Shown: in pieces, positions 1-64,000 of the stretch
Position numbering within the stretch: the stretch's first letter is position 1
Layout of the letters: each line of letters opens with the position of its first letter
Origin: an uncultured Erythrobacter sp.
Lineage (GTDB): Bacteria; Pseudomonadota; Alphaproteobacteria; Sphingomonadales; Sphingomonadaceae
Assembly (NCBI GenBank): GCA_947498065.1
Contig: CANMIS010000004.1
Span: 1-64,000, forward strand
DNA: 64,000 nucleotides
Direction: 5' to 3'
The notes under the pieces: generated by a model
What the model was told of the DNA's origin: nothing
The model's database searches: none
The model's input: the letters and a program-made list of their open reading frames with translations, nothing else
Program-made: the position numbers and the translations under genes

Positions 1-224
1 CGCAGCGCGGCATTGCCTCGATCGCCGCGCAAGCCAGCCCGCACTTCCCAAGCGCGGCGGGTAAGACCAGCTATGCCTCCAACGTCGCAACCTACCGCGG
101 CGAGATCGGCTTCTCTGCAGGCCTGATGCACCGCTTTGAAGGCGACTTTGCCATAACGGCAGGCGTCACATACGCTGGCGGCAACTCCACCAGCGTGCGC
201 GCAGGTGTCGCGGGAGAGTTTTGA
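1..224 (+). CDS. C-terminal fragment of YadA-like trimeric autotransporter/adhesin (5' end outside window)
   Basis: Open frame ending ...YRGEIGFSAGLMHRFEGDFAITAGVTYAGGNSTSVRAGVAGEF*; YadA-anchor-like C-terminus ending in F. Confidence 0.6.
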   Translation, partial: QRGIASIAAQASPHFPSAAGKTSYASNVATYRGEIGFSAGLMHRFEGDFAITAGVTYAGGNSTSVRAGVAGEF

Positions 225-408
225 TGAGAAAGATAAGCAGGCCGGCGTTAGGGCTGGCCTGCGCCTCGACCCGGCCGTCACTTTCACTACCATGCTCAGG
301 CATTAGACGCTGGCTCAGTCTTAGTCGTTAGCGGAACGTCTGCCTTTTAGGTCCAAGCGTGCCGTGCGGACATTCAGCTCCCGACCCAATTCTGAACCCA
401 CTCTCAGA

Positions 409-891
409 CTACTCTGCTACCGCATTGCACCGTTCGATGCTGGTTTTCGGCCAGTGCTCTGATCTGCGGTAGTATTGAGCGACTTGCGCAGCTTTCTCAA
501 GGAGAGAAACCAAGGGGAGCTTCGAGTCCGCGAAGATGTGGATGTCCAGCTGAATTGAGTCAGCTTCACGTAAAGTGCTAACTCGAACAAATACGATGGC
601 TTCTCTTGCCGCGCTGTAGTGACTCCAGACGGTTGTGTTGCAAGTTGAACAGACCTTGAGCGACTGCCCGCGTCCGCTATTTGACGGAAGATCGATCCGT
701 TCAGGCGAACAGCTCTCGCCCCTTATCGCGCTCGTTTCAATCAAGGCATTGATCGCAAACGCAGATCCAGTCTCCCTTTAGCACCAGATACAGTGTCAGC
801 AATGGACGATGAGCGGACTGCTCAGGAGATCGAACTCGATATCGCCGCAAACACAAGTTCCAGTCAGCGTCTTAGCAATTGGCTAGCTCAT
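409..891 (-). pseudogene. GFA (glutathione-dependent formaldehyde-activating) family protein, degraded by in-frame stops
   Basis: Continuous frame MS*PIAKTLTGTCVCGDIEFDLLSSPLIVHC*HCIWC*RETGSAFAINALIETSA...VCSTCNTTVWSH; GFA Cys motifs present, stops at 883-885, 796-798, 778-780. Confidence 0.75.
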
Positions 892-1175
892 AGTTCCTTC
901 TCCGTTCGCAATCCCGGGGCCAGCATGGGTGTGGTCTTTTGCTGCCGCAAGCCGACGAGAATATAGGTCGTCATCGCAATATTGAACATAAGCCGCCCCA
1001 CAGACAGCGCCGGTCCACACCACAAGGCGATCAGGATGCCAGCCATGGATGCAGCACCAGCTAGTAGAACAGCGGCGTAACGAAGCTTTCTTCCTTCGGC
1101 GCGACATTCTTGAACTGAAGCCAAGCCTGCCTCTGCTGACACGTGTTCAGGTGCCCGCGGATTGAGTGAAACCAA
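888..1175 (-). CDS. Small hypothetical membrane protein
   Basis: 95 aa ORF with two hydrophobic segments; stop overlaps the ATG of the GFA pseudogene (ATGA). Confidence 0.5.
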   Translation of the reverse strand: MVSLNPRAPEHVSAEAGLASVQECRAEGRKLRYAAVLLAGAASMAGILIALWCGPALSVGRLMFNIAMTTYILVGLRQQKTTPMLAPGLRTEKEL

Positions 1176-1269
1176 CCGCTCGCGTTCGCCTCAAGTGTGG
1201 CATCTATCGGGGAACGGTTTTGGGAATAGGTCCCGAATTCGAAAGAATATGAATTAATTCAGATGGAAA

Positions 1270-1359
1270 TGGCGGAGACGGTGGGATTCGAACCCACGAA
1301 AGAGTTGCCCCTTTACACACTTTCCAGGCGTGCGCCTTCGACCACTCGGCCACGTCTCC
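1270..1359 (-). tRNA. tRNA-Ser (anticodon GGA), CCA encoded
   Basis: Reverse strand GGAGACGTGGCCGAGTGGTCGAAGGCGCACGCCTGGAAAGTGTG...GGGTTCGAATCCCACCGTCTCCGCCA; acceptor pairs, long variable arm, T-loop. Confidence 0.95.
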
Positions 1360-1440
1360 GCGTTCCCTTACCGGGAAAGGGCGCGGATAGACGCAAGCTT
1401 GCCCTTTCGCAAGCCGCTTGAAGATGGCAGGCTATTGCCC

Positions 1441-2514
1441 ATGAAAAAACTGCTGCTGACTGCCGCCTGCGCCTTTGCGCTCTCTCTGCCCGCTCACGCG
1501 CAAACCGAAGCGCCGGAAGAGCCGGAAGGTGCGCCCTCTCCGAACCAGATTGTTGATGCTACGCCGCAGGCTGAATGGGTGACAATTGCCCCTGAGGATT
1601 TGCTGGTGATGACGCTCGTCCCGGATGCGGAAGGGACCGCGCGCGAAGTGGTGATCCAGCTGATGCCCGCGCCATTTTCCCAGGGCTGGGTTGACAATAT
1701 CCGCAAGCTCGCCCGCGCGAAGTGGTATGACGATATCACCGTCAACCGCGTGCAGGACAATTACGTCGTGCAATGGGGCGATCCCAATTATGACAATCCA
1801 GAGGGCGAGGGCGTGGCGAAGCCGCTGCCAGAGGGCCTAAGCGTGATGGATGAGGGTGAGTACACCGAGGATTCCTTTGTTCCTAAAGCCTCACCGGACA
1901 AAGGCGGACTACAAGCGGCAGCGACTGCCATTGGCATTATTGCGTCCCGATCCACCTTGGAGACCATATTCAGCCTTCCAGCTAATGAGCAGCAAGAGGC
2001 AGGACGAGCTGCCCTCGCTGATCGCTACGCGGAATTCTCTAGCATTGCTCAAGGCTGGCCAATCGCTGGAAGAAACGAAGAATTCTGGCCCGTCCATTGC
2101 TACGGCATGGTCGGCGTGGGCCGCGGGTACTCACCAGACACAGGCTCGGGCGCGGAGCTCTACACCGTGATCGGACATGCGCCGCGTCACTTGGATCGCA
2201 ACATTGCTCTCGTAGGCCGGATCATTTCCGGCATGGAGCATCTCTCTTCGCTGCCGCGCGGCAGCGGAGCTCTGGGCTTCTACACCGCAGAGGAAGCGGA
2301 CAAGCGCACGCCGATCCTTTCGGTTCGCGTTGCATCGGACCTGCCGGACGGGGAGCGGCCTCAGTTCGAATATCTCTCCACGGAGAGCGAGACCTTCGCG
2401 CGGTATGCCGAGGCGCGCGCGAACCGCCGCGATCCGTTCTTTATCGTGCCCGCTGGCGGCGCGGATATCTGCAACATCCCGGTCCCGGTGCGGCCCGTCT
2501 CCGCTGGCGAATGA
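1441..2514 (+). CDS. Hypothetical secreted protein
   Basis: Signal peptide MKKLLLTAACAFALSLPAHAQ; internal start of ORF 1330-2514. Confidence 0.7.
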   Translation: MKKLLLTAACAFALSLPAHAQTEAPEEPEGAPSPNQIVDATPQAEWVTIAPEDLLVMTLVPDAEGTAREVVIQLMPAPFSQGWVDNIRKLARAKWYDDITVNRVQDNYVVQWGDPNYDNPEGEGVAKPLPEGLSVMDEGEYTEDSFVPKASPDKGGLQAAATAIGIIASRSTLETIFSLPANEQQEAGRAALADRYAEFSSIAQGWPIAGRNEEFWPVHCYGMVGVGRGYSPDTGSGAELYTVIGHAPRHLDRNIALVGRIISGMEHLSSLPRGSGALGFYTAEEADKRTPILSVRVASDLPDGERPQFEYLSTESETFARYAEARANRRDPFFIVPAGGADICNIPVPVRPVSAGE

Positions 2515-2831
2515 GCGAGGCGAAGCTCACGCAGACAGGCCCGCTGTGGCTGTGGACCGCCTCCAATGGGGTCGGCTGGCACTTTATTACGATTGATGGC
2601 GCAGCGGGTGAGACCATCGCCGCCAATGAGGCGATGCGGCGGTTAGAGCTGGGCCGCAAACGGGGCTTTCGCTCGCAGAAAGTCGAGGCTCAGATCGGCG
2701 AGACGCTGTGGTCGACCTCATGCTTTCCCAGCGATGATGGCGCCTGGTTGCTGCCTGTAAAGGCGCCAGTTCGAAAGGCTGAGGGGCTGGCAGAAGGTGA
2801 CGAAGTTCGGGTCACCCTGACGCTGCTTTAG
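2511..2831 (+). CDS. DUF1905 domain protein
   Basis: ATGA overlap with previous CDS; LW.W....GVGWHFITI...RRGFRS..V...IG...W.TS.FP.......PVKA.VR pattern. Confidence 0.75.
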   Translation: MSEAKLTQTGPLWLWTASNGVGWHFITIDGAAGETIAANEAMRRLELGRKRGFRSQKVEAQIGETLWSTSCFPSDDGAWLLPVKAPVRKAEGLAEGDEVRVTLTLL

Positions 2832-2876
2832 TGCGCTCCAAAGCCGCCCGATGCGCTGGAACAAGCTGCAGGCCGG

Positions 2877-2902
2877 GGAACAACTGACGTCCCGCCTGCG
2901 TT
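2877..2902 (+). promoter_or_regulatory. Candidate EcfG (general stress) promoter for CBS-domain gene
   Basis: GGAAC-N17-CGTT, 39 nt upstream of ATG at 2942. Confidence 0.6.
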
Positions 2903-2941
2903 CTTCACTTGTTTTGAAACGAAAATAAGGGAGACGGCGTT

Positions 2942-3457
2942 ATGAGAATTTCCGACCGCACAGAGTATCAAAGCAAAGCGCCGCCCCTCACCTGCTCGCC
3001 CGAAACAAGCGTCTATGACGCGGTTTTGCAGATGGCCGAGAAGAACTTTGGTTCAATTATCGTCACTGATGCCGATCAAAAAGTTACCGGCATGATGACC
3101 GAGCGCGACATTTTCAAACGGGTGATTGCGGAAAGCCGCGATCCCAAGACGACCAGTGTCGGCGATGTCATGACATCCGAGGTGCGCATGGCGAATAAGG
3201 ACGACAAGGTTCTCGATTGGCTGCAGGTTATGTCCAACGAACGTTTCCGCCGCCTGCCCATTGTCGATGAGGACAAACGCCTCGTATCGGTTATGACACA
3301 GGGCGATTTTGTCAGCTACACATGGCCGCAATTGCTGACCCAGGTGAGCCAGATGGCGCAGGCGACGCTCGCGCCCGCTTTCAATCCGCTCGCCATTCTT
3401 GGCGGAGTGCTGGTCTATTCGGTGATCCTGGTGATCGTGCTTATTACCTTCGCCTAA
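2942..3457 (+). CDS. CBS-domain protein with C-terminal TM segment
   Basis: Tandem CBS repeats (VTDADQKVTGMMTERDIFKRV, IVDEDKRLVSVMTQGDFVSY). Confidence 0.85.
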   Translation: MRISDRTEYQSKAPPLTCSPETSVYDAVLQMAEKNFGSIIVTDADQKVTGMMTERDIFKRVIAESRDPKTTSVGDVMTSEVRMANKDDKVLDWLQVMSNERFRRLPIVDEDKRLVSVMTQGDFVSYTWPQLLTQVSQMAQATLAPAFNPLAILGGVLVYSVILVIVLITFA

Positions 3458-3486
3458 CCGGGCAGGCCTAGGCGAGCTTAGAGCTC

Positions 3487-5304
<1,818 letters not shown>

Positions 5305-5422
5305 AAGCTCATCCTCAACCTGCGAGCGCGCAGCAATGGACGCACGCTCAATTGAAGCACCTTAGAGTGACACATTTAAAGAGGGGTAAATGGCCCCTTA
5401 ACCAAGCCTACTGCTTGCCGCT

Positions 5423-7276
5423 TCAGGCGGCCTGTGCCTTGGCCAGCAGCTCGCTGTCGGCTGAATCGAGCTCGCTTGCGCTGCGGCGCACGTCGCTGAG
5501 GAAGCTTGTCGCTTTCTCGCGCAGGGCATCAGCGTGCAGATCAAGCTCGCTGGCGGAGGCCAGAACTTGTGACGACGCAGAGCCGGTGGCGAGCGAAGCC
5601 TCGCGCAATTTGCCGAGCTGCGCGTCCACCTGCGAGGTGCCGCTGGCAACGGTGTCGATATTGCGCGCCAGATCTTCGCCAGAGATTGACTGCTGATCAA
5701 CAGCGGTCGCGATCACGACTGAGGCGCGTTCTAGCTCATCGATCTGCGTCACCATGGAATTGAGGTCCGCCACGCTCGACTGGGTGGAGCTTTGCATCGC
5801 GCTGATCTTCTCAGTCACGCTATTGGTGGCATTGCTGGTCTGGGTTGCCAGCTCTTTGACTTCAGAGGCAACAACGGCGAACCCGCGTCCCGCCTCGCCG
5901 CCGCGTGCCGCCTCAATCGAAGCGTTGAGCGCCAGCAGATTGGTACGCTGAGCGATGGTCTGGATCATCTCGACGATGCTGCCGATTTCGTCAGCTGCGC
6001 TGGAGAGGTTGGTCATTTTGTTGTTCGCGGCCATCACCAGCTCGCTCGCCTCGCGCGCCAGAGCGGCCGAAGCGCTGGCTTGCTTGCTGATCTCTGTAAT
6101 CGACAACGCAAACTCATCCGTCGCCGCAGCCGCAGCCGTCACATTGCGGGTGGTTGCCTGCATCGATGTGGAGGCCTCCTGCGATTGCTCGGCAGAGCTT
6201 TCAGCAAGCTTCACCATGCTCTCAGAGGTTTCTTTAAGCTGCGCAGAAGCTGCGCCAACGGCGTCGATCACTTCCCCGATTGAAACTTCAAAACCGCCAG
6301 CAAGCCGCTCTAACAGCTCGCCTTTATCGGTCCGCAGACGGTTCGATTCCTGCGCGAGGATTTGCTGCTGAGCAAGCTCGCGTTCCGCCGCGCTGGCGCG
6401 TTCAGCGGTCAGCTGGCTAAGCTCTAGAGCATCCTGACGGAACACCGCTAGCGCGCGGGCCATATCGCCAATTTCATCCTCACGCTCTGCGTGGAGAATT
6501 TCGGTCTGATCCTCACCGCTCGCTATCCGCTCCATCGCATCGGTGATGCTGCGGATCATGCGTACGACATTGCGAATGATCACGCGGCCAACAAGAAAGG
6601 AAGCGATCACGGTGAGGCCCAGCAGGGCCATAAAGCCGATGATCGTCTTGCCAACAGTGTTCAGCAGATCGCCGGCCTTGCCGCTCACAAACACATGCAG
6701 ATCGTCAACATAGACGCGCATTTCGCTGTAGAGCGAACCTACCTCTTGTTCGATTTCGCGCACAGCAGACGTATCGGTGCCAGAACCGGGCGCAATTGCA
6801 TCAATACGGGCATCGGCATTCTCAATCCGCCCAAGGTAATCCTCCAGCGAAGTGCGAATGTCACTCGGCATCATTTCGCCGCCATAGTTCAGCGCTGATC
6901 GGATATCTTCCGCCGCGTCTTCAAGCTTGTCAGACGCGTTTTCATACCCGGCCTGCTCGCCGCGCTCGGTCACATCGCGCAGCGAGACATAGGCATCGCC
7001 TAGCGCCAATGCGGCATGGCCGCTGCGCACTTCGGCAGAGGCGAGCACGGTTTGGCGTTCGCCTTGATTGCCGATGTAGGCAAAGCCGCTGAGGATGATG
7101 AAGGCAACCACCAGCACCATGGCCGCATTGCTGAAAATCGCGATGCGCAGGTTGCCGACCAGAGAAAAGCGTTCGAGCCAACGCTTACGGCGTTCCTCGC
7201 CGGCGCTAAGATCCGCGTCGCTGGTGTCCAAATCCTCGTCAGAGGCGGGCACAAAATCATGCGCTGAATAGCTCAA
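5423..7276 (-). CDS. Methyl-accepting chemotaxis protein, tandem paralog (TTG start)
   Basis: Same architecture and identical N-terminus [14 protein letters not shown]. Confidence 0.93.
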
Positions 7277-7375
7277 AGTGTTTTCCTCATACCGCCGCTT
7301 ACGGACGTGTGTGGTTTCTTACATGAGGAGCAATACGAGGACGGGTTTAAGGAGTGGTAAACGCCAATTTAACCA

Positions 7376-7741
7376 TCACCTTGAGGTTGGCTGCATAAGC
7401 TCAATGCGGTTGCCGAAAGGGTCGCTGGCAAAGAAACGGGAATATCCCTCAACTGGCTTGTCGTCACGCGTCTCAATGCCCGCTGCCAGCAATTTCGCGC
7501 GCAGGCCTGCAAGATCATCGACCAGCAACGCCGGGTGAGCTTTGCGCGCCGGAGAGAAATCTGGATCAATCCCGATATGCAAGCTCACTCCGCCTGCCTC
7601 AAACCAGCATCCGCTGCTCGAGAGATTGGCAGGTTTTGGAACCTCAAGCATGCCCAGCAGTCCAACAAAAAACGCCCGTGCCTGATCCTCACCGCCAGCT
7701 GGAATGGCTAGCTGAACGTGATCAATGCCAATTATTGCCAC
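7376..7741 (-). CDS. VOC/glyoxalase family protein
   Basis: GIDHVQLAIPAGGEDQARAFF...YSRFFASDPFGNRIELMQ. Confidence 0.85.
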   Translation of the reverse strand: MAIIGIDHVQLAIPAGGEDQARAFFVGLLGMLEVPKPANLSSSGCWFEAGGVSLHIGIDPDFSPARKAHPALLVDDLAGLRAKLLAAGIETRDDKPVEGYSRFFASDPFGNRIELMQPTSR

Positions 7742-9831
7742 TAAATCCGCTCTGCCTGAGCCACCGCGTCGCTTGCGCGCAGCGCGCTCAATATCCGCGT
7801 GAGGTGCGCGAGATCCTGCACCTCTGAATCGATTTCATAGGTGGTGAATGGGTGGTCGAGCTGGACCTGATTGAGGCTGGTCACATTGGTTTTGTTCTGC
7901 GCGAAGATCCCGGCCATTTCCGCCAAAGTGCCCGGACGGTCATAGAGCGTCACCCTGAGGCGGCCAACCGCGCCAACCGACCGCTTGCCCCAGGACAGAT
8001 CGAGCCAATCGGCATCGATCCCGCTGGCAAGCTCCAGACAATCAATTGCGTGCACCTCGACCCGCTCGTCCTTGCGCCGCAGGCCCACAATCCGGTCGCC
8101 TGGCACCGGGTGACAGCAGTCGGCCAGCGTATAGCCAACCTCCGGCGTCAGCCCGCGGATCGAGATCACCCGCTCACGCTTGGACCATTCCGCGTCATCT
8201 TCGAAATCGGCGGTTGATCCGGGGACCAGCGCCTCCATCACTTCACGGTCGGTGATTTTGGCCGCACCAATCGCGAACATCAGGTCTTCCGGCTCGTCCA
8301 TTTCTAGGCGTTTGAGCGCTTCGCGAATGGCCTTCTTGCCGATCCGCGCGGGCACTTTTGCTGCAATCTCATCGAACAATTTGCTGCCTATTGAGGCAAC
8401 CTCTGCACGTTCTTTGAGGCGCACAGAGCGGCGAATGGAAGCGCGCGCCTTGCCCGTCACCACAAAGCCCAGCCAGGACAGCTGCGGCTCGGCATTCTTG
8501 CCTTTGATGATCTCGACCACATCGCCATTGTTCAGCGGAGTGCGCAGCGGCATGTGGCGGCCATTGATCTTCGCGCCGACCGTCTGCGCGCCGAGATCCG
8601 TATGCACGGCAAAGGCGAAATCGACCGAGCTTGCGCCCTTGGGCAGCTGGAACAAAGCCCCCTTGGGCGTGAAGGCGAAAATCCGGTCTTGATAGATCGC
8701 CATGCGGGTGTGCTCGAGCAGCTCTTCTGCATCGTGGCTGGCATCGACGATCTCGATCAAATCGCGCAGCCAGGCGACCTGGCCATCGGCGGAATCGCTT
8801 TGTTTGTAGGCCCAATGCGCGGCCAGACCGAATTCATTGCGACTGTGCATTTCGCGGGTGCGGATTTGTACCTCCACCCGCATGGAATTCTCATACATCA
8901 GCGAGGTGTGGAGCGAACGATAGCCGTTCGACTTGGGCGTCGAGATGTAATCCTTGAACCGGCCAGGCAGGAATTGCCACGTCGTGTGCAACACGCCCAT
9001 AGCGGCATAGCAATCCGTCTCACTCTCACAGATGACGCGAAACGCCATGATATCAGTGACCTGCTCAAAGCTGACGTGGCGCTCCGCCATCTTTTTCCAG
9101 ATCGAATAGGGGTGTTTTTCGCGCCCCATCACCTCAACCTGAAGCCCCGCCTCGGCCAGCACCTGCTTCACCTTTAGCGCAATCGCATCGACCTGCCCGC
9201 CGTCCTGGCTGCGCAATTGCTCCAGCCGGTTGGTGATGGTCGCAAACGCCTCTGGCTCCAATTGCTCAAAGGCAAGCGCCTGCATCTCGCGCATATACTC
9301 ATACATGCCGATCCGCTCTGCCAGCGGCGCATAAATATCCATCGTCTCGCGCGCGATCCGGCGGCGCTTTTCCGGCTTCTTGATAAAATGCAGCGTGCGC
9401 ATATTGTGCAGCCGGTCCGCAAGCTTCACCAGCAGAACGCGGATATCCTCGCTCATCGCGAGCAGGAATTTGCGCAAGTTCTCCGCCGCCCGCTCGTTCT
9501 CGGGCATGGCCTCGATCTTGGACAGCTTGGTCACACCATCGACCAGCCGCGCCACGTCAGCACCGAAATTCTGCTCAATATCGTCAATCGTCGCGAGCGT
9601 GTCTTCGACAGTGTCATGCAGCAGCGCGGTGATGATCGTTTCCTGATCGAGCTGCAGGTCCGTCATCAACCCGGCAACCTCGACCGGATGCGAGAAATAG
9701 GGATCACCGCTGGCGCGCTTTTGCGTGCCGTGTTTCTGAACGGTGTAGACATAGGCACGGTTGAGCGCTGCCTCATCCGCATTGGGGTCATATTCTTTGA
9801 CCCGTTCCACCAGTTCATATTGCCTCAGCAT
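7741..9831 (-). CDS. rsh: Bifunctional (p)ppGpp synthetase/hydrolase RelA/SpoT
   Basis: HD domain (ALLHDTVEDT), synthetase, TGS and ACT-like domains in one 696 aa ORF. Confidence 0.95.
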   Translation of the reverse strand: MLRQYELVERVKEYDPNADEAALNRAYVYTVQKHGTQKRASGDPYFSHPVEVAGLMTDLQLDQETIITALLHDTVEDTLATIDDIEQNFGADVARLVDGVTKLSKIEAMPENERAAENLRKFLLAMSEDIRVLLVKLADRLHNMRTLHFIKKPEKRRRIARETMDIYAPLAERIGMYEYMREMQALAFEQLEPEAFATITNRLEQLRSQDGGQVDAIALKVKQVLAEAGLQVEVMGREKHPYSIWKKMAERHVSFEQVTDIMAFRVICESETDCYAAMGVLHTTWQFLPGRFKDYISTPKSNGYRSLHTSLMYENSMRVEVQIRTREMHSRNEFGLAAHWAYKQSDSADGQVAWLRDLIEIVDASHDAEELLEHTRMAIYQDRIFAFTPKGALFQLPKGASSVDFAFAVHTDLGAQTVGAKINGRHMPLRTPLNNGDVVEIIKGKNAEPQLSWLGFVVTGKARASIRRSVRLKERAEVASIGSKLFDEIAAKVPARIGKKAIREALKRLEMDEPEDLMFAIGAAKITDREVMEALVPGSTADFEDDAEWSKRERVISIRGLTPEVGYTLADCCHPVPGDRIVGLRRKDERVEVHAIDCLELASGIDADWLDLSWGKRSVGAVGRLRVTLYDRPGTLAEMAGIFAQNKTNVTSLNQVQLDHPFTTYEIDSEVQDLAHLTRILSALRASDAVAQAERI

Positions 9832-9955
9832 AGGTTCCTATGATGCGGTGAAAACGCCCAATATTGCAAAGCAATTCGGCACTTGGGCAATCAAATATCA
9901 AACTCTTGAGACCATAAGGGCCCAGCATACGGGGTGGACCAAGGGAATTTGCGGG

Positions 9956-11362
9956 ATGAGCATCACAGTAAAACTGAGCGCTGCGGCGCTGACATTGGGC
10001 GCATTTGCCGCCGCTGGCTGTCAGAAAGCGCCGATCACACCGGAAAACCGGATGTGCGATTTCAAGACGATCCGCATGAATGTGGGCGTACCCGTGTCTC
10101 GCCCCGCCGATCTGCAAGAGCGCATACCGTCGGCGCTCGCGGCAGAGATTGAGACCAGCCTGCGCGCGCATGACCGCTTGCAGAACGGCGAGAAGGCCAG
10201 CCTGCTCTCGCTGTCCGGCGGCAGCGAGCACGGCGCCTATGGCGCAGGCATTCTCGCCGGATGGGGCGGCACAGGCGACCTGCCAGACTTCCAAGTCGTC
10301 ACCGGGATCAGCACCGGCTCTATCCTTGCCACCTTCGCCTTTGTGAATGATGCGGCGGGCGCGGTCGAAGGCTACACGATCAATTCTGAAAGTGATCTGA
10401 TCAACGTCTATGCCAAGCCGAAGGACGGCAAGCCGGACTTTGCCAATTACCTGACGCTGATCGAGCATGGCTCGTTCGGCAATCTCGAGCCGCTGCGGGC
10501 GCGGCTGCACACATATATCAGCGACGACGTCATGCAGACGGTGGCGGATCGCTATGCCGCTGGCGCGCGGCTGTATGTCGGTGCAACCGACGCCGATAGC
10601 GGCGATGCGGTGGCGTTTGACCTGGGCGATATGGCCACGCGCTATGTGAACACCGCGCCCGATGATGAGGGCAAAGAGACCCTCAAGGATTGCTACATCA
10701 GCGCAATCATCGCCAGCTCATCTTCGCCGATCGCCGCCCCGCCCGCCTTCATCGACAACACGATGTATGTCGATGGCGGCCTGCGCTTTGGCCTGTTTGC
10801 TGATTCCGTATTCGAGGCGTTCTTTCGCCGGCAAAACGGAATGACCGATGCCTATGAGCTAGAGGAACTTACCGATCCGGAGAGCGAGGAGGACACGCCG
10901 CTGCCCGTCCAATCGCTCGCGCCGGTGGTCTATGCCGTGATTGACGGCACGCTGGAACTGCCCAAGCGGCCCTGCCCCAAGGCCGACCAATCGCTTTGCA
11001 CCGATGAAAAGCCGCTGGGCGGCAAGGATGGCGCACATAAGGATTGGAACATCCTGGAACTCGCACTCGATGCCGAACACATTCTCGTAAACGAGGTCTA
11101 CCGCTTCTCCGCCCTCGCCGTCGAAGCCGATTCCTGCGAAGAGGCGGGCTGTTTCAACTTCCTTCGCATTGAGCCGGACGTGAACGAATTCGTCTACGGC
11201 ATGCCAGCAGGCGGCGGGTTTGAAGAGTTCTTGACCTGCCCCGAATGGCAACAGGTCGATATCGAAACCGATGACCCGATCGAGTTCCACAAACGCTATA
11301 TGCGCTGCCTCATCTCCTACGGTGAGGAGAAGGTGAGCGCCGCTGGTTGGGGCAAAAGCTAA
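9956..11362 (+). CDS. Patatin-like phospholipase lipoprotein
   Basis: Lipobox AAAGC; oxyanion SGGSEHGAYGAG, GISTGS and DGG motifs. Confidence 0.85.
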   Translation: MSITVKLSAAALTLGAFAAAGCQKAPITPENRMCDFKTIRMNVGVPVSRPADLQERIPSALAAEIETSLRAHDRLQNGEKASLLSLSGGSEHGAYGAGILAGWGGTGDLPDFQVVTGISTGSILATFAFVNDAAGAVEGYTINSESDLINVYAKPKDGKPDFANYLTLIEHGSFGNLEPLRARLHTYISDDVMQTVADRYAAGARLYVGATDADSGDAVAFDLGDMATRYVNTAPDDEGKETLKDCYISAIIASSSSPIAAPPAFIDNTMYVDGGLRFGLFADSVFEAFFRRQNGMTDAYELEELTDPESEEDTPLPVQSLAPVVYAVIDGTLELPKRPCPKADQSLCTDEKPLGGKDGAHKDWNILELALDAEHILVNEVYRFSALAVEADSCEEAGCFNFLRIEPDVNEFVYGMPAGGGFEEFLTCPEWQQVDIETDDPIEFHKRYMRCLISYGEEKVSAAGWGKS

Positions 11363-11486
11363 GCCTTTACCGTCCAGCCATAGGTAGAAAAATCTGCCTG
11401 GGAGGCGCAAAAACGCTCAAAACCTGAAGGTTTTACGTAGCCTACCGGAAGGGTCATACGAGGCAGTGGGTGTTAGCCTTTCCGCT

Positions 11487-13289
11487 ATGTCACTGTCTGC
11501 ACCCTCGCTCAAAGAACGGTTTGCCGCGGCCACCGGCTTGGTCACTCTTGCCGCTGCCTTTGCCGCTGTGATCGTCCTGATCGTAGGGTTGCTTGGCAAA
11601 GAAACCGAGCTCTATTTTGCTGAGGCCACAATCGCGGCACTGGTGCTGACGATTGGCCTGCGCGAGTTTAGCTCCAAACTTCACCACGAGCGCCAGACGC
11701 ATGAGCTGCGCGAACAGATGAAAGCGGTGGAAGAGAAGAACCGGCTGCTCAACCTCACCGAAGCCTCTGCCCATGTCGGCCATTGGCGGATCGATTTGGC
11801 GACGGATCAGTTGGAATGGTCGGCGGAGACTTTTGCCATTCATGGCCTCGACCCGGGCAACTTGCCGAGACTTGAAGACGCGATCAATTATTTCCACGAG
11901 GATGATCGCGATCTCGTTGCGACATCAGTTGAGCAATCGCGGCAGACCGGAAATCCCTACACCTTCAAGGCCCGGTTGATCCGCGCCGATGGTGAGCTCC
12001 GGCACACAGAAAGCATCGCGAGGGTCGAATTTGATGAGGCGGGCAAGCCAGCCGCCCTGTTCGGCGTGTTCCGCGACCGCACGGACGAGGAGCAAATGCA
12101 GCAGGAACTGCGCAAAGCCCGCGATGAAGCGCAGGCCATGGCCAAAGCGAAAAGCGCATTCCTGGCCAAGATGAGCCACGAGATCCGCACTCCGATGAAC
12201 GGCGTACTGGGCTTTGCCGAGCTGCTTCAAACCAGTCCGCTGGACAAAGACCAAAGGCGGCATGTTGATCTGATCGTGGAATCCGGCCGCTCTTTGCAAA
12301 CCCTGCTCAACGATATTCTCGACCTGACCAAGATCGAGGCTGGGCATATGACGATCAAGCCGGAACCTGTCGATATTGGCCATGTCGTGCACCGGGTCGC
12401 GCAATTGATCGAGCCGCTAGCGCGCGAAAAAGCGCTGAAGGTAGAGCGGGTTGTCGATTCTGCATTGCCGCAATTTGTGCTGCTCGATGGCCTGCGACTT
12501 CGCCAAATCCTCAACAATCTGATGCACAATGCCGTACGATTCACCGACCAGGGCAAAATTCGCCTTTCGGCCCAATGCGTGAACGGACAATTGGAAATCA
12601 CCGTCGCGGATACCGGCATCGGCATCTCGCAAGAGATGCAGGAGAACGTCTTCGCCGCCTTTGCTCAGGTCGATCAATCCTCACAAACGGAGCGTGGGGG
12701 CACCGGGCTAGGCCTCGCCATCTGTCAACAATTGGCCGAGCTGATGTCGGGCAGCCTTTCAGTCCACAGCATACCGGGCCGGGGCTCTGCCTTTACGCTG
12801 ACCCTGCCAATGCTGGCGGCCAGCAAAGCGCAGTCGGAGCCAAGCTATTCCAAGATGATCGAAGCCGAACAGCGCCTGGCCGGCAGGCGCATCTTGCTGG
12901 CCGAGGATTTTGACATCAATCGCGAGCTGTTTGCCGATATGGCTCAGCGTCTGGGCGTGGAGTTAAGCGCGGCAGAAGACGGCGCAAACGCGGTCGAGAT
13001 GGTGCGCGATGCGAGCCATGATGATCAGCCCTATGAGCTGGTGCTGATGGATGTCCGCATGCCCAATATGGACGGATTGCAGGCAACCGCGACTTTACGC
13101 GAAGACGGCTTTGACCCATCCACCCTGCCGATCCTTGCGCTGACCGCCAATGCCTTTGCCGATGATGTTGAGGCTTGTCTGGAGTGCGGCATGCAGGAGC
13201 ATCTATCCAAGCCAATTTCGATCGACACTTTGCGCGATGCATTGGAGCGCTGGCTGCCGGAGAAGGATGAGGCTGTTCTCGACCAGTAA
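11487..13289 (+). CDS. Hybrid sensor histidine kinase/response regulator (PAS-HisKA-HATPase-REC)
   Basis: FLAKMSHEIRTPMNGVLGFAELL; GTGLGLAICQQLAELM; REC LVLMDVRMPNMDG. Confidence 0.92.
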   Translation: MSLSAPSLKERFAAATGLVTLAAAFAAVIVLIVGLLGKETELYFAEATIAALVLTIGLREFSSKLHHERQTHELREQMKAVEEKNRLLNLTEASAHVGHWRIDLATDQLEWSAETFAIHGLDPGNLPRLEDAINYFHEDDRDLVATSVEQSRQTGNPYTFKARLIRADGELRHTESIARVEFDEAGKPAALFGVFRDRTDEEQMQQELRKARDEAQAMAKAKSAFLAKMSHEIRTPMNGVLGFAELLQTSPLDKDQRRHVDLIVESGRSLQTLLNDILDLTKIEAGHMTIKPEPVDIGHVVHRVAQLIEPLAREKALKVERVVDSALPQFVLLDGLRLRQILNNLMHNAVRFTDQGKIRLSAQCVNGQLEITVADTGIGISQEMQENVFAAFAQVDQSSQTERGGTGLGLAICQQLAELMSGSLSVHSIPGRGSAFTLTLPMLAASKAQSEPSYSKMIEAEQRLAGRRILLAEDFDINRELFADMAQRLGVELSAAEDGANAVEMVRDASHDDQPYELVLMDVRMPNMDGLQATATLREDGFDPSTLPILALTANAFADDVEACLECGMQEHLSKPISIDTLRDALERWLPEKDEAVLDQ

Positions 13290-13345
13290 GTGTTCTCATC
13301 TGACGAAGCGAAGGTGAACACCGAAAGCTAGGCCAAAAGCTGCTG

Positions 13346-13921
13346 TTATCCGCGCGTTCCAAATGCCGCTCCCACCCGATCTCTGAACCTGCCGATCATG
13401 GGTATGCGAGCCGCCAGTGGCAGACCGTACGCCCCAATCAACGCCAGCGCAGTGCACGGAACCAGCCTGGCCGTGAATACCACGGCGAGCACCGCCAGAG
13501 GAGCAAAGCCGAGCAGTGCGCAAGCCACCACTGTTAGGCGCGGCGTCCAAGGCAGCATGGCCATTCCGGCCAGAAACCACAGCCCATATCGCCGGAATTG
13601 CTCGGTCGCCTGCGCCAGGGATCCACCGGCCTCATCGCCTCCAAGAAACAGGCTCTGGTCCACTCCCAGGCTTTGCAGCGCCAAGGTGACAGCCCCGGCA
13701 CCCAGAGCCGCACCAACGGCAAAGACAAGGGAGAATATCCACCAGCGCGCTGGGGCCAGCATCGACAATCCAGCGAGCAGCAATTGGTTCGGCATGACCG
13801 GGATGAGGAAATCCGCAGCAGGAAAAGCCGAAACGGCTGGTGGGAGCCAAGGTTTGTTGGCTCGCTGCGCCGCCCACTGCCCAATTCTCAAAGCGAGCGG
13901 TTTGCGCGTCCGCTCACCCAC
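13346..13921 (-). CDS. Putative polytopic membrane protein (VTT/DedA-like?)
   Basis: Several hydrophobic helices in a 191 aa ORF; family uncertain. Confidence 0.5.
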   Translation of the reverse strand: MGERTRKPLALRIGQWAAQRANKPWLPPAVSAFPAADFLIPVMPNQLLLAGLSMLAPARWWIFSLVFAVGAALGAGAVTLALQSLGVDQSLFLGGDEAGGSLAQATEQFRRYGLWFLAGMAMLPWTPRLTVVACALLGFAPLAVLAVVFTARLVPCTALALIGAYGLPLAARIPMIGRFRDRVGAAFGTRG

Positions 13922-14660
13922 GGCTCAAAATCCAGTAGCCGAGCGATGGTGACAGCCGCATGATCGCCCGCAAAATACGGGTCTTGCCGATGTCGATCAC
14001 CGGTTTGCCGCGCTCCATCCCCGTGATGATCTGGGCGGCACATTCGCGCGCACTCAATTTGCCGCTCCCGCGCCCCTCCGTCATGGCGGTGTCGACCAGC
14101 GGCGGAAGCGCTTCGAATATCTTTAAGTTCTTGGCGCGAGCTGCCGCCTGATAGCGCAGTGCACGCGAAAACGAGCCTAATCCTGCCTTGGTCGCGCAAT
14201 AGACCGGCGCAGATTGTTTCGGCGCAAGCGCAAGGCCGGATGTGACATTGCAGATCGCCGCCTCCTTGTGCCGCAGCAGCATTGGCATGACATGCAAGCC
14301 AAGCAGAATGGGACTGGCAAAATTGAGCTCAATCTCGCGCGCGATAACATCGGCATGCTCACCGGCATCGGGCGCGACGCAATCGTTCATCACCTGCGTT
14401 CCGGCATTGTTGATCAGCACCGAGCATTCTGGATGCTCAGCGATCAAAATCTGCGCCAAATGCGCCGCGCCGCCAGGTTGCGACAGATCGCACTCGACGA
14501 AGCTAATCAGCGTATCGCCAATCTGATCTGGCAAATCCCCGCGAGAGCGCCCGGCGCAGATGATCGCCGCCGCGCCCCGCTCGGCCAGCTGGTCGCACAG
14601 CGCGCGGCCAATCCCTCGGCTCGCTCCCGTCACGCAAATGGTTCGATTTTCAAAGTTCAT
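13914..14660 (-). CDS. Short-chain dehydrogenase/reductase
   Basis: TGASRGIGRAL, NNAG, YCATK motifs. Confidence 0.88.
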   Translation of the reverse strand: MNFENRTICVTGASRGIGRALCDQLAERGAAAIICAGRSRGDLPDQIGDTLISFVECDLSQPGGAAHLAQILIAEHPECSVLINNAGTQVMNDCVAPDAGEHADVIAREIELNFASPILLGLHVMPMLLRHKEAAICNVTSGLALAPKQSAPVYCATKAGLGSFSRALRYQAAARAKNLKIFEALPPLVDTAMTEGRGSGKLSARECAAQIITGMERGKPVIDIGKTRILRAIMRLSPSLGYWILSRG

Positions 14661-14691
14661 CGGTTCTTCCTCTTTCCAAGTTGCGTAACCT

Positions 14692-15309
14692 TTGGCAGGC
14701 TTTTTGTGCAAACCGATTGATCGAGGTTTATTGGAACAGAAAAATCCTGGAACGCGCCTTGCCGCATTGTTGGAAGCCCGCGCGATCAAGGCGGGTGAGT
14801 GGCGATTGCGCGAATTTGCGATCGGGGCGGACGTCTTCGCGCCGCAATCGGAGATGCCGCCAGTCTGCGTTCTTAAAAGCGGTCTGGTAAAGCTGTATTA
14901 TCTGGTGGCTGAGGGCGACCAATGGACCAAAAGCTACATCATCGACGCGGGCGTATTTGGCCCAACTTCCGCAAGCGCGCAGGTCACACAATTTGGTGCG
15001 AGCGCGCTGGAGGATTGCGCGATTGGGCAAATTTCACTCGCTTGGTTGGGCCAGCAATTGCAGCAGGACGAGCAATTGTCGGAGGCCTTGAGCGATTTCC
15101 AGAACTGGCTGTTTGAGCGCAAACGCAAGCGCGAAGAAGACCTGCTCTGCCTGTCCGCAGAAGATCGCTATTTGAACTTCTTGAACTGCGAGCCGGAACT
15201 CGCCGAGCGCCTGGAACAGCGCGAGATTGCATCGTTCCTGCGCGTTACGCCGGTTGCGCTGAGCCGGATTAGAAAACGACTGAAGCAGGATCGCAAGATC
15301 CCAGCCTGA
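14692..15309 (+). CDS. Crp/Fnr family transcriptional regulator (possible TTG start)
   Basis: cNMP-binding-like fold followed by EIASFLRVTPVALSRIRKRL HTH; divergent from SDR. Confidence 0.75.
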   Translation: MAGFLCKPIDRGLLEQKNPGTRLAALLEARAIKAGEWRLREFAIGADVFAPQSEMPPVCVLKSGLVKLYYLVAEGDQWTKSYIIDAGVFGPTSASAQVTQFGASALEDCAIGQISLAWLGQQLQQDEQLSEALSDFQNWLFERKRKREEDLLCLSAEDRYLNFLNCEPELAERLEQREIASFLRVTPVALSRIRKRLKQDRKIPA

Positions 15310-16167
15310 TCAGCTCCAGGTTGCTCGTGGCGGCAGGCTCATCAGGATTGCGTCGATATTCCCGCCGGTCTTCAGGCCGAATAATGTTCCGCGATCATAG
15401 ACGAGGTTAAACTCGGCATAGAGCCCGCGATATTCGAGCTGCTGGGCGACATCCTCGTCGCCGAATTCGCTGTCCATTCGGGCGCGCACCAGCTTGGGAT
15501 AGATATCGAGGAAGGCTTTGCCGACGTCCTGGGTGAAGGCGAAATTGCGATCAAACGCGGCCTCGTCCTCGCACTCCAAATGGTCGTAGAAAATCCCGCC
15601 AACGCCGCGATGTTTCTCGCGGTGGGGGATGTAGAAATAATCATCCGCCCATTTCTTGTATCTCTCATAATAGGTCGGATTGTGGGCCATGCAGGCCGCG
15701 CGCAGGCTGGCGTGGAACGCCTCTGTGTCTTCCTCATAAGGGATCGGCGGGTTGAGGTCCGCCCCGCCGCCAAACCAGGCCTTGCCCGTGGTGAGGAAGC
15801 GCGTGTTCATATGCACGGCGGGCACGCGCGGATTGGTCATATGCGCCACAAGTGAAATGCCGGTTGCGGAAAACCCCGGGTTCTCTGCGCTCGCGCCGTT
15901 CACTTGGCCAGCAAACTCCTTGCTGAAGCTGCCGCGCACGGTGGAGACGTTGACGCCGACCTTCTCAAACACCTTGCCCTTCATCAGGCCTTGGGTGCCG
16001 CCGCCGGGATCAGAATTGCCTTCCTCTTCCCGTTCCCACGGGGTGTATTGAAAGCTCGCATCGGATCCGGCCTCACGCTCAATCGCCTCGAACTCAGCGC
16101 AGATTTGGTCGCGCAGGCTTTCAAACCACGTGCGTGCTTGCTCTGTGTTGGATTGCCTATCGCTCAT
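15310..16167 (-). CDS. hemF: Oxygen-dependent coproporphyrinogen-III oxidase
   Basis: WFGGGADLNP, DDYFYIPHREKHRGVGGIFYD, EFNLVYDRGTLFGLKTGGNIDAILMSLPP motifs. Confidence 0.96.
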   Translation of the reverse strand: MSDRQSNTEQARTWFESLRDQICAEFEAIEREAGSDASFQYTPWEREEEGNSDPGGGTQGLMKGKVFEKVGVNVSTVRGSFSKEFAGQVNGASAENPGFSATGISLVAHMTNPRVPAVHMNTRFLTTGKAWFGGGADLNPPIPYEEDTEAFHASLRAACMAHNPTYYERYKKWADDYFYIPHREKHRGVGGIFYDHLECEDEAAFDRNFAFTQDVGKAFLDIYPKLVRARMDSEFGDEDVAQQLEYRGLYAEFNLVYDRGTLFGLKTGGNIDAILMSLPPRATWS

Positions 16168-16247
16168 AAATCTCGCTCTCGCCCTTCTAGCGCCCCGGCG
16201 CGCACTGCATGTCACCTGAGCGATGACAAGGCCGCTGTCCACCCGCT

Positions 16248-16261
16248 TTGACATAAATCAA
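16248..16261. promoter_or_regulatory. Candidate FNR/FnrL box
   Basis: TTGACATAAATCAA versus consensus TTGATNNNNATCAA, between hemF and pdeM. Confidence 0.6.
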
Positions 16262-16324
16262 ATAGACACAGCGAAAGCAATGATCGCGGTTGCATTATCG
16301 TGCGCGCCCCGTCAGATGAGACGC

Positions 16325-17047
16325 ATGGTTCACCTTTCGTTCGCACCTTCTGATTTTGCCGCAATGCAATTTGCGGGCGAGGAAATGGTGCTGCTGAAAA
16401 ACAACGCGATGTATTGGCCGACGGAGCGCGCCTTGCTGGTCGCGGATCTGCACCTGGAAAAGGGCAGCTTTTATGCGCAGCACGGGCAGATGCTGCCGCC
16501 CTATGACAGCCGCGAGACGCTGGAGCGGTTGGCCGATAGCGTGAAGGCGACGGGCGCGCGGCGCGTGATCACTCTGGGCGACAATTTCCACGATGATGAC
16601 GGCACGCACCGGCTCGATCCCTATGCCGCTGGCATGCTGGAATCGCTGACCCGCGCGCTCGATTGGGTGTGGATCACCGGCAATCACGACGAGAATATGC
16701 AGCGCTCGTTCGGTGCGCAGCTGACCGAGGAGCTGGAGATCGGCGGAATTGTGCTGAGGCATGAGGCAAAGGCGGGCGAGACGCAGCCAGAGCTGTCCGG
16801 GCATTATCATCCCAAGATGCGCCTAAGGGTGCGAGGCCGCCATATTGCCCGCCCCTGCGGCGTGGTGAGCCGCGGAGAAGCACGCGCGGACCGGATGATA
16901 TTGCCAGCGTTCGGTGCCTATACAGGCGGCATGGACGCGGGCGACCCGGTGATTTTGGACGCGCTGAAACCCGCGAGCGAGATTGACGCTGTGCTGCCGG
17001 CGAAGGGGAAATTGATTAGTTTCGCGCTGTTCCGGGAAGCGGCGTGA
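16325..17047 (+). CDS. pdeM: Ligase-associated DNA damage response endonuclease PdeM
   Basis: Metallophosphoesterase motifs LLVADLHLEKGS, LGDNFHDDDG, WITGNHD. Confidence 0.85.
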   Translation: MVHLSFAPSDFAAMQFAGEEMVLLKNNAMYWPTERALLVADLHLEKGSFYAQHGQMLPPYDSRETLERLADSVKATGARRVITLGDNFHDDDGTHRLDPYAAGMLESLTRALDWVWITGNHDENMQRSFGAQLTEELEIGGIVLRHEAKAGETQPELSGHYHPKMRLRVRGRHIARPCGVVSRGEARADRMILPAFGAYTGGMDAGDPVILDALKPASEIDAVLPAKGKLISFALFREAA

Positions 17048-17520
17048 TGAGCTTTGCGCCGCTCAAATATGCTTGGAATGCCATAACCATTTGGCATTTC
17101 CTCGCCTTGGTAGTCTTCATGCTGCCGACGGTTTGGAGCTATTGGACCGGCACAGCAGGCGACCGCGCAATCGGATCGTCGGCATCCGGCGTCATGTTCC
17201 TTACTTTCATGCTGTGCTGGGCTTATTTCCTATTCGCACCGACGTTTGGCCAGGTCTTCGGCGACAAATTTACCTTCTCTCAAGTTTGGCTCAGCTCAAT
17301 CGTCCTTGGACTGACCATGTCAGCAGCCTTTGTCTCTTATGGCTTTTCCCAAAGCGACCAATTGGTCTCTAGCGAACAGATTGGTTTTGCAGTTTTCGCC
17401 TTTCTCTTTTTCTCAGTGTTCTTGGGCCTTGTGTTGAATTTCTTCCTGTGGCTGCTGCCCCGCATGGCCGGATGGGGCGCTGCCGAGTTGCCAAAATACG
17501 ACTGGGCCGTGAAACTCTAA
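17047..17520 (+). CDS. Hypothetical membrane protein
   Basis: Four hydrophobic segments; start overlaps the pdeM stop. Confidence 0.6.
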   Translation: MSFAPLKYAWNAITIWHFLALVVFMLPTVWSYWTGTAGDRAIGSSASGVMFLTFMLCWAYFLFAPTFGQVFGDKFTFSQVWLSSIVLGLTMSAAFVSYGFSQSDQLVSSEQIGFAVFAFLFFSVFLGLVLNFFLWLLPRMAGWGAAELPKYDWAVKL

Positions 17521-17604
17521 TCTACCCTCAGACTCATCTGGCAATCCTGCGCGTTTGTCCTTACATAGCGCGCTGCACACTTTGGCTATTACAGGAGAAC
17601 ACAC

Positions 17605-18147
17605 ATAGCCCGTCCACCTCGGCGTTCGATGGCCCCGCCAATCAAAAGCGGCCCTCGCTACGATAATTTCATTCAAGTTCCCAAGGTCCGCGTGATCGAC
17701 GAAAACGGCGAGAATCTCGGCGTTATGATCACGGCTGAAGCCACCGAGCAGGCCAATGAAGTTGGTCTCAACCTGGTTGAGGTTTCGCCCAATGCAGACC
17801 CGCCCGTGTGCAAATTCCTGGATGTCGGCAAGTATCGGTATGAGGCCCAGAAAAAGGCCAACGCTGCGCGTAAGACCCAGAAAACGCAAGACATTAAAGA
17901 AGTCAAAATGCGTCCCAACATCGACACGCATGATTATGACGTGAAGATGCGCAATGTGAATAAGTTCATCGAGAACGGCGACAAGGTGAAGGTCACTTTG
18001 CGTTTTCGCGGGCGTGAAATGGCGCACCAGCATCTGGGCATGGACTTGCTCAAAAAGGTGCAGGCTGACGTCGACGAAATCGCCAAAGTCGAAGCATTCC
18101 CGCGCCTCGAAGGCCGGCAAATGCTGATGGTGCTCGCCCCGAAATAG
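17605..18147 (+). CDS. infC: Translation initiation factor IF-3 (proposed AUA start at 17605; ATG at 17629 is the ORF-track start)
   Basis: [16 protein letters not shown]...[27 protein letters not shown]...[21 protein letters not shown] at 17593-17597 is 7 nt before in-frame ATA. Confidence 0.9.
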
Positions 18148-18157
18148 GGTGGCCGCG

Positions 18158-18691
18158 ATGCTCATAAGGTTTCAAAAGAGGGTAAGGGCATGGTTTGCTC
18201 TTGCCCTCTTTTCGTTGTGCATGCCCCTTTCAGGCTGCGCAACGACTACCGATGAAGAAGTCAGCGCCTTTAGCCCGAACGCCGATTTTGCAATCTACTT
18301 GGCGAGGGTAGAAAAACAGAAGTTCATGGGGCTACTTGATTGTCCTGAGGGATACATCTGCATGAGCTCTATCTACGATTTGTCGCTTGATCCGGTAGAA
18401 CTCATCGCTGGTAACCCAAGGATCGGCAAACAGACATTTCGCGTGGCTCAGCACACTGCATATCGCAGCAACCTGCTGCTTATGGTTCACGCAAAACGCG
18501 GCAAGGACGGGGCATGGGAGCTTCTTGACCGCAGATCAGTAGATCTTGCGGCTTGCCTCGGCCAAAACGCCAGCGAAGATGCCGAAATTCTCGAAGATGC
18601 CGACAGCGACTGGTATATTGATAAAGACTTAGTAGAAGAAGAAGTCTGCCTGAGGCGCCTCTACTTAGATCGCCCAGCAACCGCCCGGTAA
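18158..18691 (+). CDS. Hypothetical lipoprotein
   Basis: Signal peptide with lipobox LSGC. Confidence 0.6.
   Translation: MLIRFQKRVRAWFALALFSLCMPLSGCATTTDEEVSAFSPNADFAIYLARVEKQKFMGLLDCPEGYICMSSIYDLSLDPVELIAGNPRIGKQTFRVAQHTAYRSNLLLMVHAKRGKDGAWELLDRRSVDLAACLGQNASEDAEILEDADSDWYIDKDLVEEEVCLRRLYLDRPATAR
18174..18212 (+). terminator. Rho-independent terminator hairpin after infC
   Basis: AAAAGAGGGTAAGGGCA-TGGTT-TGCTCTTGCCCTCTTTT, 17-bp stem including two G.U pairs, ending in T4. Confidence 0.75.
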
Positions 18692-18801
18692 GCACCGCAT
18701 TTCTCTGATCCCGCTTGCACTTGCGGGCGATGCGCGCGAGTAATGCGCGACCGCCGCGAGCATTCCAGCGCGCGGCCACTGCACGGGGACCGATAGCCAG
18801 T

Positions 18802-20331
18802 ATGAGCGCGCGCATGATTGGCCTGATCCTTGGCCCGCTGGTCTTTGCCATCACCGCGATCACCGCCCCGCCCGCCGGGATGCCCAGCGAAGCGTGGCTG
18901 GTCGCCGGGCTCGTCGTGTGGATGGCGGCCTGGTGGATGACAGAGGCGGTGCCGCTGACGGTGACAGCACTACTGCCGTTTGTGATCCTGCCCTTTAGCG
19001 GGGTGTCGACCGGGCGCGAGACGGCCAGCACATATTATTCGCCAATCCTGTTTCTGATCCTGGGCGGCGCGTTTCTGGCGCTCGCGATTGAGCGCACCGG
19101 CCTGCATAAGCGCCTGAGCCTGGCGATCCTGCGCGTGGTGGGCAAAGGCGGCGGGCAGACGCAATTGCTGCTGGCATTCATGATCTCCGCCGCGCTGCTC
19201 TCGATGCTGATTTCCAACACCTCGACCAGCCTGATTATGATGCCCATGGCGCTGGCTGTGCTTTCTGGAGGCGCGCTTTCGCGCGCATCTGGACCTCCCG
19301 CTCCCTCCGCCCTTCCACCCGGAACAGTTTCGGATACGATCCGGGTGGAAGGGCGGAGGGAGCGGGAGGTCCAGCCCCAGGTTTCGGCGGATGCCGAGAC
19401 CCCGCTCAACAAAGAAGGCCTCTCCGGCGCGCTCCCGATGGGCATTGCCTTTGCCGCCAGCATTGGCGGGCTTGGCACCATCGTCGGCTCCCCCACCAAT
19501 GCGATTGCCGTCGGCCTGCTCGACACGATGATCGGGGTGGAGATCACCTTTGCCCAGTGGACCCTGTTTGGCCTGCCCATAGTGATCGTCGGCGTGCCGC
19601 TCGCCGCGCTGATTATCGCCAAGTTTCAAAAGGTGTCGCAGCACCCGTTTGACGTCGCCGCCGCGCGCGATGCGATTGAGACGGGCACGGCCTGGACCAC
19701 GCCGGAAAAACGGCTGATCCCGGTTGCCGTGCTCACCTTCCTCGCGTGGATGACATTGCCGCTGGTCAAACCGTATTTGCCGGAAGGGTCTTGGACCAAT
19801 GGCACCATCGCGATCCTGGCCAGCTTTGCGCTGTTCCTGCTGCCCGATGGCACGGGGCGCGCGCTGCTGAATTGGAAAGAGGCCGACCGCGCGCCGTGGG
19901 GCGTGATCATGATGTTTGGCGGCGGCTTGGCGCTGGCTGGCGGAATGCAGGCCTCAGGGCTAGCGACATGGCTGGGCGAGGCGTTGTTGCCGCTGGAGAA
20001 CCTGCCGCTGATCGTGGTCGCGCTGTGCGTGGTGGCGATGATCGTGGTGATCACCGAATTCGCCAGCAATGTCGCAACCGCAACCGGCATTATCCCGGTG
20101 ATCGCGGCGCTGGTGGTGGCGCTGGGCGCGGACCCGCTGCTGCTCGCAATGCCCGCCGCGCTGGCAGCAAGCTGGGGCTTTATGCTGCCCGCCGGGACCG
20201 GGCCAAACGCGATTGCGTGGTCCACCGGGCGGATCAAGATCGAGCGGATGGTCGGTGCAGGCCTGGTGCTCGATATCGCGGGGATATTTCTGATTGTCGG
20301 GATGGTGTGGGGAATTGCGTGGTTGGTTTGA
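18802..20331 (+). CDS. SLC13/DASS family anion:sodium symporter
   Basis: SNTSTSLIMMPMALAVL, AASIGGLGTIVGSPTNAIA, ITEFASNVATATGIIPVIAAL motifs. Confidence 0.88.
   Translation: MSARMIGLILGPLVFAITAITAPPAGMPSEAWLVAGLVVWMAAWWMTEAVPLTVTALLPFVILPFSGVSTGRETASTYYSPILFLILGGAFLALAIERTGLHKRLSLAILRVVGKGGGQTQLLLAFMISAALLSMLISNTSTSLIMMPMALAVLSGGALSRASGPPAPSALPPGTVSDTIRVEGRREREVQPQVSADAETPLNKEGLSGALPMGIAFAASIGGLGTIVGSPTNAIAVGLLDTMIGVEITFAQWTLFGLPIVIVGVPLAALIIAKFQKVSQHPFDVAAARDAIETGTAWTTPEKRLIPVAVLTFLAWMTLPLVKPYLPEGSWTNGTIAILASFALFLLPDGTGRALLNWKEADRAPWGVIMMFGGGLALAGGMQASGLATWLGEALLPLENLPLIVVALCVVAMIVVITEFASNVATATGIIPVIAALVVALGADPLLLAMPAALAASWGFMLPAGTGPNAIAWSTGRIKIERMVGAGLVLDIAGIFLIVGMVWGIAWLV
19289..19374. 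repeat. GC-rich palindromic element copy 1 (perfect 35-bp arms, 16-nt loop), inside SLC13 CDS
   Basis: CTGGACCTCCCGCTCCCTCCGCCCTTCCACCCGGA-acagtttcggatacga-exact reverse complement. Confidence 0.95.
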
Positions 20332-20452
20332 GGTTCAACGGCGCTTCACTGATTGGTAGAGTGGAGCACCGTTTTCGAAACAGCTGCTAGGGCCTTCGCC
20401 ATGGCCATGATTGTAGGCATCTAGTGCAAGCCATGACAGAAAACTTCGCGGT

Positions 20453-21148
20453 TCACCTAGCAAACTCCGTACTAAAACTGCCGGCTGAAAGGCGAGATGT
20501 AAGCGCATCAGTGGTAAGATCTCGCGAGACGGTCGAACTGTCATCGAACCATTTTTTCCGATAAGAATCCATCCAGCCCAAGCGTTCTTCAATCCCCGTC
20601 GTCACTGGATCATCGGTAATCTGTACCGTGATGCGCCTCAACTTCACACCAGAACCAAAAAAGATTGGTAAATCCTTCGGTCCCAAAGATTCTACGCTGG
20701 TCGGATCATCCAGATCGCCAAACGTAACCAGCATCGGCATCAGACTTTTGAATTCTGGCGCACGCGTCTTGGGCATTGCAGGCCATATCTCTATCGGGCG
20801 AGGCATTCTCGTGCCCTTTTCCCGCAGCAACGTCGAAATCCCTAAATGCGGCTGCAAACTATTGTGACCCTCGCCTACTAGCAGCGCAAAAAGCGTATGC
20901 CCCCCGGTCAGATCAACAACCACCGCCTCACCATCGACACGTCGTTGAATGCGGTTCTCGCCAAGCATCGGAATATTAGGAGGGCGTGTGACGGTCACTT
21001 CACGAACGGCGTTGCCTGTTCGCAAGCCATCGGGTGTCTCAACTTCAACGGTCATCTTATAACGATAAGACGAAGTGTCAGCGCAACCACCCAGCAGAAC
21101 CGCTGACAGCATCACCCAAAATCCGAAAAACCCGCGCATGTTCATGGC
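20453..21148 (-). CDS. Hypothetical lipoprotein
   Basis: Signal peptide with lipobox LLGGC; approximate start. Confidence 0.6.
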   Translation of the reverse strand, partial: AMNMRGFFGFWVMLSAVLLGGCADTSSYRYKMTVEVETPDGLRTGNAVREVTVTRPPNIPMLGENRIQRRVDGEAVVVDLTGGHTLFALLVGEGHNSLQPHLGISTLLREKGTRMPRPIEIWPAMPKTRAPEFKSLMPMLVTFGDLDDPTSVESLGPKDLPIFFGSGVKLRRITVQITDDPVTTGIEERLGWMDSYRKKWFDDSSTVSRDLTTDALTSRLSAGSFSTEFAR

Positions 21149-21214
21149 TCCCATCATCGGGCGAGCATTAGAGCAGCTTTCTTACCGTTTCGTTTGGGTG
21201 TTTGCGCGTCCAAC

Positions 21215-21580
21215 GTCATCCCAGCGAAAGGCATTCTCCTAGGCCTGTCGAAGGGCTGGGAGCTCATGGGGCCAAGCGCTGTACTAAGCGGCCCTAGACC
21301 CCAGCCTTCGCTGGGGTGACGGATGGCTACAAAAACTCGTCATGCTGAATTCAGTTCAGCATCCATCGTTGGTCCAACCTCATTTAAGTCGCGCTGGGGA
21401 TGGACCCTGAACCAAGTTCAGGGTGACGTGGGTAATGACGTGGCGTTTCTAGGGCGAGCAACCCGCCTTATTCGTCATCCCGGACTTGATCCGGGATAAC
21501 ACCCTCGGTCTCGCGCTTGTTGCGACGGTTGTCCTGGAAGCGCAGCTGGCCGAAGGTCAACCGAGTTCAGGATGACGGTT
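21215..21580. repeat. Cluster of short REP-like palindromes with shared GTCA(T/C) tags
   Basis: ACCCCAGC-cttc-GCTGGGGT (21298-21317); ATGCTGAA-ttcag-TTCAGCAT (21342-21362); ACCCTGAAC-caa-GTTCAGGGT (21404-21424); ATCCCGGA-cttga-TCCGGGAT (21477-21497). Confidence 0.8.
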
Positions 21581-21802
21581 GGTGCTTAAGGGCCGAGCCG
21601 ATCAGACAGTGCGTCACATCGCATCGCATTTCCTACTCGCCGTAAGCAGGCTATCACGAGGCCATGCCAGCCCTCTCCCCCTTAATCGGAAAAATCGATC
21701 GTACGGCGCATTTTGATCGAATGGATTTTTGGCCCAAGACTGTGTTCCAGCCGTTCCAAGCGTGCCTCACCAGCGGTGAGTTGAGTGGGATCGCTCACCG
21801 TG

Positions 21803-21890
21803 CCGTAGCCGCCCGCACCCTCCGCCCTTCCACCCGGAACCTACCGGGATACCATCCGGGTGGAAGGGCGGAGGGTGCGGGCGGCTACGG
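21803..21890. repeat. GC-rich palindromic element copy 2 (perfect 36-bp arms, 16-nt loop)
   Basis: CCGTAGCCGCCCGCACCCTCCGCCCTTCCACCCGGA-acctaccgggatacca-exact reverse complement. Confidence 0.95.
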
Positions 21891-22021
21891 TCCACAAACT
21901 GGGACTCTCAACCGGTTGCAAGTGCAACCAGTGCGCGATAGTCAGGGCGCATTGCATGGGCCGAGTGGAGAGGCGTTCCTGCGGAGGTTAGGAACGGGGG
22001 CTGCTCGGACTGATCAGACCA

Positions 22022-22055
22022 GCTCCTGCCTTCCTGGGAGCGTGATCAAGGAAGG
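22022..22055 (+). promoter_or_regulatory. Predicted H-type pseudoknot in 5' leader sequestering SD of downstream gene
   Basis: P1 GCTCC(22022-26):GGAGC(22037-41); P2 CCTTCCT(22029-35):AGGAAGG(22049-55). Confidence 0.5.
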
Positions 22056-22067
22056 ATGCCGGCCATC

Positions 22068-23384
22068 ATGACCGACGTTATCGACCCAACCAACACTCCG
22101 ACCCCGCGGCGCAAGCCCAAGCAGCCCAAGACCATGATCGGCGGGCGCGAGATGAAGCCTGCGACCCAGATGATGGGCTATGGCTTTGACCCTGCCCTGT
22201 CGGAAGGGTCGCTGAAGGCGCCGATCTTCCTCACCTCCACCTTCGCATTTGAGAACGCGGCGGCGGGCAAGCGGCATTTCGAAGGCATCACAGGCCAGCG
22301 CCCCGGCGGCGCAGAGGGCCTGGTCTATTCGCGCTTCAACGGGCCCAATCAGGAGATCCTGGAAGACAGGCTGGCGATCTGGGACGGGGCGGAGGATGCG
22401 CTCACCTTCTCCAGCGGGATGACCGCGATCTGCATCCTGATGCTGGCGAGCGTCAGCCAAGGCGATGTGATCGTGCACTCCGGCCCGCTCTATGCGGCGT
22501 CCGAGGGCTTCGTCGCCAAGGTGCTGGCGAAGTTCGGCGTGACCTACGTGGACTTCCCCGCCGGTGCGAGCCGCGAGGAGCTGGACGAGGTGCTGAAGCG
22601 CGCCAAAGCCCAAGCCAATGCAGGCGGCGGCAAGGTGGCGATGATCTACCTCGAAAGCCCGGCCAACCCGACCAATGCTCTGGTCGATATCGAGGCGGTG
22701 AAGGCGGCGCGTGATGCGAACCTCAAATGGGACTGTCCAATCGCGATCGACAACACGTTCCTCGGACCACTGTGGCAACGCCCGCTCGACCACGGCGCGG
22801 ACATCGTGGTCTACTCGCTGACCAAGTATGTCGGCGGCCATTCGGACCTCGTCGCTGGTTCGCTTGCCGGCGCGAAGAAGTGGATGGATCCCGTGCGCGC
22901 GCTACGCAACACGATGGGCGGGATTGTCGATCCGAACACCGCATGGATGCTGCTGCGGTCACTGGAGACTGTTGAACTGCGGATGCAGCGGGCGGGCGAG
23001 AACGCGGCCAAGGTCTGCGCCTTCCTGAAAGCGCATCCCAAGGTGGAGGGGCTCGGCTATCTCGGCTTCATCGACGATCCGCGCCAGCAGGACATCTACG
23101 ACCGCCATTGCAAGGGCGCGGGCAGCACCTTCAGCGTCTTCATCAAAGGCGGCGAGGCAGAGAGCTTCCGCTTCCTCGACAATCTGACAATCGCGAAACT
23201 CGCGGTCAGCCTGGGCGGCACAGAGACACTCGCGAGCCATCCCGCGGCGATGACGCACCTGTCTGTCCCGCCAGAGCGCAAGGCCGCGCTGGGCATCACC
23301 GACAACCTGGTGCGGATCAGCATAGGGATCGAGGACGCAGACGATCTGATCGCTGACTTCGAACAGGCGTTGGAGCACGTGTGA
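22068..23384 (+). CDS. Cystathionine gamma-synthase / methionine gamma-lyase family PLP enzyme
   Basis: VYSRFNGPNQEILEDRLA, SSGMTAI, YSLTKYVGGHSDLVAG (PLP Lys). In-frame ATG also at 22056. Confidence 0.92.
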   Translation: MTDVIDPTNTPTPRRKPKQPKTMIGGREMKPATQMMGYGFDPALSEGSLKAPIFLTSTFAFENAAAGKRHFEGITGQRPGGAEGLVYSRFNGPNQEILEDRLAIWDGAEDALTFSSGMTAICILMLASVSQGDVIVHSGPLYAASEGFVAKVLAKFGVTYVDFPAGASREELDEVLKRAKAQANAGGGKVAMIYLESPANPTNALVDIEAVKAARDANLKWDCPIAIDNTFLGPLWQRPLDHGADIVVYSLTKYVGGHSDLVAGSLAGAKKWMDPVRALRNTMGGIVDPNTAWMLLRSLETVELRMQRAGENAAKVCAFLKAHPKVEGLGYLGFIDDPRQQDIYDRHCKGAGSTFSVFIKGGEAESFRFLDNLTIAKLAVSLGGTETLASHPAAMTHLSVPPERKAALGITDNLVRISIGIEDADDLIADFEQALEHV

Positions 23385-24502
23385 CCACAGACATGAGAGG
23401 GCGGCGAGCAAAGCGCTCAATTTGGGTGCGGACGGCATGGCTAGCATCGCTGCTTGCGGCGTTCAGCTTCGCCTCGCCCGCCGCCGCTCAGTTTGAGATC
23501 ATCTACCCCGATGAACCGGCGAAGGAAGGCCAAACCTTGCTTGAATGGTCGCGCCCGCCAGTTCTGGAATACACCATCCCTGATCATAAACGCGGCGATG
23601 TATCGACCTGCGATGCGGCGTCTGAGTTCGATCTGGATCAAACCGCTCTGACGTGTTGGCCCGTGCTGCGTGCGTCCCAATTCCTCACTTTGGCCTCGTT
23701 TGCGCAAGGCGAGCCAACCGGTGATCCGGCAGCCAATCAACGCGCCGGTATCGCCTATGCCAATCAAGGTTTGGAGTTCATCGGAACGCCGCGCTGGCCG
23801 CTGCAAGAGTTCCTACGAACCAAGTTGCTAGAGGTTCGCCTATTGGCGGAGATCAAATTGGAGCAATGGGAACGGGCTCTTGCGACCAGCGCTGATCTGA
23901 TTGCGAGCATCGAGAGCGATGCGATTAAACACGACGATTTTCGCTTGGGTTATGCTCAGCGCAAGCGCGGCGATATACTGCTGAAACTGGACCAACCAAG
24001 CCAAGCCCGCAAAGAGCTAGAAGAAGCTCGCCCGCTGCTGCTTGGCCCAGAAGGCGTCAACTTTGCTTTACCGTTCAGTGACTTTAGCGAAAACGTCATC
24101 GCCGACGCAATCCGTCGAGGCGACACAGGCTATGCCGCTTCAACAATTGAGAGTTACCTGAATCATATCAAAACCGTACCTGCCGGCCTCAGGATGGGCA
24201 TCACCGCTCATCACGATTTGCAGCTCTATTTGCTGGCGACACGCGGCGATTTGGAGAAGACACTGGCGGTATTGCGTGAACGGGCAAGATATCAGGCTTC
24301 ATCCTCGCCTTGCTCCCCATTTGACCGGCTCTTCCCCGCTGTCTTGGCGCCCTTACGCGACAACGAGGAATTGCAAACTCTGCTGAAAGAAATAGGCTGC
24401 GAGCAGCGCGCATTGGACAAAATGGAAGAGGCGGCCACTGAGGGCATCAAGGATTATGACGATTCTCTGCTGCTCCCCCGACATGAAGGAACTGCCCAAT
24501 GA
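23381..24502 (+). CDS. Hypothetical secreted protein, possibly TPR-like
   Basis: Overlaps upstream stop (GTGTGA); signal peptide; helical C-terminus. Confidence 0.6.
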   Translation: MTTDMRGRRAKRSIWVRTAWLASLLAAFSFASPAAAQFEIIYPDEPAKEGQTLLEWSRPPVLEYTIPDHKRGDVSTCDAASEFDLDQTALTCWPVLRASQFLTLASFAQGEPTGDPAANQRAGIAYANQGLEFIGTPRWPLQEFLRTKLLEVRLLAEIKLEQWERALATSADLIASIESDAIKHDDFRLGYAQRKRGDILLKLDQPSQARKELEEARPLLLGPEGVNFALPFSDFSENVIADAIRRGDTGYAASTIESYLNHIKTVPAGLRMGITAHHDLQLYLLATRGDLEKTLAVLRERARYQASSSPCSPFDRLFPAVLAPLRDNEELQTLLKEIGCEQRALDKMEEAATEGIKDYDDSLLLPRHEGTAQ

Positions 24503-25302
24503 CGATGAGCAATCAGGAGCGCAAACCGGTATGCCTCGTGATCGGCGCTGGCGCTGGGATCGGCGGACATACGGCGATGCACTTTGCCGCTGGTGGCTAT
24601 CACACCGTGCTAGCGCGGCGCAGCGATGAGGAGGGCCTTGCAAAGCTGGTCAGCCAGATCGAGCGCGCCGGCGGTTCCGCCAGCGGCGCCTTGCTCAACG
24701 CCGCCGAGGATGGATCGATTGAGGAGCTGGTAGAACGGACCGAGCGCGACATCGGCCCGATTGACACCGCGCTCTACAATCTCGGCGCGCAAATCGGCAA
24801 TCGAACGCTGGCCGATACGCCGCACCGCGCCTTTGAGCTTGGCTGGAGGCTTGGCACATACGGCCTGTTCCGGCTCGCCCATGCGGTGCTGCCCGCCATG
24901 GCTGAGCGAGGCAAAGGCACGCTGCTCGTCACCTCTGCGACCGCGGCCGTGCGCGGCAATGCGGGACAGCACAGCCATGCTGCGGCGATGGGCGGGCGGC
25001 GGATGCTGTGCCAAACGCTCAACGCAGAGTTCGGCCCGCAAGGCGTGCATGTGGCACACATCGTCGTCGATGGTTCGGTCGATGCGCCCGACACTCTGGG
25101 CAAGCTGCTGGGCGACAAGTTTGAGGCCTATAAGGCGTCAAAGGGCGAAGACGGCGTGATCGATCCGGCCGCGCTAGCAGAGACCTATTGGCACCTCGCA
25201 CAGCAGCCCAAGAACTGCTGGACGCATGAGATTGATGCCCGGCCATGGACCGACACCCCATGGTGGAACGACAATCCGATTGCGGCGATTGATCGGAAGT
25301 GA
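24499..25302 (+). CDS. Short-chain dehydrogenase/reductase
   Basis: GAGAGIGGHTA, YNLGAQ motifs; ATGA overlap. Confidence 0.8.
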   Translation: MTMSNQERKPVCLVIGAGAGIGGHTAMHFAAGGYHTVLARRSDEEGLAKLVSQIERAGGSASGALLNAAEDGSIEELVERTERDIGPIDTALYNLGAQIGNRTLADTPHRAFELGWRLGTYGLFRLAHAVLPAMAERGKGTLLVTSATAAVRGNAGQHSHAAAMGGRRMLCQTLNAEFGPQGVHVAHIVVDGSVDAPDTLGKLLGDKFEAYKASKGEDGVIDPAALAETYWHLAQQPKNCWTHEIDARPWTDTPWWNDNPIAAIDRK

Positions 25303-25307
25303 GCGGC

Positions 25308-27005
25308 TTAGCGCAGCTTCTCGAAAACAACGCCCTCTGCCAGCGCTGCGGACACCAAGGCGCCGGTTACCCGGCCTTCGCCATCGCGCTGAAAGACGAC
25401 CTCCTGAAGGCCCGATCCAGGGCCAGTGAAGGTGTCCACGGTGAACGGCGACAAGGCAATTGGGGGCAGACGCAATTGAAAGGCGGTGAGCGTGCCGTCA
25501 ACAACGCGCAATTCGTAGCGCGTCTGCAATTCTTCGCTGAAGAAAACCCCAGTGAATTCCTCTAGGTTCAGCGTCTCCGGATCGACCGGTGTTATGGCTG
25601 TTTTGCGAGCCGTCAGTTCACCGTTCAATCCGACCACATATTTGAGCTCTTGTGCTTGCTCGCCCGGCTCATTGTCGAACCTGATCGAAAGCTGGCTCGC
25701 TGAGTTCAGAACAAATTCGCCTTTGCCCGATTGAGCGAGCGCCAATTGCTGACTGGTGCCATAGGGCGAGAACTGCAGTTTGCCGTCTGCGTTGGAGATA
25801 TCGAACACCGCTCCGGGAAAGAGTTCATATTGGCCTGCATAGCTATCAAGCTCGCTCTGCGTTGCCTCGCTCCATTCCGGCTTCGCTGCTTTCTGAAAGT
25901 CGGGATTGTCGGCCAAATAGATATCAGCGAGCGCGAAAGCGGTCCCAGCCGCATCGAAATCACCACGATTGCTGAGCAAAACGACCGTGAAGTTCGCCTC
26001 AGGCACGCGCAAAAGGAACGACCGAAATCCGGCAATCCGCCCGCCATGCGACCATGTTTCAAGCCCCCCATACATCCGCGATTCCTGTCCGCGCGAAAGC
26101 AGCGAAACCTCTCCATCATTGGTTACGCCGCGCTGCTCCATCAGCGCGAAAACGCGCTCATTACCGACAGTCATCAGCTTGAAGTTTGCAGACCATTTCA
26201 TCAGATCGGCTACCGTCGTGATCACTCCCGTGGAGCCAACAATTTCCCGGTTGAGGATGCTCTTGGTTGTCCCGCGGCGCGACACATTATAGGACTGGGC
26301 GACGTTCGGTATCAAAGCTGACCGATTGCTCTGGACGACAGTATTTTCCATGCCAAGCGGCGCGAATATCGCCTGCTGCAAATAGGCATCGAAAGCTTGA
26401 TCCGACACCTGCTCAACGATCTTCGCGAGCAGGGCATAGCCCGTATTGCTGTATTCGATTTGCTCAGACGGCGAAAAGTTAAGGCCACGCTGCCGCGCAA
26501 TCATCGAATATTGTTGACCCTGGGTGACGATGTCGTCTTCGAGCCAGCCAGCCATCAACAGCAATGTACCGACTTCTCGCAGGCCGCTCGTGTGATCCAG
26601 CAATTGTGCGATCGATATCTTTTCCGGCAGTGCGCTTAGCTCTGGCAGGATCTCGCGAACATCATCTTCGAGGCTCAGCTTGCCCTCATCAATGAGCATC
26701 GAGATCGCAAATGCGGTGAATTGCTTTGACAAAGACGCGGCATGAAACCCGGTCTGGTCAGAGATCGGAATGGAGTGCTCTAGATCAGCCGCGCCATATC
26801 CCCTTTGAAAGACTGTCTGGCCGTCGGCGACGATCGCCACTGCCAAACCAGGGCTTTCAGGATCGTCCCACTTTGCAAGCAGTTCCCTGGCGGCATCACC
26901 CTTCGGGGTGGGATCTGCGACCTCTTGGGCCTGAGCGTTCGGAGACAAACCCAAGTGAAGGCCCGTCACAATCAGTCCGCAAAGCACCCACCCGATAAAC
27001 CGCAT
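25308..27005 (-). CDS. Serine hydrolase (beta-lactamase class C/AmpC-like)
   Basis: FHAASLSKQFTAFAI (SxxK), YSNTGYALL (YxN). Confidence 0.9.
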   Translation of the reverse strand: MRFIGWVLCGLIVTGLHLGLSPNAQAQEVADPTPKGDAARELLAKWDDPESPGLAVAIVADGQTVFQRGYGAADLEHSIPISDQTGFHAASLSKQFTAFAISMLIDEGKLSLEDDVREILPELSALPEKISIAQLLDHTSGLREVGTLLLMAGWLEDDIVTQGQQYSMIARQRGLNFSPSEQIEYSNTGYALLAKIVEQVSDQAFDAYLQQAIFAPLGMENTVVQSNRSALIPNVAQSYNVSRRGTTKSILNREIVGSTGVITTVADLMKWSANFKLMTVGNERVFALMEQRGVTNDGEVSLLSRGQESRMYGGLETWSHGGRIAGFRSFLLRVPEANFTVVLLSNRGDFDAAGTAFALADIYLADNPDFQKAAKPEWSEATQSELDSYAGQYELFPGAVFDISNADGKLQFSPYGTSQQLALAQSGKGEFVLNSASQLSIRFDNEPGEQAQELKYVVGLNGELTARKTAITPVDPETLNLEEFTGVFFSEELQTRYELRVVDGTLTAFQLRLPPIALSPFTVDTFTGPGSGLQEVVFQRDGEGRVTGALVSAALAEGVVFEKLR

Positions 27006-27008
27006 ATT

Positions 27009-27542
27009 CTACCCCTTCCACTCTCGGCGCTCTTCCGCCTGACGTAGCACCTCGTAGGAAACCTGGATCGCTTGAAATTGCTGTGCGGCCTCTTCGTCGC
27101 CTGGCATCACATCGGGATGGACCAGTTTCGCTTTGGCCCGGTAGGCTTTCTTGATCGCCGCGAAATCGGCATCCGCCTCTAGCCCCAACACTTCCAGCGC
27201 GCGCATTTCATCATCGCTGCGGCTGCCATCGCCAGAGCCGGTCCAGCCATAATGGCTCGCCTCAGCATAGCCGGAATTTTCGCGCTGCTCATCCTTGGCG
27301 CGCTTGGCCTTTTCCTCTTTGTCGAGACCTTCAAAATAGTCCCAACCCTTATTGTATTCCGCCGCGTGCTTTTGACAGAAATGCCAGCGGTCGGGGCTGT
27401 TGGGCGATTTTGGCGCTGGGCATAGACCGGGCTCGCCGCAACCGTGGCGATCGCATTCGCGCTGAGTCACCGCCTCACGCGAGGAATCGTACGACCTCCA
27501 GCGCGGAAAACCCCAGTCGTTTGATCGTCCTTTGCCGCTCAT
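27009..27542 (-). CDS. J-domain protein
   Basis: ALEVLGLEADADFAAIKKAYRAKAKLVHPDVMPGDEEAAQQFQAIQVSYEVLR. Confidence 0.9.
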   Translation of the reverse strand: MSGKGRSNDWGFPRWRSYDSSREAVTQRECDRHGCGEPGLCPAPKSPNSPDRWHFCQKHAAEYNKGWDYFEGLDKEEKAKRAKDEQRENSGYAEASHYGWTGSGDGSRSDDEMRALEVLGLEADADFAAIKKAYRAKAKLVHPDVMPGDEEAAQQFQAIQVSYEVLRQAEERREWKG

Positions 27543-27671
27543 GCCGGCTGCCCCGCAGCGGCGCGATTAAAGTTGTTTGTCGATGCCATTATCTGTTTAA
27601 CCTAGGCGCGCTGGCGCACAAAGCAAAGCCAGTAGATTGCTTATGAAGGAAAATTTTGGAACCAGTTGCGG

Positions 27672-27692
27672 ATTGCAATGTTGCATTGCAAT
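27672..27692. promoter_or_regulatory. Perfect 9-3-9 inverted repeat, candidate operator
   Basis: ATTGCAATG-TTG-CATTGCAAT. Confidence 0.5.
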
Positions 27693-27760
27693 AAATCGTT
27701 CATATGTGAGCGTTAGAGCGCAGCCGAACACCAATTGTAAGTAAGAGACCCAAGACCGCC

Positions 27761-27931
27761 ATGAGCCCACAACTCGCCATCTCAAGCACATTCGCAACCT
27801 TTGCGATGGCTGCGCTGTGCGTGCTGTCGGCGGGCGGCAACATCAGCAGCGCGTCTGATGCGGCATTTATGCCGGTCCAGGCCGAAATGCCTTCGCTGGA
27901 CCTGCCTACTGCGGATTACTTGCTGCCATAA
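27761..27931 (+). CDS. Small (56 aa) putative secreted/membrane protein, missing from ORF track
   Basis: MSPQLAISSTFATFAMAALCVLSAGGNISSASDAAFMPVQAEMPSLDLPTADYLLP*. Confidence 0.5.
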   Translation: MSPQLAISSTFATFAMAALCVLSAGGNISSASDAAFMPVQAEMPSLDLPTADYLLP

Positions 27932-27983
27932 AGGCGCTGACCCGGCGCGAAGCCGGGCCAGAAACCTCTATGCAATTCTTAGT

Positions 27984-28511
27984 CTAGTTGATGACGACGC
28001 TGGCCGCGCGGCGGTTCTGCGCCCAAGCCTGTGCATTGGAGCCCAGCGCAACCGGGCGCTCCTTGCCATAGCTGACCGTGCTGATCCGATTGGCGGCAAT
28101 GCCCAGACTAACCAGATAGTTCTTGGCCGAATTGGCCCGGCGTTCGCCCAGAGCGACGTTGTATTCACGCGTGCCGCGCTCATCCGCATGACCTTCAATC
28201 GTGATGGTCACTTGCGAATACTGGCCGAGATATTGCGCCTGCGTTTGCAGGGCGGCGGCATCGGTGCTGTCGATGTTGAAGCGGTCCGTGTCGAAATACA
28301 CCACGGCATTGCTGCCAACGGCCTGTTCGAAATGCCCCTGTGTTCCAACGCCTGGACCAGACGGAGCGGTCGAGGGACCGCTCGTGGTTGGTGTTGCCGT
28401 TGCTTGCGGGGTCGGTGGCAGTTCCTCTGGTGCCTTTTTGGCGCAGGCGCCGAGCAAGGCGGTCGATGAAAGCACAGCGATCGCGATGATACGAGTATTA
28501 GGGATAGTCAT
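27984..28511 (-). CDS. pal: Peptidoglycan-associated lipoprotein Pal
   Basis: Lipobox LLGAC; OmpA-C domain VYFDTDRFNID...TIEGHADERGTREYNVALGERRAN. Confidence 0.95.
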   Translation of the reverse strand: MTIPNTRIIAIAVLSSTALLGACAKKAPEELPPTPQATATPTTSGPSTAPSGPGVGTQGHFEQAVGSNAVVYFDTDRFNIDSTDAAALQTQAQYLGQYSQVTITIEGHADERGTREYNVALGERRANSAKNYLVSLGIAANRISTVSYGKERPVALGSNAQAWAQNRRAASVVIN

Positions 28512-28571
28512 GGCAAATCCTCTCTGGTTGCCGGCGGGTCGGGGAGCCCGGCGGATAGTGAATAACATAGC

Positions 28572-29978
28572 TCAGGGACGAATGGGTCCCCAAGCAGGGT
28601 CTGAGGCGTCAACCGGGGTCGGCAGGCGGCGTTCATTGCGTCCGGTCAGATCAACCTGATGCAGTCCCGACCGGCCCGAATTGCGCGCCGTGCGGAAGAA
28701 TTGGATGATACGGCCATTGGGTGCCCAAGTTGGTGCCTCATCTTGCCATCCGTTGGTCAGCACCCGAAGGTTACGCCCGGCAGGCGTCATGACGGCAATA
28801 TTGAAGTCCCCGGCAATGCGGGTAAAGGCGATCTGATCACCGCGCGGGCTCCATTCCGGCGTGGCGCAGCGCCCGCCAAAGAAGGTGATGCGGCGCTGGC
28901 CTGAGCCATCGGCATTCATGACATAGCATTGCTGAGAGCCGGAACGATCGCTCTCAAATACGATCTTTTGGCCGTCGGGGGAATAGGATCCACCCACGTC
29001 AATTCCAGGCGTATTGGTGAGCCGTACGCTGCGCCCACCATTGGCCGCTACGCGGTAGATATCCGTGTTGCCGTTCACCGCCATCGAATAAAGGATCGAG
29101 CGGCCATCAGGCGACCAACGCGGCGCGAGTGTGGGGTTGCCGGTATCCGCCACCAACTTCTGCTTACCGGTGCCAATATCATAGACATAGATGCGCGGAT
29201 TGCCGTCGACATAGGACAGATAGAGCAACTGAGAATAATCCGGCGAGTATCGCGGTGTGAGCGCGGTTGCGCTGCCCAGGGTTAGGAAGCGGTGGTTTGC
29301 GCCGTCGCTGTCCATAATGGCTAGCCGCTTGACCCGTTTATCCTTGGGGCCGGTCTCCGCAATGTAGGCGATGCGGCTGTCAAAGAAAGGGCTCTCCCCG
29401 GTCAGCCGGGCATAGATGAGGTCAGAGCATTTGTGCGCAGCGCGGCGCCAATCCGCCGGACGCACGACCCAACCTTCACGGATCAGCTCGTCCTGTAGGG
29501 CAACGTCGTAGAGGTAGCAGCCGACGACCAAGCGGCCATCATCACGCGCCCTCACATAACCCTTCACCAGCATTTCCGCGCCGCGCCCGCTCCAGCTGCC
29601 CCATGATGGCGCGGTGATCTGAGCAAAGCTCGGCTTGGGAAGGGCGTCGGGGCCAGTCGGCTTAAAAATGCCATTATTGCGCAGATTAGAGGTGATCACG
29701 CGAGCAATCTCTCCGCCCAGCGCGCCCGTGCCGCTGGCATTGGCCGGGGTTGAGCGCTCACGATCGGTGGCAAAGGCCGGGATTGCGATGCCGAGATCCT
29801 GCCAATCGCTCTCATCGGTGACCGAGCCGGTCAGCCCTCCCTCATCAGAGGCGCTCTCTTCAAAGGCGGTTTCAACATTGCCGCCTTCGCCCACCGGCTC
29901 GCCCAAATCCTCGTTTTGAGCGGCGAGCGGAGCTGCGAAAAGAGCCAGGGAAAGTGCGAGATACGATCTCATAATCAT
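28572..29978 (-). CDS. tolB: Tol-Pal system protein TolB
   Basis: WD40-like repeats (PRWSPDGRSILYSM, GGSYSPDGQKIVFESDRSGSQQ); start overlaps tolA stop. Confidence 0.95.
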   Translation of the reverse strand: MIMRSYLALSLALFAAPLAAQNEDLGEPVGEGGNVETAFEESASDEGGLTGSVTDESDWQDLGIAIPAFATDRERSTPANASGTGALGGEIARVITSNLRNNGIFKPTGPDALPKPSFAQITAPSWGSWSGRGAEMLVKGYVRARDDGRLVVGCYLYDVALQDELIREGWVVRPADWRRAAHKCSDLIYARLTGESPFFDSRIAYIAETGPKDKRVKRLAIMDSDGANHRFLTLGSATALTPRYSPDYSQLLYLSYVDGNPRIYVYDIGTGKQKLVADTGNPTLAPRWSPDGRSILYSMAVNGNTDIYRVAANGGRSVRLTNTPGIDVGGSYSPDGQKIVFESDRSGSQQCYVMNADGSGQRRITFFGGRCATPEWSPRGDQIAFTRIAGDFNIAVMTPAGRNLRVLTNGWQDEAPTWAPNGRIIQFFRTARNSGRSGLHQVDLTGRNERRLPTPVDASDPAWGPIRP

Positions 29979-30787
29979 TAGAGCCTTCTGTCGAAACGCC
30001 ATGAGGAAATGGTCTTCCATCCGTTGTAGAACTGATCGGGCAGATCGAAAGGGGCCGCAAGCTGAATTGCTCGAATCACGCGTTCGCAATGCAAATTCGC
30101 TTGGGGCCGATTGGATGGGGTGATGCTGCTGCTGACGGTGTTGCATTTGGGCCGGCCGCTCAAAGATCCATCGGGATTGAGCCGCCAAGAGGCGACCGAC
30201 ACCAATTTCTCAGCATCGACGCCCTGCGGCGCGGTCCAATGGGGCCGCAATTGCCGGGTGATCGCAGACCGCAAAGACGCCTGCGCACTCGCGCCAATCT
30301 GAGAAGCCGGAATGCGGGTGTCATCTGTATTTGTAGAACTGCCTGAGCCAGGCAAGAAATCACTGCCAATCCGGCTGCCGCCACGCGGGGTCGGAGTGGC
30401 CGAGGGCGGTGTGCGCGGTGTTTGCGTCGCGCGGGTGGTTGGACGCGTGGTCGGACGCGTTGTCGGCTGGACCGACGGCCGCGTCGGCTCGGGGTCGCTT
30501 TGCGCCTCGCTGGGCAGCTCTTCCGCTGTCGTCGGCGCGGGATCATCGGCCAATGTCGGCGCAATCGCTGCGCGGCTTTCCGCAACGGGATCAGGCGCGG
30601 TGGATTCCAAACTCACTTCGCTGGCCAAGCTCACCGTCATCCGCTGCGGGATCGGCATCGCATCATCGCGCACTGGCTGCAGCAACATGACCGCGACAAC
30701 GCCCACGTGCAGCGCCAGAGCGACCAGAAGGCCGATCCGTTCTTCGCTGCTAAATTGCGCTGACTGCATGGTCTGCTCGCTCATCAC
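29978..30787 (-). CDS. tolA: TolA-like cell envelope protein
   Basis: N-terminal TM, Pro/Thr-rich middle, TonB/TolA-like C-terminus, in tol order. Confidence 0.75.
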   Translation of the reverse strand: MMSEQTMQSAQFSSEERIGLLVALALHVGVVAVMLLQPVRDDAMPIPQRMTVSLASEVSLESTAPDPVAESRAAIAPTLADDPAPTTAEELPSEAQSDPEPTRPSVQPTTRPTTRPTTRATQTPRTPPSATPTPRGGSRIGSDFLPGSGSSTNTDDTRIPASQIGASAQASLRSAITRQLRPHWTAPQGVDAEKLVSVASWRLNPDGSLSGRPKCNTVSSSITPSNRPQANLHCERVIRAIQLAAPFDLPDQFYNGWKTISSWRFDRRL

Positions 30788-30796
30788 TGCACCGGG

Positions 30797-31243
30797 CTAT
30801 GGCGGCGAAACTGAACCGCTGGTGACCAGCGAGATCGAAGAAAAGCCCGCGCGGTTCAACTCACCCATCACAGCCATCACTCTGCCGTAATCAAGTGTGC
30901 GGTCGCCGCGCAGCACAATTGCGGGCTGCTGGCCGTCACCGCCGCGATCAATCCGCGCCAAAGCCTCAGGGAAGCCGCCCGGCTCCACCGCTGCATCGTC
31001 AATGTAGATCACGCCCGCGCCATCGACCGAAATCGTCACCTGCTCCGGCGTCTGATCAATCGGGTTGGCGCGGCTTTCCGGCAGCTCAATCGGCACGCCA
31101 GAGGCGAGCAGCGGCGCTGTGACCATAAAGATGATGAGCAGGACCAGCATAACGTCCACAAACGGCGTGACATTGATTTCCGCCATCGGCGCACGGCGCG
31201 AACGGCGCCCGCCGCGAGAGCTAGAGGCCAACCCCATCGCCAT
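30797..31243 (-). CDS. tolR: ExbD/TolR family protein
   Basis: RAPMAEINVTPFVDVMLVLLIIFMVTAPLL. Confidence 0.93.
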   Translation of the reverse strand: MAMGLASSSRGGRRSRRAPMAEINVTPFVDVMLVLLIIFMVTAPLLASGVPIELPESRANPIDQTPEQVTISVDGAGVIYIDDAAVEPGGFPEALARIDRGGDGQQPAIVLRGDRTLDYGRVMAVMGELNRAGFSSISLVTSGSVSPP

Positions 31244-31382
31244 TAGCTTGTTTTCCTTCCGCACGCCCATCCGGGCGCGCGAATTCCTCGCTCATGCGGC
31301 CATTGGCCGCGTCGCTGCGGACGGGCGGTCGCCCTTGCGGCTGCTGCGCAGCCGAACATCGCCAATCGCAAACCCCGCTCTG

Positions 31383-32093
31383 TCATACTTTGTCCAATTC
31401 CCTACTCAGGCCAGAGTGGAAACGGTCCGCAAAGCGCTGCAAGCGCGCCTCAAACCGGTTCACGCGATTGCTAAAACGGTTGTAGGCGATAACTGCTGGG
31501 ATCGCGGCAAACAGGCCAATTGCGGTCGCGAACAGCGCCTCGGAAATGCCCGGTGCGACCACAGCCAGTGAGGAGCTTTCCTGAGCGCCGATTTGGAAGA
31601 AGCTGTTCATGATGCCCCAGACGGTCCCGAACAGGCCAACAAACGGGGCCACAGATCCAGTCGTGGCGAGAAAGTTGAGCCGCGCGGCCAGCTCATCCGC
31701 TTCAAAGGCAACCTGGCTCTCCATCGCCGCGCCGATCCGCTGGCGCGCAGCATCCCGATCAACGCTGGAGGATTGGGTGGACATCTTCCATTCGCGCATA
31801 CCCTTGGCCGCGACCCGCGCAGAGGCGACCTCTTTCTGCGTGCGTTTACCGAGCACTGCTTCATGGTCGCTGGTCTCGAAGAAATCCTCTTCATAGCCGC
31901 GCGCCTTACGCTCCATTCCGCCGATCCGCAGGCTGAAGGAGACAATGATCATCCACACCCAGATGCTGGCGAGGATCAGCCCCGCCATCACCAATTGCAC
32001 AACAATGTCGGCGTCGAGGAACAGCTCAACCGGGTCGAGCCGGGTCGGCGCAGCAGCAGCGGCGCTCGCCGCAAGCGATGAAAAAATCGTCAT
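31383..32093 (-). CDS. tolQ: MotA/TolQ/ExbB proton channel TolQ
   Basis: VAPFVGLFGTVWGIMNSF...APGISEALFATAIGLFAAIPAVIAYN. Confidence 0.95.
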   Translation of the reverse strand: MTIFSSLAASAAAAAPTRLDPVELFLDADIVVQLVMAGLILASIWVWMIIVSFSLRIGGMERKARGYEEDFFETSDHEAVLGKRTQKEVASARVAAKGMREWKMSTQSSSVDRDAARQRIGAAMESQVAFEADELAARLNFLATTGSVAPFVGLFGTVWGIMNSFFQIGAQESSSLAVVAPGISEALFATAIGLFAAIPAVIAYNRFSNRVNRFEARLQRFADRFHSGLSRELDKV

Positions 32094-32557
32094 TTAGCCT
32101 CTTGGTCCATGAAGTTCTGAAAGGCCGCTCGCCAAGCACCAGGCTGGCGTTTTGGGCGACCTTCGAGAGAGATAAAGCCGACGCGCAAATGCGCCTCGCA
32201 CAGTGTTTCTTCGCCGCGCTTTGCGATCTGATGCATGCGGCAACTCGCCGCGCCCAGCTCTGTGCAGGTGGTGACAATCACTACATCATCATCAAGTTTG
32301 GCCGGTCGCAGATATTTCAGATTGATCTCAGACACCGCATAGGCGCCCTCATCCGCTTCAATCGCGGCGCGCTGATCGATTTCGAGCATACGCAGCAAAT
32401 CAGAACGCGCACGCTCAAACCAGCGCAGATAATTCGCGTGATAGGTGATCCCCGAAAGGTCCGTGTCTTCATAATAGACGCGCACCGCATAAAAGTGACG
32501 CGGCCCATCAAAGGCGCCGCCCGGAAAATTCAAAGACTGCGGATTGGGGTTAACCAT
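32090..32557 (-). CDS. ybgC: Tol-Pal associated acyl-CoA thioesterase YbgC
   Basis: VYYEDTDLSGITYHANYLRWFERARSDLLR. Confidence 0.93.
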   Translation of the reverse strand: MVNPNPQSLNFPGGAFDGPRHFYAVRVYYEDTDLSGITYHANYLRWFERARSDLLRMLEIDQRAAIEADEGAYAVSEINLKYLRPAKLDDDVVIVTTCTELGAASCRMHQIAKRGEETLCEAHLRVGFISLEGRPKRQPGAWRAAFQNFMDQEAK

Positions 32558-32657
32558 GGTGCAAACCGTCTAACGCAGCGGGGATTCGCTGGGAAGTAGG
32601 CTTTTCACGCTCGGTGATGAATGGCGGTGAAACGAGTCTTATCTGCGATAAGATTGA

Positions 32658-33035
32658 TTACGCGCTGATCATCCGGCCGAGCGGCTGGCCACCAAAAATG
32701 TGCACATGCAGATGCGGCACCTCTTGCCCGCCATGCGCACCGATATTGGCGAGCAGGCGGTAACCCGGCTCAACCAGCCCCTTGGCCCGGGCAACCGTGC
32801 CTACCGCGCGGGCAAATCCACCAATCTCCGCGTCCGATGCCGAGGCCGAAAAATCATCCCAGCTGACATAGCGCCCTTTGGGAATCACCAGCGTGTGGAT
32901 TTCTGCCTGCGGATTGATGTCTTCAAAGGCAAAGGCCCACTCATCCTCATAGACTTTGGTCGAGGGAATTTCGCCGCGCAGGATTTTGGCGAAGATGTTC
33001 GCATCATCATACGGCAAGGTTGCATCAATCGGCAT
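32658..33035 (-). CDS. HIT (histidine triad) family protein
   Basis: HLHVHIFGG motif. Confidence 0.92.
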   Translation of the reverse strand: MPIDATLPYDDANIFAKILRGEIPSTKVYEDEWAFAFEDINPQAEIHTLVIPKGRYVSWDDFSASASDAEIGGFARAVGTVARAKGLVEPGYRLLANIGAHGGQEVPHLHVHIFGGQPLGRMISA

Positions 33036-33039
33036 GTTG

Positions 33040-33360
33040 CTACTCCCGAGAGGCTTTTTCATCGAGGCCGGAGACACCTTCGCGCCGGTCGAGTTCGGCC
33101 ATCACATCGCCAATCGCAATGCCTTTATGGCCCAGCAGCACCATCAAGTGAAACAGCAGATCGGCGGCCTCGCCAACCAGCGCATCATCGCCTTCGCTCA
33201 GCGCGGCAATGATCGTCTCGGTTGCTTCCTCGCCCAGCTTTTGCGCGATTTTACCCAGCCCCTTGGCATTGAGGCTGGCGACATAGCTCGCATCCGGCGC
33301 GGCGTCTGCGCGCGCGGCGATCGTCTGCTCCAGACGGTCAAGAGTGCTCGGCGTATCCAT
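33040..33360 (-). CDS. hisE: Phosphoribosyl-ATP pyrophosphatase
   Basis: KLGEEATETIIAAL...EAADLLFHLMVLL. Confidence 0.92.
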   Translation of the reverse strand: MDTPSTLDRLEQTIAARADAAPDASYVASLNAKGLGKIAQKLGEEATETIIAALSEGDDALVGEAADLLFHLMVLLGHKGIAIGDVMAELDRREGVSGLDEKASRE

Positions 33361-33376
33361 AGCGCTATCCTTTTGC

Positions 33377-34159
33377 CTAAACGCCGCGTGCGGGCAAGCC
33401 AGCGGCTCTGAGCGCCTCATGCGCTTCAGAGACGGTGTGCTCGCCAAAGTGGAAGATTGAGGCGGCTAAAACTGCGCTCGCATGGCCCTTTGTGACGCCC
33501 TCGACCAGATGATCGAGTGTGCCCACCCCGCCGCTTGCGACCACGGGCACGCTGACTTTGTCCGCGATTGTGCGGATCAATTCCAAATCATATCCGGCCT
33601 TGGTCCCGTCGCCGTCCATGCTGGTGACCAGCAGTTCGCCTGCGCCCAGATCGGCGACTTTCTGGGCATATTCAACCGCGTCGATACCGGTTGGTTTGCG
33701 CCCGCCATGGGTGAAAATCTCCCATTGCGGCACCGCCTCACCAATCGGCAGGATCACTCGACGCGCATCCACGCTGGCAACAACGCATTGGCTGCCAAAC
33801 CGCGCAGCGATTTCGCTCACCAGCTCTGGCCGAGCAACAGCGGCAGAATTGATCGCGACTTTATCAGCGCCCGCCAGCAGTAGCTCGCGCGCATCCTCAA
33901 CGCTGCGTACCCCGCCGCCCACGGTTAGCGGCATAAAGCAAACCTCCGCTGTGCGACGCACCATATCGAGCAGCGTCCCGCGCCCTTCGTGGCTGGCGGA
34001 GATGTCTAGAAAGCAAAGCTCATCCGCGCCCGCCGCGTCATAGGCCCGCGCTTGCTCAACAGGATCGCCAGCGTCTTTAAGATCGACAAAATTAACGCCT
34101 TTAACCACGCGGCCTTCGGCCACATCAAGGCAAGGAATCACTCGGATACGGACGGTCAT
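33377..34159 (-). CDS. hisF: Imidazole glycerol phosphate synthase subunit HisF
   Basis: [30 protein letters not shown]. Confidence 0.97.
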
Positions 34160-34455
34160 TGGGAATTCTCCGGGGGTGTCGCGAGAAAAACGCCCATTTC
34201 GAGGCATTCGTCTCCGACACAATCCTCGCCCGATTTGAAGGCGATCAAGCCGTAAGGCCACAGGAAGCTTGCGAAAAACGCGCCCGCCATGCCGTAAACT
34301 AGGCCATTCTGCCCAAAGCGCGGCTCGATGAATTTGGTCACCGCAAGGGCAAGCGCGAGAAAAACGACCATATTGATCAGGGCATACTCAATTGTGCCGA
34401 CCGTGATCCCCGCAAGGAATGTGAGGCAAAAGAAAAGGCAGCCCATTAGTCTCAT
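34156..34455 (-). CDS. Small hypothetical membrane protein in his operon
   Basis: ATGA overlaps with both neighbours; three hydrophobic segments. Confidence 0.65.
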
Positions 34456-34733
34456 TGGACGGTTATCGCTTCGACGAACAGCCATAGTGCCAGAGTGGTT
34501 ATTGAGGCGAACAAGACCATTGCGAACCAGAAGAGATGGGGATCGCCATCTCGCGTTATCAGGCCCGTCCCTTGGCTCCGCCAGTGATGCAAGGCTACCC
34601 ATATTCCAACGAAGGCGACGGCGAGCGGCTGAAATCGCGCATCGACAAAAAGAGCAACTAGGAAAGTTCCTACAGCAGCAAATCTAGAAGTGTTCTCGAT
34701 CAGGGGAGAGTTGATCTTTCTTTCCGCGCTCAC
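34452..34733 (-). CDS. Small hypothetical membrane protein in his operon (GTG start)
   Basis: GTGA overlap with hisA and ATGA overlap with next ORF. Confidence 0.65.
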   Translation of the reverse strand: MSAERKINSPLIENTSRFAAVGTFLVALFVDARFQPLAVAFVGIWVALHHWRSQGTGLITRDGDPHLFWFAMVLFASITTLALWLFVEAITVQ

Positions 34734-35458
34734 GCCTTCGCCCCAATCGCAATGGCTGCTGCGAGATCGAGCTTCCCTTCGTACAAAGCGCGGCCCGTAA
34801 TCACGCCTTCGATGCCCTCTTTTGCATGCAGCGAAAGCACGTGAATGTCGTCCAAGCCCTTCACCCCGCCGCTGGCGATAACGGGAATGTCGACCTGCCG
34901 CGCGAGCTCCAACGTCGCATCGATATTCGCGCCTTTCAGCAAGCCATCGCGGCCAATGTCGGTGAACAGCAGGCTAGCCACGCCCGCGTCCTCGAACCGG
35001 CGGGCGAGGTCGACCACCGGCACATCCGAAACATCGGACCAGCCCTCGGTCGCGACCATGCCGTCTTTCGCGTCGACCGCGACGACAATGCCGCCCTCCC
35101 ATTCGCCAGCCATTTCTTTCACAAATTCAGGGTTCTTGAGTGCAGCAGAGCCCATCACCACGCGCGATACGCCGAGCTTAAACCAGCCTTCGACCCCTGC
35201 CGCATCGCGGATACCCCCGCCCAATTGCACATGGCCGGGGAATGCTTCGATGATGGCTTCCACAGCCTCACGGTTCTCGGTCTGGCCCGCAAAACTACCG
35301 TCAAGATCGACCACATGCAGATGCTGCGCGCCCGCCTCGGCAAACAATTGCGCCTGCGCGGCAGGGTTGTCGCCATAGACGGTCGCGCGGTCCATATCGC
35401 CCTCAGCGAGGCGCACGACTTCGCCGTTTTTCAGATCGATGGCAGGGAAGATAATCAT
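34730..35458 (-). CDS. hisA: Phosphoribosylformimino-5-aminoimidazole carboxamide ribotide isomerase
   Basis: IIFPAIDLKNGEVVRL. Confidence 0.97.
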   Translation of the reverse strand: MIIFPAIDLKNGEVVRLAEGDMDRATVYGDNPAAQAQLFAEAGAQHLHVVDLDGSFAGQTENREAVEAIIEAFPGHVQLGGGIRDAAGVEGWFKLGVSRVVMGSAALKNPEFVKEMAGEWEGGIVVAVDAKDGMVATEGWSDVSDVPVVDLARRFEDAGVASLLFTDIGRDGLLKGANIDATLELARQVDIPVIASGGVKGLDDIHVLSLHAKEGIEGVITGRALYEGKLDLAAAIAIGAKA

Positions 35459-35483
35459 GGAGTCTTATCCTGAGTGCTGGACC

Positions 35484-35557
35484 TCCCGCTCCCTCCGCCC
35501 TTCCACCCGGATGGTAACCCGGTGTGATAATCCGGGTGGAAGGGCGGAGGGAGCGGG
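35484..35557. repeat. GC-rich palindromic element copy 3, between hisH and hisA (27-28 bp perfect inner arms, outer arm mismatched)
   Basis: CCCGCTCCCTCCGCCCTTCCACCCGGAT...ATCCGGGTGGAAGGGCGGAGGGAGCGGG. Confidence 0.93.
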
Positions 35558-35582
35558 TGGCGCGGCTTCGACGACACATACT

Positions 35583-36209
35583 TCAAGGCATCCATGTCAG
35601 GAACCTCTCAAGCGTCTCCAGCCCATAAGACTGGCTCTTTTCCGGGTGGAATTGCACGCCGAGCAGATTGTCCTTGGCTACCGCCGCGACAATCCCCTCG
35701 CCGTGGTCGGTCAATGCGGCAATGTGCTGCGAGTTTTCTGCTGCGAAGTGGTAAGAATGGAGGAAATAGGCCTCTCCCTCCTCAACCACATGATGGCCGC
35801 GCGCATGCGGCAATAGAGCAACATCGTTCCAGCCCATATGCGGCACTTTGATTGCCGGGTCTGTTGGTTCGATCAGCCGCACCTCGCCCGGAATCCAGCC
35901 AAGCCCGGCTGTCTCGCCGTGCTCCAACCCGCGAGTGCAGAGCAATTGCATGCCCACACAAATGCCGAGGAACGGCGCACCACCCACCTGCACGCGCTCC
36001 GTCATAGCCGCAACCATGCCTGGAATTGCGCGCAGGCCTTCAGCGCAGGCTTTGAACGAGCCAACACCGGGCAGAACGATCCGGTCAGCAGCGCGAACGG
36101 TGTTCGTGTCCGCCGTCACGTCGACCGCGGCGCCAACCGCCTTCAAAGCATTGTGAACGGAATGAAGATTGCCCGCGCCATAATCTATGAGGGCAACCCT
36201 CTCACCCAC
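35583..36209 (-). CDS. hisH: Imidazole glycerol phosphate synthase subunit HisH (GTG start)
   Basis: [35 protein letters not shown]. Confidence 0.95.
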
Positions 36210-36807
36210 CGATCTGTCCCTTAGTGCTAGGGATTGCGCCGGCCTTGCGCGGGTCTTGCTCCACCGCAATGCGCATTGCGCGGGCAAAGCCCTTGTAGAT
36301 CGCCTCGCAAATGTGGTGATTGTTTTCACCATATAGCAGCTCAATATGCAGTGTGATCCCTGCAGATTGTGCAATTGATTCAAACCAATGGCGGATCAAC
36401 TCAGTGTCCCATTCGCCCAACTTCTCTTGCGAGAATTGCGCATTCCATACGCAATAGGGTCGCCCAGAGATGTCCAAAGCCACCCGCGCCAATGTCTCGT
36501 CCATCGGGGAATAGGCGCTGCCATAGCGGCCAATCCCGGCCTTATCGCCGAGCGCATCGGACAGTGCCTGGCCTAGTGCAATCGCGCTGTCTTCGGTCGT
36601 GTGGTGCTGATCCACATGCAGATCGCCCACCACCTTCATCGAAACATCGATCAGGGAATGCTTGGAAAATTGCTCGACCATATGATCGAGAAATCCAATC
36701 CCGGTGGAGATGTCATATGCGCCGGTGCCATCGAGATTCACCGTAATGGCAATCTCGGTTTCCGCCGTTTTGCGCTCTATCGTGCCTGTGCGAGCTGTTT
36801 TTTGCAT
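36202..36807 (-). CDS. hisB: Imidazoleglycerol-phosphate dehydratase
   Basis: [33 protein letters not shown]. Confidence 0.96.
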
Positions 36808-36929
36808 AAAGCGCGCTATAGGCGCACCGCAAATTGACGCAAGCACTCGCACGCCGCCGGGCGTAAGTGCGAACATAAGTTACCAATTTGCTTGACCAGC
36901 GCGGCGCGGCTCGCCACCCTTTAAGCATA

Positions 36930-37433
36930 ATGACCGAAGACACCCCCGATAGCCTGATCCCTTATGATGAGATCGTCCAAGAGGCACTGCGCGCCGTGGT
37001 TGGCCGCGTGCTCGGCGAAATCGTCGCTGGGGGCAGCGAGCTTCCCGGCACGCATCATTTCTACATCACCTTCAAAACCGAGGCGACGGGGGTCTCGATC
37101 CCGCCGCACCTGCGCGAACGGTTCCCTGATGAAATGACGATCGTGCTGCAAAACAAGTTCTGGGATTTGGAGGTCACTGACGAAGGTTTCTCCGTCGGGC
37201 TTTCGTTCAATCAGATCCCTGCCAAACTGTCTGTGCCGTTTGCCGCAATCACCGCATTTGTTGATCCAGCGGTCGATTTCGGCCTGCAGTTCCAGGCGAC
37301 CGTCGCCGATATGGCTCCTGAAGAGCATGAGGACGCGGAAAACGACCTCATCGAAAGCGGCGGCGAGGAAGCGGCTGAGGGCGCTGATGATGGCTCGAAC
37401 GTGGTCACAGTGGATTTCGGGCGCAAGAAATAA
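36930..37433 (+). CDS. sspB: SspB-like ClpXP adaptor
   Basis: HHFYITFKTEATGVSIPPHLRERFPDEMTIVLQNKFWDLEV. Confidence 0.88.
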   Translation: MTEDTPDSLIPYDEIVQEALRAVVGRVLGEIVAGGSELPGTHHFYITFKTEATGVSIPPHLRERFPDEMTIVLQNKFWDLEVTDEGFSVGLSFNQIPAKLSVPFAAITAFVDPAVDFGLQFQATVADMAPEEHEDAENDLIESGGEEAAEGADDGSNVVTVDFGRKK

Positions 37434-37486
37434 CCGCCCTGCCCTATGGCAATGCGGATCAATGGCGCGCGCCGTGCATTGAGTGA

Positions 37487-37894
37487 ATGATGAGCAGCTT
37501 GAAAAAACCATCGCAGGACTTGGTCCCCGTCTCGGCATCTGATGACGAGAGCGGCGAGGTACGCGTGCTTGGCCCCAGCACCAATCCGGCGACGAACCTG
37601 CTGATCGCGGACATTGTGTTGCGCGGGGCTTCTAGCCTGTTTCGCAAGCAAGCAGAAAAAGGGATCGTCAGCACCAGCCAAGACGAGCAAGGCGCGCGCG
37701 ATATGCTGGATGGGCGCGGGATCTTGACCACTCTGGCGCTGTACGGCGCAAGCAAACTTGCCACGCGCTCTGTCCCTGGCCTCGCGATTGTGGCGGGCGG
37801 ATTGCTGGCCAAGACGCTGTATGATCGCGGAAAATCGATCGAGCTTCGGCGCAGCGCGCGCTCAAAAAAGAATGCAAGCGAGCCCTTGGACTGA
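37487..37894 (+). CDS. Hypothetical protein
   Basis: Coherent 135 aa ORF; family not recognised. Confidence 0.6.
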   Translation: MMSSLKKPSQDLVPVSASDDESGEVRVLGPSTNPATNLLIADIVLRGASSLFRKQAEKGIVSTSQDEQGARDMLDGRGILTTLALYGASKLATRSVPGLAIVAGGLLAKTLYDRGKSIELRRSARSKKNASEPLD

Positions 37895-37960
37895 GGGCAA
37901 TCTCGCCTGCGCGCGGTAACAAGACTTGATTTAGCCGCCCAGTTTGCGGCATCGGGCCGC

Positions 37961-38620
37961 ATGGGCGACACACCACAGCATACCAATGATGATCCCGGCC
38001 ACCTTAATCGCCGCGGTTTGATGTTCATTCTTTCCTCGCCATCGGGCGCAGGCAAGACGACTTTGTCACGCATGTTGCTGGAGGCGGATCCCGAAATCGC
38101 TTTGTCCGTCTCGGCCACCACACGCCCGCCTCGCAAGGGCGAGATTGACGGCGTGCATTATCACTTCGTCTCGGACGCAAAGTTTGACCAAATGGTCGAA
38201 GAGGACGACTTTTACGAATGGGCTCCGGTGTTCGATCACCGTTATGGAACGCCCAAAGGTTTGATCCGCAACGCCCTGAAAGAGGGGCAGGATTTCCTGT
38301 TCGACATTGATTGGCAGGGCACTCAGCAGCTCTACCAAAAGGACCAGCAGGACGTCGTCAGCGTGTTTATCCTGCCGCCAAGTCTAGAAGAGCTGCGCCG
38401 CCGCCTGGAAGAACGCGCCACCGATAGCGGCGATGTAATCGATGGCCGGATGGAGCGCGCGCGCGGAGAGATCAGCCACTGGGCCGAATATGACTATGTC
38501 GTAATCAATGATGATGTCGATGCATGCTTTGCCAAGGTCCGCGAGATCCTGGACGCAGAACGCATGCGCCGCACGCGGCAGACGGGCCTTATCCCGTTTG
38601 TGCGCGAGCTGATGGGGTAA
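37961..38620 (+). CDS. gmk: Guanylate kinase
   Basis: LSSPSGAGKTTLSRMLL, SATTRPPRKGEIDGVHYHFVS. Confidence 0.97.
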   Translation: MGDTPQHTNDDPGHLNRRGLMFILSSPSGAGKTTLSRMLLEADPEIALSVSATTRPPRKGEIDGVHYHFVSDAKFDQMVEEDDFYEWAPVFDHRYGTPKGLIRNALKEGQDFLFDIDWQGTQQLYQKDQQDVVSVFILPPSLEELRRRLEERATDSGDVIDGRMERARGEISHWAEYDYVVINDDVDACFAKVREILDAERMRRTRQTGLIPFVRELMG

Positions 38621-38624
38621 GTGT

Positions 38625-38957
38625 GTGGAGGCGATTGGCAGCGACCTCATACTGACAATTGGAACGACAGTCGGCGTGGCGATCACCTTGCTTATGCAAG
38701 CGGCAATCTTCCTTGCCCTTGTCTATTTCACCCTTGGCCGGCTGTTGCCTCTCGCACGGCGAGCCATCGGGTCCGGTGTAATCGCGTTAGCCATTTGGGG
38801 CGGCCTTTGCCTATTCGCCTGGATTGATAGCAGGTTCGATCCGCTCACTCAGCCGATGTTTCTGTTCATTGCAATTTTCCAGATTTTTGCAATCGGTGTG
38901 CTTACTTGGCGAACGCATGCAGGCGACTTGCGGCAAGCCTCTCAAGCACGGGCCTAA
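38625..38957 (+). CDS. Hypothetical membrane protein
   Basis: Three hydrophobic segments; GTG start just after gmk. Confidence 0.5.
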   Translation: MEAIGSDLILTIGTTVGVAITLLMQAAIFLALVYFTLGRLLPLARRAIGSGVIALAIWGGLCLFAWIDSRFDPLTQPMFLFIAIFQIFAIGVLTWRTHAGDLRQASQARA

Positions 38958-39598
38958 ATCGTATTGCGGTCCTCCAATTGCTCCAGCAGTTCCCGCAGCT
39001 GCTCGCCGAGAATTGCGCCGCTGTCGCCGCCGCCGTAATTCAGCGCGCCGCTTGAGAAGGTCGTGCCAAATGTTTCGGCAAGAGCGTGGGTCTGCAGCAC
39101 GCCTGAGGCGAAATCGCGCGTGGTCAGTGTGTCGAGTGGGTGGATATAGGCGCCCCACACCAGGTTCTGCGCCACCGCGTAACGCGCATCCAGAGCGGTA
39201 TCGAAATTCGCCTGCATCAGGCGCTCCATCGCGCCTTCTGGCAAATCAGAAACGGCGGCAATGGGGGTGATCACCCGCATGCGGCCCTGGCTAGTGTCGG
39301 TGACTACCAGAATGCTGCGTTCTTGCAGCGTAAACTGCCAAGAATTGCCGGTGCGCTGCGCGTCTCCATCAAGCGCACCGATCACCTCGTCCATCTGATC
39401 GAGCACGGCCTTGAGTTCTTCGCTGATCTCTGGCGTCGCCTCTGGCGTCTCGCCATTCTCGGGGGCAGGCTCGCTGAAATCAGGGACCGGTTCCGCGTCC
39501 TGCGCATCGGCATAGGGCGCCGCCGCAATGCCCAGCCCTAGGAAGATCGCGAGCGATGCCGCCTGGATAAGCTGATAGCGGCGTTTATGTTTGGCCAT
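38954..39598 (-). CDS. Hypothetical secreted protein
   Basis: Signal peptide; 214 aa ORF, family uncertain. Confidence 0.65.
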   Translation of the reverse strand: MAKHKRRYQLIQAASLAIFLGLGIAAAPYADAQDAEPVPDFSEPAPENGETPEATPEISEELKAVLDQMDEVIGALDGDAQRTGNSWQFTLQERSILVVTDTSQGRMRVITPIAAVSDLPEGAMERLMQANFDTALDARYAVAQNLVWGAYIHPLDTLTTRDFASGVLQTHALAETFGTTFSSGALNYGGGDSGAILGEQLRELLEQLEDRNTI

Positions 39599-39688
39599 GG
39601 TGTAATCCTCCGGCAGGCGCGTCTCTTACATCTCAGTTCGAGAGGCGCGTGCCGAAGGTTACAAGTCTTGAAGCAGTAAAGGCTGTGG

Positions 39689-40495
39689 TTAGCCAGCAGG
39701 ATCGTTGAACATGCCCGGCAGCGAGGCGTTCACCACCCCGCCATCGACCGTCACTGTGTCGCCAACCACATAATCGCCGGCGCGGCTGCACAGGTAGATA
39801 GCAGCAGCAGCCATATCTTCTTTCGTGCCTACCCGCTTGGAAGGGATCATCGCAGCCGATGCATCAGGCGCATTCTTGGCCGCCTTGTTCATCTCACTTG
39901 GGAAGGCACCAGGCGCGATCGAAGTGACGATGATATTGTCTTGGACCAGGCGCGCGGCCATCCGCTTGGTAAGCTGGATGACGGCCGCTTTCGATGCCTG
40001 ATACGGATATGTTTCCCACGGGTTGATGCGCTGACCATCGATGGACGAGACATGGATCACCTTTGCCGGGTGATCGCCCTTGCCGCCCGCAACCAGCAGA
40101 TCATGCAGCTTTTGTGTGAGGAAGAACGGCGTTTTGACGTTCAGGTCCATCGTGCGGTGCCAGCCTGCTTCGCTAAACTCCAGATAAGGCTGGCCCCAGG
40201 CAGCGCCAGCGTTGTTGATCAGAATATCAAGCTTTTCCTCGCGCTTCGCCATTTCATCGGCGAGGCTTTGGATGCCATCCATCTGGCTGAGGTCAGCGGG
40301 AATGCCGATCACTTTGTCTTCGCCAAATTCGGCGATGGTTTCCTGCATTTGCTCAACCTTGCGCGCCGAGATGTAAACCCGCGCGCAGCCCGCCGACAGC
40401 AGGCCCTCGACAAACATCTTGCCAATGCCGCGGCTGCCGCCGGTCACCAGAGCAACGCGGCCGTTAAGGCCAAAAAGGGCGTTCATATCCATCAT
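39689..40495 (-). CDS. Short-chain dehydrogenase (3-oxoacyl-ACP reductase/gluconate dehydrogenase-like)
   Basis: TGGSRGIGKMF, NNAGAAW, YQASKAA motifs. Confidence 0.92.
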   Translation of the reverse strand: MMDMNALFGLNGRVALVTGGSRGIGKMFVEGLLSAGCARVYISARKVEQMQETIAEFGEDKVIGIPADLSQMDGIQSLADEMAKREEKLDILINNAGAAWGQPYLEFSEAGWHRTMDLNVKTPFFLTQKLHDLLVAGGKGDHPAKVIHVSSIDGQRINPWETYPYQASKAAVIQLTKRMAARLVQDNIIVTSIAPGAFPSEMNKAAKNAPDASAAMIPSKRVGTKEDMAAAAIYLCSRAGDYVVGDTVTVDGGVVNASLPGMFNDPAG

Positions 40496-40518
40496 AATTC
40501 TTGCTCCAATTGGAAGGC

Positions 40519-41658
40519 TTAGTAGCCGCTCATCTCGGCCACACGGCCAGCATGGTAATAGGCATCGCCAAGGAATTCGCTGAGCGCACGGTCGCGCTTC
40601 ATATAGAGGCCGATGTCATATTCGTCGGTCATGCCGATGCCGCCGTGCATTTGCACACCTTCGCGCACGGCTAGCCCTGCGGTTTGCGAGACCTTCGCCT
40701 TGGCAACCGAAGCCATCAGGTCAGCCTTCTCGCTGTCGCCATCAAGCAATTGCTGCGCCTTGATCACAGAAGCGCGCGCTATCTCAACCTCGGAATAGAG
40801 GTGGCTTGCGCGGTGTTGCAGCGCTTGGAATTCGCCGATCAGCTTGCCAAATTGCTTGCGCTGCTTGAGGTATTCGACGGTCATATCCATCGCGCCGCTG
40901 GCCACGCCAACGCCCTCTGCCGCAGCGCCAACCCGGCCAGCCTTCAGCATGGCGTTCAGCACTTCGCGTCCGCCATCAACTTCGCCAATGACCGCGTCAC
41001 CATCCAGCTCTACGCCATCAAAAGTTGTGTGGGTTGCGACGGAACTATCGACCAGGCGAACGGCATCGTGGCTCATGTTCGCCGCATCCTTAGGCACCGC
41101 GAACAGAGTAATGCCGTCTTCGTCGTCATCGCTGCCGCTGGTGCGAGCCGCGACAACAATCATGTCAGAACTTGCTCCGTGAATGACGAAGTCTTTCTGA
41201 CCGGAGAGCTTGAAGCCATTGCCTGATTTTTCGGCGCGCATTTTGATCCGCTCAGGGCGATGCTTTGCGCCTTCATCAATCGCCACGGCAAACACGCTTT
41301 TGCCTTCGATCAGGCCGGGCAGATAGCGACCGCGCAGATCGCTGGAACCGTGGCCCAAAGCCGTCGCTGCCAAGACTGAGCTGGTCAGGAACGGCGAAGG
41401 CGACAGGTTGCGACCGATCTCTTCCAGAACAATGCCAGCCTCGACATGGCCCATGCCAAGCCCGCCATCTTCTTCGCCAACTAGGATGCCAGTGAAGCCC
41501 ATTTCGCCAAACTGCTCCCACAGCCTATGGCCAAATCCATCGGGGCAATTGCCATCGCGGTAATGGCGCAATTGCTTAGCAATATTGCCTTCTTCGGCCA
41601 TAAATTGGCGGGCGCTGTCGGCCAGCATGGCCTGGTCGTCATTGTGGTAAAGGGGCAT
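40519..41658 (-). CDS. Acyl-CoA dehydrogenase
   Basis: QRKQFGKLIGEFQALQHRAS; QMHGGIGMTDEYDIGLYMKR. Confidence 0.93.
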   Translation of the reverse strand: MPLYHNDDQAMLADSARQFMAEEGNIAKQLRHYRDGNCPDGFGHRLWEQFGEMGFTGILVGEEDGGLGMGHVEAGIVLEEIGRNLSPSPFLTSSVLAATALGHGSSDLRGRYLPGLIEGKSVFAVAIDEGAKHRPERIKMRAEKSGNGFKLSGQKDFVIHGASSDMIVVAARTSGSDDDEDGITLFAVPKDAANMSHDAVRLVDSSVATHTTFDGVELDGDAVIGEVDGGREVLNAMLKAGRVGAAAEGVGVASGAMDMTVEYLKQRKQFGKLIGEFQALQHRASHLYSEVEIARASVIKAQQLLDGDSEKADLMASVAKAKVSQTAGLAVREGVQMHGGIGMTDEYDIGLYMKRDRALSEFLGDAYYHAGRVAEMSGY

Positions 41659-41740
41659 TGTCCCTTGATCCTCTCATACGTTTATTCGTGCGGGCCGCCC
41701 GCGCGAATTGCGGGGCGGCCACGTGTGCTTGAGCGTTCGG

Positions 41741-42919
41741 TTAAGAACCGGGCAGGTCGAGAATGCGCTTGGAAATCACATTCAGCATGACTTCCGATGT
41801 TCCGCCCTCAATCGAGTTCGCCTTGGTCCGCAGCCAGTTGCGAGATGGCTTGCCGCCGCTCGTTTCCTCGCTTTCCCACTCCAGACTGCGCGAGCCGCCC
41901 GCCGACATCATCAGCTCGTGACGGCGCTTATTAAGCTCAGTTCCCGCATATTTCATCATGTTCGGCTGAGCGGGATGCGCCTTGCCAACCTTGATTTCAT
42001 CGAGGAATTTCTCACCCATCGCGCCGTAAGCCAAGGCATCAACATCGAACATCGCCAGTTCTGCGCGCAGGACAGGATCCAGCTCGCCAGCGTGACGCTT
42101 CATCGCCGCGCCAATCGTGCCAGTGTTGCCGCCGTCAGCGCCGGAAATCATCTCACGCTCGTGGCCAAGCAGATATTTCGCCACGTCCCAGCCGCGATTG
42201 ACTTCGCCCACTTGCGCTGGCAGACCTTCGCCATAACTCTTGGGCACATTCACATTGTCCATGAAGGTTTCGCAGAACGGCGAGGTGCCGCTGATCAGCT
42301 TGATCGGCTTGGTAGAGCAGCCTTCGCTTTCCATGTCGAACAGCATGAAGGTGATGCCTTGATACTTGTTCTCTTTGTCGGTGCGCACCAGGCAGAAAAT
42401 CCAGTCGGCTTGGTCGGCATAGCTGGTCCAAACCTTCTGACCGTTGACAATCCAGTGATCGCCCTTGTCCTCGCCAAAGGTTTGCAGGCTGACCAAATCG
42501 CTACCCGAACCCGGCTCTGAATAGCCCTGGCACCAGCGGATTTCGCCGCGCGCAATTTCGCCGAGGAAATGCTTCTTTTGCTCTTCCGTACCAAAGTGCA
42601 GCAGCGCTGGGCCAAGCATCCAAATGCCAAAGCTGGAAAGCGGCGGGCGCGCATTGATGCGGCTCATTTCCTGACGCAGCACCTTGGCTTCTTCAGGTGC
42701 GAGACCTGCGCCGCCATATTCCTTCGGCCACGCCGGGACCGTGTAGCCCTTGGCAAGGCACGCATCGAACCACGCCTTTTGCGCGTCGTTTTTAAAGGTT
42801 GCCCGGCGGCCGCCCCAGTAGATGTCGCCTTCATCACGGACGGGCTCGCGCATCTCAGCCGGGCAGTTTGCCTCCAGCCACGCGCGGGTTTCTTGGCGGA
42901 ATGTATCTAGATCAGGCAT
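41741..42919 (-). CDS. Acyl-CoA dehydrogenase
   Basis: WCQGYSEPGSGSDLVSL; GQKVWTSYADQADW; C-terminal helical domain. Confidence 0.93.
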   Translation of the reverse strand: MPDLDTFRQETRAWLEANCPAEMREPVRDEGDIYWGGRRATFKNDAQKAWFDACLAKGYTVPAWPKEYGGAGLAPEEAKVLRQEMSRINARPPLSSFGIWMLGPALLHFGTEEQKKHFLGEIARGEIRWCQGYSEPGSGSDLVSLQTFGEDKGDHWIVNGQKVWTSYADQADWIFCLVRTDKENKYQGITFMLFDMESEGCSTKPIKLISGTSPFCETFMDNVNVPKSYGEGLPAQVGEVNRGWDVAKYLLGHEREMISGADGGNTGTIGAAMKRHAGELDPVLRAELAMFDVDALAYGAMGEKFLDEIKVGKAHPAQPNMMKYAGTELNKRRHELMMSAGGSRSLEWESEETSGGKPSRNWLRTKANSIEGGTSEVMLNVISKRILDLPGS

Positions 42920-43100
42920 GGTGCCGACTCTCCTCTAATCGCTCCCACTTGACGCTTACGTTATGGTCATTTGCGCGTCCGCTGCAAGCGCTCAAATGCT
43001 AGGCTTTAAAGGAATAGAGCGCCAATCGCGAATGCCGTAACGTCAAGTCACTGACCCCACGCCAAAACCCCAGCTTTGCATTGACGCGCCGCCTGCTTCG

Positions 43101-43117
43101 CTTACGTTTGCGTAAAG
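43101..43117. promoter_or_regulatory. Candidate operator for divergent acyl-CoA dehydrogenase operons
   Basis: CTTACGTTTGCGTAAAG inverted repeat; related TTGACGCTTACGTTA at 42949-42963. Confidence 0.4.
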
Positions 43118-43178
43118 AGCTTGGGAGAGCTGCAATGCAAAGATTCGCTGGAAATAGCCGCCGCAGCGAGGTGTCTGC

Positions 43179-44642
43179 GTGAGCCTTGTACAGGGGCCGC
43201 TCCCCTTGCGGCTAAAACTGATCCACGGCTTTGGCGCTGTGGCATTCGGCGTCAAAGACACCGGCTTTTCGTTCTTCCTATTGCTGTTTTACAACCAAGT
43301 CCTGGGCATGGATGCGGGGCTAGTCAGTGCCGCTTTGCTGATCGCTCTGCTGGTTGATGCGGTTATCGATCCGATCCTCGGCAATCTCTCTGACCGAACC
43401 TACACAAAGTGGGGCCGGCGCCTGCCGTGGCTCTATGCCGCGCCGATCCCGCTCGCCTTTGCTTGGGTGCTGATGTGGTCACCGCCCGGCGGCGAAGCGC
43501 CGACGTTCCTGGGCCTTGTCGGGATCGCGGTTGTCGTCCGAATACTGCTTTCGGCCTGCGAAGTGCCTTCGATTTCGCTCTTGCCAGAGATCACCTCAGA
43601 CTATGTCGAGCGAACAACTCTATTCCGCTATCGCTATCTTTCAGGCTGGCTCGGCGGATTGTTCATGATGGTCCTTGCCTACACCGTGTTTCTGGGCGGT
43701 GAGAACGGCCTGCTGCAACAAGATGGCTATGTCGGGTTCGGAATATTCGGCGGGATATTGATGGCCATCTCGGTCTTGGGATCGGCCTTTGGGCAGCACA
43801 AACTGGTTGCGCACTTACCGACGACCAAACCGGAGCCCTTTAGTCTCAAGGCGTGCTTCTCTGAAATCACGCACGCATTCAGCGAAAAGGCCTTCCTGAT
43901 ATTCGCCGCTGGCGGGCTCGCCGCCTATGTCAGCCAAGGGATGAGCTTCTCGCTCTCAAACTATCTCAATGTGTTTGTCTGGCGGCTCGATGCGACGCCT
44001 TTGCCGTTCATCTCGGAAGGGGCAACCGCGCTCAATTTCTATCCGTTTGCGCTGTTCCTTTCTGTCATCGTGATGTTCTTCATCGTCGGGCCGATGCACG
44101 ACAAATTGGGCAAACCGAAAAGCGCAGCAATCAGCGCTATTGCCAGTCTATGCATCCTGCTATTCCCATACGCCGCACTGGTCTTAGGCTTCTGGCCTCA
44201 GCCCGGCACTCTCGCATCGGCGGGATGGCTCTATCTCCTGCTTGTCCCAGGCAATGCATTGGCGGTGGTGGTGATGATCTCCGCATCGTCAATGATCGCG
44301 GAAATTGTCGAGGCGTATCAGGAACGCACGGGCAAGCGGGCCGAGGGAGCGTTCTATTCCGGCAATTGGCTGGTCCAAAAATGCGCCACCGGCTTTGGCA
44401 TATTCATCAGCGGACAAATCCTTTCTGCCGCGCAATTGTCGCCATCGGCCGACCCGAGCACAGTGCCGGAAACTGTGATCACCGACATTGTCATCTACTT
44501 CGGAGCGATCACCGCAGTCTTGGCTTTGATCGCTGCATTTTGGCTGGGACGTTTTCCGATCAACCGCGCCGATCACGAGGCGCGCGTGGCGGCGATGAAC
44601 GCTCAAAAAACCGTCGTTCAAGACAGCCGGGCACTCGAATAA
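43179..44642 (+). CDS. MFS transporter (GPH-like)
   Basis: ALLIALLVDAVIDPILGNLSDRTYTKWGRRLPWLYAAPIPLA; 11-12 TM. Confidence 0.9.
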   Translation: MSLVQGPLPLRLKLIHGFGAVAFGVKDTGFSFFLLLFYNQVLGMDAGLVSAALLIALLVDAVIDPILGNLSDRTYTKWGRRLPWLYAAPIPLAFAWVLMWSPPGGEAPTFLGLVGIAVVVRILLSACEVPSISLLPEITSDYVERTTLFRYRYLSGWLGGLFMMVLAYTVFLGGENGLLQQDGYVGFGIFGGILMAISVLGSAFGQHKLVAHLPTTKPEPFSLKACFSEITHAFSEKAFLIFAAGGLAAYVSQGMSFSLSNYLNVFVWRLDATPLPFISEGATALNFYPFALFLSVIVMFFIVGPMHDKLGKPKSAAISAIASLCILLFPYAALVLGFWPQPGTLASAGWLYLLLVPGNALAVVVMISASSMIAEIVEAYQERTGKRAEGAFYSGNWLVQKCATGFGIFISGQILSAAQLSPSADPSTVPETVITDIVIYFGAITAVLALIAAFWLGRFPINRADHEARVAAMNAQKTVVQDSRALE

Positions 44643-44735
44643 CAACAAAAAGACAACTTGGCGCAGGCCTCCGCCTCTGCCACGGTCCCATCAATTCAGA
44701 ATCAAACTTTCAAAGTTAGAACGAGGATATTTTCC

Positions 44736-46073
44736 ATGGATTTTCAGCCAACCGAACGTCAGGTCTATTGGCGCGACCGCGTGCGCGATTTTATCGAGGC
44801 GCATGTCCGCCCCAACATGGACACCTATAAGGCGCAAGATGCCGAGGGCGATCGTTGGAAAGTGATCCAGATCATCGAAGATAAGAAGAAGCTGGCGAAA
44901 GAAGCTGGCATCTGGAACCTCTTCATGCCGCCGCGCAATGACGGCCACCATCACGTAGAAGAGACATTTGAATTTGAAGGCCCAGGCCTCACTAACCTTG
45001 AATACGCTCTGTGTGCGGAAGAAATGGGCCGCATTGGCTGGGCGTCGGAAGTGTTCAACTGTTCTGCACCTGACACGGGCAACATGGAAGTGTTCCACCG
45101 TTACGGCACGATTGAGCAAAAGGAACAATGGCTTCGGCCGATCATGAACGGTGAAATCCGTTCTGCCTTCCTGATGACAGAGCCCTTCACCGCTTCGTCT
45201 GACGCAACCAATATCGAAACCCGGATTGAGCGCGACGGCGATGAATATGTGATCAATGGCCGCAAATGGTGGTCGTCGGGTCTGGGCGATCCGCGCTGTA
45301 AGGTCTCCATTGTGATGGGTAAGACTGACCCAACAGCAGGCCGTCACGCACAGCAATCCATGCTGCTCATGCCTAACGATGCGCCCGGCGTGAACATCAT
45401 CCGTCACCTGCCCGTCTTCGGCTATGACGATGCGCCGCACGGCCATATGGAAGTGGAAATGAAGGACGTTCGCGTGCCTGTCAGCAACATGTTGCTGGGC
45501 GAAGGTCGCGGGTTTGAGATCGCTCAAGGGCGCCTCGGCCCAGGCCGCATCCACCACTGCATGCGCACCATTGGTGTTGCTGAAGAGGCGCTGGCGAAGA
45601 TGTGCAAGCGTCTGCAAGAGCGTGAAGCCTTCGGTAAGCCAATTTACAAGCATTCCGTTTGGGAAGAGCGCGTTGCGCGTGCCCGGATCGACATCGACAT
45701 GACCCGTCTGCTGTGCCTCAAGGCTGCTGACATGATGGACAAGGTCGGCAACAAATCGGCCAAGCAGGAAATCGCGATGATCAAGGTTCAGGCGCCGAAC
45801 ATGGCTCTGAAGATCATTGACGATGCGATCCAAGCCCACGGCGGCGGCGGTGTGTCAAACGATTACGGCCTCGCCAACGCTTATGCGCATCAACGCACTT
45901 TGCGTCTCGCCGATGGTCCCGATGAAGTGCACGCACGCTCCATCGCTCGGATGGAATTTGGCAAGCATGTTCCAGAAGCGGGGCCAACCGCAAATGCCCT
46001 GCGCGGCAGTAGCGGGAATGCCGCCAATGATGCTGGCGGGCTCAGCTCCGGCGACATGGGCGCCACCCGCTAA
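44736..46073 (+). CDS. Acyl-CoA dehydrogenase
   Basis: [52 protein letters not shown]. Confidence 0.94.
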
Positions 46074-46100
46074 GCGGGGGCGAAAGGGGAGAGGCCAGTT

Positions 46101-47189
46101 ATGGCAAAGGCAGCAATTCTGGAGACGCCAGGTGAAGGTCTCGTCATTGGCGAGGTCGAACTGGCCGATCCAGCGCCGCACGAAGTGCTGATTGACACCA
46201 AGGCCTGCGGCCTGTGCCATTCAGATCTGCACTTCATCGATGGCGCCTATCCGCATCCTCTCCCCGCAATTCCGGGGCATGAGGCGGCGGGCATTGTCCG
46301 CGCCGTGGGCAGCGAAGTGCGCTCCGTCAAACCCGGTGATCACGTCGTATCCTGTCTCAGCGCCTTCTGCGGGACCTGCGAGTTCTGCGTGACCGGGCGG
46401 ATGGCTCTTTGCCTTGGCGGGAACACTCGCCGGGGCAAGGGCGATGCTCTGCGCATTACCCGCAATGGCGACGAACCCGTCAATCAGATGCTCAATCTGT
46501 CGGCGTTCTCTGAGCAGATGCTGATCCATGAGAATGCCTGCGTCTCAATCGACAAAGATATGCCGCTTGATCGGGCGGCAATCATTGGCTGCGCGGTAAC
46601 GACCGGTGCAGGCACGATCTTCAATGCTTGCAAACTGACGCCGGGCCAGACCGTCGCGGTAATCGGCTGCGGCGGGGTTGGTCTTGCGGTTGTAAATGCT
46701 GCCAAGATTGCAGGCGCCGGTCAGATCATCGCCGCCGATCCGCTCCCGGAAAAGCGCGCTTTGGCTGAAGCATTGGGCGCGACCCATACAATTGACGCCA
46801 CGGCAGATGATGCTGCCAAGCAGATCACGACGATCTCGAACGGCGGCGTCGACTTTGGCATCGAGGCGGTTGGGCGTCAGGCTTCCGCCGACCTCGCGGT
46901 CGCGTGCTTACGGCGCGGCGGCACGGCTGTGATCCTCGGCATGATGCCTCTCGATTGCAAAGTCGGGCTCGGCGCGATGGACCTGCTTGGCGGCAAGAAG
47001 CTGATGGGTGCGATCATGGGCATGAACCATTTCCCGGTTGATCTTCCGCGCCTCGTAGATTTCTACCTTCGCGGCCTGCTCGATCTCGATACGATTATCG
47101 CAGAGCGGATCGCACTCGATGATATTAATGCTGGTTTTGACAAAATGCGCGCCAGCAATTCCGCGCGCAGTGTGGTGGTGTTTGACTGA
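46101..47189 (+). CDS. Zn-dependent alcohol dehydrogenase (class III-like)
   Basis: CGLCHSDLHFIDG, GHEAAGIV, CGTCEFCVTGRMALC, GCGGVGLAVV. Confidence 0.94.
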   Translation: MAKAAILETPGEGLVIGEVELADPAPHEVLIDTKACGLCHSDLHFIDGAYPHPLPAIPGHEAAGIVRAVGSEVRSVKPGDHVVSCLSAFCGTCEFCVTGRMALCLGGNTRRGKGDALRITRNGDEPVNQMLNLSAFSEQMLIHENACVSIDKDMPLDRAAIIGCAVTTGAGTIFNACKLTPGQTVAVIGCGGVGLAVVNAAKIAGAGQIIAADPLPEKRALAEALGATHTIDATADDAAKQITTISNGGVDFGIEAVGRQASADLAVACLRRGGTAVILGMMPLDCKVGLGAMDLLGGKKLMGAIMGMNHFPVDLPRLVDFYLRGLLDLDTIIAERIALDDINAGFDKMRASNSARSVVVFD

Positions 47190-48277
47190 TGACTGACAAT
47201 TCTGCTCCGCAAATCGATTTCGACAAGGAAATGGTCGGCACGGTCGAAGTGGCGGACGCTGACAAGCTCGATATGGAAAAGCTGACAGCGTGGTTTGAAG
47301 CCAATGTCGAAGGCTTTGCCGGCCCGATCAGCTACACCAAGTTCAAAGGCGGGCAATCCAACCCGACCTATAAGATTGAGACGCCTGGCGCGAATTACGT
47401 TCTGCGCCGCCAGCCGTTTGGCAAACTGCTGCCGAGCGCACACGCAGTCGACCGCGAATATGCGGCAATGACCGGGCTTTATCCAACCGGCTTTCCGGTC
47501 CCGCGCACCTATGGCCTGTGCGAGGATCCTGAGGTCCTGGGTTCAAAGTTCTTCGTGATGAGCATGGCTGATGGCCGCTCGCTGTGGAACGGCGCTTTGC
47601 CCGGATGCTCTCCAGATGAACGCCGCGAGCTTTACAATGCGCTGATCGATACGATCGCGGATATGCACCTTAAGACACCGTCCGAAATTGGGCTTGGGGA
47701 TTATGGCAAGCCCAATGATTATTGTGCGCGTCAGATCAGCCGCTGGTCAAAGCAATATAAGCTCTCTGAAACAGAGCATATGCCGCAAATGGAGCGGCTG
47801 ATCGAATGGCTGCCCGAGACGATCCCGCCGCAGCATGAAAGCTCCGTGGTGCATGGCGATTACCGGCTCGACAATGTGATCTTTCACCAGACTGAGAACC
47901 GCGTGATTGCGGTGCTCGATTGGGAGCTCTCAACGCTTGGCGATCCGATTGCCGATTTCAGCTATCTGATGCTTAACTGGTTCCAGCCTGCTGATGGCCG
48001 AGCTGGTTTACTCGGGCTCGATTTGGGTGAGCTGGGCATTCCGACGGTCAAGGAAGCGGTTGAGCGCTATGTCGCGCGCACCGGCTATCCTGTGCCGCCG
48101 ATGGAATGGTATTTTGCCTATAATCTGTTCCGGCTCGCTGGGATCATGCAGGGCATTAAGAAGCGCGTGATTGATGGAACCGCCTCGTCCGCTCATGCGA
48201 AATCGATGAGCGACCGGGTCGCGCCGCTGGTCGCGCGCGCCTATCAATTCGCTGTCGAAGCGGGAATGCCAGAATAG
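47189..48277 (+). CDS. Phosphotransferase (APH) family protein, ACAD10-like
   Basis: VVHGDYRLDNVIFHQTENRVIAVLDWELSTLGDPIADF. Confidence 0.92.
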   Translation: MTDNSAPQIDFDKEMVGTVEVADADKLDMEKLTAWFEANVEGFAGPISYTKFKGGQSNPTYKIETPGANYVLRRQPFGKLLPSAHAVDREYAAMTGLYPTGFPVPRTYGLCEDPEVLGSKFFVMSMADGRSLWNGALPGCSPDERRELYNALIDTIADMHLKTPSEIGLGDYGKPNDYCARQISRWSKQYKLSETEHMPQMERLIEWLPETIPPQHESSVVHGDYRLDNVIFHQTENRVIAVLDWELSTLGDPIADFSYLMLNWFQPADGRAGLLGLDLGELGIPTVKEAVERYVARTGYPVPPMEWYFAYNLFRLAGIMQGIKKRVIDGTASSAHAKSMSDRVAPLVARAYQFAVEAGMPE

Positions 48278-48349
48278 ATCTAGCTCTGCGGGGTGGCGGC
48301 ATCGATGTCGCCTCCCCCCCTGCTCGACTAAGCTCTTAACTGAGCGCGC

Positions 48350-50746
48350 TCAGAACTCCGCGCTAAAGCTCACAACCGCGCCTGCATCGTCGCGCGACGC
48401 CGCGAAGTGTCCTGGATCGCGGCGATAAAACAGGCTCGCGGACGCGTATCCGAACATGAAAGGCCCTTGCCAAGCAAGCTCGCCCATCACTTCGCGCCCT
48501 TCCGGAGAAAGCGAGAGCCGCTGCGTTCCAAAGATCGCGCTCTCAGTCGCATAGTCATAGGCCACCGGCAGATCGAGGTTCAGCCCGCCGCCGCTCACCC
48601 GTAAAGGCTGGCTAAAGCGAATGCCAAGACTGTCGCTGTTGGTGAGCACGCCGTAGCGCGTCACATCAAAGGACCAAGCCTCGCTCAGCAATTGTGAGCC
48701 ATCGCCAAGGAGTGATCCACCGCGCGGGCGGGTGATGCCCTGGCGGTAAGCTCCGCCCACTCGCCAACCGCGAGCAAATTCATGACCCAATTCGGCGTCC
48801 AGAAACATCGTGTCCGCCCCGCCAATGCCAAGTGCATCGTGGAAATGCGCCCCCAGCAGCGTGTCCGTTTCCTGCATCCATGTGAGCGAGACAATCGCGT
48901 CCACACCCGCGATGGAGCGATCCGCAGCAAGGCCAAAGCTTTGCGTGGGTCGCTCTTCACGCACGCCGGTCAAAACATCTTCCGCCTGTCTGTCCGCGCC
49001 CAGCAGAACATCGCCGCGGTCAGCTGACACCGTCAATCCCCAAGGGCCAAGCTGGTGGCGCGCAGCCAGCGAAAACTCACTGCTCTGGAAAAACCCATCA
49101 TCACCGCTCGCTTGCGGCGCAATGCGGAATGCTGGCCGCTCCGTGCCTTGCATCTGCGCGACTAGGCCACCTGCGCCTTGGGAGAGCGCAAAGCCTAGCT
49201 GGAGATCAGGCGCGATCTTGGCCGCGACGCGCGCTGCCAGAACCCGCGCGCCTTGCGCCTCCTCTGGGGTTAGCTGCAATTGCTGAGCCCACGCCAGCTC
49301 GCCAGTGCGAGCCGTATCTCCGACGGTGAAAGCCATAGACAGCGCGCCCGTCGTTCCACCCTTGCTGATACCATTGCGTTCCACCACACCGCGAAGCCGC
49401 TGAACCTGCGCAGAATTGCGTGTGCGTGTGCCCAGATCATAGGTGTAGGCCCGGTCATAGCTGTCGGTGACCACTGCCGTTAGGCTGGTGCCGTTCAAAG
49501 CATCGCCCATCGCCGCCGACCCAATCACGACATCATCAGCCAGAGCCAGCCTCGTCTGGGTTCCGCCAAGTGTCGTGGTGCCCGCAGGCGCAAACGCCGC
49601 CTGAATATCGAGGATACCCGAGCCGAAGACAGCATCAAGGCCAGTCGCGCCAGCATCGCGCGCGCTGTCGAGCAGGATCTGCACAATCTCCTGGCCGGTT
49701 AAGTTCGGAAAGGCCTGCGCCAGCAAAGCCACCGCACCCGACACTTGAGGTGCGGCAAAGCTGGTGCCGGAAAACAATGTGACGAAATCGTCGCCATTGA
49801 TGTTTTCAACGAACAGCTCGCCATTGTCATAGACGCAGCAAATGGTCTCACCGCGCGCATTGATATAGGAGCTGGCAAAGTCACCAGCCCGATTTGAGAA
49901 ATCGGAAATTGCACCGTTTTCGTCGACCGAACCGACGATAATCACGTTGCCATTGCCTGCCTGCTGAAGGCTGGCGGCAAAGGGATCAGGTTGGTCTGGA
50001 TCAATGTCTGGATCAGAGCCATCACCAGCATTTCCAGCCGAAACCACAATGATAACACCGGCGGTCGCGGCGCGATTAACAGCGTTCAGAACCCGGCTAC
50101 TGGCTCCTCCGCCGCCCAAGCTGATATTGACAACAGCAGCGCCCGAATTGACCGCCAAATCAATACCATCAGCGATCGCGGAATCGTTAAACAGACATCC
50201 AAGCGATGAGTCCTGCGGGGTATCCGTGCCACAGGAATTGATAGAATCAGCCCGCACGGCGAGCACGTCTGCGTCAAACGCGATTCCCAGCACACCGATC
50301 CCGTCGCGCCCTCCCGCGGCAACCAAAGCCACGTTTGTGCCGTGATCATCTTCTGGATCGACGCCGCGATTGCCAACCACATCCGCAGAATTGGCGTTCA
50401 CTCGGCCAGCAAATTCAGGACTGTCTGTGTCCAGACCCGTGTCGATCACCGCAATGATCTCCCCGGCCCCGGTGAACCCCTGCTCCCAAGCTGAGACAGC
50501 GCCATGAAACTCAGGCCCGTCCGAACGGCGGAATTCTGCCGTGTTAAAATTGGTCGTGGGTGGAGGCGGCGGCGGTGGGGGCGGAGGAGGAGGTGGTGGC
50601 GGCGGGGGAGGAGGTGGCGGCGCAGAAATTGGCCCGCCTCCACCGGCACCGCCTGGGCTCCCGCCGCACGCACTAAGCGCTGCGCAAGCGGTCGCGGCGA
50701 CAACAATTTTCCAGTTGACCGGGCAATTGGGCTTCTTATTCATCAA
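48350..50746 (-). CDS. S8 (subtilisin-like) serine protease autotransporter with poly-Pro linker
   Basis: Lipobox LSAC; poly-P; IAVIDTGLDTDS, DDHGTNVA, GTSFAAPQVSGAVALL; C-terminal barrel-like ...FSAEF. Confidence 0.92.
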   Translation of the reverse strand: MMNKKPNCPVNWKIVVAATACAALSACGGSPGGAGGGGPISAPPPPPPPPPPPPPPPPPPPPPTTNFNTAEFRRSDGPEFHGAVSAWEQGFTGAGEIIAVIDTGLDTDSPEFAGRVNANSADVVGNRGVDPEDDHGTNVALVAAGGRDGIGVLGIAFDADVLAVRADSINSCGTDTPQDSSLGCLFNDSAIADGIDLAVNSGAAVVNISLGGGGASSRVLNAVNRAATAGVIIVVSAGNAGDGSDPDIDPDQPDPFAASLQQAGNGNVIIVGSVDENGAISDFSNRAGDFASSYINARGETICCVYDNGELFVENINGDDFVTLFSGTSFAAPQVSGAVALLAQAFPNLTGQEIVQILLDSARDAGATGLDAVFGSGILDIQAAFAPAGTTTLGGTQTRLALADDVVIGSAAMGDALNGTSLTAVVTDSYDRAYTYDLGTRTRNSAQVQRLRGVVERNGISKGGTTGALSMAFTVGDTARTGELAWAQQLQLTPEEAQGARVLAARVAAKIAPDLQLGFALSQGAGGLVAQMQGTERPAFRIAPQASGDDGFFQSSEFSLAARHQLGPWGLTVSADRGDVLLGADRQAEDVLTGVREERPTQSFGLAADRSIAGVDAIVSLTWMQETDTLLGAHFHDALGIGGADTMFLDAELGHEFARGWRVGGAYRQGITRPRGGSLLGDGSQLLSEAWSFDVTRYGVLTNSDSLGIRFSQPLRVSGGGLNLDLPVAYDYATESAIFGTQRLSLSPEGREVMGELAWQGPFMFGYASASLFYRRDPGHFAASRDDAGAVVSFSAEF

Positions 50747-50970
50747 GACCGTCCTTCGTGTGCCCCTCTAAGGACAAAGCTTAAGTCCAAGGTTAATAAC
50801 AACGCAAGCCGTTTGCTTCGGCAAACGCCGAATTGCGCCAGCAATGCTGTGAGCTCTTGTGACTATGATCCGAGCGGGCTAGCAGCACACCAACTTTGCA
50901 AAAACGAGAGGGCATTGCGGCGAATTTTCCGGCCGAAGGCAAATTCAAGAGCAGTCATTTTGGAGAAAAC

Positions 50971-51807
50971 ATGTCTGAAGAGTTGATCACCCAAATCGAA
51001 GCTGCATGGGAAGCGCGCGCCGACATCACTCCGGGTAGCGATGTGCGTCACGCAGTGAATGATGCTCTGACTTTGCTCGACAGCGGCCAAGCGCGGGTGG
51101 CGGAGCCTGATGGCAATGGTGGGTGGCGCGTCAACCAATGGTTGAAGAAAGCGGTGTTGCTCTCTTTCCGCCTCAGCGACAATCACGTGATGGAAGGGGC
51201 CTCCGCGGGCGAGGCCGCCTATGACAAGGTCCCCACCAAGTTTGCTGGTTGGGGGGAAAGCCGCTTCAATGATGCAGGTTTCCGCGTAGTCCCGGGCGCA
51301 ATCGTTCGCCGCGGCAGCCATATTGGCAAAGGCGTTGTCCTGATGCCGAGCTTTGTGAACATCGGCGCATTTGTTGATGAAGGCACCATGATCGACACTT
51401 GGGCAACCGTCGGATCTTGCGCGCAAATTGGCAAGAATGTGCATATTTCAGGCGGCGCTGGCATTGGCGGCGTGCTGGAGCCTTTGCAGGCGGAACCTGT
51501 GATCATTGGCGACGGCGCTTTCATTGGCGCGCGCAGTGAAGTGGCAGAGGGCGTGCGCGTTGGCGAAGGCGCTGTTCTATCAATGGGCGTCTACCTCGGC
51601 GCATCGACCAAGATCGTCGACCGCGCCACGGGCGAGGTCCACCGCGGCGAAGTTCCGCCCTATGCAGTGGTCGTGCCTGGCGCACTGCCGGGCAAGCCCT
51701 TGGCTGATGGCAGCCCCGGTCCGTCGCTTTACTGCGCGGTGATTGTGAAGACTGTGGATGCGCAAACACGATCCAAAACAGGCATTAACGAGCTGCTGCG
51801 CGATTAA
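50971..51807 (+). CDS. dapD: 2,3,4,5-tetrahydropyridine-2,6-dicarboxylate N-succinyltransferase
   Basis: [47 protein letters not shown]. Confidence 0.97.
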
Positions 51808-51836
51808 ATTGGTGCGTAAGGCGCACCACTAAGTTT

Positions 51837-51861
51837 GGAACAATTGGCGGCAGCTGCCGTT
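51837..51861 (+). promoter_or_regulatory. Candidate EcfG promoter
   Basis: GGAAC-N16-CGTT, upstream of small membrane protein. Confidence 0.65.
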
Positions 51862-51906
51862 AAGCGAAGTGACGTCGAGATTTATTGGAAATTTACGGAG
51901 GGCTTT

Positions 51907-52059
51907 ATGCATAAAGAAGGCGACGAAATTCACATCGAAGATGATGATGCTACAGCTGCGGTGAAAACTGGCGCGATGCGCTGGGTACTTGGCATCAGCC
52001 TAGCCGCAGCGGTCATTGCCATGACCCTCGTCTGGGTTATTCCGGCGATCTACGGCTAA
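51907..52059 (+). CDS. Small single-pass membrane protein
   Basis: MHKEGDEIHIEDDDATAAVKTGAMRWVLGISLAAAVIAMTLVWVIPAIYG. Confidence 0.7.
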   Translation: MHKEGDEIHIEDDDATAAVKTGAMRWVLGISLAAAVIAMTLVWVIPAIYG

Positions 52060-52148
52060 GGGCCAAAACCCGCTTCACGAGAATGGTTGGCTGGAACGCT
52101 TGAGGGATTTGCGAATTGTATTCTTAGGTACAAACTGAGGATACAAAG

Positions 52149-52379
52149 ATGAGCAATTCCAACAGCTTCCAGACCAATCAATATGTCAAATGGAATTGGG
52201 GCAACGGCGAAGCCGAAGGCCAAATCCAAGAGCGTTTTGAACGCGAGGTCTCTCGCACTTTAAAAGGGACCGAAGTGACCCGCGACGGCAGCGCGGACAA
52301 CCCTGCCTATCTGATCAAACAGGATGATGGCGCAGAAGTGCTCAAGCTCGGATCAGAGCTGGAAGCGCAAGGCAGCTAA
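52149..52379 (+). CDS. DUF2945 (TUDOR-like) protein
   Basis: YVKWNWGNGEAEGQI...EVTRDGSADNPAYLIKQDDGAEVLKLGSEL. Confidence 0.8.
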   Translation: MSNSNSFQTNQYVKWNWGNGEAEGQIQERFEREVSRTLKGTEVTRDGSADNPAYLIKQDDGAEVLKLGSELEAQGS

Positions 52380-52383
52380 GCCC

Positions 52384-52575
52384 ATGGCCAAAGCGAAAAG
52401 CAAAGCGCAGCAACAGGCTGCGGGTGCGGCCCTTTCGGCAAAACGCGGCGAGACGGATAAATCCGATCTCCAAGGCGCATCGGTCGAAATGTACGAAACG
52501 ATGAGCGAGGCGGAGCTTGAGGACATGGCCTCTACCCCGCGCGATGATTTACCCGAAACGGCGGACGAAGATTAA
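52384..52575 (+). CDS. DUF3008-like small protein
   Basis: SKAQQQAAGAALSAKRGETDKSDLQGASVEMYETMSEAELEDMAS. Confidence 0.75.
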   Translation: MAKAKSKAQQQAAGAALSAKRGETDKSDLQGASVEMYETMSEAELEDMASTPRDDLPETADED

Positions 52576-53873
52576 TCCTCGCTAGCCGCTGTCTCGGGGA
52601 TCAGCGTCTCAATTGGCGCCATCCCTGACACGCTGCTCGAATAGCGCTCAGCCGCACGCAGAACGCGCATCGCATTGAGGCTTGAGATCAGCTCGAGCTC
52701 GGTTTGCGAATAGCCGCGCCGGGCAAGCTCGGTGAAGAGCGCAGGGTACCCTGCGCTGTCTTCCATGCCGATCGGCCCGGTTGGCATTCCGTCGAAATCC
52801 GCCCCTATTCCAATATACTCAACGCCTGCGACAGAACGGATGTGATCGATATGATCGGCCATCTGGCTCACTGGGGTCTGAGGCTCTGGATTGGCCGCCA
52901 CCCACTCTTCCATGGCCGCCTCAACAATGCTCGGCTGTCCTTGGTAGAGCGATTCCTGCCGCGCCAATTCCGCTGCGCGCTGGCTGAACCACTGGCGGCG
53001 TTCTTCATTGAGGAAGCCGGGCAAGCCCACGACCATCACAATACCGCCATTTTGAGGCAATCTTTCGAGCACAGAATCGGGCACATTGCGCGCATGGCCA
53101 TTGATAGCGCGCGCGCCAGAGTGGCTGAAGATCACGGGCGCGCGAGTCGTGTCGAGCGCATCCATCATGGTGTCTTCGCTGACGTGGCTGAGGTCGACCA
53201 GCATCCCAATGCGGTTCATCTCGCGGATCAAGTCTTTGCCGAATTCGGTCAAGCCGCCATGTTCTGGCGTGTCAGTCGCGCTGTCGGCCCACGGCGTGTT
53301 CCTGGAGTGAGTGATCGTCATGTAGCGCGCGCCCAGCGCGTACATTTGCCGCAAGACTGCGAGGCTGGAGCCGATTGAGTGGCCGCCTTCCATTCCCAGG
53401 AACGAGGCAATGCGCCCCTCTGCCATGGCGCTTTCCGCCTGATCAGCGGTCAGCGTCAGCTGCAATTGCTCTGGATAGCGCGCGATCAGACGCTTCATGA
53501 CGTCGATCTGCTCCATCGTCATCTGCACGGCTTCCGGCTCGCTGATATTGGTCGGGACATAGACCGACCAATATTGCGCGCCGACCTTACCCTGCGCCAG
53601 ACGCGTCAGGTCAGAATGCATCGCCCGGCCCTGAGGATGGGTAGCGCCTGTGCCGGTCGTATCCACAAAGTCGAAATCATTGATCTGATTGTCGAACCGC
53701 GAGCGCAGCTGAATCGGCACATCATTGTGACCATCAAACACTGGCGCGGCCTCAAGCGCGGCCGCAGCAAGCGCCTCTGCGGGATCTGGCGCGGCTGCTT
53801 CGCCGCCTGCCTCTTGTGCAGCAAGCGGTAAGGTCAGCAGGGAAGCGGCGAGCAAAGCGGCGGCATATTTCAT
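52572..53873 (-). CDS. Membrane dipeptidase (peptidase M19)
   Basis: FDGHNDVPIQLR; SLAVLRQMYALGARYMTITHSRNTPWADS; VDLSHVSEDTMMDAL. Confidence 0.94.
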   Translation of the reverse strand: MKYAAALLAASLLTLPLAAQEAGGEAAAPDPAEALAAAALEAAPVFDGHNDVPIQLRSRFDNQINDFDFVDTTGTGATHPQGRAMHSDLTRLAQGKVGAQYWSVYVPTNISEPEAVQMTMEQIDVMKRLIARYPEQLQLTLTADQAESAMAEGRIASFLGMEGGHSIGSSLAVLRQMYALGARYMTITHSRNTPWADSATDTPEHGGLTEFGKDLIREMNRIGMLVDLSHVSEDTMMDALDTTRAPVIFSHSGARAINGHARNVPDSVLERLPQNGGIVMVVGLPGFLNEERRQWFSQRAAELARQESLYQGQPSIVEAAMEEWVAANPEPQTPVSQMADHIDHIRSVAGVEYIGIGADFDGMPTGPIGMEDSAGYPALFTELARRGYSQTELELISSLNAMRVLRAAERYSSSVSGMAPIETLIPETAASED

Positions 53874-54063
53874 GGCAAAAACAGCTCCTAAGCATGGTCC
53901 AGATCGGCTAGGCCTTGTCTTAGCAAGCAGTAGGGCGAAGGGAAGCAGCTTTCTGCATAGCGGCGGGGAATGACCAATCAACAATTCAATTGAGCAACGC
54001 CAAGGCGAAACCATCGCTGCGGGCCAGTGAGAAAGCAGCGTAAAGCGTTGGACCCGTGCGGTC

Positions 54064-54441
54064 TTGCGGGTGATCTTGGCCGCGTTTTACGGCTATGCTG
54101 GCTATGCGCATATCGCCACGCCGGGGCCGTTTTTGGCAATCGTGCCAAGCTTCGTGCCGGCACCAGAAGCAGTCGTCTATTGGACCGGAATTGCCGAAAT
54201 TGCCGGTGCAATCGCCTTGCTTCAGCCCATTTCCAAGCCCTTAAGGCAGGCGGGCGGCATCGGCCTTGCTCTTTATGCGCTGTGTGTATGGCCCGCCAAT
54301 ATCAATCATTTTGCCATGGACATGGCTAGCTCCGATGGCGGTCTCGGGCTTGGCTATCATATTCCCCGAATGATCGCGCAACCGATATTGATCTGGTTGG
54401 CGCTGTTCGCTGGGGAAGTGGGCTGGCGACGCCGCACATAA
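54064..54441 (+). CDS. DoxX-like membrane protein
   Basis: FYGYAGYAHIATPGPFLAIVPSFVP...WTGIAEIAGAIAL. Confidence 0.7.
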   Translation: MRVILAAFYGYAGYAHIATPGPFLAIVPSFVPAPEAVVYWTGIAEIAGAIALLQPISKPLRQAGGIGLALYALCVWPANINHFAMDMASSDGGLGLGYHIPRMIAQPILIWLALFAGEVGWRRRT

Positions 54442-54470
54442 TATGCGCGCAGCGCCGCCAGCGGTCACTC

Positions 54471-54722
54471 TTAGGTGAGGTGCTTAGACACCGCAGCCGT
54501 CATTTTGAACATTGAGATCTGATCTTTACCGATCACAGCGCTGAGCTTGCCATCAGGATTGATCTGACGCTTGTCTTTGCTGTCTTGCAGGCTGTTGCCC
54601 TTAATGTACTCCCAAATCTTCGACGTCACTTGTGCGCGCGTCATCGGGCCTTTGCCGATGACAGCTTCAAGTTCAGACGAAAGCTGCACCGGTTTCTGCA
54701 GTGCGTTAGTCTTTCCAGCCAT
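54471..54722 (-). CDS. SWIB/MDM2 domain protein
   Basis: MTRAQVTSKIWEYIKGNSLQDSKDKRQINPDGKL. Confidence 0.92.
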   Translation of the reverse strand: MAGKTNALQKPVQLSSELEAVIGKGPMTRAQVTSKIWEYIKGNSLQDSKDKRQINPDGKLSAVIGKDQISMFKMTAAVSKHLT

Positions 54723-54779
54723 GATCCTCTCCTTCTCAGTGGTGGCAGGTTTCAAAAAATCAAAGTCACGTATTCAACT

Positions 54780-55370
54780 TCAAATATCGTCTTCGGCCCA
54801 GTCGCCTTCATCCTCAGCGGCAGAACCAGTAAATGGGGCGACCAACAATGCGCTGGCGACTATCGACCCTTCTAATGTCGCCAACAAATCTGCGCGGGTC
54901 GCCCCGGGCATCAAAGTCAGCGGCAATTCCGTTGCAAACAATTGGAATACATATTGCCGCGTCTCGCCCTCCGGCGGACTAGGCAGCAGCCATTCCGAAT
55001 TGCCTTTTGAATTCTTTCCAGCTCGCGGCGGCGTCTCGCCTTCCAGCAGCATGCCCTTTTGGCCCTTCAGCCCCCAGACCAGCCAATGGCAGTCCGGCTC
55101 ATCCCCGGTACTGGTCGCGTCTTCCGCAATCAGGACCAATTCCTGCGTGCCAGGAGGCGGTGCATTCCATTCAAGGGGCGGCGCGACGGCGTCCTCTTCT
55201 TCAGCGCTGAAGCACGGATCAAGCTCTTCGCCAGGACCAAATGCCGGGCTGGTCAATTTGAAACCGCCGCGGGCAAAATTGCGTTCGTTGCCCAATTGCG
55301 CAATCGCCAAGCCCGCATGCTGCGCGGACGCAGGCAGTGCAGTTCTGAGCCAATCAGGCAAACCAGTCAT
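54780..55370 (-). CDS. YbhB/YbcL (PEBP/Raf kinase inhibitor-like) family protein
   Basis: ELVLIAEDATSTGDEPDCHWLVWGL; YVFQLFATE. Confidence 0.85.
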   Translation of the reverse strand: MTGLPDWLRTALPASAQHAGLAIAQLGNERNFARGGFKLTSPAFGPGEELDPCFSAEEEDAVAPPLEWNAPPPGTQELVLIAEDATSTGDEPDCHWLVWGLKGQKGMLLEGETPPRAGKNSKGNSEWLLPSPPEGETRQYVFQLFATELPLTLMPGATRADLLATLEGSIVASALLVAPFTGSAAEDEGDWAEDDI

Positions 55371-55659
55371 CGAAGCAATTCCCTCCTAAATCTCTATGCA
55401 AACTAGGCGCATCGGATCGCCAAGACGAGAGTTTTAGCTGAGCTTTGCCCCGGTTTCTGAGGAAAACTCATCCAAATTTGTGAAAAGTTGTATCCAAATG
55501 GCAGAATTCTCGCCTTTCGTAGATGCACATTGCGAGCAGGCGTGCCTGACATTCGCTCATTAACAGCACAGTAATCTTGCTCACTAGGGGTTCATCAGCC
55601 ATGCTGATTGTATAGAAAACACCCATCAAAGACGCTTTTGTAAGTCGGAGTCGCACCGC

Positions 55660-57114
55660 ATGACCATTGGTCGCATTACCCTTTCTACCCTCCTCGCAAT
55701 CTCATTGGCCGCTTGCGGCGGCGGAGGCGGCTCTGGCCAAACCGCTGGCGGCGGCACCGCAGGTGGCGGCACTGGAGGCGGAACCGGCGGTGGTGGTGGT
55801 GGAGGCACCGCTGGATGCACGCTCGCTGATCAGCAAGATTTCGCCAAAGACGTGATCGACGAATGGTACTTGTTCCCGAATCTTGTCGACAACACGGTTG
55901 TGGCCAGCAACTTTACCGACCTTCAAGGTTATCTGGATGCATTGGTTGCCCCTGCCCGGGCGCAGCAGCGTGACCGCGGCTTTACCTTCGCAACATCCAT
56001 CGCCGAAGAGAATGCACTGATTAACTCTGGCTCCAATGCTGGTTTTGGAATCAGGCTCGCCTATGACACAGTCAATAATCGTGTGTTCGTACTTGAAGCC
56101 TTTGAGAATGCGCCCGGATTTGATGCTGGGATCGATCGCGGCACCGAATTGCTGGCGATTGGCACCAGCAGCGGCAATTTGCAGAACGTCTCTTCACTAA
56201 TGTCATCGGGCGGGCCGCAAGCAGTGATCGATGCGCTTGGCCCATCGACCGCTGGCACGGCCCGAGTGATACAGTTCCGCACGGCGACCAACACAACCAG
56301 CGAATCGAGCATTACGAAAGCTGATTTCGCGCTTGATCCAGTGTCTGATCGATACGGCGCGTTGATCCTCGATGATGCTGGTAAGAAGGTTGGCTATCTC
56401 AACCTGCGCACCTTTATTGTTGCCAGTGCTTCTGACGAGCTGCGCGATGCCTTTGCTCTGTTCCAGAGCGAAGGTGTGACCGAACTCATCATCGACTTCC
56501 GCTATAATGGCGGCGGTCTGGTCGATGTCGCGGATTTGCTCGGCGACCTTCTGGGTCAAGGACGCACCGGTCAGGTTTTCAGCGAGACCGTTCTTCGGCC
56601 GTCAAAATCCGCTGAGAATTCGACCGAACTGTTCCAAACAGAAGCGAATGCGATCCAGCCAACCAAGATCGCCTTCATCGGCCGCAGAAGTACTGCCTCT
56701 GCCAGCGAGCTCGTGATCAATTCGATGATCCCCTATTTGGGCAACAATCTGGCACTGGTCGGGGATGACACCTCGGGCAAGCCAGTGGGTCAGTTTGGCT
56801 TTGACCTCGCAGCCTGCGACCTCAGGGTTCGCGCCGTGACGTTCCAGACCAACAATGCCGATGGGAATGGCGAATATTTCACTGGGCTCGCCAGCGAGGT
56901 TCCCAACACTTGCCGAGCGGACGATGACATCTTCACGCCATTCGGCGACCCCAACGAGGCCTCTATCGCGGCGGCTCTGGATTTTCTGGGCGGGCGCACC
57001 TGCACCGCCATCGGCGCAGCCGGTATCCAGCAAGCGCAGGGCTCTGGGCGGCAAACGATGCTGCAACCAAGTCGACCGAATGCGGCGCAATACGAGATCC
57101 CAGGGCTGTTTTAA
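55660..57114 (+). CDS. S41 family C-terminal processing peptidase, lipoprotein with poly-Gly linker
   Basis: Lipobox LAAC; Gly-rich stretch; DFRYNGGG; IGRRSTASASELVINSM. Confidence 0.9.
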   Translation: MTIGRITLSTLLAISLAACGGGGGSGQTAGGGTAGGGTGGGTGGGGGGGTAGCTLADQQDFAKDVIDEWYLFPNLVDNTVVASNFTDLQGYLDALVAPARAQQRDRGFTFATSIAEENALINSGSNAGFGIRLAYDTVNNRVFVLEAFENAPGFDAGIDRGTELLAIGTSSGNLQNVSSLMSSGGPQAVIDALGPSTAGTARVIQFRTATNTTSESSITKADFALDPVSDRYGALILDDAGKKVGYLNLRTFIVASASDELRDAFALFQSEGVTELIIDFRYNGGGLVDVADLLGDLLGQGRTGQVFSETVLRPSKSAENSTELFQTEANAIQPTKIAFIGRRSTASASELVINSMIPYLGNNLALVGDDTSGKPVGQFGFDLAACDLRVRAVTFQTNNADGNGEYFTGLASEVPNTCRADDDIFTPFGDPNEASIAAALDFLGGRTCTAIGAAGIQQAQGSGRQTMLQPSRPNAAQYEIPGLF

Positions 57115-57134
57115 GGCAAGCGGGCCCGAAAGAC

Positions 57135-57533
57135 TTACTCTGCGGTGACGTGAACGGACCTGGCGTCCGCGCCTTGTGAATGCGCAATCGCGGCCGCGAT
57201 AACCTTGTCGGCTGAGGCTGGTTTCGCAATCAGCTGCGCGTCTAATTCGCGGATGCGTTCATTATGGCGATCGAGATCGCCCGAGTGCAGGATGTAAGGT
57301 ATTTCCAGACGCTCAAGCTCATGCGCAACTGGGAAGCATGTCAGCCCATTGCCAAGCGAGACGTCCAATATTGCCAAATCAATTTTGCGCCCGAGGGATT
57401 GAATATGCCGGTGTGCGGCATCGCAATTTGTCGCGGTCAGAACTTCACAGCCGAGATCCTCGGCGGCAAACTCCATATCCATCAGGATCAGAGGTTCATC
57501 TTCGAGCAGTAATATAGTGTAGCTCTTAGCCAT
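57135..57533 (-). CDS. Single-domain response regulator
   Basis: LLEDEPLILMD...LAILDVSLGNG...AKPAS; ATGA overlap with the histidine kinase. Confidence 0.9.
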   Translation of the reverse strand: MAKSYTILLLEDEPLILMDMEFAAEDLGCEVLTATNCDAAHRHIQSLGRKIDLAILDVSLGNGLTCFPVAHELERLEIPYILHSGDLDRHNERIRELDAQLIAKPASADKVIAAAIAHSQGADARSVHVTAE

Positions 57534-58615
57534 CACACGCTCCTTACCGGCAATGTGATAACGGCTTTCAGGCCAGTTTCGTTCCAATTGCGCTCGATCG
57601 TCCCGTCAGTCGTAGCGAGCAATCGGTCGACAATTGCTGTGCCCGTCCCCGCTTCAAATTGATCAGGGTCGACAACCGGCCCGCCTTCTTCCGTCCATGC
57701 GATAACGAGGCCTTCTTTGTCCTTAGCTGGCATCCAGCTGACAGTGACCTTGCCTTCTTCGGTGGCCCATGCCCCATGCTTGGTCGCATTGGCGGCGAGT
57801 TCGTGGAGGATAAGGCCGACAATGGAGATAATCGTGAACGGCATGCGCACGCCATTGCCCAGCAAGATCATGCGCTCTTCGTCGCGGTCGTATGGCAATA
57901 AGACAGCCTTGATTGCCTGACCGATTTCGATGCTGCCGGACGAGGCATCATCCAAAGTTGTTTCATAAGCGCGGCCAAGCGCTTGGATGCGCGAGTTGAT
58001 CTCATCCGCCTCGGCGCGAATGCCGCGCACGCGTCCGGTGACATTCACGATGCCGGAGATCACTGCGAACATATTCTTCATGCGGTGCGAGAGCTCGCGC
58101 GCCATTTCTTTGGCATGGCGTCCTTCAGAACGCGCAGCGCGCACGTCGGAGACATCCCATTGGCTACCGAAGAAATAGACCAGCTCGCCCTCGCTGTTGT
58201 AGATCGGGCCAAGATGCAGAGCGTTCCAGAAAGTGGTCCCGTTCTTGCGGTAGTTGAGCAGCTCAACCACCACCACATCTTCATTGGCCAGTGCTTCGCG
58301 AATACGAGCGACTGGCTCTGGATCAGTGTCAGGGCCCTGCAGGAACCGGCACGAGCGACCTAAGATTTCATCCTCGCCATAACCGGTCAGGCGGCGAAAC
58401 GCCCGGTTGGCAAAGACGATCGGCAACTCAGGCTGATGCGGATCGCACAGGCAAATCGCCATGCGGGTCTGCGCCATGGCTTGCTCAAACAAGACGCCTG
58501 ATGCGCCAGAAAATTGGTCGCCCTTGTGCCCCGCCCGAAACCGGTCAGGCGCGTCATCAAAACTCAAAGTTGCTTGTTCGGATCGCTTAGGATCGCGTTC
58601 TTCGTCGGTGCTCAC
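57533..58615 (-). CDS. LOV/PAS-domain HWE histidine kinase
   Basis: GRSCRFLQGPDTD, NYRKNGTTFWN, FFGSQWDVS; ELSHRMKNMFAVISGIV; ANATKHGAW. Confidence 0.9.
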   Translation of the reverse strand: MSTDEERDPKRSEQATLSFDDAPDRFRAGHKGDQFSGASGVLFEQAMAQTRMAICLCDPHQPELPIVFANRAFRRLTGYGEDEILGRSCRFLQGPDTDPEPVARIREALANEDVVVVELLNYRKNGTTFWNALHLGPIYNSEGELVYFFGSQWDVSDVRAARSEGRHAKEMARELSHRMKNMFAVISGIVNVTGRVRGIRAEADEINSRIQALGRAYETTLDDASSGSIEIGQAIKAVLLPYDRDEERMILLGNGVRMPFTIISIVGLILHELAANATKHGAWATEEGKVTVSWMPAKDKEGLVIAWTEEGGPVVDPDQFEAGTGTAIVDRLLATTDGTIERNWNETGLKAVITLPVRSV

Positions 58616-58857
58616 TGTAGTCCGCTTTCCCGAGGCAAGAATTGATGCCGCGGCTATATCTGCTCATTGCCATCCAAACGGCAATCAGACGCGTGCGTTC
58701 CGAGAAATTCGCGCCCTATTCGCGTGCAAATTTGTAAACCATTGCACTATAGGGATTTTAGGTGAAAATGCTGCACAATTATTCGCTCTAACGTCGCGGC
58801 AAGCTGCGGTTTTTGGCGCTTAAAGAGGTATTGCGAGACACCAATAACGGTGCTCAA

Positions 58858-59292
58858 TCAAATCTCGTAATCGTCGATCACGCTCATCAAAAACACTAAG
58901 AAACCGACCGCAAAAATCCCGTCTGCGACTAAGCCGCTGGCGACCATGGGATCGACGGTTGCGGCGCCGAAAACTTGAGGGGCGAGCAGCGCCAAAATGC
59001 CAATCTTGCTCAGGATACCGGCCCACAAAATTGGGCCAAAGCGCATTGGCTCGCGCGCGACATGGAAATAGACGATGCCAAAGCTGAAAATGAACAGGCC
59101 GATGATCCGCGCATCGATCGTCGCCTCTGGGCTGAGCATGCCAGCCAGGCCTATGATCAAATTGAAAACCGCCGCCGCCCAGAAGAACATCCGCCAATAA
59201 CGCGAGACGGAATAGGCGCTCGCCATGCCAGCGCCTTCACCCTCGGTCATGGCTTTATCCTCGCCCATCGGGACATCATGCGCATCGCTCAT
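58858..59292 (-). CDS. Hypothetical membrane protein
   Basis: Four hydrophobic segments. Confidence 0.65.
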   Translation of the reverse strand: MSDAHDVPMGEDKAMTEGEGAGMASAYSVSRYWRMFFWAAAVFNLIIGLAGMLSPEATIDARIIGLFIFSFGIVYFHVAREPMRFGPILWAGILSKIGILALLAPQVFGAATVDPMVASGLVADGIFAVGFLVFLMSVIDDYEI

Positions 59293-59723
59293 TCGGATTC
59301 TTCTCCAGTGATCGGATTGCTGTCGGTGTAGCCGCATCCAAGCAGCGTCGCATCACCCAAATTGACAGTGGCTGTGAATGGGTATTGAAAATCGCTCATG
59401 CCGTCACTGCATTCGCCTGGGGTGACGGCGATCTGCAGGTTCTCCCCTTCAAGTTCGCCTGAGAAGCCAAGGCCGTTATTGCCCGCAAACCGGCGCACTT
59501 CCGTGATTTCGCCTTCAAGGTTTTCCGGGCTGGAATACGTCAGCTTGGTGCCTTCGATTGCCATGCTCCAGAACGGCTCGGTTCCGCTTAAGGTGATCAT
59601 TTCATCATCAGCAATGCCGGCAAAGTTCTGAGGCGTATCGGCGCGATTGTCGCCGTTTGCTGTGCACGCGACAAGGCTCAATGCTCCCAGCACCACTAAG
59701 CCGACCTGCCTTACGCCAATCAT
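59289..59723 (-). CDS. Hypothetical lipoprotein (COG3650-like)
   Basis: Signal peptide/lipobox LVAC; GTEPFWSMAIEG. Confidence 0.7.
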   Translation of the reverse strand: MIGVRQVGLVVLGALSLVACTANGDNRADTPQNFAGIADDEMITLSGTEPFWSMAIEGTKLTYSSPENLEGEITEVRRFAGNNGLGFSGELEGENLQIAVTPGECSDGMSDFQYPFTATVNLGDATLLGCGYTDSNPITGEESE

Positions 59724-59846
59724 CACACATCCACCTCTAAGTGCTTGATTGCTCATATTAGGCAGAAGTACCCGCAGCGTCACTACCTCACTGCGCACAG
59801 TCGACAAGTTCGTGTCCTGAGCGGCGTGCTGGCGCTGTCAGACAGC

Positions 59847-59880
59847 AAAAAGGCGAGCCCTTCGCAGGACCCGCCTTTTG
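59847..59880 (-). terminator. Rho-independent terminator after FAS1 gene
   Basis: Reverse strand CAAAAGGCGGGTCCTGCGAAGGGCTCGCCTTTTT. Confidence 0.75.
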
Positions 59881-59905
59881 TTAGCTTGGTTCAAAGATGC
59901 GCGAA

Positions 59906-60472
59906 TTACTGCGGCATCAGCACCGAGTCGATCACGTGGATCATACCGTTTGAGGCTTCCACGTCGGTTGCAGTCACAGTCGCGGTGCCGCCAGCTGCAT
60001 CGGTCAGCACCACGGCGCCGTCGACGACGTTTGCAGTCAGCGTGCCTCCGTTGACGGTTGGGATTTCATATCCGCCCTCGCCCGCACCTTCGATCGCACC
60101 GATCAGTGAGGCCGCATCCACGGCCTGTGCAACAACGTGGTAGGTCAGGATCGTGCCCAGCGTCTCGGTGTCTTCGGTGGTCAGCGTTTCGACCGTGCCT
60201 CCCGGCAGTTTCGCAAACGCATCATTGGTTGGCGCAAACACGGTGAACGGGCCTTCGCCTGACAGTGTCTCACCCAGCTCAGCAGCGGTCACCGCAGCCA
60301 CCAGGGTCGAGAAATTGTCATCGCCAACAGCAACATCGACGATGGTACCGGGCGCGGCTTCTTCTACCGCCATTGCATCTTCGGTTGCGACTTCATCAGT
60401 CGCCGCTTCTGGTGAACAGGCAGCGATCGACAGAGCGATGGTTGAGGCCAAGGCCATTTTAAGGGTGTTCAT
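59906..60472 (-). CDS. Fasciclin (FAS1) domain lipoprotein
   Basis: Lipobox IAAC; FTVFAPTNDAFAKLPGGTVETL...SNGMIHVIDSVLMP. Confidence 0.94.
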   Translation of the reverse strand: MNTLKMALASTIALSIAACSPEAATDEVATEDAMAVEEAAPGTIVDVAVGDDNFSTLVAAVTAAELGETLSGEGPFTVFAPTNDAFAKLPGGTVETLTTEDTETLGTILTYHVVAQAVDAASLIGAIEGAGEGGYEIPTVNGGTLTANVVDGAVVLTDAAGGTATVTATDVEASNGMIHVIDSVLMPQ

Positions 60473-60560
60473 AGGGATCATCCTTGTAATCTTTATAAAA
60501 TTTAGTGTCATTCGCAGGGGAATGGGAACAAGCCGTTTTGCTTGCTCGCTCACAGATACG

Positions 60561-60585
60561 AACGAGCCGCTGGAATAGATGTTCC
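60561..60585 (-). promoter_or_regulatory. Candidate EcfG promoter for FAS1 gene
   Basis: Reverse strand GGAAC-N16-CGTT. Confidence 0.65.
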
Positions 60586-60683
60586 GAAATTTATTGTGCG
60601 TTTGAGCACGAAAATTACACAGTTCAGGGTCTGCGCCGCGCAATTTGTTGGAACCCGCGCGCGCGCCTCTTGTTGTCCTCTCT

Positions 60684-61928
60684 ATGCAATGGACACCCAC
60701 TCGCGCCGCTGGCCTTGATCAATTTGCGGAGTTTCTGCCCAAGGCCGGACGGCGCTATGCCGATGCGCGCAATTTTGATGATGGAACAGGCCGCAGCAAT
60801 GTCTCGCTGCTGTCTCCGTGGCTGCACTCAGGATTGCTTAACGAGACCGAAATCTGCACCTCTGTGCTGGCTCAGCACAGCCCGCAAAAATCAGAGAAAT
60901 TCATCGCTGAAGTGTTCTGGCGGGTCTATTTCAAAGGATACCTCGAACAGCGCCCCAGCATCTGGTCGCAGTTTTGCGAGGATCGTGAGGCGGCCTTTGC
61001 CCGGCTGGGTAGCAACAGCGGTATCCAAAAAGCCTATGCCGAGGCGATCGAAGGACGCACCGGGATCGAAGCGTTCGATGTGTGGGCGCGCGAGCTCGTG
61101 GAGACGGGCTATCTGCACAATCACGCCCGGATGTGGTTCGCCAGCATTTGGACCTTCACGCTTAAGCTCGATTGGCAGCTTGGCGCGGACTTTTTCTTAA
61201 GGAACCTGGTCGACGGTGATGCGGCCTCCAATACGCTCAGCTGGCGCTGGGTCGCGGGTCTGCATACCAAGGGCAAGACCTATCTCGCTCGCCCGGACAA
61301 TATCGCCACCTACACGGTTAATCATCCTGACGGTCCGCTGCCGGCAGAAGGTCTGGCCACCGAAGCGCCTGCCCTTGAAGAGCCTCACAACCATTCGAGG
61401 CAGCCATTGTCCCTGCCCGATGCTCCCAGCGAAGATGCGTTTGCTGAGCCGTTTGCCCTGCTGCTGCATGATGAAGCGGCGAGCCACGCACCGCTGACGC
61501 TGCCAAAGGTGCCAAGCCTCGTCATTGGCGCGGCCCGTCCCGCCGCGCGCTCATCGCGCGAGGTGGGCGATAAGGCGCTAAGCTTCGCTGAAGAAGCCGT
61601 CGCGGATTCGCTCAGCAAGGCCGCCGATGCGTTTGGCTGCAAATCCACCGTTTGGGACAGCGAGCAAAGCCTTGCCGGCCTGCTTGCAGATGCCGGGATC
61701 ACGAGGGTCGTGACGCCGTATTTACCCATTGGCTGGACGCGCGATGCGCTGTGGCCAGAGCTGTCCAAACTGGAGGCAGCGGGCAACCTCGTCACACTGC
61801 TACCAGAACTTGATCGGGCCACTTGGCCGCATGCCAAGGCTGGCTTTTTCGGCGTCAAAAAGCAGATTGAGAGCATATTGGGAGAGCTCAGCATAGGCTT
61901 AAGCGAACCGCCTGAAATGCATAGTTAA
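60684..61928 (+). CDS. Photolyase/cryptochrome FAD-binding domain protein with C-terminal alpha/beta-like domain
   Basis: SLLSPWLHSGLL, FIAEVFWRVYFKGYLEQRP, VETGYLHNHARMWFASIW, LVDGDAASNTLSWRWVAG; ORF also opens at TTG 60645. Confidence 0.85.
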   Translation: MQWTPTRAAGLDQFAEFLPKAGRRYADARNFDDGTGRSNVSLLSPWLHSGLLNETEICTSVLAQHSPQKSEKFIAEVFWRVYFKGYLEQRPSIWSQFCEDREAAFARLGSNSGIQKAYAEAIEGRTGIEAFDVWARELVETGYLHNHARMWFASIWTFTLKLDWQLGADFFLRNLVDGDAASNTLSWRWVAGLHTKGKTYLARPDNIATYTVNHPDGPLPAEGLATEAPALEEPHNHSRQPLSLPDAPSEDAFAEPFALLLHDEAASHAPLTLPKVPSLVIGAARPAARSSREVGDKALSFAEEAVADSLSKAADAFGCKSTVWDSEQSLAGLLADAGITRVVTPYLPIGWTRDALWPELSKLEAAGNLVTLLPELDRATWPHAKAGFFGVKKQIESILGELSIGLSEPPEMHS

Positions 61929-61986
61929 CCGGAAACTTACGCCTGCTGCCTTACCGTCCCGGAATTGGAAACCGGGACCCAAGACG

Positions 61987-63189
61987 ATGAAATATCCGAA
62001 CCGTTTGCAAACCGCTTTGCTGTTCGACCAACCGCATGACATTCTAGAGGCGGCGGTACGCGATTTCGCTCGGATTGAAGAGATGAAATCGGGCGCGACT
62101 TTCAACGTGCCTGAGGCCAATCCGGGCAAATTCTACCGGCTATTTAACGGTTCAGAAGAATTGATGCTGACCTTTGAATATATCGATGCTCCAGCCAATC
62201 CTGACGTATTCACCGCCGCATTGTCATCGACAGTCACTGGCCTTCTGTGCCCGGACATTCGCGAACGCATCGCTCGCTCGCGCAGCCACATCCTGCTGGA
62301 AGTGTCGCATGGCGTTATGGGAGGTGTCGAAAATGATCCCAAGATCGCCGAGATGTTTCAGCAGATCGGCGTCAAACAAGCGGGCGCGACGCGGGAGCAA
62401 TTTGACCGGCGCCTGCAAATTTTGGCCTTGATGAGCCGGATTGTCACCGATCATGCCAGCCCATCCGCCGTGCATTGGACGCAGTCAGATCAACTGATCT
62501 CTGGCGAGATGTTTGATAGTTTTGCCGCTATGGATGCGCCAAGTCCGCTTCATATCCACCCATATTTGTTCGGACCGCAGGCAGGCCCCGGCGAAGATCA
62601 ACAGCTCGGCATTCGCACCTATGGTGCGCGCCACTGGCTGGGCCGCGAAATCGTGATCAAACCCAATGTGCTGCCTTGGGCTTCCAATTTCGAAACCATC
62701 CTTAGCTTCATGAATGTGAGCCTGGTGGAGAACGGCTATGTCATCCCGGATGGCGATACGTTCGGGCCGGAAGACCGCAGCCTGTCATACCGAGTGAACT
62801 GGCGCGATGCTGATCCGGAAGATGGCGAAGCGGGCTTGGCGTTTTATGAGCTCACTCCGCTCAAGCACGTAGAGCATGATTTTCTGGCCGACGACCATGT
62901 TCCCGATGAGAACGCCATCGACGACCGGTCCTTTCCCGCCGACCTGATGCCAAAGAAACAGGATGCCAAGGTCGAGCTTGCCAATGAATGGGCCGAGAAA
63001 CGCGCCATGGCCGAGGGTATTGGTGGGAGGTTTGAAGTGCGCGCGATTGGAGACGGCGGTGCACCGCCACCTGATCCAGACGCACCAAAGCCCGCCCAGG
63101 TCAGCCAGCCAACGCCCAGCAATCCGGGCATGCCGAGCCTGAGCGGCAAAGGCCTGCGCGCCAAAGTGTTTGGCCGGAAAGGCGTTTAG
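61987..63189 (+). CDS. Hypothetical protein
   Basis: Coherent 400 aa ORF; family not recognised. Confidence 0.7.
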   Translation: MKYPNRLQTALLFDQPHDILEAAVRDFARIEEMKSGATFNVPEANPGKFYRLFNGSEELMLTFEYIDAPANPDVFTAALSSTVTGLLCPDIRERIARSRSHILLEVSHGVMGGVENDPKIAEMFQQIGVKQAGATREQFDRRLQILALMSRIVTDHASPSAVHWTQSDQLISGEMFDSFAAMDAPSPLHIHPYLFGPQAGPGEDQQLGIRTYGARHWLGREIVIKPNVLPWASNFETILSFMNVSLVENGYVIPDGDTFGPEDRSLSYRVNWRDADPEDGEAGLAFYELTPLKHVEHDFLADDHVPDENAIDDRSFPADLMPKKQDAKVELANEWAEKRAMAEGIGGRFEVRAIGDGGAPPPDPDAPKPAQVSQPTPSNPGMPSLSGKGLRAKVFGRKGV

Positions 63190-63256
63190 CGCACAAGGGT
63201 TTAGCCCCTCAGCATTGGCTGAGAGGCCATTTCACGATGCGTTTAGATAGGCGCTT

Positions 63257-63493
63257 TTACGCGCTGGCTGCTTCAGCCGCTTCTGCTGCTTCGGCTTCTG
63301 CTGCACGGCGTGCAGCGCGCTCTTCATCAGCGCGGGCGCGGTCTTGCACAGTCTTGCGAGCCTGTTCAGCCAAACCACGCCAGGTTTTCTCAGCCCGCAG
63401 ATGCCGCTCACGCACATTGGCGAGATCAGACTTTTCCGCTTGCGCCGCGGCTTCGTCGGCGCGTTCGCTGTAGAATTCGTATGTTTGGGCCAT
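63257..63493 (-). CDS. Small Ala/Glu-rich coiled-coil protein
   Basis: 78 aa helical charged ORF. Confidence 0.6.
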   Translation of the reverse strand: MAQTYEFYSERADEAAAQAEKSDLANVRERHLRAEKTWRGLAEQARKTVQDRARADEERAARRAAEAEAAEAAEAASA

Positions 63494-63708
63494 GCAATGG
63501 TCTCTCTTTATGCTCCGGCTCAGCAGGGGTCAGAGTGCGTGCAAGCACTTGGCCTGTCGTGCCGCCCGCAAAGCGCAGCGGCGCCAGATTCTTTGGATAG
63601 GCCGCTAGGTTAGCAGATTTATGCGCAAACACCTAATTCGCGCGGCTTTCTTGGTAAACGCGCACGCAAGCACTCACGCTCTGCAGCGCCCATGCTCACC
63701 CGGTTTGG

Positions 63709-64000
63709 CTAGGCAGCCTTGTCCACCGAGCGCCCGCGTCCGAACAAGCGGCTGAAGAAACCACGCTTCTTTGGTTCAGGCTCAGGCGCCTCTTCCATAA
63801 TCTCATCGACCTTGCGGCGTAGATCTGCACCGGAGAATTCCTTCTCTTCTTCAACCACTTTGCGCTGAATGAAGGTCTCTGCCTCAATAGATGCCAGCTC
63901 GGCCGCTGGACGGCGTTCCGCCACCTGTTCAGTCGCGGGCTTCGCCAACACGCTGATCAGTTCAGGGCGCATGTCCTCAACCGCAACAACCGCGCCGATC
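63709..64000 (-). CDS. C-terminal part of hypothetical protein, likely extending past the window
   Basis: Frame stays open upstream of ATG 63972 to the window edge (..IGAVVAVEDMRPELISVLAKP...). Confidence 0.5.
   Translation of the reverse strand, partial: IGAVVAVEDMRPELISVLAKPATEQVAERRPAAELASIEAETFIQRKVVEEEKEFSGADLRRKVDEIMEEAPEPEPKKRGFFSRLFGRGRSVDKAA

Follow-up and report, generated by a model that had tools for sequence, protein, structure and literature searches.

Our analysis suggests, with good confidence, that the perfect palindrome lying in frame within a transporter gene of this uncultured Erythrobacter sp. is one copy of a non-autonomous, MITE/REP-like foldback family of Erythrobacteraceae, which spreads 3' of genes, is sometimes tolerated in frame, and has arms that template each other. 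Sequence comparisons provide the evidence: the family and its distribution, in-frame insertions and the corresponding empty sites, purifying selection on the host gene, symmetric evolution of the arms, and loop inversions. The features of interest in the window (the whole stretch of 64,000 nucleotides that was analysed) are as follows.

18715..20331, + strand: ORF of an SLC13/DASS-family sodium-coupled anion symporter, with the palindrome in frame
19272..19287, + strand: mini-hairpin GCGCGC-TTTC-GCGCGC, paired in the fold centroid
19286..19293, + strand: stretch private to the source strain, GCATCTGGACC versus GCAGCCGAGCC in 2-204 and GCCGCCGCGCC in 3-903-J, 2-911 and G027
19289..19374, no strand assigned: palindrome copy in SLC13, 35-bp perfect arms and a 16-nt loop (ACAGTTTCGGATACGA), with a predicted translation of approximately SGPPAPSALPPGTVSDTIRVEGRREREVQ
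19380..19401, + strand: module H (inverted), hairpin GTTTCGGCGGATGCCGAGAC adjoining the palindrome
21803..21890, no strand assigned: second family copy, intergenic, 36-bp perfect arms
35477..35560, no strand assigned: third family copy, intergenic, 28-bp perfect core (perfect arms 35485-35557)

The initial annotation had described an 86-nt element with perfect 35-bp arms in the SLC13 ORF, and the arms (19289-19323 and 19340-19374, 35 nt each) were indeed 100% complementary around a loop of 16 nt. The folding energy of positions 19262-19415 was -117.7 kcal/mol compared with -63.2 +/- 3.9 kcal/mol for 200 dinucleotide shuffles (z -13.8), which places this copy far beyond chance. A search of the window for inverted repeats (perfect arms of ≥14 nt, spacer of ≤29 nt) returned only 19289-19374, 21803-21890, and 35485-35557; the further copies reported earlier at 21803 and about 35484 are thereby confirmed, and both are intergenic. 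At gathering thresholds, the single Rfam match in the whole window was a tRNA. The mini-hairpin exists where it had been placed and is similar to module B of other family copies. Its assignment to the element did not hold, as it was not conserved in 3-903-J or 2-911 despite the palindrome there, and the ortholog in G002, which has no palindrome, carries related G+C-rich sequence at this position; the mini-hairpin is probably not part of the insertion. The module H hairpin was kept in the palindrome-bearing relatives 3-903-J, 2-204, 2-911, and G030.

The host ORF encodes 538 aa and is stop-free through the palindrome, with a listed start of TTG and the true start probably at a downstream ATG. 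It scored 204.6 bits against PF00939 and 246 bits against NCBIfam TIGR00785 (dass; cut-off 198.6), and SNTST and SNVAT were among the invariant columns, which supports membership in the family; the frame is kept, as stated earlier. The nearest solved structures are animal SLC13 proteins and VcINDY. Flanks of the element had dN/dS values of 0.037-0.106 against three Erythrobacter relatives, indicating purifying selection; with dN/dS of 0.04-0.11 the gene is not a pseudogene, a possibility that the initial annotation had raised. In the AlphaFold model, residues 189-230, flanked by helices 168-186 and 236-254, had pLDDT below 50, and the palindrome is predicted to add a disordered loop that links two transmembrane segments. 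Judged by the predicted translation across the element (a peptide such as SGPPAPSALPPGTVSDTIR), the added loop is Pro/Arg-rich and the gene unbroken.

A total of 33 distinct palindromes were extracted from the source genome (3.2 Mb) and aligned. Their consensus arm is GCCACCCGCGCCCTCC[A/G]CCCTTCCACCCGGA, the loop has 15-19 nt, and the element ends read TTTGTTTGCGTGCC...GCCACCCGC. Every copy in the source genome has arms of approximately 28-36 nt that form terminal inverted repeats, and none has any coding capacity itself. Of 61 genomes searched, 14 of the 37 in the genus contained the family, and the 24 that represent other families of the order had no match. When 84,980 species genomes were scanned with an exact pattern, 88 stretches matched, essentially only in Erythrobacteraceae (Erythrobacter, Altererythrobacter, Qipengyuania, Pelagerythrobacter, Porphyrobacter, and unnamed Erythrobacteraceae), the exceptions being two MAGs labelled just Alphaproteobacteria or Sphingomonadaceae. 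Carriage by phages, plasmids, or viruses was considered and rejected, given that the family was matched neither in IMG/VR viral contigs by exact pattern nor in phage and plasmid records by blastn. No earlier description of the family was found in the open-licence literature. For the analyses below, the 33 copies from the source genome were combined with 82 from other genomes into a sample of 115; because the search pattern dictated the inner 14 nt of these 82 copies, they are informative at outer positions only.

According to a home-made codon-model gene caller, 102 of the 115 sampled copies (approximately 90%) lie outside genes, typically 17-45 nt beyond a gene 3' end (median 24 nt), which provides the count of intra-ORF against intergenic copies envisaged in the initial annotation. 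The other 13 were called in ORFs: five in the SLC13 loop, one in DnaE2, one in an epimerase, and the others near 5' ends. The last group was discounted as insertions and probably reflects start-codon miscalls, for example in proteins beginning MPKLILVRHG or MPELPEVETT. Semi-conserved modules outside the arms suggest that the element may be larger than the palindrome. In some copies a hairpin whose loop is of the ATCC type stands 10-12 nt from the arm (23 observed with stems of ≥8 versus 2.6 expected), the outer motif GGCTCGCTNNCGCTCGC was observed 17 times at a match of ≥12/15 versus 0.1 expected, and the end motif TTTGTTTGCGTGC, read inward, occurs outside the arms of some copies. Furthermore, many copies have T-runs outside both ends, read inward (46 T-runs versus 3 A-runs), whose placement is independent of the direction of the neighbouring gene. 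These T-runs are possibly element ends or a target preference.

A stable G+C-rich hairpin found mostly 17-45 nt past 3' ends could also be an intrinsic terminator of transcription, displaced into a gene in this case. We consider this highly improbable, since the T-runs precede the hairpin on either strand and the A-runs come after it, opposite to the order in a terminator (46 versus 3), and a working terminator in a conserved ORF would be selected out. Palindromy, position near 3' ends, and occasional intragenic copies would likewise suit a REP/REPIN of the classical type, moved by a RAYT (Y1 transposase). This origin appears very unlikely. No Y1 transposase (PF01797) was detected in the source genome, which led us to reject RAYT as the mobiliser, and the domain was absent from 107 of the 114 genomes of the genus (E. 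coli control positive). GTAG stood at the arm boundary in just 29 of 230 arms, too few for a REP tag, and neither the arm consensus nor the outer consensus of the family showed a conserved CGTC. In addition, the element has one long stem instead of two short REPs, and it differs from the CGTC-REP-like repeats found in the same window. The latter are six CGTC-tagged hairpin repeats (e.g., CGTCATCCCGGACTTGATCCGGGAT) clustered at 21214-21577, apparently of the known CGTC REP type and unrelated to the palindrome family.

Across relatives, SLC13 carries the palindrome in nine genomes, always in the same loop, which is bounded by LIMMPMALAVL and GLSGALPMG. The loop measures 33-117 nt without the palindrome and 153, 162, 168, 171, 183, or 207 nt with it, intact or eroded; every palindrome-bearing length is a multiple of 3 and free of stops. 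No palindrome-free loop of equal length was seen, in line with the insertion originally proposed. The palindrome is fully absent from SLC13 of relatives such as G002, G009, G019, and G006. In G027 it is interrupted by another repeat (dN/dS of 0.115 between G000 and G027), and G030 and G129 retain it in eroded form; the gene is intact in all three. The broken copy of G027 and the relatives devoid of the element indicate that SLC13 does not need it. The sequence interrupting the palindrome in G027 is a second short repeat, CCCTCAAG(C/T)AGCGAAGCG(A/G)TAGGGC, which occupies the SLC13 loop of other species: it forms three tandem 36-nt copies in the loop of G031 (L066 2421-2528), and is present also in the loops of G017, G027, and G001 and in the flanks of L135.

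In a protein tree of the SLC13 flanks, the palindrome as a character required 6 changes, at least 3 of them forced by strongly supported branches, and on this reconstruction the element was repeatedly gained or lost at this one loop. Alternatively, the insertion was one ancient event, and the scattered distribution arose by repeated loss rather than by repeated hot-spot insertion. This is a serious contender that we place somewhat below an even chance. The parsimony count permits one gain followed by several losses, and the downstream hairpin CGGCGGATGCCGA is common to G030, 2-911, and the G000 group, with a similar remnant in G129. Apart from the changes forced by the tree, this history has to contend with the reading frame through the element, which in E. 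rubeus is unlike that of the G000 group, and with a CATCCG hairpin whose side varies: the G000 group and G030 have it downstream, G018, G129, and G099 upstream. We do not take the opposite module orientation as proof of independent insertions, an argument weakened by hairpin remnants on both sides in G129.

The picture of a single insertion in one gene, as drawn initially, is not supported, given the several changes at the SLC13 loop and the in-frame copies in three genes: SLC13, DnaE2, and an NAD-epimerase. The DnaE2 copy is located as follows.

L046 2995-3082 (source genome C3:211537): DnaE2 copy, within the helix-hairpin-helix region

This in-frame copy in DnaE2 (error-prone DNA polymerase; NF004225, 1375 bits) occurs in the source genome only, where the site comprises approximately 50 aa including the element, compared with a linker of approximately 10-14 aa in 2-204, 2-911, and E. 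rubeus. The NAD-epimerase of 2-911 has an in-frame copy and is approximately 22 aa longer than in four relatives. Empty sites were seen in relatives for both genes. The insertion sites and linkers are hypervariable, so no target-site duplication is definable.

Variation between the arms is strongly paired. Over the 115 copies, arm position -22 showed 59 symmetric versus 10 asymmetric variants (paired fraction 0.91 versus 0.34 expected), and position -15 showed 35 versus 1. At two orthologous intergenic loci (C1:819712/L118 and C1:653285/L116), the loops are exact or near reverse complements of each other with unchanged flanks. L147 has a one-base insertion in both arms and its ortholog L151 in neither, and the copy at 21803-21890 differs from its ortholog L095 at arm position -28 in both arms. 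In SLC13 itself, the four changes in the private stretch at 19286-19293 match the right outer arm exactly, and the palindrome grows from 30-31 to 35 bp. The symmetric arm changes, the inverted loops, and the rewritten left arm together indicate copying between arms, for which template switching of the quasipalindrome type would be the simplest mechanism. An alternative source of the rewritten left arm is exchange with the copy at 35477, whose left outer arm is CTGGACC, as in the SLC13 copy, and whose right outer arm is the usual GGTGGC. The symmetric arm differences at orthologous loci could also be, in part, ectopic replacement by another copy.

The 70-nt core of the SLC13 palindrome was identical at 70 of 70 positions in 3-903-J and 2-204 and at 69 of 70 in 2-911, although its arms are non-independent, which roughly halves the effective number of sites. 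Between the source strain and 2-911, the SLC13 flanks are approximately 80% identical (flank pS 0.52), and other 70-nt windows of the gene had a mean of 14.1 differences and never fewer than 4. This conservation may reflect constraint at the nucleotide level or a short conversion tract and, being greater than expected of a purely neutral passenger, counts against the passenger reading. In each arm, the purine strand (e.g., window 19340-19374) fits the G-quadruplex pattern GGG-N5-GGG-N4-GGG-N3-GGG; the GGG runs of this strand (GGGTGGAAGGGNGGAGGGNNNGGG) are nearly invariant family-wide, and changes fall in between.

One might thus suppose that the SLC13 palindrome is no passenger and that selection maintains it for an RNA or DNA structure overlapping the coding sequence, for example a membrane-insertion pause, an mRNA-processing site, or a G-quadruplex/hairpin switch. 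The conserved core, set against the more divergent windows and flanks, and the near-invariant GGG tracts would agree with such a role. We regard it as unlikely, because the gene is intact with the palindrome broken in G027 or eroded in G030 and G129, relatives such as G002, G009, G019, and G006 do without it altogether, and a short interspecies conversion tract would yield equal conservation. It is similarly doubtful that a mobile palindrome was domesticated in the transporter gene, selected jointly as hairpin/G-quadruplex and as extra protein loop, with its symmetry renewed by arm-to-arm copying. If this dual selection were true, continual copying between arms would rewrite codons in pairs.

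We therefore favour a mobile foldback family whose in-frame copies are tolerated. The element would consist of a palindrome of approximately 78-90 nt with variable outer modules, and we infer that it is mobilised in trans. Copies would mostly spread to positions shortly downstream of genes, and an occasional copy would land in a variable protein loop with the frame staying open. The palindrome was open in at least 4 of 6 frames in 105 of the 115 copies; being G+C-rich and open in most frames, the element would be translated through and tolerated. The SLC13 loop is accordingly presumed to be translated, and to be neutral to slightly useful. Finally, the arms would template each other by hairpin strand switching or conversion, which would keep the symmetry and flip the loop. 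The range of protein-invading palindromic repeats would then include a free-living group whose genomes are of ordinary size. In this group, repeat DNA can remodel a permissive protein loop again and again, and orthologous copies allow arm-to-arm copying, loop flipping, and in-frame tolerance to be traced stepwise.

Among known systems, the initial annotation had likened the element to the Rickettsia RPEs, with the implication that these are the only precedent. The likeness to RPE-1, RPE-4, and RPE-6 largely holds as to kind: both are palindromic repeats of MITE size, lie between genes and in frame within them, and encode a surface-loop-like peptide, and the Erythrobacter element is lineage-restricted and, from the sequences of SLC13, DnaE2, and epimerase and their empty orthologs, appears in frame with the gene retained. 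It is no member of the RPEs, given that its 88 stretches were found in Erythrobacteraceae or in the two broadly labelled alphaproteobacterial MAGs and in no Rickettsiales host. It belongs to another lineage with no known sequence relation, the comparison being one of behaviour, and it has a long near-perfect stem, about 90% of sampled copies outside genes, and approximately 33 copies in the source genome. As for the implied sole precedent, intragenic REPs are described from numerous bacteria, E. litoralis and S. alaskensis being two of them; the affected genes include DnaE2, and in two Xanthomonas species recB carries different REPs at nearly the same position (PMC3733652). The GTAG/CGTC-tagged REPs (Di Nocera 2013, PMC3733652) resemble our family in being intergenic, mostly just past 3' ends, with intragenic copies. 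They measure 20-40 bp and have a terminal tag, the GTAG type often with a RAYT, whereas the arms of the Erythrobacter element are approximately 30 bp long, and it has neither a conserved tag nor a RAYT. MITEs such as ERIC, NEMIS, RUP, and Nezha are likewise non-autonomous, lineage-restricted, and bounded by inverted repeats, at 70-300 bp; in the Erythrobacter element the arms fill nearly the entire length, and the variable sites define no target-site duplication. The left arm of the source strain recalls quasipalindrome template-switch mutation in E. coli (PMC7202029), in which clustered changes perfect imperfect arms, but the Erythrobacter case is deduced by comparing natural species and concerns a repeat family and coding sequence. 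Overall, we would class the palindrome family as a new palindromic element of the RPE/MITE kind that is specific to its lineage.
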